From Bacteroidia bacterium (lineage in GTDB: Bacteria; Bacteroidota; Bacteroidia; UBA4408): a DNA stretch of 33,234 nt. Of this stretch, positions 1-33,234 are shown piece after piece. Position 1 is the first letter of the stretch; each line of letters starts with the position of its first letter. The notes beneath the pieces are model-generated. The model worked only from the letters and a program-made list of their open reading frames with translations, had not been told where the DNA came from and did no database searches. The stretch is from the NCBI GenBank assembly GCA_014376525.1, contig JACMRI010000150.1:1-33234 (forward strand). The letters are read 5' to 3'. Both the position numbers and the translations under genes were made by a program.

Positions 1-1
1 G

Positions 2-253
2 CCCGAAAGCGGTATAGATGCTAACAAAGTATTTGTACCACGAGGCATGTTTATAAGCCCTGATGAGTATGAGTTTATTATATTTGATAGATGGGGCGTA
101 AAACAATTTTACTCACAAACGCCTAAGCAATCATGGGACGGAATGAGCAAAGGCGAACCCGCCAAGCAAGACGTATATGTATGGATTGTGCGCTACAAAG
201 ACCAGTACGGAAACGTAATAGAAAAGAATGGTACAGTTACGCTGTTGAGATAA
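2..253 (+). CDS. 3' end of a secreted protein with a T9SS type B (CHU_C) sorting domain
   Basis: Only the last 83 codons are present; the reading frame is open to the left edge, so the start lies outside the window. The fragment has the hallmarks of the gliding-motility-associated / T9SS type B C-terminal domain: V-F-V-P-R-G near the left edge, a central I-F-D-R-W-G-V segment, then W-D-G, a D-V-Y-V-W-I-V strand, Y-K-D and a closing G-T-V-T-L-L. Such domains direct large surface or extracellular proteins through the type IX secretion system. What the rest of the protein does cannot be told. It is followed at once by a strong hairpin, so it is the last gene of its transcript. Confidence 0.9.
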   Translation, partial: PESGIDANKVFVPRGMFISPDEYEFIIFDRWGVKQFYSQTPKQSWDGMSKGEPAKQDVYVWIVRYKDQYGNVIEKNGTVTLLR

Positions 254-264
254 AGAAAATATTA

Positions 265-313
265 AAATATAAAAGAGGAGTAACTAACCATTAGTTACTC
301 CTCTTTTATATTT
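265..313. terminator. 23-bp perfect inverted repeat, probable bidirectional terminator
   Basis: Positions 265-287 and 291-313 are perfect reverse complements around a 3-nt loop (CCA). The core is AAAGAGGAGTAACTAA with its complement, and the outer part is A/T only. It lies between the stop of the type B cargo gene (253) and the stop of the convergent DUF2400 gene (361). The U-rich or A-rich flanks give a T-run after the stem on both strands. The placement between two converging genes fits a shared terminator. Confidence 0.85.
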
Positions 314-360
314 GTTATTAGCAATTGGCGATTGATGTTTTCCATGATTTTATTATTAAT

Positions 361-1134
361 TTAAAAACTTTCAAACTCATCAAACACCCCTAAGCCAAAT
401 AATGCAAAGTCGTATTTTACTGGGTCTTTTGGGTCTAATAGGCGAAGTTGTATATCTAATTCTTGCACGGCTTTTGCATCGTTTTGATTGCGAGAGAGTA
501 AGCCCAACTTACGTGCTGTATTGCCTGAGTGCACATCTATGGGGCAAGAGAGTTTGGAGGGAGATATAGTTTTCCATATTCCAAAATCCACGCCATTAGT
601 ATCCTTGCGCACCATCCAACGCAAAAACATATTTATACGCTTGGCCGCCGAACCTCGCATAGGGTCGCTTATGTGTTTTTGGGTACGAGATAAATGTTCT
701 ATTTCAAAAAACACGGCCTTAAACTTGGATATACTTTCCTGCAATGATGTGGAGCTTTGATGCTTGGCAAACACAGCTTCCAGCCCATTATGATTCGTAT
801 ATATATGTTGAAGTCCTTTTATAAAACCTACAAAATCATTTGTATTAAATGTGCGGTGGGCAAAATTTTCAATAGTATGTAAATGCTCCTCACGGTGCGT
901 CATTACAAAGTCGTAGGGGCTATTGCCCATATATGCCATCATACGTTCGGCATTTTTCAATATCATTTTTCTGTTGCCCCATGCTATAGTAGCACTTAGG
1001 AAACCCGCTATTTCTATATCTTCTTTACGATTGTATAAATGCGGTATAGCTATAGGGTCTAACGATATAAAGCTAGGTGTGTTATAGTATGCTACTTTTT
1101 GGTTGAGAAATATTTTGAGTTCCTTTGTTACCAT
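361..1134 (-). CDS. TIGR02757 / DUF2400 family protein
   Basis: A 257-aa protein matching the usual length of the Bacteroidetes/spirochaete TIGR02757 (DUF2400) family. Recognised by the N-terminal L-D-P-I-A-I-P-H-L-Y-x-R-x-E-D-I-E-I-A-G block (about residues 25-45), the A-T-I-A-W-G-N-R segment after it, the internal G-S-A-A-K-R-I-N-M-F-L-R-W-M-V-R block, and P-I-D-V-H-S-G-N-T-A-R, followed by D-P-V-K-Y-D-F-A-L-F-G-L-G near the C-terminus. The biochemical role of this family is not established to my knowledge. The pattern of basic and aromatic residues and the V-D-V-H-like motif recall HhH-type DNA glycosylase folds, but that is inference. It is the last gene before the terminator, with 82 nt separating it from the upstream membrane protein. 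Confidence 0.88.
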   Translation of the reverse strand: MVTKELKIFLNQKVAYYNTPSFISLDPIAIPHLYNRKEDIEIAGFLSATIAWGNRKMILKNAERMMAYMGNSPYDFVMTHREEHLHTIENFAHRTFNTNDFVGFIKGLQHIYTNHNGLEAVFAKHQSSTSLQESISKFKAVFFEIEHLSRTQKHISDPMRGSAAKRINMFLRWMVRKDTNGVDFGIWKTISPSKLSCPIDVHSGNTARKLGLLSRNQNDAKAVQELDIQLRLLDPKDPVKYDFALFGLGVFDEFESF

Positions 1135-1216
1135 AGCTTATAGAGACTTAATACTAATTATGTTTAAATTGTTCGCTACAGAATAAAATATAGTAATAAA
1201 TAATTGCAAATATGTT

Positions 1217-1684
1217 TTAAAACAACGATTTTAAATACGGTAGAGTATAAGTAAGCGAGCTTAAAACTAACGCCCAAGCTATTACTCCTCCTAATAAATA
1301 CGACAGTACATAACGTGTGTTTTTGAAGTATCTAACGTTAAAACGTGCCGCAATAATACTCCCCACAGGTACTGATAGCAAGGGCGGAGTAATAATTGCT
1401 AACCCAAGCAAACCATGGCTTTTTAGTACTTGCACTATAAATCTATTGGTTTTGGTAAACACTTTTCTCTTTTTAGAAGTTGTGGTAATTGGCTTAGTAA
1501 ACCAACGTTCTATAATATACTCACCTCCAAAAAAACTAACCAAAACGCCTATAGTACCGCCTAAGGCAAGCCCAATAAATGTTTCTGTAAAACTAAGGTT
1601 AGATGCTAAGGCAAATGGCGTAGCAATTTTAAACGCAAATGCGGCGAAAAAAGTAACGGTAATTATTTTTATAATATTGCTCAC
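1217..1684 (-). CDS. Small integral membrane protein (DedA/small multidrug export-like)
   Basis: A 155-aa protein with about four hydrophobic segments (roughly residues 5-28, 36-54, 93-112 and 125-150). A strongly basic loop (K-K-R-K at about 72-75) separates the halves, so it is an inner-membrane protein. The segment H-G-L-L-G-L-A-I-I-T-P-P-L-L-S-V-P-V-G resembles the re-entrant-loop region of small multidrug export (PF06695) and DedA-like proteins, but the similarity is by eye and no substrate can be named. It starts 26 nt after the nusB stop and is probably co-transcribed with it. Confidence 0.7.
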   Translation of the reverse strand: MSNIIKIITVTFFAAFAFKIATPFALASNLSFTETFIGLALGGTIGVLVSFFGGEYIIERWFTKPITTTSKKRKVFTKTNRFIVQVLKSHGLLGLAIITPPLLSVPVGSIIAARFNVRYFKNTRYVLSYLLGGVIAWALVLSSLTYTLPYLKSLF

Positions 1685-1710
1685 GGTTGCATTTATTTAA
1701 TTATACCAAT

Positions 1711-2658
1711 TTATCCTAATAATCCACGCCCTGTTTTGGCTATTTCGCCACTGGCTTTTAGCTCCACCACTAGCTTGTCCAATATACCATTTATAAAGTT
1801 TTTACTCTTATCGGTACTGTATTCTTTTGATAGCTCTATGTACTCGTTAAGAGTTACTTTTACTGGTATTTCGTTAAAATAAGTAAGTTCTATTATTGCC
1901 ATACGCATTAGCAAAACATCCATATTGGCTATACGCTCCAATTCCCAATTTTGGGTTTTGTCGCTTATCATTTTTTCTAATTCTTTGTTACGTAGTAATA
2001 CTCGTCTAAATAATTCAAACACAAAACGTTTATCATCTTCAGTGTCTTTGTACAAAGGTTGCAAACGTGCGCTGTTGGTGGTTTTTTCTTGAAAACTCTC
2101 TATCGTTTTCACTACTGATACGTTTACCATATAAAAATCGTCTAACCAATATATGCTTTTGTCTTCGTACAAGTCCTCAAAATACTCGTTATTGGCTATA
2201 AATTCCACAAATAAATCTATCACAAAACGTTTAGCGTCACTAAAATAATTAGTGGGTTTAGCCATGTATTCTTTGTATAAATCGCTCAGTCGTATTTTGT
2301 TAAATAGTTTACGTAGCATTTCGTGTTCGTCAGTCCACGATACAGAGTATTGCTGTATTTTGGTTGCTAATTCGGCGTTGCTAACAATCATTCGTAATGC
2401 CAAATTATTTACAAACTTGATATTGGGCGATAGGTCTTCGGGCGTGGGTAATAGTTTTTGCTTACCGTCATCTATTATACGCTCGGCTATATGCAATAAT
2501 TCGCCAAATAACGATAGTTGGTGTATATACAAATCATAGTATTTATCAATGCTACGTTGTAACTCTTTTTCTCCCATTTGTAAATCAAATTGTGGGGCAC
2601 TAAACTGAGCATAAAGGCTGTGAAGGGCTTTTACTCTTAAATGATGGCGATTAAGCAT
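1711..2658 (-). CDS. nusB: Transcription antitermination factor NusB
   Basis: A 315-aa protein of the long NusB type common in Bacteroidetes (the E. coli form is about 139 aa). The N-terminus M-L-N-R-H-H-L-R-V-K-A-L-H-S-L-Y-A is the typical start of this version. The C-terminal third carries the NusB fold signature: W-E-L-E-R-I-A-N-M-D-V-L-L-M-R-M-A-I-I-E-L-T-Y-F, then P-V-K-V-T-L-N-E-Y-I-E-L-S-K-E-Y-S-T-D-K-S. NusB pairs with S10 (NusE) on boxA RNA in rRNA antitermination. An in-frame ATG further upstream (2691) is rejected because a -7 promoter box (2689-2696) overlaps it; starting at 2658 gives a leader of about 25 nt. Confidence 0.92.
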   Translation of the reverse strand: MLNRHHLRVKALHSLYAQFSAPQFDLQMGEKELQRSIDKYYDLYIHQLSLFGELLHIAERIIDDGKQKLLPTPEDLSPNIKFVNNLALRMIVSNAELATKIQQYSVSWTDEHEMLRKLFNKIRLSDLYKEYMAKPTNYFSDAKRFVIDLFVEFIANNEYFEDLYEDKSIYWLDDFYMVNVSVVKTIESFQEKTTNSARLQPLYKDTEDDKRFVFELFRRVLLRNKELEKMISDKTQNWELERIANMDVLLMRMAIIELTYFNEIPVKVTLNEYIELSKEYSTDKSKNFINGILDKLVVELKASGEIAKTGRGLLG

Positions 2659-2688
2659 TGTATGAAGAACGATTTTAAATATAGAATA

Positions 2689-2696
2689 CAAACATA
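2689..2696 (-). promoter_or_regulatory. Bacteroidetes -7 promoter box for nusB
   Basis: On the minus strand the sequence reads TATGTTTG, a full match to TAnnTTTG. It lies 31 nt upstream of the chosen nusB start codon. No clear TTG box is seen at the -33 position. Confidence 0.6.
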
Positions 2697-2800
2697 GAAA
2701 ATACTTATTATATTTAAATACGATTATTTGCCAAAATGTGTTATTTTTATGAAATAATTTAATTGACTACACCAACGATAATATAAACCGTATAACCCCT

Positions 2801-3856
2801 ATGTATAACCAAACCAATATGTTTAACGAACTTAACACTGCAGCTACCAAACTTACCAATAGCTATACTGCGTTTAAAAATCTGCCAGAAATTACACTTG
2901 CTACCACTCCCAAAACAAAAATATATACGGAGGATAAACTTACCTTGTATCGTTTTGATAGGAGTACACCTGCTACCACCAAAACACCCGTACTTATTGT
3001 GTATGCCCTAGTTAATACTTGGCAAATGATGGACTTGCAACCCGACCGTAGCTATGTTACCAACTTACTTAATCAGGGCTTAGATGTGTATTTGATAGAT
3101 TGGGGAACAATAACCCAGCAGGACAAATATAACACCATGAACGATTATATAAATGGGTATGTAAACAACTGCGTAGACTACATACGAGGGCATCACAAAC
3201 TTGATAAAATAAACTTAATGGGCATATGCCAAGGTGGTACATTTAGTGCTATATACTCCGCTATACACCCACACAAGGTTAAAAACTTAATAACACTTGT
3301 TACCCCAATAGACTTTAGTACCAATGATGGTTTATTGTTTAAATGGGCCAAAGACATGGATTTTGATGCATTGGTAAAAAACTATAACGGAATTATTCCA
3401 GGTTCGTTTTTAAACGTAGGTTTCGAAATGCTAAAACCAATGATGAAAATAAACAAAGGACAAGGCTTGATGAATGCGATAAACGACGAGAGTAAACTAC
3501 TCAATTTTATGCGTATGGAAAAATGGATTGCCGATAGCCCCGATCAAGCTGGAGCTTGCTACCTACAGTTTATGAAAGATTTGTATCAAAACAATAAACT
3601 TATAAATACCGAAATGGTAGTAGGTAAGCACACTGTTAATCTAAAAAATATAACTATGCCTTTGCTTAATATTTATGCAACCGAAGACCACTTAGTACCA
3701 CCATCGGCAACTATACCATTAAACGATTATGTAGGGACTAAAGACAAAGAAATATATTCGTTTAAAGGTGGACACATAGGAGTATTTACTGGTGCACGCT
3801 CTCAAAAAGAACTTGCTCCAACAGTAGGCAAATGGTTACTAAGCCGAGATAAATAA
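2801..3856 (+). CDS. phaC: Class III-type poly(3-hydroxyalkanoate) synthase subunit PhaC
   Basis: A 351-aa alpha/beta-hydrolase-fold synthase that polymerises 3-hydroxyacyl-CoA into storage polyester. The lipase-like box is G-I-C-Q-G-G (residues 141-146) with the nucleophile Cys143. The other catalytic residues are visible as Asp296 (A-T-E-D-H-L-V-P-P) and His325 (G-G-H-I-G). Also typical are V-Y-A-L-V-N-T-W near residue 67, D-W-G at 100-102, and L-V-T-P-I-D-F at 166-172. The length (about 350 aa) and the lack of the long N-terminal domain place it with class III/IV PhaC, which normally need a partner subunit (PhaE or PhaR). No partner gene is seen in the window. It is divergent from nusB across a 142-bp gap. 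A second in-frame ATG at codon 7 is a possible start. Confidence 0.93.
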   Translation: MYNQTNMFNELNTAATKLTNSYTAFKNLPEITLATTPKTKIYTEDKLTLYRFDRSTPATTKTPVLIVYALVNTWQMMDLQPDRSYVTNLLNQGLDVYLIDWGTITQQDKYNTMNDYINGYVNNCVDYIRGHHKLDKINLMGICQGGTFSAIYSAIHPHKVKNLITLVTPIDFSTNDGLLFKWAKDMDFDALVKNYNGIIPGSFLNVGFEMLKPMMKINKGQGLMNAINDESKLLNFMRMEKWIADSPDQAGACYLQFMKDLYQNNKLINTEMVVGKHTVNLKNITMPLLNIYATEDHLVPPSATIPLNDYVGTKDKEIYSFKGGHIGVFTGARSQKELAPTVGKWLLSRDK

Positions 3857-3875
3857 ATACAACTAAAATATATAG

Positions 3876-3883
3876 TATATTTG
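3876..3883 (+). promoter_or_regulatory. Bacteroidetes -7 promoter box for the FadL-like gene
   Basis: TATATTTG followed by C is a full match to TAnnTTTG, 24 nt before the ATG at 3907. No convincing -33 TTG is present upstream. Confidence 0.65.
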
Positions 3884-3906
3884 CCACAAATAACTAAATT
3901 CAACTA

Positions 3907-5145
3907 ATGAAATTAATTACAGTTTTACTTACCACTTGCGCACTAGCCACACACTTAACTACTTTGGTTGCGGGTGGTTTTCAACTTAATGCACAAGGCG
4001 CAAAACAGCTGGGCATGGGACATGTAGGCACAGGCTTAGCTACTGATGCTAGTGCATTGTTTTTTAACCCTGGAGCTATTAGTTTTGCTGATAGTGCACG
4101 CTTGCGTTTAGCTGTTGCAGGCACGTTTATTAACGCCAATATTCAATACATCAATGGTTCGTACTCTGCACGTAATGTCCCGCATTTGGGCACACCCATT
4201 AATTTGTATGCAAGCTATCAACCTATTAAAAACATTCCGTTAAATGTAGGTATGGCTATATACACACCTTTTGGTAGCCAATTACAATGGGAAAACAATT
4301 GGCAAGGGCAAGCCGTTATACAAGAAATAAAACTTAAAACTATTTTTTATCAGCCAACGGTGTCCTACCAAATAGGTAAACACTTTGGCATAGGCATTGG
4401 ATATGTTATTGCCACCGGCGATTTTAGTTTGTCCAAAGCAGTACCATTAGCCAATCTACAAGGTGAATACGGACAAGCTGTGCTTACGGGTAAGGCAACA
4501 GGTACAGGTGTTAATGCAGGTATTTACGTAAATCTTACTGACAAATGGAAATTTGGTATGAACTATCGCTCACGTGTAACCGCTAAAGTAAAAGCAGGAA
4601 CATCTACATTTACAACTCCTACTTATGTTGCGCAATATTTTCCTTCAACCAATAATTTTACTACACAACTTAACTTGCCCGATGTTTTTACATTTGGCGT
4701 AAGCTACAAGTGCAACGATAAACTTACATTAGCTGCTGATATTATGTTTGCTGATTGGAGTAGCTACGATAGTTTAATTATTGATTTTGAAACCAACACT
4801 GATAAATTAAAAGATATACACCAAGCTAAAAAATGGAAAGGAGCATACATCTATCGTATGGGAGCAAGCTACAAAACTACTGATAAACTTACCTTGCGTG
4901 CAGGTGCATACTATGATGTGAGCCCAGTGCAAGACGATTACTTGTCAGCCGAAACTCCTGATGCCAACAAAGTAGGATTAACTGCTGGCGTAAGTTACAA
5001 CTTAGGAAAGAAACTTAGCATAGATGCTGCTTTACTTTATATAGAAAGCGCAGCACGCAAAGGGGGTAATGCAGAAGCTAATTTTTATGGAACTTACAAA
5101 TCTAATGCTAAAGCGGTGAGCATAGGCATTAGCTATACTTTTTAA
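3907..5145 (+). CDS. Outer membrane transporter of the OmpP1/FadL/TodX family
   Basis: A 412-aa outer-membrane beta-barrel with a Sec signal peptide (about residues 1-22). The mature N-terminus, G-G-F-Q-L-N-A-Q-G-A-K-Q-L-G-M-G, then G-T-G-L-A, D-A-S-A-L-F-F-N-P-G-A, is the family signature; this N-terminal plug segment forms the substrate channel in FadL. The remainder alternates aromatic and polar residues in beta-strand style and ends in S-I-G-I-S-Y-T-F, a normal barrel C-terminus with terminal Phe. The family moves long-chain fatty acids and other hydrophobic compounds across the outer membrane; the substrate here is unknown. It has its own promoter box and is followed by a secreted esterase after 41 nt. 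Confidence 0.92.
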   Translation: MKLITVLLTTCALATHLTTLVAGGFQLNAQGAKQLGMGHVGTGLATDASALFFNPGAISFADSARLRLAVAGTFINANIQYINGSYSARNVPHLGTPINLYASYQPIKNIPLNVGMAIYTPFGSQLQWENNWQGQAVIQEIKLKTIFYQPTVSYQIGKHFGIGIGYVIATGDFSLSKAVPLANLQGEYGQAVLTGKATGTGVNAGIYVNLTDKWKFGMNYRSRVTAKVKAGTSTFTTPTYVAQYFPSTNNFTTQLNLPDVFTFGVSYKCNDKLTLAADIMFADWSSYDSLIIDFETNTDKLKDIHQAKKWKGAYIYRMGASYKTTDKLTLRAGAYYDVSPVQDDYLSAETPDANKVGLTAGVSYNLGKKLSIDAALLYIESAARKGGNAEANFYGTYKSNAKAVSIGISYTF

Positions 5146-5186
5146 AAAAACAATCACAAAATAGCAAATTCAAAATTAAAGCAACT

Positions 5187-6458
5187 ATGAAACAAATTTA
5201 CATAACGTTAGCAGGCATAACATTAGCCGCAACAAGTCAAGCACAATACGGTATAGGTCGTTATGCCAGCAAAGTTTTTGCTAACAATATAGACTCTTCA
5301 ATTAACGTAGTGTATGGTAGTGCAAAATCATACACAGGTACAACTGTGTCATTAAAAATGGACGTGATGCAACCGCACGCAGATTCGATAGCGAAACGCC
5401 CCTTAGTAATATGGGTGCATGGAGGTAGTTTTATAAGCGGTAGCAAAACAGACGAGGCTCCAATAACAAGAGACTTCGCACAAAAAGGATATGTAACAGC
5501 AAATATTAATTACCGTTTAGGTGTTAGTCCATTTGATTCTATTGGTGCTTTTAAGGCTGCTGTAAGAGCAACACAAGATTTGAAAGCAGCAATACGTTTC
5601 TTTTATAAAGATGCACGTACAACCAATGTGTATAAAATAGATACCAATAAAATATTTATTGGAGGAAGCTCAGCAGGCGCTATTACCTCAATGCACGTGG
5701 CTTACTTAAAACAAGCTTGCAAAATAGAAGCGTTTGTAGGCGGTAGTTCAGCCTTAACTGCTCTAGGAGGATTAGAAGGTATTAGTGGTAACCCAGGCTA
5801 CCCAACCAGAGTAGCAGGTGTACTTAATATGTGTGGTGCATTATTGCGCTACGATTTTATTAAACAAAGTGATGTTCCATTATGTAGTATGCACGGCACT
5901 AACGATGGTACAGTTGCTTATGGACGAGCACCTGTAAATCCTGGTATAAAATTATTATACTTAGATGGTTCTCGCTTACTTAAACAGCATACCGACGTTA
6001 TAAATCATGATCATGATTTTTACACTTGGTATGGAGCTGGCCATGTACCTTATTCTAATGGTGGCGCATACCTAGATACCTTACTTAAATTTACTACAGG
6101 TTTCTTGTTAAAGCATGTTACTGGAAACGCTGTAACTATAGTGCCTGCACCCAATAGTTATGTGGGATTACAACAGTTATATACCTACACTACTAATTGT
6201 CCTTCAACGTCGGTAGAAAATATTACAGAAAATAATGTTAGTATATATCCTAACCCAGCTACTAACTTAGTAACCATTACTTCTGAAACATTAATAAATG
6301 AAGTGGTTTTATACAACATTACAGGTTCAGTTATTATTTCTGAAAAAATAAATGGAATAAAAGCCATAATTAATCGTAATGAACTAGCTGCAGGAACTTA
6401 CATTTTAAAAATAGTTAAGGGAAATGATGTAATTACTAAAAAAATTATTTTTAATTAA
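5187..6458 (+). CDS. Secreted alpha/beta-hydrolase (carboxylesterase-like) with T9SS type A sorting domain
   Basis: A 423-aa exported hydrolase. Residues 1-20 form a signal peptide ending in S-Q-A-Q. The catalytic domain (about 35-315) shows the oxyanion-hole H-G-G (78-80), nucleophile motif G-S-S-A-G with Ser162, a probable acid Asp240 (H-G-T-N-D-G) and His286 (G-A-G-H). This arrangement fits carboxylesterase and BD-FAE-like esterases. A linker with Cys is followed by a type A sorting domain (about 350-423): S-I-Y-P-N-P-A-T-N, V-V-L-Y-N-I-T-G, L-A-A-G-T-Y-I-L-K-I and a final K-K-I-I-F-N. The enzyme is therefore predicted to act outside the cell or on its surface. The substrate cannot be told; the FadL-like channel just upstream suggests a lipid or ester product, which is inference. 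Confidence 0.88.
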   Translation: MKQIYITLAGITLAATSQAQYGIGRYASKVFANNIDSSINVVYGSAKSYTGTTVSLKMDVMQPHADSIAKRPLVIWVHGGSFISGSKTDEAPITRDFAQKGYVTANINYRLGVSPFDSIGAFKAAVRATQDLKAAIRFFYKDARTTNVYKIDTNKIFIGGSSAGAITSMHVAYLKQACKIEAFVGGSSALTALGGLEGISGNPGYPTRVAGVLNMCGALLRYDFIKQSDVPLCSMHGTNDGTVAYGRAPVNPGIKLLYLDGSRLLKQHTDVINHDHDFYTWYGAGHVPYSNGGAYLDTLLKFTTGFLLKHVTGNAVTIVPAPNSYVGLQQLYTYTTNCPSTSVENITENNVSIYPNPATNLVTITSETLINEVVLYNITGSVIISEKINGIKAIINRNELAAGTYILKIVKGNDVITKKIIFN

Positions 6459-6492
6459 TAATAATTATTTTTATTAATTGAAAATTTTAAAT

Positions 6493-6500
6493 TATATTTG
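6493..6500 (+). promoter_or_regulatory. Bacteroidetes -7 promoter box upstream of the STAS gene
   Basis: TATATTTG matches TAnnTTTG and lies in an AT-rich gap, 45 nt before the STAS start. A TTG occurs at 6478-6480, but the 12-nt spacing is too short for a normal -33 element. Confidence 0.55.
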
Positions 6501-6544
6501 ATAAATATAAAATTTATTGCTAATTCGTATTTTTAATAGCGCAA

Positions 6545-6877
6545 ATGATTACTACTGATTATAAAACAGATTACGCCATTGTAACGATAGTTGCAGAAAA
6601 ATTAGATGGTACTATTGCTCAAGATTTAAAATCGGAGTTTATAAAGGTGAGCGCACGAAACGTCAACAATGTTATTGTAAACTTATTTAATAATAAGTAC
6701 TGCGATTCATCAGGGTTAAGTGCGCTGCTAGTAGGCAATAGATTATGTAAAAATGCGGGAGGTAAGTTTTTCATTACAGCGTTACAAGAAAACGTAGCGC
6801 GTTTAATTCAAATATCTCAATTAGACACGGTGTTATTTATTACTTCTACGGTAGAAGAAGCTGAAGCAAAAATTTAA
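6545..6877 (+). CDS. STAS-domain anti-anti-sigma factor (SpoIIAA/RsbV type)
   Basis: A 110-aa single-domain STAS protein. The key segment is N-K-Y-C-D-S-S-G-L-S-A (about residues 50-60); the serine after Asp54 in this D-S-S-G-L loop is the site phosphorylated by the partner kinase in SpoIIAA and RsbV. The following amphipathic stretch (N-R-L-C-K-N-A-G-G-K-F-F-I-T) and the C-terminal V-A-R-L-I-Q-I-S-Q-L-D-T-V-L complete the fold. In partner switching the dephosphorylated form sequesters an anti-sigma kinase. No such kinase is adjacent; a SpoIIE-type phosphatase able to dephosphorylate such a protein lies 20 kb away at 26653. The gene appears to be a single-gene or short transcript with its own -7 box. 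Confidence 0.88.
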   Translation: MITTDYKTDYAIVTIVAEKLDGTIAQDLKSEFIKVSARNVNNVIVNLFNNKYCDSSGLSALLVGNRLCKNAGGKFFITALQENVARLIQISQLDTVLFITSTVEEAEAKI

Positions 6878-6921
6878 AACAAACAAAACAACAATCATTA
6901 ACAATTAAAAAACAAGAAATC

Positions 6922-7776
6922 ATGAAAAAAAATTTACTAACAGTAGGCTTATCAATTGCAACAATTGCAGTTATGGCTCAAGCAACATGCACTCCCGATG
7001 TATCTTGCCTTCCTCCAAACCAATCAGGCGGTGTATGCCCTGATTCTGCATCTGCAGTAGCCTTATTAACAGGCACATTAGGAACACCGATGAACGTTGT
7101 GTTTAGCGTTAAAATACCTGGTTCAACAACTTATCAAGGTCAAACAGTTACTCTAAACCAATTTGCAGTAGTAAATATTCAAGCTAAAGTTAATGGTAAT
7201 TACGGACCGTTAAGTTCTGTAGGTCTTAGTTACTTGGGTGCTGGTGCTAATACTGCATCAGGTTCAGGAGGAGGCTATTCGGGTGCCAATATGACTGAAT
7301 ATTGTTATTTTCCAGCACCAGCCTCAGCAGGTAAATGTATTGTAATATCGGGTACACCTACAGTTTTGGGTTCATTTCCTATTAAGATATCCTCTAAAGC
7401 GAGAGGTGTATTTTTTGGTTCTTCAATATGGGCAGATGCACCAGATGAAAATGCATATTATTTAACTGTTAATCCTGCTGGTCCTAATGGTTTAAAAGCA
7501 ACAATTGTAAACAGTGCTAAATTTGGTGTAATATCTGCTAATCCAAACCCATTTGCTGATTTTACTACTATTTTTTATAACGCACCTGAAGCTGCTAAAA
7601 CTACGTTCACTGTTTTTAATGTATTGGGCGAGCAAGTATATACTAATTCTTATACTGCACAAACAGGACAAAACACTATTGAATTTAAAGCTAACAATTT
7701 AACAAGTGGTGTGTATGTATATACATTAACCAATGGTAAAGAAACAACTACACAACGTTTGGTTATTGAAAAATAA
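6922..7776 (+). CDS. Secreted Cys-containing protein with T9SS type A sorting domain
   Basis: A 284-aa exported protein with a signal peptide (residues 1-19, ending V-M-A-Q). The N-terminal region starts T-C-T-P-D-V-S-C and is rich in Gly, Ser and Thr. It contains a segment C-I-V-I-S-G-T-P-T-V-L-G-S-F-P-I-K-I that resembles putative Ig-like (He_PIG) domains, where S-G-T-P-x-x-x-G is typical. The C-terminal 75 residues form a type A sorting domain: I-S-A-N-P-N-P-F-A-D, F-T-V-F-N-V-L-G-E-Q-V-Y, and L-T-S-G-V-Y-V-Y-T-L. No enzymatic motif is seen, so a structural or surface role is the best guess. Two of the cysteines near the N-terminus may pair. It follows the STAS gene after 44 nt, with no promoter box visible between. 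Confidence 0.82.
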   Translation: MKKNLLTVGLSIATIAVMAQATCTPDVSCLPPNQSGGVCPDSASAVALLTGTLGTPMNVVFSVKIPGSTTYQGQTVTLNQFAVVNIQAKVNGNYGPLSSVGLSYLGAGANTASGSGGGYSGANMTEYCYFPAPASAGKCIVISGTPTVLGSFPIKISSKARGVFFGSSIWADAPDENAYYLTVNPAGPNGLKATIVNSAKFGVISANPNPFADFTTIFYNAPEAAKTTFTVFNVLGEQVYTNSYTAQTGQNTIEFKANNLTSGVYVYTLTNGKETTTQRLVIEK

Positions 7777-7807
7777 TTAATAAAAAACGTTGCTTAATCT
7801 ATTTTAG

Positions 7808-8719
7808 ATGAGTTTTAAAGTAACTATTTTAGGTTGCGGGTCGGCTACACCCACCGCGCAACGTAACCCAACCGCCCAAGTAGTAGAACTACATGGGCGG
7901 TTTTTTTTAATTGATTGTGCCGAAGGAACACAAATGCAATTGCGCCGCAATAAAATTAATTTTCAGCATATAGACCATGTGTTTATTTCGCACCTACACG
8001 GCGATCATTTTTTTGGTTTGATAGGTTTTATAAGTAGTATGCACCTGTGGGGGCGTATAAAACCATTGCATATATATGCTAATGAAAAATTGCGTGAAAT
8101 AATAGAGTTACAATTAAACTCGTCAGATTCCCTACTGCGTTACGACATTAACTGGCACACACTTAATTATGATGGTAAACATAAATTATACGATGATAAA
8201 ACTGTTGAAGTATTTTCGTTTCCATTAAACCATCGCATACCTACTTGTGGTTTTTTAATACAAGAAAAACAAAAAGAGCGTAATCTAATACACTCTAAAA
8301 TAATACAGTACGACATACCTATAGACCAAATAAATGCTATAAAACAAGGGTCAGATTTGTTACTTGAAGATGGTACTCCTGTGCCAAATGACGAAATAAC
8401 CACTGCGCCACCAAGTACACGCTGCTATGCTTTTTGTAGTGATACTATATATGATGAAAATGTGGTAAAATACATTAAAGATGCTACCTTGCTATACCAC
8501 GAAGCTACATTTATGCATAATTTGCTAGAGCGTGCCAAAGAAACTTACCACAGCACCACTATACAAGCCGCTACCATAGCGCAATTGGCTAATGTACAAC
8601 AATTGGTTATTGGCCACTATTCCGCTCGATATAGCGATACCTTGCCGTTACTGGAAGAGGCACGAACTGTATTTGCAAACACACAAATGGCAATGGACGG
8701 ACGAATATTTGAAATTTAA
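7808..8719 (+). CDS. rnz: Ribonuclease Z (tRNA 3' endonuclease)
   Basis: A 303-aa metallo-beta-lactamase-fold enzyme that cuts the 3' trailer from pre-tRNA. The zinc-binding motif S-H-L-H-G-D-H-F-F-G-L (His62, His64, Asp66, His67) is complete. The N-terminus has the typical L-G-C-G-S-A-T-P-T-x-x-R-N-P-T-A-Q. Further ligand regions are seen as F-P-L-N-H-R-I-P (about residue 140), F-C-S-D-T-I-Y (Asp of the C-terminal half), L-L-Y-H-E-A-T-F and, near the end, I-G-H-Y-S-A-R-Y. The length matches short-form bacterial RNase Z. It precedes the HAD gene by 31 nt. Confidence 0.96.
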   Translation: MSFKVTILGCGSATPTAQRNPTAQVVELHGRFFLIDCAEGTQMQLRRNKINFQHIDHVFISHLHGDHFFGLIGFISSMHLWGRIKPLHIYANEKLREIIELQLNSSDSLLRYDINWHTLNYDGKHKLYDDKTVEVFSFPLNHRIPTCGFLIQEKQKERNLIHSKIIQYDIPIDQINAIKQGSDLLLEDGTPVPNDEITTAPPSTRCYAFCSDTIYDENVVKYIKDATLLYHEATFMHNLLERAKETYHSTTIQAATIAQLANVQQLVIGHYSARYSDTLPLLEEARTVFANTQMAMDGRIFEI

Positions 8720-8750
8720 TATTTATCAATTGAATCCACCATTTAAAAAA

Positions 8751-9479
8751 ATGATAAAATATTATAAACATATATTGCTAGACCTAGACCGTACCCTATG
8801 GGATATGGACAAAAATAGCTATGAAACTATGCAAGAGTTATTTGCAAAATACATTAGTATAAAACCCGAAGTAGTGTGTTCGTTTGATGAATTTTGGAAA
8901 CAATACACACCAATAAATGATGCCCTATGGGAAGGTATGCGCAATGGCACTGTAGATAAACAACAACTACGCTACGAGCGGATAAAACAAACCCTAATAG
9001 CGTTGCACATTGATGAGTTATTTTCAGCAAACCAAATAAATAAAATAGGGCTAGAATATACCAATACTGCGCCACTCAAAACAAACTTAGTATCCAATGC
9101 ATTAGAACTATTACAGTATTTAAAAAAGCAAAAATACACCCTACATATAATTACCAATGGGTTTAAAAAATCACAAGTAACTAAACTAAAACAATGTAAC
9201 ATAGCGCATTATTTTAAGCATATTATAACATCGGAAGATTTGGGTGTTTCAAAGCCACACTTACGTTTTTTTACTGCAACTTTAAATCTAATAAAAGCTA
9301 ACGCTAATGAGTGCTTAGTAATAGGCGATGATTTAGCTATAGACTGTGAAGGCGCCGCTAATGCTGGTATTGATAGTGTATGGTTTGATTATTTAGAAAC
9401 AAATAAGCATATTGAATACACTACTATTAAACGTATTACACATTTGAGCGAACTAATTGTAAGTCCTAATTTAAGTTAA
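8751..9479 (+). CDS. yjjG: YjjG-family noncanonical pyrimidine nucleotidase (HAD superfamily)
   Basis: A 242-aa HAD hydrolase, cytoplasmic. Motif I is L-L-D-L-D-R-T-L-W-D with nucleophile Asp11 and Asp13; the W-D after it is typical of the YjjG subfamily (TIGR02254). Motif II is H-I-I-T-N-G-F (Thr), motif III the lysine in G-V-S-K-P, and motif IV I-G-D-D-L-A-I-D-C-E-G-A. A helical cap lies between about residues 18 and 95. YjjG removes phosphate from nonstandard pyrimidine nucleotides. The frame stays open upstream into rnz (to 8592), but only the ATG at 8751 gives motif I at the usual distance from the N-terminus, so that start was chosen. Its 3' end converges on the YiiX-like gene with only 40 nt between, and no hairpin was found there. 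Confidence 0.85.
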   Translation: MIKYYKHILLDLDRTLWDMDKNSYETMQELFAKYISIKPEVVCSFDEFWKQYTPINDALWEGMRNGTVDKQQLRYERIKQTLIALHIDELFSANQINKIGLEYTNTAPLKTNLVSNALELLQYLKKQKYTLHIITNGFKKSQVTKLKQCNIAHYFKHIITSEDLGVSKPHLRFFTATLNLIKANANECLVIGDDLAIDCEGAANAGIDSVWFDYLETNKHIEYTTIKRITHLSELIVSPNLS

Positions 9480-9519
9480 TTTTAAACTTAATTATTACTG
9501 CTTTTGCGTGTACATTTAT

Positions 9520-10155
9520 TTAGTCTACAAATTCTATATGTTTACTACGGCTTATTGCTCCAGGGTTACAGCCTTTAAAGCCTTCGGGTATGGGTATGTC
9601 TAAATTTTTGTAATAGGTTACCCAAGCAGGAAAAAAAGTGTGTGTATCAGGATCTTTAAACGTCATGGGTTCAAGTTCAAAAAAAACGTGATTGTTGTTG
9701 GCTTTATAAAATGCTCTATACATTAGTTCGCTACAGTATAATTTATCATCTCCCATTATATAATAGTCGTCGTAAGGTGTGCCTAAGTATGTAAGTGCTA
9801 TGTTTACGGCACGTTGCGCTAGTTGGGAGTGTTTTTCTTTTAAGCGTGCTAATTTTATTTTTGGTTTACCTAAGCTGTCTGCACTTCTATTAATAAAGGC
9901 TTGGTACGGAGTAAGTATAACCCCTTTGCCTACAGCTTCAATTACATATAAACTATCGTTGCGCCAGTAGCACAACCCCATATGGCTAAAATTATTGTTG
10001 TTATAACTTTGTGTTACTTTTTCTATGGCAATGCATAGGTCGCCACAATCCATGTCTTGAAATATAATATCTCCTGTTTTTATAGTATTAACGGTTGGTT
10101 GGGCTAGTATAACATTACTTACTACCAATAATAAAAATATAATTTTAAAACGCAT
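9520..10155 (-). CDS. Exported YiiX-like permuted papain-fold hydrolase (DUF830/PF05708 type)
   Basis: A 211-aa protein with a signal peptide (about residues 1-19, ending I-L-A-Q). The features of the permuted NlpC/P60-like family are present: T-G-D-I-I-F-Q (27-33), F-S-H-M-G with the catalytic His58, V-I-E-A-V (71-75) and L-Y-C-S-E-L with the nucleophile Cys141. G-T-P-Y-D-D (125-130) is typical of the group. The family acts on amide or thioester bonds (lipid or cell wall); the substrate is not determined. The ATG at 10155 was preferred to 10218 because it places a clean signal peptide at the N-terminus. It overlaps the 3' end of the TonB receptor gene by 11 bp, so both are probably translated from one mRNA. 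Confidence 0.82.
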   Translation of the reverse strand: MRFKIIFLLLVVSNVILAQPTVNTIKTGDIIFQDMDCGDLCIAIEKVTQSYNNNNFSHMGLCYWRNDSLYVIEAVGKGVILTPYQAFINRSADSLGKPKIKLARLKEKHSQLAQRAVNIALTYLGTPYDDYYIMGDDKLYCSELMYRAFYKANNNHVFFELEPMTFKDPDTHTFFPAWVTYYKNLDIPIPEGFKGCNPGAISRSKHIEFVD

Positions 10156-12592
10156 CGCCACCTGCGCCACCTTGTTGCTCGTCGCGCGTAACCATACGCT
10201 TACGTTTTGAGTTATCATCTTTTCCTAATTTAACAGTTAGTGTAGCAAATAATATACGACTTTCGCGCTTACGATAATTTGTAGTTTCAAAATTAGTACC
10301 TACTACTTTTATTTTAAAATATTGTGTGTTGGTTATGTCGCTGTAATTTAAAGTAAGGTTAGCACGTTGTTTCCATAAATCATACTTGGCGCTAATACCC
10401 ATTACATTGGCGGGTTGTATAATACCTTGCGCATTAAACATAGGTGTATTTATATTTGCATTTAATTGAAACTGCACTACTTTAGTTGCGCTATACGAAA
10501 CCGAAAATTTATTATTACTTACCACGCCTTGTTTGCTAAACGCATTGCCCGCAACGGTAGATTTTACTTGTGCGTAGTACGTATTGCTGTTTATACTTAT
10601 AGTTGTTTTGGGTATAAATGTTAAACGTAGCGATGCATCAATACCTGTGTTGTATGTACCATCAATGTTGGCAAGTTTTACGTATGTTACACCTTTATTA
10701 TCGGTACTTATTAATCGGTTAAACGGATTTTGTAATAGCCTATAATAGCCTACTAATGAATAACTCCAGGCGTTGTAAGTAGTGTTAAATACAGCTTCAA
10801 ACGAGTTGATAAATTCGGGTTTTAACAAAGGATTGCCTACACGCAAACTTGTAGGATCGTCATACTCAGGAAATGGATTAAGTTGGTCGGCACTAGGACG
10901 ACGAATTCTACGGCTATAGCTTATGCCTACGGTTGATTTTTTTATTACTTTATTTAAAAACAACGATGGAAAAAAATTAGCAATACTGTACGAAAACTTA
11001 CCGTTGTTTTTGGGTACTGTTAAGTTTACTTGCACGTTTTCGTAACGTATACCGGCCATATAATTTAGGCCCAACATAGCGCCGCTTGCATTGGCGTAGC
11101 CTGCATAGTTAGCGTCAATATAATTTAACGAGCTACTTATCAAAGTATCATATTCATAGCCTGTTGCACTTACGTTATTACTAGCATCTAATGCAGTGGC
11201 TGCAGTGCGAGTAGTGTATTTTATGCCAGTTTCTAGTTTTACTTTGTCCGAAAATTTGTTGCTATAATCGGCTTGTGCTTGTATTAAATTAGTGTATAAC
11301 AATGTGCTTAATTGTGTAACTGTTCCTGTGGGTTGCAACAATGTTATGTATTGCGATGCATTGTTTGTTTTTAAATTATCATAACTAGCATCAATAGTAA
11401 AAAAGCTTTTGTTTTCTTTAATATCGTGGCGATACTGCGCTGCTGTATTCCAGTTTTTTAAATCGGTGGTACTAGTGTTGTATCTGTTAAAATTGCTTAG
11501 TAGCAAATCGTTTTTATTACTAAAATTATAATTAATAAGTTCGTCGGTGGTGTTAATATTATTCATACCACTACCCGATACAAATAATTGATTAGTGGGA
11601 GATATAGTAATATCGGCCGTTACACGAGCATTCATAGCAACTGCTTTACGCTCGCTGCTGTTGTATTGCAACATTTTTAGTTGTGTGCTATCAGAGGTTT
11701 GTGTAGTTCTGTTTAAATCTCCGTAAGCAAATACAGGTTTGTTGTTGTAATTAATTGAAGTACCCAATGCCAACCATTTATTTTTATAATTATAGCTTGC
11801 TGTTGTTACATATTTATTAACTGTAAATGATTTTGCCTCTTGCCTTGAACCTGCTCCAAACGCAACAGTACCATAGTGCCCAGGGGTTTGATTTTTTTTT
11901 AGTACAATATTAATTATACCATTCGTACCATCAGCATCAAACCGTGCGGAGGGGTTAGTAATAACTTCTATTTGTTCTATAGAGCTGGCTTGTATTTGGC
12001 TTAATAATGCTTGTTTATCAGCCCCACCAAGCGATGTAGGCTTACCGTTAATAAGTATAGTTACGTTGGCACCACCGCGCAAGTTAATATTACCATCGCT
12101 ATCAAACGTAACAGAGGGTACGTTTTGTAATACGTTTTCGGCGCTACCACTTGCAGCGTTTAAGTCTTTGGCAACGTTATATATTTTGCGGTCTATTTTA
12201 TTTTCTATTGCTTCTTTTTGTGCAGTAATTTCAACTGCTTGCAAGTTTTTGGACTTGGTGCTCAGCACTATGTTTGTCAACACTAATTCACGATTGGCAC
12301 TGTTTATTAATATAGTGTCTGACGTGTATTTATCAAAACCTATAAAATCAACATTTACTACGTATTTACCGTAGTTTACTATAATGTTAAAAAAACCTGT
12401 TTCGCTGCTAGTAGCCCCATCTACAAGTTTACTTGTTGTGGCATCAATTATTTTTATGGTTGCAAATTCTACTGTTGTATTTGTGGTGGCATCTGTTACT
12501 TTACCTGCTATGCGCCCTTTGTTTTCGGGTAATGTAGGTTGCTGTGCTAATGCAACGGTAGAAATAAGTAATAGTAAAATAAGTACGCGCAT
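10145..12592 (-). CDS. TonB-dependent outer membrane receptor with CarboxypepD_reg-like N-terminus
   Basis: An 815-aa outer-membrane receptor. Signal peptide 1-17 (L-L-L-I-S-T-V-A-L-A-Q); then a carboxypeptidase-regulatory-like beta-sandwich at about 25-110 (G-R-I-A-G-K-V-T-D, then G-F-D-K-Y); then a plug domain at about 130-235, with N-V-L-Q-N-V-P-S-V, I-N-L-R-G-G-A-N-V-T-I-L-I-N-G-K-P and I-E-Q-I-E-V-I-T-N-P-S-A-R-F-D-A-D-G-T-N-G-I-I-N-I. The rest is beta-barrel of the outer-membrane beta-barrel family (PF14905) type; Y-S-R-R-I-R-R-P-S-A-D-Q-L-N-P-F (about 560) is a strong marker. The C-terminus ends in a basic/Gly tail G-G-A-G-G-D-A-F rather than a barrel strand with aromatic end. The substrate is unknown. 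It lies 107 nt downstream of hemCD on the same strand; no -7 box was found in that gap, so readthrough from the hem genes is possible. Confidence 0.9.
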   Translation of the reverse strand: MRVLILLLLISTVALAQQPTLPENKGRIAGKVTDATTNTTVEFATIKIIDATTSKLVDGATSSETGFFNIIVNYGKYVVNVDFIGFDKYTSDTILINSANRELVLTNIVLSTKSKNLQAVEITAQKEAIENKIDRKIYNVAKDLNAASGSAENVLQNVPSVTFDSDGNINLRGGANVTILINGKPTSLGGADKQALLSQIQASSIEQIEVITNPSARFDADGTNGIINIVLKKNQTPGHYGTVAFGAGSRQEAKSFTVNKYVTTASYNYKNKWLALGTSINYNNKPVFAYGDLNRTTQTSDSTQLKMLQYNSSERKAVAMNARVTADITISPTNQLFVSGSGMNNINTTDELINYNFSNKNDLLLSNFNRYNTSTTDLKNWNTAAQYRHDIKENKSFFTIDASYDNLKTNNASQYITLLQPTGTVTQLSTLLYTNLIQAQADYSNKFSDKVKLETGIKYTTRTAATALDASNNVSATGYEYDTLISSSLNYIDANYAGYANASGAMLGLNYMAGIRYENVQVNLTVPKNNGKFSYSIANFFPSLFLNKVIKKSTVGISYSRRIRRPSADQLNPFPEYDDPTSLRVGNPLLKPEFINSFEAVFNTTYNAWSYSLVGYYRLLQNPFNRLISTDNKGVTYVKLANIDGTYNTGIDASLRLTFIPKTTISINSNTYYAQVKSTVAGNAFSKQGVVSNNKFSVSYSATKVVQFQLNANINTPMFNAQGIIQPANVMGISAKYDLWKQRANLTLNYSDITNTQYFKIKVVGTNFETTNYRKRESRILFATLTVKLGKDDNSKRKRMVTRDEQQGGAGGDAF

Positions 12593-12699
12593 TTGTATAT
12601 ATTTAATTTTATGTTTAGTAAAGTGAAGTATTCCAACTATTTTTTAATATTAATTTGTATATAATTTGTAAATAACTTTACTTTTAATACCAAGATTTT

Positions 12700-14250
12700 T
12701 TAACTCATTATTACTTCCAGCATCGCAATGTCGCTAAAGTCTCGGGGTGTTTTTACATATGATATACCCGCTTGTTGTAATGCTTTGGCTGTATTTTCTC
12801 CTATGGCTATGTATTTTGCGTTTGTATCAATAGTATTATTAATTAAATACGAAGTAAAGTTGCTTGGGCTTGTAAATACATAAATATTATGCTTAGCAAT
12901 AACTGCAGGTGTAGCTAAGGTTTCGTAAACAATAACATCAATAATTTGTTCGGCATTATGTGCTAATTGTTGTATGCTACGATTACCTGCTTTAGCCTGC
13001 GGAAAAAGTACGGTATGATTAGTTTGTACTTGATTAAAAAATGCCTTCCCTGTTTCTGTTATGTTGTTGCCTTGCCCTATAAAGTGTATTTCGTTTACAT
13101 AATTATACAACTCTTGTGCAGTAGCATCGCCAAGTGCGGCCATTTTGGTGGTGGGCGAAATTTGTTTTGCTTGCTCAAAAAAATGAACAACGGCATTTTT
13201 ACTACTAAAAAATATCCAATCGCTTATGGGTATTTGTGTCAAAACTAGGGTTTGTGTTTTTATTAACGATTGCATACTTAGCTTGTATCCATTGCCTTGC
13301 AATGCATTTTTTAGCACATCATTAGTCTTTATATTTCGAGATATGAAAACAGATTTAGGCGTGTTTAAGCGTAATAAACTTAATATATGTTGTGCATCAA
13401 TAGTTGGTGAGGTGTAACTATAATGTAATGCTGCTCCGTTTATATTATGGGCATGTGCTACATGTATGTTGTATTCATCGTTATTTTGGTAGCAATATAC
13501 GCCTAATGGTAACTGGCAACCCCCGTCTAATTGGTTTAGAATAAAGCGTTCTAGCCCTATACGCTTACATGTACTTTCATGGTGTAGGAATTGTAAGGCA
13601 TCAAAAGTTTCTAAGTCGTTGGTGCGTATTTGTAGTGCTAATGCGCCTTGTGCGGGTGCGGGTACAAATTGTGTAGGATTAAGTTTTATGTGTTTTAAAT
13701 CGCTTAAATTAAGTTCCAAACGTTCTACACCAGCAGCAGCTAATAGTATAGCATCGTATTGTCCAGCACGTAATTTTTCTATACGAGTAGGTACGTTGCC
13801 TCTTAGGTCTTTAAGTTCAACATCGTTGCGTAATGTGCGCACTTGTGTTTTTCTACGTGCTGATGATGTACCGATAATAGCTCCTGTTTTTACATGCAAT
13901 GGCGCGTTGTGTACATAGCTTTCGTTGCGTATTATAAGTAACTCACTAGGGTCGTGGCGTTCGGTAATGGCCGCTATCATTAGTCCCTCGGGGTGGGTGG
14001 TAGGTAAGTCTTTGTGCGAGTGTACTGCCAAATCTATTTCTTTATTAAGCAAGGCCTCTTCTAGTTCTTTGGTAAAAAAACCTTTACCCTCTATTTTTTC
14101 AAAGCTTGTATTCCATTGTTGTGTGCGGTCGCCTATGGTCGATATTATTTTTAATTGAACTACGTTACCTTGTTTTTCCAATTCTTTTTTTATATAATGT
14201 GCTTGCCACAAAGCAAGCTGCGAGCCACGTGTACCTATAGTTATGTTCAT
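12700..14250 (-). CDS. hemCD: Fused hydroxymethylbilane synthase / uroporphyrinogen-III synthase (HemC-HemD)
   Basis: A 516-aa bifunctional enzyme. Residues 1 to about 290 are HemC (porphobilinogen deaminase): I-G-T-R-G-S-Q-L-A-L-W-Q at the start, H-S-H-K-D-L-P with catalytic Asp81, G-T-S-S-A-R-R (127-133), D-L-R-G-N-V-P-T-R, P-A-P-A-Q-G-A-L-A-L and L-D-G-G-C-Q-L-P-L-G, whose Cys245 carries the dipyrromethane cofactor. From about residue 298 (K-S-V-F-I-S-R) to the end is a HemD-like domain, with W-I-F-F-S-S-K-N-A-V, A-L-G-D-A-T-A, a P-x-A-x-A-G-N-R segment and V-F-T-S-P-S-N-F, I-A-I-G-E-N-T-A. There is no internal stop or start at the junction, so one chain should make uroporphyrinogen III from porphobilinogen. 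It starts 4 nt after hemA. Confidence 0.93.
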   Translation of the reverse strand: MNITIGTRGSQLALWQAHYIKKELEKQGNVVQLKIISTIGDRTQQWNTSFEKIEGKGFFTKELEEALLNKEIDLAVHSHKDLPTTHPEGLMIAAITERHDPSELLIIRNESYVHNAPLHVKTGAIIGTSSARRKTQVRTLRNDVELKDLRGNVPTRIEKLRAGQYDAILLAAAGVERLELNLSDLKHIKLNPTQFVPAPAQGALALQIRTNDLETFDALQFLHHESTCKRIGLERFILNQLDGGCQLPLGVYCYQNNDEYNIHVAHAHNINGAALHYSYTSPTIDAQHILSLLRLNTPKSVFISRNIKTNDVLKNALQGNGYKLSMQSLIKTQTLVLTQIPISDWIFFSSKNAVVHFFEQAKQISPTTKMAALGDATAQELYNYVNEIHFIGQGNNITETGKAFFNQVQTNHTVLFPQAKAGNRSIQQLAHNAEQIIDVIVYETLATPAVIAKHNIYVFTSPSNFTSYLINNTIDTNAKYIAIGENTAKALQQAGISYVKTPRDFSDIAMLEVIMS

Positions 14251-14254
14251 AGTG

Positions 14255-15520
14255 CTAATTAATTTCTTCTAGTAAAATATCCTTTGCCATTATCATAGGT
14301 ACACTTATGTATTTTTTTTCTATAAAGTCTATAATTTTATTTAGCACCTCTCGAGATTGTTCGTCGAGTTGTTCTAGATCTTTTGCAAAGACGCTGTTTA
14401 CCGCATTGTTGCGTATTTCTTTTACCTTACGTGGCACTTCGCGCATGGCTAATTCTATTTTGCGTGTTTTGTACAATTGTTCAAAAGCAGCAATGTTTTC
14501 GTGTATTATTTTTTTGCAACTGCCTAGTTCTTTTTCACGCTTTGCAATGTTTTGTTGTGCTAATTGTTGTAGGCTTTTTACTTCAATTAAATTTACGTTA
14601 TGTTCGTTTAAAATATCTGTATCAAAATCGTTGGGAACTGCCAAATCTACTACTGTTTTAGCGTTTTTACTTCCTGATAATAATATAGCGTATTGTGCCT
14701 TGGTAATAATTGTTTCTGTAGCGCCTGTGCAGGTAAGTAATACATCAAAACCTTTATTAAACTTACTTAGCTCGCTTAATGGGTAGGCTTTTCCATTTAC
14801 TTCGTTAGCTAGTTTTTGAGCATTGGCAAGTGTTCTATTAAATATATGAAAGTTAGTTACACCAAATTTTTTCATAAAACGTACCATATTGCTATTAGTA
14901 ACGCCCGAACCCACTACTACCACACTTGCGGAGGCATTTACACCTATTTCTTTTAATTGATTAAACGCTAACGATACAATAGATACAGGGTTGCGGGCTA
15001 TGTTAGTTTCTGTATATACTTGCTTAGCGCAGTTTATAGTTTGTTTTATAATAATGCGCAACATATCTCCACATAAACCATTGCTAGCGCAGCGTTCGTA
15101 GGCTTCGCGCACTTGTGTTATAATTTCGCGCTCGCCCAATACTAACGAATCTATACTTGAGGCTACTTTAAATATATGCTTTATAGCACCTTCGTTTTCG
15201 TACTGTATTGCGTTGTGTGACAAGTGCGTGAGCAATGCACTGTTAATGTGTGGCGCAAATACCATTAGTAGCTCGCTTGGCGATATATGTTCGGCATTTG
15301 TACTATTTACTATAAAAAACTCTACCCTGTTGCAGGTAGATAAAAACATTAACTCTTCTAACTGAAAATGTTGTTTGAGGTTATGCAACTGTTGCGAATA
15401 CTGGTCATCTGCTAAATGTAGCTTGCCAATATCTGCAATATCTAATTGCTTGTGTGTAAATGCTATTACTTTAAATTGTTCCAAAATTAATGCTTTTTTT
15501 ATACACTGTAAATGTTGCAC
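14255..15520 (-). CDS. hemA: Glutamyl-tRNA reductase
   Basis: A 421-aa enzyme making glutamate-1-semialdehyde, the first step of C5 tetrapyrrole synthesis. The catalytic domain includes L-S-T-C-N-R-V-E-F-F with nucleophile Cys63. The substrate-binding block S-S-I-D-S-L-V-L-G-E-R-E-I-I-T-Q-V-R-E-A-Y is complete, as is the NADPH domain starting V-V-V-V-G-S-G-V (about 200-207) with the H-I-F-N-R-T segment. The long C-terminal helix forms the dimer. The open frame starts with GTG at 15520; a TTG at 15484 (codon 13) would place F-K-V-I-A-F-T-H-K at the usual distance from the start and is an equally good choice. No ATG is available in that region. It is followed after 4 nt by hemCD. Confidence 0.93.
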   Translation of the reverse strand: MQHLQCIKKALILEQFKVIAFTHKQLDIADIGKLHLADDQYSQQLHNLKQHFQLEELMFLSTCNRVEFFIVNSTNAEHISPSELLMVFAPHINSALLTHLSHNAIQYENEGAIKHIFKVASSIDSLVLGEREIITQVREAYERCASNGLCGDMLRIIIKQTINCAKQVYTETNIARNPVSIVSLAFNQLKEIGVNASASVVVVGSGVTNSNMVRFMKKFGVTNFHIFNRTLANAQKLANEVNGKAYPLSELSKFNKGFDVLLTCTGATETIITKAQYAILLSGSKNAKTVVDLAVPNDFDTDILNEHNVNLIEVKSLQQLAQQNIAKREKELGSCKKIIHENIAAFEQLYKTRKIELAMREVPRKVKEIRNNAVNSVFAKDLEQLDEQSREVLNKIIDFIEKKYISVPMIMAKDILLEEIN

Positions 15521-15595
15521 TTTTGGAGGTGCGGGCTGTCATACATTTGTCATATTTTATCTATTTATAATTATTAAAAATAGAGGCAAATACGC

Positions 15596-15619
15596 AACTA
15601 GTGAGCATACTCACTAGTT
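15596..15619. terminator. 10-bp hairpin between pirin and hemA genes
   Basis: AACTAGTGAG (15596-15605) pairs perfectly with CTCACTAGTT (15610-15619) around a 4-nt loop. It lies in the 116-nt gap between the pirin stop and the hemA start. On the minus strand, where both genes lie, the T-run comes before the hairpin, so it is not a canonical intrinsic terminator for pirin; on the plus strand the hairpin is followed by A8. It could be an mRNA-end structure or a binding site. Confidence 0.45.
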
Positions 15620-15636
15620 AAAAAAAAGAAAAATTA

Positions 15637-16353
15637 TTATTTGTAATTAGGAACGTCCATTATTAATACTTCGGCGGCAGAATTTGCAGTAACTATTACA
15701 TTAGGTTCGTTCCATAAACCTATACCGTCGCGGGTTTCAAGCACATTAGTTAGTACGGTTACACTACCACTTATTACAAATATATACATTCCATTTCCTT
15801 CCTTTTTCAAATCGTAATTAATGCTTAAGTTAGTATCTAATTTACCTAAACTAAACCATGCATCTTGATGTATCCATAAGCCCTCATCATCGGGGTTGGG
15901 CGACAGTATTTGTTGAAATTTATTTACGTTATCGTCTGCGTTAAGCGTTAATTGTGCATAGCGAGGAGTTACGTTTTGCTTGTTGGGGAATAGCCATATT
16001 TGTAATAGCTTTAAATCGTCAGTTTTACTTGCGTTATATTCGCTGTGTTCTACGCCTGTACCTGCGCTCATTACTTGTATATCGCCACGTTTTATACGGC
16101 CTATATTTCCCATATTATCACGGTGTTCTATTTCGCCCTCTAGTGGTATGGTTATTATTTCCATATTGTCGTGCGGGTGCATTCCAAAGCCCATCCCGCC
16201 TGCTATACAATCGTCATTTAATACACGTATTACCCCAAAGTTCATTCGCTCACGGTTTTGATATCCAGCAAAGCTAAAGGTATGTTTTGCGTTTAACCAA
16301 CCGTGGTTAGCTTCGCCACGTGTGTTAGCTTTGTGTAGTGTAATGTTGCTCAT
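15637..16353 (-). CDS. Pirin family protein (YhhW-like)
   Basis: A 238-aa bicupin. The N-terminus A-N-H-G-W-L-N-A-K-H-T-F-S-F is the pirin signature, and the metal-binding residues are visible as His59 and His61 (G-M-H-P-H-D), His103 and Glu105 (V-E-H-S-E-Y). M-S-A-G-T-G (95-100) is also typical. YhhW-type pirins act on quercetin in vitro; a physiological role is not settled. A second, degenerate cupin half follows to residue 238. It begins 5 nt after the stop of the 88-aa unknown gene, so the pair should be co-transcribed. Confidence 0.92.
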   Translation of the reverse strand: MSNITLHKANTRGEANHGWLNAKHTFSFAGYQNRERMNFGVIRVLNDDCIAGGMGFGMHPHDNMEIITIPLEGEIEHRDNMGNIGRIKRGDIQVMSAGTGVEHSEYNASKTDDLKLLQIWLFPNKQNVTPRYAQLTLNADDNVNKFQQILSPNPDDEGLWIHQDAWFSLGKLDTNLSINYDLKKEGNGMYIFVISGSVTVLTNVLETRDGIGLWNEPNVIVTANSAAEVLIMDVPNYK

Positions 16354-16358
16354 GTTGT

Positions 16359-16625
16359 TTAATTTTTAGTTAAATTGTAAATATCGTGTTTCCGTACGTA
16401 TAGCAAGGGTTTGTGTAGTGTATATAATGTTTCGTTATTCGCATGGCTTACACTTATTAGTACAGTATATTCTGCGCAATTATCGTGCGCATGTATGCAG
16501 GGCAATTCGGTTATGGTTATAGTGTCAGTTAAGGTTGCCAGTGCGTATTGTATAAGCCATAACGTTACAGCCTGCTTGTTTTGCAAGAGATTAGGATCGT
16601 TAGGGTTTTTGAAGAATAGAGGCAT
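16359..16625 (-). CDS. Unknown 88-aa protein upstream of pirin
   Basis: A short soluble protein starting M-P-L-F-F-K-N-P-N-D-P-N-L-L-Q-N-K and ending with L-L-Y-V-R-K-H-D-I-Y-N-L. It has no signal peptide or membrane segment. It contains a C-I-H-A-H-D-N-C cluster at about residues 43-50 that could bind a metal, which is inference. The frame can be read from a TTG at 16646, but the ATG at 16625 is preferred because a -7 promoter box (16644-16651) overlaps the TTG. The stop is 5 nt from the pirin ATG. I do not recognise a family. The plus-strand frame of 96 codons at 16411-16701 over the same DNA is judged to be a shadow. Confidence 0.6.
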   Translation of the reverse strand: MPLFFKNPNDPNLLQNKQAVTLWLIQYALATLTDTITITELPCIHAHDNCAEYTVLISVSHANNETLYTLHKPLLYVRKHDIYNLTKN

Positions 16626-16643
16626 TGGTGGTGGTTGGTGGTG

Positions 16644-16651
16644 CAAAATTA
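16644..16651 (-). promoter_or_regulatory. Bacteroidetes -7 promoter box for the 88-aa gene and pirin
   Basis: On the minus strand the sequence reads TAATTTTG, matching TAnnTTTG, 19 nt before the ATG at 16625. It supports the ATG over the upstream TTG start. Confidence 0.5.
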
Positions 16652-16736
16652 ATAATTTATGGTACTGCTTTTTAAATAAAAAATGTGTGTATAAATTATA
16701 ATTTATAGATTAGTGAAAAATTAAATCCAAATTACA

Positions 16737-19700
16737 ATGAAAACTATTTGCACAACACTACTACTTACGTTAACGTTATTCGGTTATAACGCTACTTACG
16801 CATCTCACTTAGCAGGCGGGCAAATAACTTGGAAATGTAAGCCTAATGGCAAGTACCGTTTTTATTTGTCGTTATACCAAGCTTGCGAAGGAGGTAATTC
16901 AAGTCAAATTGGTTTAGGGCCAACATCATTATGCGTGTATAATCACCCTACCATTAACAGCATTACATTAAACGAAATGAATAATAGAGAAATATCTCAA
17001 CCTGGCTGCGCAGTTACTGGTGCTATAAAATGTGGCAATACTAAGCTAGGTGCAATGCAAGAAATTTTATACGAATCGGCTGATGTGGATTTAGGATTAT
17101 ATACACCAGGTATAAATGGATGGTGGTTTACCTATAGTAACTGTTGCAGACCAGGTGCAGTAGTCAATGTTTCTGATGCTGGTTTTACGTTACGCTCTAC
17201 GATGTATAATTATACTAATAAAAACGCATACCCGTGTTATGATAATTCGCCTATGTTTTTGGAGCAACCTGTTGGTATTGTAGCCAAAGGACAAGCTTTT
17301 AGCTATAATGCTAATGCCACTGATGCAGATGGGGATTCGGTAACTACGGAGTGGGGGCGCCCTATGACGGATACATGGACAGATGGAACAACTATAGACC
17401 CCACAGCTTGCCATGTTGGGACTGGGTCTAATCATTGGAAACTTAATTTACCAAGCGCATCTCGCACAACTTATTCCACTTTTAATGCTCCATACACATT
17501 TAGCAATCCATTAAGCGCTATTCAAATTCCGCCTGTAGCGCCAGCAACACTATCACCCCCGCTATTAGAACCTATAACAGGACAAATAAATTTTGTAGTG
17601 CCTAACACTGTACTTACAGGAATGTATGTGTTTACTTTAAAAACAACATCTTTTCGTAATGGTATAAAAATAGCCGAAGTTAATCGCGATTTTATATTTA
17701 GTGTATATCTAGCGCAAACAGATAAAACACCTACCATAGCACCAGTACAGTTTGTTAAAAATGGTATTGCAGACTCTACAGGCTATGAACTAAATGTAAA
17801 CGCAGGAGATTTAGTAGAATTTGACATTACGGCTCAAGATACTATTATACAGCAACAAACATTAGCCACTACAGGATTACAATATGGAACACTTACAAAC
17901 TATAATAAATATGATTCCAGTACATTTAATTTAAAAGCACCATGTACCACACCACCATGTAGTGCTACAGCCACAAGTGGTTGCGGCACACCGCCATGTG
18001 CGCAATTTAGTTTTACTACTCCTAATCCTTTTGTACCTACCGCAGGTGTAACTACTGGTTATGGGCAAACTGGTGGGCATTTTAGTTGGCAGACGAACTG
18101 TATTCACGCAAGTAACTTAGTAACAGCAGGCGCAGGTGGCACAAGTACGCAAGCGTACAATACGTTTCAGTTTGTATTCAAATCTATTGATGATGCTTGC
18201 CCTGTACCCGGCTTTAAATATCAAACTATACGTGTAAATGTACACCCTGTTCCTCCACCCGCAAACACAATTACACAAACAACACTGTTGTGCAATGGCG
18301 ATAGTAATGCCACAGCAAGTCTATCTATTTTAAATAATCCTAACAACTATACTACTACGTGGAACACTATACCTATTCAAACAGGATTAACAGCTAGTAA
18401 TCTTAAAGAAGGCGATTATTATGTGTTTTTTGAAGACACTGTAAATAATTCAGTTTGTGGAGGTAAATCTGGAAAAAAAGTAACAATTGTAGCACCACCT
18501 AAATTAACCACAACTACAACACAAAACAACTTGTGTAATGGTAATTCTAATGGTACTGCTATTATTACCGCTACAGGCGGAACACAACCTTACTCTTATG
18601 CTTGGAATACAAGCCCTGTACAAACCAATGATACTGCTATAAACTTACCAAGTGGTAATACCTCTTGCACAGTAACCGATGCTAATGGTTGTACAATAGT
18701 TACAAATACTGGTTTAGCGGCTGTTGCAACATCTGCTATTAATTGTAACGGACGCTCGGGAAACCCTGTTGTTACAGTGCAAGGCGGGAATAAACCTTAC
18801 ACGTATAGTTGGAATACTACACCTGTACAAACTACGAACACTGCTTATGTTACACTTGCTGGAGCTTATACCTGTACGGTTACTGATGCTACAAGTTGCA
18901 CTATTCAAGCATCAGTAAATGTGGTAAATAAACCAGGCCTAACTGTACTTAATAATACCCCTGTTAATTGCTTTGAAGATAGTACAGGAGTATTAACTGT
19001 AAAAGTAACAGGAGGCAAAGCGCCATATATTTACAACTGGTATTATCAAGGAATACCTTATGATACATCACTAAACCTCACACACTTAAAGGCAGGTATT
19101 TATACATTCAACATTACTGATGGTAACAACTGCACAAGCAATACCAATATAACTGTAGCAGAGCCCGTAAAACTTACACATACGGTTAACAGTTTTGATG
19201 TGTTGTGTGCAGGCTATGGAAACGGAGTAATTTACCTTACTGAAAATGGAGGTAATATACCTTATAATTATTCTTGGAATTTACTTCCTCTTAATAATTC
19301 TTCTTATTTAAATAATCTTAACGGAGGTAATTACCGATGTATAATTACTGATGCAAAAGGTTGTGCAGATACTGCTAACGTTGTAATAAATGAACCTTTA
19401 CCACTTACGTTAAGTTTTACACAATTGAAATCATGCAATCAAGACGCCTCTGTAACGGCTCATGTTACAGGAGGGACACCAAATTACACATACACTTGGA
19501 ATACAACACCTGTAGCTTATTATTACATAGATTCTAGTGCATTTACTCATAATACAGGTACGTATATATGTAAAATAAGAGACCAAAACTCCTGCTATGT
19601 AACCGATAGTGTATTTGTAAACACAGATACTTCATTATTTAATGTGGCTATCAACTCGTCATCGTGCGCCACTTGTAACAATGGGAGTATAAAAGTAATT

Positions 19701-20129
19701 CCAACAGGAGGCTCGCAACCTTACTCTTATAGCATAAACAATGGGGCTATGCAAGCAGATTCTTTGTTTACAAACCTATTACCAGGTTCTTATTTAGTAA
19801 CCCTTGCCGACACTAATGGCTGCTGGGATACCGCTACTGTTATACTTGGTTATACAACACAGCTAGCCCATACCATCAATAATATTTCTTATAAAATATA
19901 CCCAAGCATTACTAGCGATAAACTTAATGTGGAAGTAAATTTAAAATATAATTCGCCAATAGCTATACGTATTTCAAGTTTAGAAAACAAACAGTTGTAT
20001 AGCACTAACTTTAAATCTACTACTACATTAAACGAAATAATTGATGTAAACGAATTAGCAAGTGGTACTTATTTTATAACTATACAAACTAACGAAGATA
20101 GCGTTACTCGTAAGTTTATAAAAGAGTAA
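16737..20129 (+). CDS. Large secreted SprB-repeat protein with T9SS type A sorting domain
   Basis: A 1130-aa exported protein, signal peptide 1-22 (ends A-T-Y-A). The first 510 residues begin S-H-L-A-G-G-Q-I-T-W-K-C, a common start in Bacteroidetes surface adhesins, and include a cadherin-like N-A-T-D-A-D-G-D-S segment near residue 194. Residues about 514-1040 hold seven repeats of 70-80 residues of the SprB kind (PF13573): each starts with a Cys motif such as L-C-N-G-N-S-N-G, has T-G-G-x-x-P-Y-x-Y-x-W in the middle, then G-x-Y-x-C-x-V-T-D-x-x-G-C. The C-terminus (about 1048-1130) is a type A sorting domain: Y-K-I-Y-P-S-I-T-S-D, L-A-S-G-T-Y-F-I-T-I. SprB is the mobile gliding adhesin of Flavobacterium johnsoniae; an adhesive or surface-filament role is inferred. 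It is a single-gene unit between divergent and downstream genes. Confidence 0.88.
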   Translation: MKTICTTLLLTLTLFGYNATYASHLAGGQITWKCKPNGKYRFYLSLYQACEGGNSSQIGLGPTSLCVYNHPTINSITLNEMNNREISQPGCAVTGAIKCGNTKLGAMQEILYESADVDLGLYTPGINGWWFTYSNCCRPGAVVNVSDAGFTLRSTMYNYTNKNAYPCYDNSPMFLEQPVGIVAKGQAFSYNANATDADGDSVTTEWGRPMTDTWTDGTTIDPTACHVGTGSNHWKLNLPSASRTTYSTFNAPYTFSNPLSAIQIPPVAPATLSPPLLEPITGQINFVVPNTVLTGMYVFTLKTTSFRNGIKIAEVNRDFIFSVYLAQTDKTPTIAPVQFVKNGIADSTGYELNVNAGDLVEFDITAQDTIIQQQTLATTGLQYGTLTNYNKYDSSTFNLKAPCTTPPCSATATSGCGTPPCAQFSFTTPNPFVPTAGVTTGYGQTGGHFSWQTNCIHASNLVTAGAGGTSTQAYNTFQFVFKSIDDACPVPGFKYQTIRVNVHPVPPPANTITQTTLLCNGDSNATASLSILNNPNNYTTTWNTIPIQTGLTASNLKEGDYYVFFEDTVNNSVCGGKSGKKVTIVAPPKLTTTTTQNNLCNGNSNGTAIITATGGTQPYSYAWNTSPVQTNDTAINLPSGNTSCTVTDANGCTIVTNTGLAAVATSAINCNGRSGNPVVTVQGGNKPYTYSWNTTPVQTTNTAYVTLAGAYTCTVTDATSCTIQASVNVVNKPGLTVLNNTPVNCFEDSTGVLTVKVTGGKAPYIYNWYYQGIPYDTSLNLTHLKAGIYTFNITDGNNCTSNTNITVAEPVKLTHTVNSFDVLCAGYGNGVIYLTENGGNIPYNYSWNLLPLNNSSYLNNLNGGNYRCIITDAKGCADTANVVINEPLPLTLSFTQLKSCNQDASVTAHVTGGTPNYTYTWNTTPVAYYYIDSSAFTHNTGTYICKIRDQNSCYVTDSVFVNTDTSLFNVAINSSSCATCNNGSIKVIPTGGSQPYSYSINNGAMQADSLFTNLLPGSYLVTLADTNGCWDTATVILGYTTQLAHTINNISYKIYPSITSDKLNVEVNLKYNSPIAIRISSLENKQLYSTNFKSTTTLNEIIDVNELASGTYFITIQTNEDSVTRKFIKE
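18280..19858 (+). repeat. Seven tandem SprB-like protein repeats
   Basis: Repeat units begin near codons 514, 597, 667, 742, 821, 896 and 976 of the host gene. They share C-N-G/C-F-E/C-A-G starts, a G-G-x-x-P-Y core and a closing T-D-x-x-x-C. DNA identity between units is low, so the array is old and unlikely to recombine readily. Confidence 0.8.
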
Positions 20130-20197
20130 ACCCTATTTGTAAACAAACCATAATTAATAAGTAAACATACCGTACGAAAATTCGTAATTAATTTACG

Positions 20198-20205
20198 TAT
20201 TTTTG
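20198..20205 (+). promoter_or_regulatory. Bacteroidetes -7 promoter box directly in front of surE
   Basis: TATTTTTG matches TAnnTTTG and ends only 8 nt before the surE ATG. Transcription would start at or within a few bases of the start codon, giving a nearly leaderless mRNA. A short inverted repeat, TACGAA-AA-TTCGTA (20173-20186), lies just upstream and could be an operator, though arms of 6 bp are weak evidence. Confidence 0.5.
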
Positions 20206-20212
20206 TGCTACT

Positions 20213-20983
20213 ATGAACAACACTACTCTACTACTCGTAACCAACGACGACGGCATTACTGCCAAAGGCATAAATACACTAAAACGCATAGCTATGCACT
20301 ACGGTACTGTAACTGTGGTAGCGCCCGACAAGCCTCAATCGGGCATGGGACACGCTATTACTCTTAACAACACCTTGCGTGCATTGCCTATAAAAAGTAG
20401 CTTAGGCATAGCCGAATACGCCTGTAGCGGCACCCCTGTAGATTGCGTAAAACTTGCTGTAGCGCATTTATTGCCTCGCAAGCCTAACCTCATACTGTCG
20501 GGTATTAACCATGGTAGTAACTCATCTATAAGCGTAATATACTCGGGCACTATGAGTGCTGCTGTAGAGGGCGCTATTGAAGGTATACCAAGTATTGGTT
20601 TTAGTTTGTGCTCGCACGATGTAGATGCCGACTTTGATCAATACGAACCCTTTATACGTAAGGTTATAGATCACGTACTTAGCGTAGGTTTGGAGTTGGG
20701 CAGTTGCTTAAATGTAAATATACCAGATGTGCCTGCCGCAGAAATTAAAGGAATAAAAATATGCCGACAAGCCAAAGCGCAATGGATAGAAAAATTTGAC
20801 GCACGTACCGATCCTATGGGCAACCCTTATTATTGGCTTACTGGTTATTTACATAACGAAGATAAGGGTACTGATACTGATGAGTACGCATTGGCACAGC
20901 ATTACATATCGGTAGTACCTGTACAGCACGATCTTACCGCACACCACTTAATACAAAAACACCGTGATATTGAATTGGCTTAA
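20213..20983 (+). CDS. surE: 5'/3'-nucleotidase SurE
   Basis: A 256-aa metal-dependent nucleoside monophosphate phosphatase. The N-terminal L-V-T-N-D-D-G-I (Asp12, Asp13), V-V-A-P-D-K-P-Q-S-G-M-G-H-A-I-T (Ser43), S-G-T-P-V-D-C-V and L-S-G-I-N-H-G-S-N (Asn99) carry all metal and active-site positions of the family. The length is typical. It begins a plus-strand run that continues through a small membrane gene to lpxB, with the next gene overlapping its 3' end by 20 bp. Confidence 0.96.
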   Translation: MNNTTLLLVTNDDGITAKGINTLKRIAMHYGTVTVVAPDKPQSGMGHAITLNNTLRALPIKSSLGIAEYACSGTPVDCVKLAVAHLLPRKPNLILSGINHGSNSSISVIYSGTMSAAVEGAIEGIPSIGFSLCSHDVDADFDQYEPFIRKVIDHVLSVGLELGSCLNVNIPDVPAAEIKGIKICRQAKAQWIEKFDARTDPMGNPYYWLTGYLHNEDKGTDTDEYALAQHYISVVPVQHDLTAHHLIQKHRDIELA

Positions 20984-21272
20984 GAAGAACTTACCCGACA
21001 AATTTTGGTTTGGTTTTACATTAGGTATTATAACGCCATTTATTGCGTTTATATTCTATTGGTTAATTTCATATCCAGGTTTATCGTTTGCTAAATGCCT
21101 TAAATTAATATACATAGGCGCTTATTATACACAATTAATGAGCTTGTGTGTAATACCTTCTGTGGGCTTGTTTTTTGGAATAATGCACTTAGATAAATAC
21201 CGTATTGGTTACGGTTTAATAGGTGCAGTATTACTTTATACAATAGTGAATTTTGCTTTAAAAATGATTTAA
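20964..21272 (+). CDS. Small membrane protein between surE and lpxB
   Basis: A 102-aa protein with three hydrophobic segments (about residues 16-37, 58-72 and 80-98), so predicted in the inner membrane. There is no ATG at the front: the frame can start with GTG at 20964 or TTG at 20970, both inside the end of surE, giving an overlap of about 20 bp. Its stop lies 3 nt from the lpxB ATG. The tight packing suggests translational coupling and possibly a role linked to lipid A or envelope. I do not recognise a family with known function. Confidence 0.75.
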   Translation: MILNWLKKNLPDKFWFGFTLGIITPFIAFIFYWLISYPGLSFAKCLKLIYIGAYYTQLMSLCVIPSVGLFFGIMHLDKYRIGYGLIGAVLLYTIVNFALKMI

Positions 21273-21275
21273 GTA

Positions 21276-22415
21276 ATGAAGTATTATATAATTAGCGGCG
21301 AAGCAAGTGGCGATATGCACGGGGCTAACCTCATAGCACAATTATACGCTAAAGACCCACAAGCAAACATACGTTGCTGGGGTGGCGATAAAATGCAGGC
21401 TGCTGGTGCAACATTGGTAAAACATTATAAATCATTAGCTTTTATGGGCTTTGTAGAGGTCGTTGCTAATTTAAAAACTATACTTAGTAATATTTCTTTT
21501 TGCAAAAAAGACATTATCGCTTTTGGTCCCGATTGTATTATTTACATAGATTATCCAGGCTTTAATCTGCGTATAGCTAAGTGGGCAAAGGAAAAAAATT
21601 ACACCAATATTTATTACATATCGCCACAAGTGTGGGCGTGGAAACAATCGCGGGTACAGCTTATAAAACAAGTAGTAGATAAAATGTTAGTTATACTTCC
21701 GTTTGAAAAAGAATTTTACCGTAAATTTAATTTTGAAGTAGAATATGTAGGTCACCCACTGTTAGATGAGTTAAATAAGTACAAACAAGATTTTAATTTA
21801 CAACAGTTTTTACAGCATAATAATTTAAATCAAACGCCTATAATAGCACTATTGTCTGGAAGTAGAGAGCAGGAGGTTAATAATATGCTTAGTCAAATGT
21901 TAGCAGCAGGAAAATTAGTAACCACGCATCAACTAGTAATAGCAGGCGCTCCGGCACTTAGTATTGCATTTTATGAAACGTGTTTACGTTCGTTTGGTAT
22001 AGCTACTGATGATGTTAAAATTATATACAACCAAACCTATGAGTTGTTGCAAGCTGCTGATGTAGCCATGGTAACATCTGGTACAGCAACGTTAGAAACC
22101 GCATTAATAGGCACTCCGCAAGTAGTATGTTACAAAAGTAATGTAGTTTCTTACTGGATAGCACTACAGCTTATTAAAGTAAAATACATATCGTTAGTAA
22201 ACTTAATAGCCGATAAGTTAATAGTAAAAGAATTGATACAACACGATATGAATGCGCAAAACATTTATAACGAAATAAATTTGTTGTTAACCAATATGAA
22301 ATATCGTACTACTATGACAACTAATTATATGCAACTGGTAAAAATGCTCGGTAACGCAGGTGCATCAAGCAATGCGGCGCAACAGATAGTTGATTATTTA
22401 ACTACTAAAAAATAA
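21276..22415 (+). CDS. lpxB: Lipid-A-disaccharide synthase
   Basis: A 379-aa glycosyltransferase of family GT19 that joins UDP-2,3-diacylglucosamine and lipid X on the cytoplasmic face of the inner membrane. Recognised by the start Y-Y-I-I-S-G-E-A-S-G-D-M-H-G-A-N-L, C-W-G-G-D-K-M, F-M-G-F-V-E-V, I-D-Y-P-G-F-N-L-R-I-A, Y-I-S-P-Q-V-W-A-W-K, V-G-H-P-L-L-D, L-L-S-G-S-R-E-Q-E-V and V-T-S-G-T-A-T-L-E-T-A. The length is usual. Followed after 2 nt by the SpoIID-domain gene. Confidence 0.97.
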   Translation: MKYYIISGEASGDMHGANLIAQLYAKDPQANIRCWGGDKMQAAGATLVKHYKSLAFMGFVEVVANLKTILSNISFCKKDIIAFGPDCIIYIDYPGFNLRIAKWAKEKNYTNIYYISPQVWAWKQSRVQLIKQVVDKMLVILPFEKEFYRKFNFEVEYVGHPLLDELNKYKQDFNLQQFLQHNNLNQTPIIALLSGSREQEVNNMLSQMLAAGKLVTTHQLVIAGAPALSIAFYETCLRSFGIATDDVKIIYNQTYELLQAADVAMVTSGTATLETALIGTPQVVCYKSNVVSYWIALQLIKVKYISLVNLIADKLIVKELIQHDMNAQNIYNEINLLLTNMKYRTTMTTNYMQLVKMLGNAGASSNAAQQIVDYLTTKK

Positions 22416-22417
22416 AA

Positions 22418-23593
22418 ATGAAACGCACAATACTTTCTTTTTTGCTATTTTTTTTTACTACGCAATGGATTTGTGCACATAAATTTGTGGGGATAGGTTT
22501 AAGTAATGTTAAGGTAAGTGTATTTAATTCGTCGCACATAAAAACAGTACTTATAGCGCCTCTACAAGGTGCATATACCGTAGTGTGCGATGGTGTAAAG
22601 CTATATCAAGTAAGCCCCGAATTTGTAATACAACTTAATTGTGTAAACGATTCGATAGATGTAAAAACTGGCGACCAAAAATCTACTCGAGCCAAATGTG
22701 TTGATATTACTGGTATGCAAGGCACTAATGTATTTAAAGTGAAATTAGTAAACCCCGATGCTGCTATAAAACAATATGATGATAACCTACAAGTACACGT
22801 GGCAAATGGCGAATTAAAATTGGTAAATGAAACTAACTTAGATACTTATGTAAGCAATGTAGTAACCGCTGAAGTAGGTACACAAGCTACGTTGGAATAT
22901 TATAAAGCACAATCAATCATCTGTCGTACATACGCATTGGGGCATTTGCGCAGGCACGAGCAAGAAGGATTTAACCTATGCGACCAAGTACATTGCCAAG
23001 TAACCAACGGTACTGCCAAGGTTACTCCACTTATTAGAGAGGCCACTTTATTTACCAAAGGATTAGTAATGGTGGACGAAAAACAACAATTAGTATTAGC
23101 TGCTTTTCATAGTAATTGCGGCGGGCAAACCGTAAATTGTGAAGAGGTATGGAGTATGAAAAAAAGCTACTTGCGTAGTAAAACTGACAACTATTGCAAA
23201 ACAAGCAAGCAAGCCAATTGGGAAAAGAAAATTCCGCTTACAGAATGGAACGCTTATTTTTGTAATAAATACAATATAACCGAACTCGATAAACTAGCTT
23301 TATTAGGCGCTTACACTCAAGAAACACGTAAAGTATATTATAGTAATTCGCCAGCAATATTGCTTAAAAACATTCGCACCGATTTCAAATTAAAATCAAC
23401 TTTGTTTGATGTAAGTAATGATGGTGTAAATGTGTATGTGCGTGGGCACGGCTACGGACATGGCGTTGGGCTGTGCCAAGAGGGTGCTATTAATATGGCG
23501 AAGCAGGGCATAGATTATAAAACGGTACTTAACTTTTATTTTTTAAATATTGCAATTATAGATTTAGATTTACTCAACTTTGATAAGCAATAG
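22418..23593 (+). CDS. SpoIID/LytB domain protein (amidase enhancer-like)
   Basis: A 391-aa exported protein, signal peptide about 1-20 (F-T-T-Q-W-I-C-A). The SpoIID domain shows V-V-T-A-E-V-G (about 147-153), Y-Y-K-A-Q-S-I-I-C-R-T-Y-A-L, C-D-Q-V-H-C-Q-V and, near the end, R-G-H-G-Y-G-H-G-V-G-L-C-Q-E-G-A (about 342-357). SpoIID of Bacillus is a lytic transglycosylase for denuded glycan strands, and LytB enhances the amidase LytC; a peptidoglycan role here is inferred from family. Placed 2 nt after lpxB, so part of the envelope operon. Confidence 0.92.
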   Translation: MKRTILSFLLFFFTTQWICAHKFVGIGLSNVKVSVFNSSHIKTVLIAPLQGAYTVVCDGVKLYQVSPEFVIQLNCVNDSIDVKTGDQKSTRAKCVDITGMQGTNVFKVKLVNPDAAIKQYDDNLQVHVANGELKLVNETNLDTYVSNVVTAEVGTQATLEYYKAQSIICRTYALGHLRRHEQEGFNLCDQVHCQVTNGTAKVTPLIREATLFTKGLVMVDEKQQLVLAAFHSNCGGQTVNCEEVWSMKKSYLRSKTDNYCKTSKQANWEKKIPLTEWNAYFCNKYNITELDKLALLGAYTQETRKVYYSNSPAILLKNIRTDFKLKSTLFDVSNDGVNVYVRGHGYGHGVGLCQEGAINMAKQGIDYKTVLNFYFLNIAIIDLDLLNFDKQ

Positions 23594-23597
23594 CACT

Positions 23598-24368
23598 ATG
23601 TTTTTTATACTTTCCAAACTACTCGATTTTTGTATTAGCCCATTTAATTGGATACTTTTTTTATTTACACTATCGTTCACCGTATGGGCTACAAAGTATG
23701 CTATTGCTAATAAATTACGTATTGCTACATTGGTACTACTATTGTTTTTTACCAATCCGTTTATTAGTAATGAGGTTATGTTACACTACGAATTAAAAGG
23801 AATAACGTATAGCAAAATTGACAAAAAATACGATTGTGCCATAGTTCTTGGCGGTTATATGAAATATTACAATAGCGAATTAAACACTATAAGTTTTAGC
23901 GATGCCTATGATAGATTAAGTGAAGCTATAATGCTGTATCATAACCACAAAATAAATTATATTTTGCTAAGTGGAGGCAGCGGTCATTTAGTAAACGAAC
24001 CCGCCGAAGGTGCATTAGCAAAGGAATACTTAATACATTATGCCTGCATACCCGATAGTGCAATATTGGTAGATAACACCTCCCGCAATACATACGAAAA
24101 CATAATTGAGTGCAAAAAAATAATTAAAGCCAAGCAGTTCAACAACGTTTTATTAATATCATCGGCGTTTCATTTGCGTCGTAGTAATGCTATATGCGTA
24201 AAACAAAATTTGCCCGTAACACTATATGCTACCGACCAATATGCTGGGCGAAAGCGCATAAACCCTACCACTACGCTCATACCAAGCGTTGATAATTTAT
24301 TGCTATGGAATATCCTCATTCACGAGTGGATGGGTTATGCTACATATAAGTTAATGGGTTATTGCTAA
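23598..24368 (+). CDS. YdcF/ElyC-type membrane protein (DUF218)
   Basis: A 256-aa protein with two N-terminal hydrophobic segments (about residues 8-27 and 40-56) and a DUF218 domain: C-A-I-V-L-G-G (about 94-100), I-L-L-S-G-G-S-G (about 136-143), D-N-T-S-R-N-T-Y-E-N (about 171-180), L-L-I-S-S-A-F-H-L-R-R. The layout is like ElyC/SanA proteins, linked to envelope integrity; the exact reaction is unknown. The frame opens with TTG at 23580 inside the previous gene, but the ATG at 23598 is preferred; it starts 4 nt after the SpoIID-gene stop. The gene closes the envelope operon and is followed by a long hairpin. Confidence 0.86.
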   Translation: MFFILSKLLDFCISPFNWILFLFTLSFTVWATKYAIANKLRIATLVLLLFFTNPFISNEVMLHYELKGITYSKIDKKYDCAIVLGGYMKYYNSELNTISFSDAYDRLSEAIMLYHNHKINYILLSGGSGHLVNEPAEGALAKEYLIHYACIPDSAILVDNTSRNTYENIIECKKIIKAKQFNNVLLISSAFHLRRSNAICVKQNLPVTLYATDQYAGRKRINPTTTLIPSVDNLLLWNILIHEWMGYATYKLMGYC

Positions 24369-24370
24369 AT

Positions 24371-24411
24371 ATCAAAAATTATTATGAACTTGGTTCATAG
24401 CCATTTTTGAT
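24371..24411. terminator. Two-tier hairpin between convergent genes
   Basis: An outer 9-bp stem (ATCAAAAAT at 24371-24379 with ATTTTTGAT at 24403-24411) and an inner 7-bp stem (TATGAAC at 24383-24389 with GTTCATA at 24393-24399) are separated by a 3-by-3 internal loop; the apical loop is TTG. It begins 2 nt after the DUF218 stop. The convergent oxidoreductase gene stops at 24501. Best read as a terminator of the plus-strand operon. Confidence 0.6.
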
Positions 24412-24500
24412 TATGCTATTATTATAGTTGGACTTTTTAAATTATAATATTGCTTAGCTATAAAAGTAACGTGAACATATTGTTTTTTACTTTAAAATAA

Positions 24501-25919
24501 TTAATTTTTACTCAACCCAGTTTTACTTATTACACTACTTTCTTGGTAGTTTTCGTAATCGGTATTTATGTCCCAAAGATTGTGTTCGGTATTATTCAAA
24601 ATATTATCAGCTGCAAGTATTCCCATTAATATGCTGTGATCCTGATTATTATATTTAAATGCTCCGTAACGCCCAACTACACTCATGTTTTTTATATTTG
24701 TAAGATACTCTTGTACAGGCAATAAACTTTCTTTATAGCCTGTGCTATACACAGGGTAACAACGTGGTATGCGGTATACATAGCCATCTGTTATTTGGGC
24801 ATTACCTATTAACCCTGTTTGCTTGGTTTCGTATTTGGCAAGTGCAATAAGTTCTTGGTCGGTTTTGGTGTAAAAATCATCATTATAATTACTCCAATAT
24901 TCCAAGCAAAGTATAGTTTCTTTTTGGTTATTATTAATATGAGGTACCCAATTACTAAAGTTAGTTAATCGTCCTAGTTGTAAGTCGGCACTGTGTATAT
25001 ACAACCAATTGTCAGGAAAGAGATGAACGGCATTTACTTTTAGGTACACCAATATAGTGCTTCGATAAGTTAAATTATTGCACAAGTTTTTAATCTTTTC
25101 GGGTACATCACTTATGCGCTGCACCATAAGCGTAAGCGGCATAGAACTTATTATATGGTCATAATAGTGTGTTTCGCCGTTTTCTAATACTATGCCTATT
25201 GCCTTGTTGTTTTCTATCAGCACTTGTTTTACAGCAGTATTGGTAAGTACTTGCCCTCCATTGGCCACAACAGTTGTACTCATACGTTCGTAAACGCTTC
25301 CAGTGCCACCGTGTGGGTAGGCAAACTCATCTACTAACGATTTGTGTGTATTGTTTTTACCCCCTTTTAAACCATTAATAATAGCCTCCCACAACGATAG
25401 TTTTTTTATGCGTTGTGCGGCAAAGTCAGCATCTAGCTGTGTGCAGGGTATGCCCCACAATTTTTCGCTATAGGTTTTAAAAAACACTTGGTATAGTCGT
25501 TTACCAAATCTACTGGTCACCCATCCTTCAAAATGGGTAGTATTTTTAGTAGGAATAATGCGCTCGGTAACATAGCTCATAAAGCAAATGCAGGCTTCTA
25601 CAATACCTAATTTTAGTAAAGCATCAATAGGCTTGAGCGGATAATAAAAAAACTTTCCTTTGTAATAAATACGCGTAAGGCGGTTTACCATTTCGTAATC
25701 GTTACCCACAACTTCCAACCACAAATCGTTTATGCGTTTGTCATCGCTAAAAAAACGATGTGGCCCTATGTCTATTTTTTGATTCCACAAATCAATAGTT
25801 TTAGCCAAGCCACCTACCTGCCCCGATGCCTCGTACACAGTAACTTGGGCCGTTTTTTTACTTAATTGATAGGCTGCCGTAATACCCGCAGGACCTGCAC
25901 CTATTATTGCTATTTTCAA
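24501..25919 (-). CDS. NAD(P)/FAD-dependent oxidoreductase (amine oxidase / UDP-galactopyranose mutase-like)
   Basis: A 472-aa flavoprotein. The Rossmann FAD motif is I-A-I-I-G-A-G-P-A-G (3-12) with the ribose-binding acidic residue in V-Y-E-A and the G-G-L-A-K-T segment. G-P-H-R-F-F-S-D-D (about residues 53-61) and Y-P-L-K-P (about 93-97) are typical of the COG1232 subgroup related to protoporphyrinogen oxidase and UDP-galactopyranose mutase. The C-terminal FAD contact G-R-Y-G-A-F-K-Y-N-N-Q-D-H-S is clear. The substrate is not known; such genes often sit near glycan genes, which is not the case here. It follows scoB after 24 nt. Confidence 0.8.
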   Translation of the reverse strand: MKIAIIGAGPAGITAAYQLSKKTAQVTVYEASGQVGGLAKTIDLWNQKIDIGPHRFFSDDKRINDLWLEVVGNDYEMVNRLTRIYYKGKFFYYPLKPIDALLKLGIVEACICFMSYVTERIIPTKNTTHFEGWVTSRFGKRLYQVFFKTYSEKLWGIPCTQLDADFAAQRIKKLSLWEAIINGLKGGKNNTHKSLVDEFAYPHGGTGSVYERMSTTVVANGGQVLTNTAVKQVLIENNKAIGIVLENGETHYYDHIISSMPLTLMVQRISDVPEKIKNLCNNLTYRSTILVYLKVNAVHLFPDNWLYIHSADLQLGRLTNFSNWVPHINNNQKETILCLEYWSNYNDDFYTKTDQELIALAKYETKQTGLIGNAQITDGYVYRIPRCYPVYSTGYKESLLPVQEYLTNIKNMSVVGRYGAFKYNNQDHSILMGILAADNILNNTEHNLWDINTDYENYQESSVISKTGLSKN

Positions 25920-25943
25920 TTAAATACTAAGTTTAAACACTTA

Positions 25944-26600
25944 TTAATCAATACTCATTTCTGGAATTTCGCCCTCTATTATTAAGTTAGCGTCAGTACT
26001 TTTTATAATGTGCTCTACCGTTACACCAGGTGCACGTTCAAGTAGTTTAAAACCCTTATCGGTAACTTCAATAACTGCTAATTCGGTAACTATTTTTTTT
26101 ACGCAATTTACTCCCGTAAGTGGTAAGTCGCATTTTTTTAGTAATTTACTTTCGCCCGCTTTATTTACATGTTGCATGGCTACAATTATATTTTTGGCCG
26201 ATGCTACTAAATCCATTGCGCCTCCCATTCCTTTTACCATTTTACCTGGTATTTTCCAGTTGGCAATATCTCCATTTTCCGATACTTCCATGGCACCAAG
26301 TATTGTTAAATCTACCTTGCAGGCACGTATCATTCCAAAACTCATAGCACTATCAAATATTACCGCACCTGGCAATAAGGTTACTGTTTGCTTACCGGCA
26401 TTTATCAAATCGGCATCTTCTTCGCCTTCTGTAGGGAAAGGCCCCATACCTAATATTCCGTTTTCCGATTGTAGTTCTACGTTTATTCCTGCAGGTATAA
26501 AGTTAGCTACTAATGTAGGTATACCTATACCTAGGTTTACATACATTCCGTCTTTTACTTCTTTGGCTATGCGTTTGGCTATTCCGTTTTTGTCTAGCAT
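25944..26600 (-). CDS. scoB: 3-oxoacid CoA-transferase subunit B
   Basis: A 218-aa beta subunit (ScoB/AtoA-like) of succinyl-CoA:3-ketoacid CoA-transferase, which moves CoA between succinyl-CoA and acetoacetate. The start M-V-N-L-G-I-G-I-P-T-L-like block (here G-M-Y-V-N-L-G-I-G-I-P-T-L), the active-site S-E-N-G with Glu46, and G-A-M-E-V and K-G-M-G-G-A-M-D-L-V are all present. The alpha subunit, usually just upstream, is missing: the neighbour at 26653 is the SpoIIE phosphatase. It must therefore be encoded elsewhere, or the transferase uses a distant partner. The product acetoacetyl-CoA could feed PHB synthesis with phaC. Confidence 0.93.
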   Translation of the reverse strand: MLDKNGIAKRIAKEVKDGMYVNLGIGIPTLVANFIPAGINVELQSENGILGMGPFPTEGEEDADLINAGKQTVTLLPGAVIFDSAMSFGMIRACKVDLTILGAMEVSENGDIANWKIPGKMVKGMGGAMDLVASAKNIIVAMQHVNKAGESKLLKKCDLPLTGVNCVKKIVTELAVIEVTDKGFKLLERAPGVTVEHIIKSTDANLIIEGEIPEMSID

Positions 26601-26652
26601 TAGTTGTATTGTTTTATAATTTATAAAAAAATTGTTTATAAATAATGTAAAT

Positions 26653-28443
26653 TTAAACTCTAAAACCCATCATCAATATATCATCTATTTGCTCTTCTTG
26701 TCCTCGCCAATTTTCTATAGTTTGCATAAGTTTTTGGCGTTGATCTAGCATAGGCATATCATTTATTTCTAGCAATAATTCACGTAATCGTCGCGCTAAA
26801 AATTTCTTTCCTTGAGGTCCACCAAACTGATCGCGATAGCCGTCGGTACTTATATATACGGTATCTCCAGGTTCAAGTTGTATTATCTTATTAGTATAAT
26901 GTTTTTCGGCAGTGGCTACAAAAATCCCTATTGATAATTTATCACCGTCTATTTCTTGTATTTCTTTATTTCTTATTAAATAAAGGGAGGTGTATGCTCC
27001 TGCAAATTCGAGTGTGTTAGTTTCTAAATCTATAGCACACATGCTTATATCCATACCGTCTTTGCTTGTTGATGTTGCATTGTTTTGATGTAAGGTTTCG
27101 CTTACTCCACGGCTCAACTCGTCCAGCACCATTGATGCCGTGGGGTTTTCCAATCCTATTACTGCATTTTTAAGTAAATTATAACCCACAATACTCATAA
27201 ATGCACCTGGTACCCCGTGCCCTGTACAATCTACCGATGAAAAGAATATTTTTTTGCCGCGTTTCTCCACAAAATAAAAATCGCCACTTACAATATCTTT
27301 AGGCTTAAATAGTATAAATGATTGTGGCAATAATTGCTTTACAAAAAACTGTGGCGGTAATATAGCATCTTGTATGCGTTTGGCGTATCTGATACTGTCT
27401 GTAACTTGCGAAAACACATATTCTAACTCAGCACGTTGTGTTTCTATATGTTCTTTTTGGCGTACAACTTCTTCGGTACGCTCCATTACCTTAAACTCTA
27501 ACATACGTTCATTTTCGGCAAGGTCGCTACGCATCTTTAATAATGCTTCTCCAAGTCTATCTTCCTCGCTCAATGGTTTATAGTCAGAGTCAAAGTTACC
27601 AGCTCCCACTTCTTTGGCAAATTGTGTTGTACTTTCCAAACCTATCTTAAGGTTACTCACCGCTATAGACATATCGCCTATTTCGTCGTTCCTATACTTT
27701 ATTATTTCTGGAGGCAAAATACCTTTTGCTAATTTTTGTATAAAAATACGGAGTTTATCAATTGGTAAAACTATAGCTCTTACCGTAAATACGGCTATTA
27801 GCAAACCAAATATTACTAATATTACTCCCATGCTATTTACTACACTTTGTAATAAATCAAATGAATTAACCATTTCTCGGCTGTAATAATTTGCATTTTT
27901 ACGCTGGTGCTCAGATAACTCCTCTAGTTTTTCTAGTATATTTTTTGTTCGTACAGGAATTTCTCCACCAGGCTCAAACATTGGATTAATTTCAAATAAA
28001 ATCAACGCATCTTTATAAGCATCCATAGATATTAATTGGCTCATAATTAACTTATGTTGTTGAAATAGACTATCAACAGATAACAAAATTTGATTGAGCT
28101 TTTGTTTACTCTCATCATCCCAACTTTGAGAAACTTTTAATAAATTTTTTTTAAGTTGTGGATGCCCTGTTAAAATTAAGCGTCTAAGATTAGGTGCATC
28201 TACGTTCAATACTGGGCTTGTGGCTCTGTACCAACCATCAATCCACATTTTAGATTGTATAATTTCTAATTTAAATTCTTTAATAATATCAACCGAAGGA
28301 CTTATTTCATAATTTATTCTATTGTTAATAGACCTACTACTTTTAACGGTTGCCAAAGTAAATAAAAAAGCCAAAACAGTTAATAGGAGTAAAGCTCCAA
28401 AACCTAAGTAAAGTCGTACACCTATTGATAGTCGTTTTTTCAT
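26653..28443 (-). CDS. Membrane HAMP-SpoIIE/PP2C serine phosphatase (RsbU type)
   Basis: A 596-aa signal-transduction phosphatase. TM1 at about 12-33, a periplasmic sensor region 35-200 that is mostly helical, TM2 at about 203-225, a HAMP domain (226-275) and a second HAMP-like segment (275-312) holding F-A-K-E-V-G-A-G-N-F-D. A coiled coil (about 312-345) leads to the SpoIIE domain (about 350-596). Metal-binding and signature residues are D-I-V-S-G-D-F-Y (Asp388), D-C-T-G-H-G-V-P-G-A-F-M-S (Asp405), K-D-G-M-D-I (462-465), S-T-D-G-Y-R-D-Q-F-G-G and the closing D-D-I-L-M-M-G-F. It should dephosphorylate a STAS-domain antagonist. It begins 4 nt after the TPR gene in a three-gene operon. Confidence 0.92.
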   Translation of the reverse strand: MKKRLSIGVRLYLGFGALLLLTVLAFLFTLATVKSSRSINNRINYEISPSVDIIKEFKLEIIQSKMWIDGWYRATSPVLNVDAPNLRRLILTGHPQLKKNLLKVSQSWDDESKQKLNQILLSVDSLFQQHKLIMSQLISMDAYKDALILFEINPMFEPGGEIPVRTKNILEKLEELSEHQRKNANYYSREMVNSFDLLQSVVNSMGVILVIFGLLIAVFTVRAIVLPIDKLRIFIQKLAKGILPPEIIKYRNDEIGDMSIAVSNLKIGLESTTQFAKEVGAGNFDSDYKPLSEEDRLGEALLKMRSDLAENERMLEFKVMERTEEVVRQKEHIETQRAELEYVFSQVTDSIRYAKRIQDAILPPQFFVKQLLPQSFILFKPKDIVSGDFYFVEKRGKKIFFSSVDCTGHGVPGAFMSIVGYNLLKNAVIGLENPTASMVLDELSRGVSETLHQNNATSTSKDGMDISMCAIDLETNTLEFAGAYTSLYLIRNKEIQEIDGDKLSIGIFVATAEKHYTNKIIQLEPGDTVYISTDGYRDQFGGPQGKKFLARRLRELLLEINDMPMLDQRQKLMQTIENWRGQEEQIDDILMMGFRV

Positions 28444-28446
28444 ACG

Positions 28447-29325
28447 TTACTTATAGTTTTCCAATTCAAGTGTGTACTTAGCGTCTAACTCAGTTTCGTT
28501 GAGGGCGTGGTATATATTGCGTAAACCTTCTACCACACTTTTATCTTTGCCATACTTATATGCACGCAATAAATAAGGCAATGCTTTACGGTATTGTACT
28601 ATGGCTTTATCTCCCGCTTCGTCTAGTAAAGTAATATCTTCTACCACTTTAGGGTCTTCAACAATTGCAACACCTTTGTTATAGTAGTTTATACCTAGCT
28701 GTTTATTAGCATTTACATTAATGCTATCAATTTTTAATATTTGGCTATATTGCTCAATGGCTTGTTTAAAAGCATCTTCACGCGTATTATCTTTTTCAAA
28801 AATTGTTACAAATACAGTACCTAAAGCAGCTTTAAATTGCATTTCTTTTTGTTTTACAGCAGCATTGTTCGGGTCTATTACTGCCATACATTGCTTGTAA
28901 TAGTTAAAATATTCTATGGCTTTATCGTATGTTTTTTCGTTGAGCAATGCTCCAGCTTCGTTACTAAATTTGTTAGCTAAAGCTTTTATATTTAATGAAT
29001 CTTGGTCAAAATTTTCTTTTTTAGGGTCTAACAGTATTGCTTTTTTAAATGCCATAAACGACTCTATGCGTGTATTATGAGCTAATTCGGCAGTTTGTTT
29101 TTTGGCAAGTTCTTTATAAATAAATCCTTTGTAGTACCATACTTCCCAAGTAGTATTTTGTGTGGGGTCTTTTACACATTTATCAATAATGGTTACCGCT
29201 CCCTCTATATTTCCAGCTTGCCATACGCTTATAGCTTCCTCAGCAGTATTGGTTTGTGCCATAGCCGAACAGGCAATGATAGAAACCATTACAATAGTAA
29301 GATATATGTGATGCATGTCTTTCAT
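28447..29325 (-). CDS. Exported TPR-repeat protein
   Basis: A 292-aa protein with a signal sequence (about 1-23, ending S-A-M-A-Q). The I-I-A-C at 16-19 also resembles a lipobox, so export as a lipoprotein is possible. The rest is helical and shows TPR-like units, e.g. A-W-Q-A-G-N-I-E-G-A-like (29-45), Y-D-K-A-I-E-Y-F-N-Y-Y (about 134-144) and F-K-Q-A-I-E-Q-Y-S-Q-I-L-K-I-D (about 187-201). It should act as a periplasmic protein-binding scaffold. Its ATG overlaps the yfiR stop by one base, and its stop lies 4 nt from the phosphatase start. The position between a YfiR-like protein and a sensor phosphatase suggests it takes part in the same signal route. Confidence 0.85.
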   Translation of the reverse strand: MKDMHHIYLTIVMVSIIACSAMAQTNTAEEAISVWQAGNIEGAVTIIDKCVKDPTQNTTWEVWYYKGFIYKELAKKQTAELAHNTRIESFMAFKKAILLDPKKENFDQDSLNIKALANKFSNEAGALLNEKTYDKAIEYFNYYKQCMAVIDPNNAAVKQKEMQFKAALGTVFVTIFEKDNTREDAFKQAIEQYSQILKIDSINVNANKQLGINYYNKGVAIVEDPKVVEDITLLDEAGDKAIVQYRKALPYLLRAYKYGKDKSVVEGLRNIYHALNETELDAKYTLELENYK

Positions 29326-29852
29326 TAGTCCACAGGAATACTAAGCGTTACTAAACTCTGACTTACTTTGAGGCTTGCTTTTTCTGCATTATTTTTGCTT
29401 AATTCAAATTTTTGCTTGTTGCTTTGTATCACAAAATTGATAATAGCACCTTGCTTTACATAACCATCTTTTTCGGTTACTAGCAATGTATTATTCCCTT
29501 TTATTTTAGTAATAATAGATGGTATAGGGGTAGCATTATCTGCTGGGACAAATAAAATATGACATTTTTTAACATCGGCAAGGGTTGCAAATGCTTTAAT
29601 TTCAATTTTTTGACTACCTACTGATTTACCAGTGGTAATAGTAGTAAGTTCGTTAATAACAGACGATGTACCTAATACCCCAATGGTAAAAGCACCTGCA
29701 CGATTAGCCTCTTTCCACTCTACATATTTACTAAAATTATAAATAAATACAGCTTTTACACGGGCACTTGGGTCAGGGGGCGCAAAATAAAAAGTAGATG
29801 GACTAAAAGCCATCGTACTAATTAAGGTTAATATGAATATAAGTTTGCGCAC
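29325..29852 (-). CDS. yfiR: YfiR-family periplasmic regulator (DUF4154)
   Basis: A 175-aa exported protein, signal peptide about 1-24. The family pattern is clear: K-A-V-F-I-Y-N-F-S-K-Y-V-E-W (33-46), I-G-V-L-G (57-61), C-H-I-L-F-V (97-102), N-T-L-L-V-T-E-K-D-G-Y (121-131), I-N-F-V-I-Q-S-N-K-Q-K-F-E-L (138-151) and L-K-V-S-Q-S-L (161-167). In Pseudomonas aeruginosa YfiR binds and represses the HAMP-GGDEF protein YfiN, with disulfides tuning activity. Here only one cysteine (Cys97) is present, so that control cannot occur in the same way. Downstream genes are a TPR protein and a HAMP-SpoIIE phosphatase, in place of yfiN. A -7 box lies upstream. Confidence 0.88.
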   Translation of the reverse strand: MRKLIFILTLISTMAFSPSTFYFAPPDPSARVKAVFIYNFSKYVEWKEANRAGAFTIGVLGTSSVINELTTITTGKSVGSQKIEIKAFATLADVKKCHILFVPADNATPIPSIITKIKGNNTLLVTEKDGYVKQGAIINFVIQSNKQKFELSKNNAEKASLKVSQSLVTLSIPVD

Positions 29853-29884
29853 TTTATGTTCTTTTAGTTTTTTGAGATTAGTTC

Positions 29885-29892
29885 CAAAAGTA
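29885..29892 (-). promoter_or_regulatory. Bacteroidetes -7 promoter box for the yfiR operon
   Basis: On the minus strand TACTTTTG matches TAnnTTTG, 33 nt before the yfiR start. No clear -33 box is visible. Confidence 0.55.
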
Positions 29893-30074
29893 GAATTATT
29901 TTTAATAATACGCTACTTATTTAGCTAAGTGTATATAAAAACGATGCTAAAAACGTAATTTCCCTTTTTAAATTATGAAAACTATGTTAAAACAATGTAA
30001 ATTACCAATAAGTTGGCTAACACAATTATTATTTGTTGCGTTATTATTAAAAAAACCAATTTTATTTTTTACAA

Positions 30075-30104
30075 TTGGTATAAACGGCTATTTTGATACA
30101 TTTG
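30075..30104 (+). promoter_or_regulatory. Bacteroidetes sigma-A promoter for paaBC
   Basis: TTG at 30075-30077, then 19 nt, then TACATTTG at 30097-30104. This is the full Bacteroidetes consensus TTG-N19-TAnnTTTG and the best promoter match in the window. The paaB ATG lies 51 nt after the -7 box. Confidence 0.8.
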
Positions 30105-30154
30105 TAAATAAAATAAGTTTTGCATAATAATTACATGATTAATTAAAATATACA

Positions 30155-30442
30155 ATGAGCGAAAATCAATGGCCAGTATGGGAAGTATTTATACAAGCAA
30201 CCCCAGGTATTCCGCACAAGCACGCAGGTAATGTACACGCTACCGATGCCGAAATGGCATTACAAAACGCACGCGACCTATACGGACGCCGCAACGAAGG
30301 TATAAATATGTGGGTAGTACCTGCCACAGCAATAACGGCGAGTACGCCCGAAGATCAAGGTTCGTTTTTTGACCCTGCTAACGATAAGCCATACCGCCAT
30401 CCTACGTTTTACAAAATTCCAGACGGAGTTAAGTATTTGTAA
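30155..30442 (+). CDS. paaB: 1,2-phenylacetyl-CoA epoxidase subunit PaaB
   Basis: A 95-aa protein, the usual length of PaaB, a structural subunit of the multicomponent phenylacetyl-CoA 1,2-epoxidase (PaaABCE). Typical are W-P-V-W-E-V-F-I-Q-A (6-15), H-K-H-A-G-N-V-H-A-T-D-A-E-M-A-L-Q-N-A-R-D (21-41), Y-G-R-R-N-E-G (43-49) and W-V-V-P. The gene has its own promoter and is not preceded by paaA, which encodes the catalytic subunit and normally comes first. It is followed after 22 nt by paaC. Confidence 0.95.
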   Translation: MSENQWPVWEVFIQATPGIPHKHAGNVHATDAEMALQNARDLYGRRNEGINMWVVPATAITASTPEDQGSFFDPANDKPYRHPTFYKIPDGVKYL

Positions 30443-30464
30443 TTAATTATAATCTTTTTTTTAA

Positions 30465-31217
30465 ATGCAAAATAATACCTTAGAATACGTATTGCGATTG
30501 GGCGATTCGTCTATTATAATTGGGCATCGCTTATCACAGTTATGTGGGCACGGTCCAGTGTTGGAAGAAGATATAGCCACTACCAACATAGCACTAGATT
30601 TTATAGGCTTGGGTACCAACCTATTAGATTATGCTGCTGACCTGCAAGGCAATGGCGCAACAGCCGATACGCTTGCTTTTATGCGAGGCGAGCGCCACTA
30701 CAAAAATTTATTAATAACAGAATTGCCCAACGGCGATTTTGCTTTCACTACAGTGCGTCAGTTTTTGTTTGATGTGTATCAGTTGTATTTATATGAAGGG
30801 CTAACACGCAGTAATGATGAGCGTTTGCGCAACATCGCACTAAAATCATACAAAGAAATACAGTACCACGTGCGCCATACGGCGGCATGGATGTTGCGCT
30901 TGGGCGATGGCACTACCGAAAGCCACGAACGCATGCAAACTGCACTTAACGAACTATGGGCATATACAGGTGAATTTTTTGCTGCTGATGCGGTGGATAG
31001 TGAGTTATTAACTAATGGTGTAGCACCTGATTTAAGTGCAGTGCACTCAAAATGGCTAACACACGTAAGCGATATTATAACGCAAGCTACACTTACATTA
31101 CCTACATCAACATTTGCACAAAGCGGAAGCCGTGAGGGTAAGCATAGCGAGCATTTAGGATTTTTGTTAGCCGAAATGCAGTACTTACCACGTATGTACC
31201 CTGATGCGAAGTGGTAA
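30465..31217 (+). CDS. paaC: 1,2-phenylacetyl-CoA epoxidase subunit PaaC
   Basis: A 250-aa ferritin-like helical protein that holds the PaaA catalytic subunit in the epoxidase complex but lacks catalytic iron in characterised examples. The L-R-L-G-D-S-S-I-I-I-G-H-R-L-S-Q-L-C-G-H-G-P stretch (10-31), E-D-I-A-T-T-N-I-A-L-D-F-I-G-L-G (34-49), R-L-R-N-I-A-L-K-S-Y-K-E-I-Q-Y-H-V-R-H (about 120-138) and the C-terminal S-E-H-L-G-F-L-L-A-E-M-Q-Y are diagnostic. No paaD or paaE follows; the next gene is an FkbM methyltransferase after 45 nt. An epoxidase therefore needs PaaA and PaaE from elsewhere. Confidence 0.96.
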   Translation: MQNNTLEYVLRLGDSSIIIGHRLSQLCGHGPVLEEDIATTNIALDFIGLGTNLLDYAADLQGNGATADTLAFMRGERHYKNLLITELPNGDFAFTTVRQFLFDVYQLYLYEGLTRSNDERLRNIALKSYKEIQYHVRHTAAWMLRLGDGTTESHERMQTALNELWAYTGEFFAADAVDSELLTNGVAPDLSAVHSKWLTHVSDIITQATLTLPTSTFAQSGSREGKHSEHLGFLLAEMQYLPRMYPDAKW

Positions 31218-31262
31218 TAGAAGTTAAAAATTTAATTTAAGTTAGTTACGAATAAAAAAAGT

Positions 31263-31985
31263 ATGAATATTAAGAATATTATAAGAAAATCACTAAATTT
31301 ATTGCATTTAGACCTAACTAAAAACTTAGAATATGATAGGCTTACAAAGGCAATAATGAAAAGGGTTATTACACCTACCTCCAACTGTATAGACGTAGGT
31401 TGTCACAAAGGAGAGATATTAGATGATATGCTAAAATATGCACCAAATGGTATTCATTTTGGTTTTGAGCCAATCCCATTTTTATTTGCTCATTTAAAAG
31501 ATAAGTATCTGCATAAGGCTACTATATTTCCTTATGCACTTTCTGATAAAACGGGCACTACAACTTTTCAATTTGTAAAAAATGCACCAGCTTATAGCGG
31601 TATAATTAAGCGTAAATACGATACTGAAACACCAAATATAGAAGAGATAACCGTAGACCTTAAAACTTTAGATGAAGTTATTGATAAAAACTTAAAAATT
31701 GATTTTATAAAAATTGATGTTGAAGGTGGTGAATTTGGTGTATTAAAAGGTGCAGAGCAATTATTAAAAAAAAATAAACCTATCATAGTATTTGAATGTG
31801 GTTTAGGAGGTAGCGATTATTATGATACTACACCTAACGATTTATATGATTTTATTTCCAATACCATTGGGCTCAAAATATCCACATTAAAATCATTTGT
31901 AAATAATACTCAAACTCTTACTATACAGGACTTTGAGTATTGTTTTAATAGTAACAAAGAGTATTATTTTATAGCACATTCTTAA
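31263..31985 (+). CDS. FkbM family SAM-dependent methyltransferase
   Basis: A 240-aa class I methyltransferase. The SAM-binding motif I is C-I-D-V-G-C-H-K-G-E (42-51); F-G-F-E-P (66-70) is the second motif with acidic ribose contact; and F-I-K-I-D-V-E-G-G-E-F-G-V-L-K-G-A (148-164) is the FkbM hallmark. FkbM proteins O-methylate sugars or other hydroxyls in surface polysaccharides and natural products; the acceptor is not known. The gene looks richer in A/T than paaBC by eye. It is followed after 19 nt by a secreted protein gene, so the two may be co-transcribed. Confidence 0.9.
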   Translation: MNIKNIIRKSLNLLHLDLTKNLEYDRLTKAIMKRVITPTSNCIDVGCHKGEILDDMLKYAPNGIHFGFEPIPFLFAHLKDKYLHKATIFPYALSDKTGTTTFQFVKNAPAYSGIIKRKYDTETPNIEEITVDLKTLDEVIDKNLKIDFIKIDVEGGEFGVLKGAEQLLKKNKPIIVFECGLGGSDYYDTTPNDLYDFISNTIGLKISTLKSFVNNTQTLTIQDFEYCFNSNKEYYFIAHS

Positions 31986-32004
31986 TAGTAATTATCAAAA
32001 AATA

Positions 32005-33234
32005 ATGAGGCTATTTATTACAATATTTCTAAGCGGTTTATTATTTACCAATGTCTTAGCGCAACCTACACGCTATACTAGCTTTGCTCGTATATATGCA
32101 GGTAAGGGTACAACTATAGGTAAGGGAGTATGTATAGATAATGTACAAAACATATATGTAACAGGTGTAGAAAGTGCAGTGGTATCGGCAACTAGTACCA
32201 ATGCTTTTTTAATACAATTGGATTCTACCGCAAAGCAGGTTAAATGGCGTGTAACCTTTGCTGGTAATGGAATAGACGAATATACGGCAGTGCGTTATTC
32301 GGCAACAGATAGTACGGTAGTAGTATGTGGTTTTACTAACTCTAACACGCCAAATAATAACTACCAAGGTATAATAAGCAAATACACAACCAACGGAACA
32401 TTAGTATGGACTAAGCTACTGGGCGGTACCGACGTAGATGTGTTTAACGACTGCGTAATAAATATTAATGGTGATATTTATGCAACAGGAACAACTACTA
32501 GCAATACCAATGCAGGTAGCGATGTATGGGCTGTACGCCTTAATGCAAATGGATCTGAACTATTTAACAACACAATAGGCAATGCCTTTGACGACCAAGC
32601 CAATGGCATAACCGTATTGCACGATACTGTGTATATAGTAGGTGCAACAAGCGATATTACTAACGACAATAATTATTATTTATTAGCCCTAAATACATTG
32701 GGAGATACGCTATATACCAAACAATGGGGAAGTAGTAGCGTAAATGAACTATTGAATAAATGTACCAATGGTAACAATACGCTACACGTAACAGGCACAA
32801 GTAGTTTTAACAACGACAAAACACCTTATTTTGCTTTGCTAAATACCACTACTGCTAGCGTACGTTGGACTTATATATATCCCGTAACCGCTACGCTTGA
32901 TGATTGGGGGATTTGTGCCGTATATTTTAATTTTAACGATTTGTATGCACAATTAATTAATACTAAAACATTTGGATATGCTAATACAGTGGATATACTA
33001 CTTAAAGTAGTAAATTTAAATTCAAATGACGTAAGTGGTTCGGTAAATGGCTATAAATACGACGATGTATATTACAATGCCTGCTGGGTAAATGATAGTT
33101 GCTTAATAGCCGTAGGCACAAGCGATAGTTACTTAAAAAATGGGTATACCAACTTAATAGTACTTAAACAAAATATATACAAAGGTGGGCAAGAACTAGC
33201 CGACAGTGTAAATGCGCTAAAGCCAATAGTAGCA
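32005..33234 (+). CDS. Secreted SBBP-like beta-propeller protein, 3' end cut by the window
   Basis: The frame runs from ATG at 32005 to the right edge (410 codons, no stop). It opens with a signal peptide (L-F-I-T-I-F-L-S-G-L-L-F-T-N-V-L-A-Q). The body holds repeats of the SBBP kind: N-I-Y-V-T-G (about 50-55), V-V-V-C-G-F-T-N-S (about 107-115), D-I-Y-A-T-G-T-T, then D-V-W-A-V-R-L-N-A-N-G and T-V-Y-I-V-G-A-T-S-D, L-H-V-T-G-T-S, each likely one propeller blade. Such proteins in Bacteroidetes usually end in a T9SS sorting domain; here that part lies beyond the window. The function is unknown; a surface binding role is inferred. Confidence 0.82.
   Translation, partial: MRLFITIFLSGLLFTNVLAQPTRYTSFARIYAGKGTTIGKGVCIDNVQNIYVTGVESAVVSATSTNAFLIQLDSTAKQVKWRVTFAGNGIDEYTAVRYSATDSTVVVCGFTNSNTPNNNYQGIISKYTTNGTLVWTKLLGGTDVDVFNDCVININGDIYATGTTTSNTNAGSDVWAVRLNANGSELFNNTIGNAFDDQANGITVLHDTVYIVGATSDITNDNNYYLLALNTLGDTLYTKQWGSSSVNELLNKCTNGNNTLHVTGTSSFNNDKTPYFALLNTTTASVRWTYIYPVTATLDDWGICAVYFNFNDLYAQLINTKTFGYANTVDILLKVVNLNSNDVSGSVNGYKYDDVYYNACWVNDSCLIAVGTSDSYLKNGYTNLIVLKQNIYKGGQELADSVNALKPIVA

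Follow-up and report, generated by a model that had tools for sequence, protein, structure and literature searches.

The DNA analysed comes from a Bacteroidia bacterium (UBA4408). The window, by which we mean the whole stretch of 33,234 nt from contig JACMRI010000150.1, carries at 26653-29852 three minus-strand genes called as open reading frames: yfiR, a TPR gene and a phosphatase gene, together referred to here as the triad. An initial annotation had described them as encoding a YfiR-type regulator, an exported TPR protein and a two-transmembrane (TM) HAMP-SpoIIE phosphatase, and our analysis bore this out. The genes are tightly packed, with spacings of -1 and +3 nt: yfiR and the TPR gene overlap by 1 nt, and a gap of 3 nt separates the TPR gene from the phosphatase gene. 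The genes and the predicted segments of the phosphatase are as follows.

29325..29852, minus strand: YfiR-like (DUF4154) exported periplasmic protein, 175 aa, GTG start (Pfam PF13689, 6e-35)
28447..29325, minus strand: exported periplasmic TPR protein, 292 aa, signal peptide with the family-wide AQ motif at its end (Pfam TPR matches of relatives and structure search)
26653..28443, minus strand: two-TM HAMP SpoIIE/PP2C phosphatase with a SiaA-like catalytic part, 596 aa (Pfam SpoIIE, 7.6e-18)
27838..28341, minus strand: predicted periplasmic four-helix-bundle sensor region, about residues 35-202 of the phosphatase (AlphaFold2)
27667..27789, minus strand: HAMP-like segment, residues 219-259 (Pfam HAMP, 0.0027, below cut-off)
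26659..27255, minus strand: SpoIIE/PP2C catalytic domain, residues 397-595 by Pfam (SpoIIE, 7.6e-18, above cut-off)

The 5' neighbour of the triad is a divergent paaB gene. On the 3' side, a CoA-transferase subunit gene starts 52 nt past the stop codon of the phosphatase gene; since its position downstream of the phosphatase was not kept in mapped relatives, we limited the unit to three genes. Elsewhere in the window, positions 16737-20129 (plus strand) encode a surface protein of the gliding or adhesin-like type; it is 1130 aa long, contains SprB repeats and ends in a type IX secretion tail.

YfiR is known as a brake on a diguanylate cyclase. The window protein carries a DUF4154 YfiR/HmsC-like domain (Pfam PF13689, above cut-off) and is the only DUF4154 match in its genome. 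It scored 123.7 bits against the NCBIfam TOL_0243 YfiR-like model, whose cut-off is 125, and 23.4 bits against the NCBIfam equivalog 'regulatory sequestration protein YfiR', well below the cut-off of 85. A PDB sequence search with YfiR alone gave no match, and the fold was assigned by way of a relative's model rather than from the window protein's own sequence: the YfiR part of the model of relative L113 matched P. aeruginosa YfiR structures with TM-scores of 0.67-0.80 of target. In P. aeruginosa, YfiR contains the cysteine pairs Cys71-110 and Cys145-152 (PMC4655355). Mature window YfiR has a single cysteine, too few for two pairs, and 62 of 74 YfiR relatives have 0 or 1 Cys beyond residue 25. 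The window protein is a DUF4154 member that probably works like YfiR, outside the YfiBNR systems.

For the second protein, the window's own Pfam TPR match was sub-threshold; TPR models matched 12 of 17 relatives, and the structure search identified the TPR part of the L113 model as a TPR superhelix. Because the window sequence contains an IIAC motif, an outer-membrane lipoprotein was considered and rejected: none of 73 TPR relatives has a lipobox, and 69 of the 73 have a signal-peptidase-like [AG]Q near the N-terminus.

The phosphatase has two hydropathy maxima, at residues 15 and 207, which were read as TMs with about 168 residues between them, in agreement with the periplasmic region of 165 residues given by the initial annotation. 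HAMP was sub-threshold in the window protein (18.5 bits versus 25) and was matched at E<=0.01 in 16 of 17 relatives. The PP2C motifs SGDFY, DCTGHG, TDGY and QIDD lie between residues 386 and 588, and D388, D405, D534, D587 and D588 were invariant across the 17 relatives. The protein thus combines the features expected of SiaA, namely two TMs, a HAMP and a PP2C domain with Asp motifs. The match to the SiaA equivalog NF038263 reached 237 bits against a cut-off of 700 and spans HAMP to the C-terminus only. PDB entry 6k4e, a putative serine phosphatase, was matched with an E-value of 1.5e-42. Judged by sequence, the catalytic half is nearest to SiaA and the phosphatase is SiaA-like.

The AlphaFold2 model of the sensor region was an all-helical bundle (pLDDT 89.4, pTM 0.74). 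Using Foldseek, we matched it to the ligand-binding domains of the chemoreceptors MCP2201 and Vc1313 with a probability of 1.00 and TM about 0.7 of target, matches that give the fold class only, as their E-values (0.06-0.1) are not significant. Weaker PDB matches were the XylFII-LytS and TorT-TorS complexes, also with E-values that are not significant. The 4HB_MCP_1 model matched the sensor in 3 of 17 relatives. The modelled four-helix bundle has no relation to the sensor of YfiN, whose PAS domain is a CHASE8. The neighbour of window YfiR is a HAMP-SpoIIE protein, not a YfiN-type CHASE8/PAS-HAMP-GGDEF protein.

We then examined how far the gene order is conserved. In a phylum-wide sample YfiR occurred in 34 of 297 genomes, which came mostly from genera where YfiR is rare, and sampling of relatives was used instead. 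DUF4154 was present in 31 genomes of 60 relatives, and open reading frame maps of the DUF4154-bearing relatives showed the triad consecutive and on the same strand in most. Scanning 247 related genomes with a profile of the sensor region and one of the TPR family revealed the sensor directly 3' on the same strand, usually within less than 100 nt, for 74 of 75 TPR-family matches; in the lone exception (G014), yfiR-TPR and the sensor-phosphatase are on different contigs of one genome. Conversely, TPR stood just 5' of 72 of 73 strong sensor matches. The TPR alignment has too little contiguous conservation to serve as a genome-wide query. When 84,980 species genomes were searched with only the N-terminal half of the phosphatase (the sensor and HAMP alignment), 80 loci came up, 74 of them with a SpoIIE output. 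YfiR-TPR-phosphatase was seen at 69 of these 74. One further locus, L152, was counted as complete, as the TPR (4096-4983) and YfiR genes are present and the phosphatase start was called inside TPR; the other four end at contig edges. All 70 checkable SpoIIE loci, L152 included, therefore have TPR and YfiR upstream.

The order is kept across dozens of Bacteroidia families and has outlasted much sequence change, because aligned relatives are only 32-49% identical to the window protein in YfiR and only 25-33% in TPR. Because the genomes counted share ancestry, these figures do not stand for independent events, but many families are covered. The initial annotation had proposed looking for a conserved yfiR-TPR-SpoIIE order in other Bacteroidota and had held that rare co-occurrence in related genomes would speak against its idea. 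The order in 74/75 TPR matches and 70/70 loci provides the former, excludes the latter and rules out chance adjacency of the three genes. On the evidence of gene order, the triad is a genuine conserved signalling unit that is widespread in Bacteroidota. The TPR protein is typical of the YfiR-phosphatase pairing but not obligatory, since L063 and L070 pair YfiR with a sensor-phosphatase and have no TPR.

A closer tie between YfiR and the phosphatase came from gene fusions. Single proteins with the architecture YfiR-coiled coil-one TM-SpoIIE were present in seven sampled families (L059, L064, L069, L072, L073, L075 and L076), the last of which is the window's own family. Because YfiR and SpoIIE are fused in one polypeptide in these seven families, YfiR is very likely the input of the phosphatase. 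Of the signalling module suggested by the initial annotation, the evolutionary tie of YfiR to the phosphatase is upheld by the conserved operon and the fusions, and the STAS/anti-sigma output, discussed below, is the less likely part. The YfiR-TPR pair might instead control the phosphatase indirectly, for instance through an envelope response or upkeep, and make no contact with the sensor. Such a reading draws on the absence of TPR from some YfiR-sensor pairs, but the fusions place YfiR in the periplasm on the same chain as SpoIIE, and YfiR is nearly always beside the sensor family; we regard indirect control as unlikely.

Contact between the proteins was approached by modelling relative L113, in which YfiR, TPR and sensor lie in one frame; its stops were read through as Gly, and the resulting 668-residue linked chain was modelled. 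The AlphaFold model had a mean pLDDT of 90 and a pTM of 0.62, with all three domains confident. By our own estimates, this chain would reach a pTM of about 0.43 with the domains independent and about 0.60 with TPR and one partner fixed. The excess over the independent-domain estimate is a weakly suggestive hint, within the limits of the model, of contact between YfiR/TPR and the sensor. In a variant of direct control, YfiR would be a ligand-sensing receptor or activator in place of a repressor, comparable to TorT/TorS and XylFII/LytS, and TPR a scaffold or outer-membrane link. The sensor was modelled as a helical bundle and XylFII-LytS and TorS-TorT are among its weak structural matches, but those E-values are not significant and the sign of regulation is not readable from sequence. 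We hold this variant to be possible, though rather doubtful.

YfiR also occurred in other arrangements. When the four-helix sensor was part of kinase or GAF proteins, YfiR was mostly directly 5' and TPR was absent (L043, L153, L171, L174 and L175); L172 and L176 did not have YfiR in this position. In L064 (7868-9697) YfiR is joined in one protein to a class III adenylate/guanylate cyclase, and in L074 (5192-8410) to a PAS-GAF hybrid histidine kinase, both being YfiR outputs beyond GGDEF. YfiR adjoins CHASE8-HAMP histidine kinases in L031 and L032 and TonB-dependent receptors in L034 and L047, which suggests that several YfiR signalling formats exist in Bacteroidota.

We next considered the output. 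In the partner switch of P. aeruginosa, SiaB is the kinase that phosphorylates SiaC, and SiaA removes the phosphate from SiaC T68 (PMC7647112). Genes for siaB and siaC adjoin the triad in L045/L102 (one genome), L099, L106 and L112 and lie 3.5 kb off in L035, with the qualification that the soil MAGs behind L045, L099 and L106 resemble one another, so that these three may not count as independent cases. In addition, siaBC is beside the TPR-less YfiR-phosphatase of L063, and a SiaC gene follows the YfiR-SpoIIE fusion of L075. The L063 locus has two tandem SiaB (DUF6272) genes and then SiaC at 8333-9904, 3' of YfiR and a sensor-HAMP-GAF-SpoIIE phosphatase.

The window itself has no siaBC, and its genome carries a SiaB-SiaC pair on another contig (C75), 70% and 74% identical, respectively, to the triad-linked L045 pair and with a Thr at the SiaC T68 position. 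SiaB and a SiaC with the Thr68 equivalent are thus found in the same genome as the triad. A close SiaC homologue, defined as at least 180 bits to L045 SiaC by a line set after the scores had been seen, was present in 20 of 20 triad genomes versus 12 of 40 without the triad (Fisher 5e-8, a significance overstated by kinship) and in 2 of 11 genomes with YfiR but without the triad. Its presence in genomes lacking the triad counts against the SiaC link. The pairing of the triad with the C75 genes is likewise only a candidate one, as C75 is a different contig and 14 SpoIIE proteins share 6 SiaC matches in the window's genome. Neighbourhood and co-occurrence nevertheless support SiaC as the candidate substrate of the phosphatase, short of proof.

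The same genome (G000) gave 1 STAS match over cut-off and 0 GGDEF matches in an assembly that is 94% complete. A c-di-GMP output is ruled out for this genome as far as that assembly goes. With its 14 SpoIIE proteins, 6 SiaC matches and no GGDEF, the genome has much phospho-switch capacity and no c-di-GMP synthesis.

STAS proteins are the classic substrates of SpoIIE-family phosphatases, and a STAS/anti-sigma switch was the output put forward by the initial annotation. The genome's one STAS match lies in the window at 6545-6877 (plus strand), about 20 kb from the phosphatase, and is a stand-alone 110-aa protein with a DSSG motif; it is an alternative candidate substrate. However, the catalytic domain is nearest to SiaA, and no homologue of this STAS protein was found in the triad neighbourhoods fetched, whereas siaBC occurs near triads. 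With SiaBC present, GGDEF missing and a single good STAS match in the window's genome, the output is most likely a partner switch of the SiaBC type, as far as genome content can tell, and action on a classic STAS/anti-sigma partner switch is improbable.

The sequences themselves show which genes are present, their export signals and topology, the conserved order, the fusions, and the presence, neighbourhood and co-occurrence of SiaBC. The explanation that we somewhat favour is a trans-envelope module in which YfiR, with or via TPR, acts on the sensor bundle to set a SiaA-like phosphatase with SiaC as its substrate. YfiR and the TPR protein would be exported to the periplasm. The phosphatase would reside in the inner membrane, with its four-helix sensor in the periplasm, HAMP as a relay and the SiaA-like PP2C domain in the cytoplasm. 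We infer that YfiR binds the sensor bundle directly, that TPR has a part in this and that SiaC is the substrate: binding would set phosphatase activity, and an envelope signal would alter it. The PP2C domain would then dephosphorylate a conserved Thr/Ser of SiaC, which the SiaB kinase would phosphorylate, and SiaC would switch partners accordingly. As no GGDEF protein was found in the window's genome, a diguanylate cyclase of the SiaD type is an unlikely final partner of SiaC. Repression by YfiR is the default guess by analogy with YfiR/YfiN, and activation would be equally consistent with the sequence. More broadly, YfiR may serve Bacteroidota as a periplasmic input that plugs into many systems. 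The triad would then be a distinct, widespread branch with a phosphatase output: YfiR, together with a TPR protein dedicated to it, would gate a four-helix SiaA-like phosphatase, and this would drive a SiaBC switch whose output is something other than c-di-GMP. We consider this proposition evenly balanced.

These results tie a regulator known for c-di-GMP control to a protein-phosphorylation switch. The link of YfiR to a Ser/Thr phosphatase, by a conserved operon and by fusions, in a genome without GGDEF would show that the periplasmic module is independent of c-di-GMP and attachable to different outputs. SiaBC-type switches are abundant in these Bacteroidota, and we found no account of their signals or targets in this group; the triad supplies such switches with an input and names a specific set of partners: YfiR, TPR, sensor and SiaC. 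In open-licence journal papers we found no description of YfiR together with SpoIIE, PP2C, kinases of Bacteroidetes or flavobacteria. As far as found, the triad is a previously undescribed form of YfiR signalling, one whose output is a SiaA-like phosphatase.

Among known systems, the triad resembles YfiBNR of P. aeruginosa in having a periplasmic DUF4154 protein, with a matching predicted YfiR fold, beside a two-TM HAMP signalling enzyme. It differs in its output (a PP2C phosphatase, where YfiN has GGDEF), in its sensor (a four-helix bundle, where YfiN has PAS/CHASE8), in the lack of the Cys71-110 and Cys145-152 pairs from window YfiR, and in having an exported TPR protein in place of the OmpA-like lipoprotein YfiB; no OmpA-like gene was present among the flanking genes scanned. 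With SiaABC(D) of P. aeruginosa it shares a SiaA-family PP2C phosphatase with two TMs and HAMP, together with a SiaB kinase and a SiaC with the T68 equivalent in the window's genome and, in some relatives, beside the triad (PMC7647112). Unlike that system, the triad adds YfiR and TPR genes upstream, siaBC is usually not adjacent, and the window's genome has neither SiaD nor any GGDEF. The Bacteroidota systems of YfiR with CHASE8-HAMP or four-helix-bundle histidine kinases (L031, L032 and L043) likewise place YfiR next to a periplasmic sensor with a HAMP or kinase output, but their output is a histidine kinase and they have no TPR protein. Finally, TorT-TorS and XylFII-LytS, the weak structural matches, also have a periplasmic protein on the helical-bundle sensor of a signalling enzyme; with their periplasmic-binding-protein folds and histidine kinase outputs, they provide a precedent rather than a case of homology.
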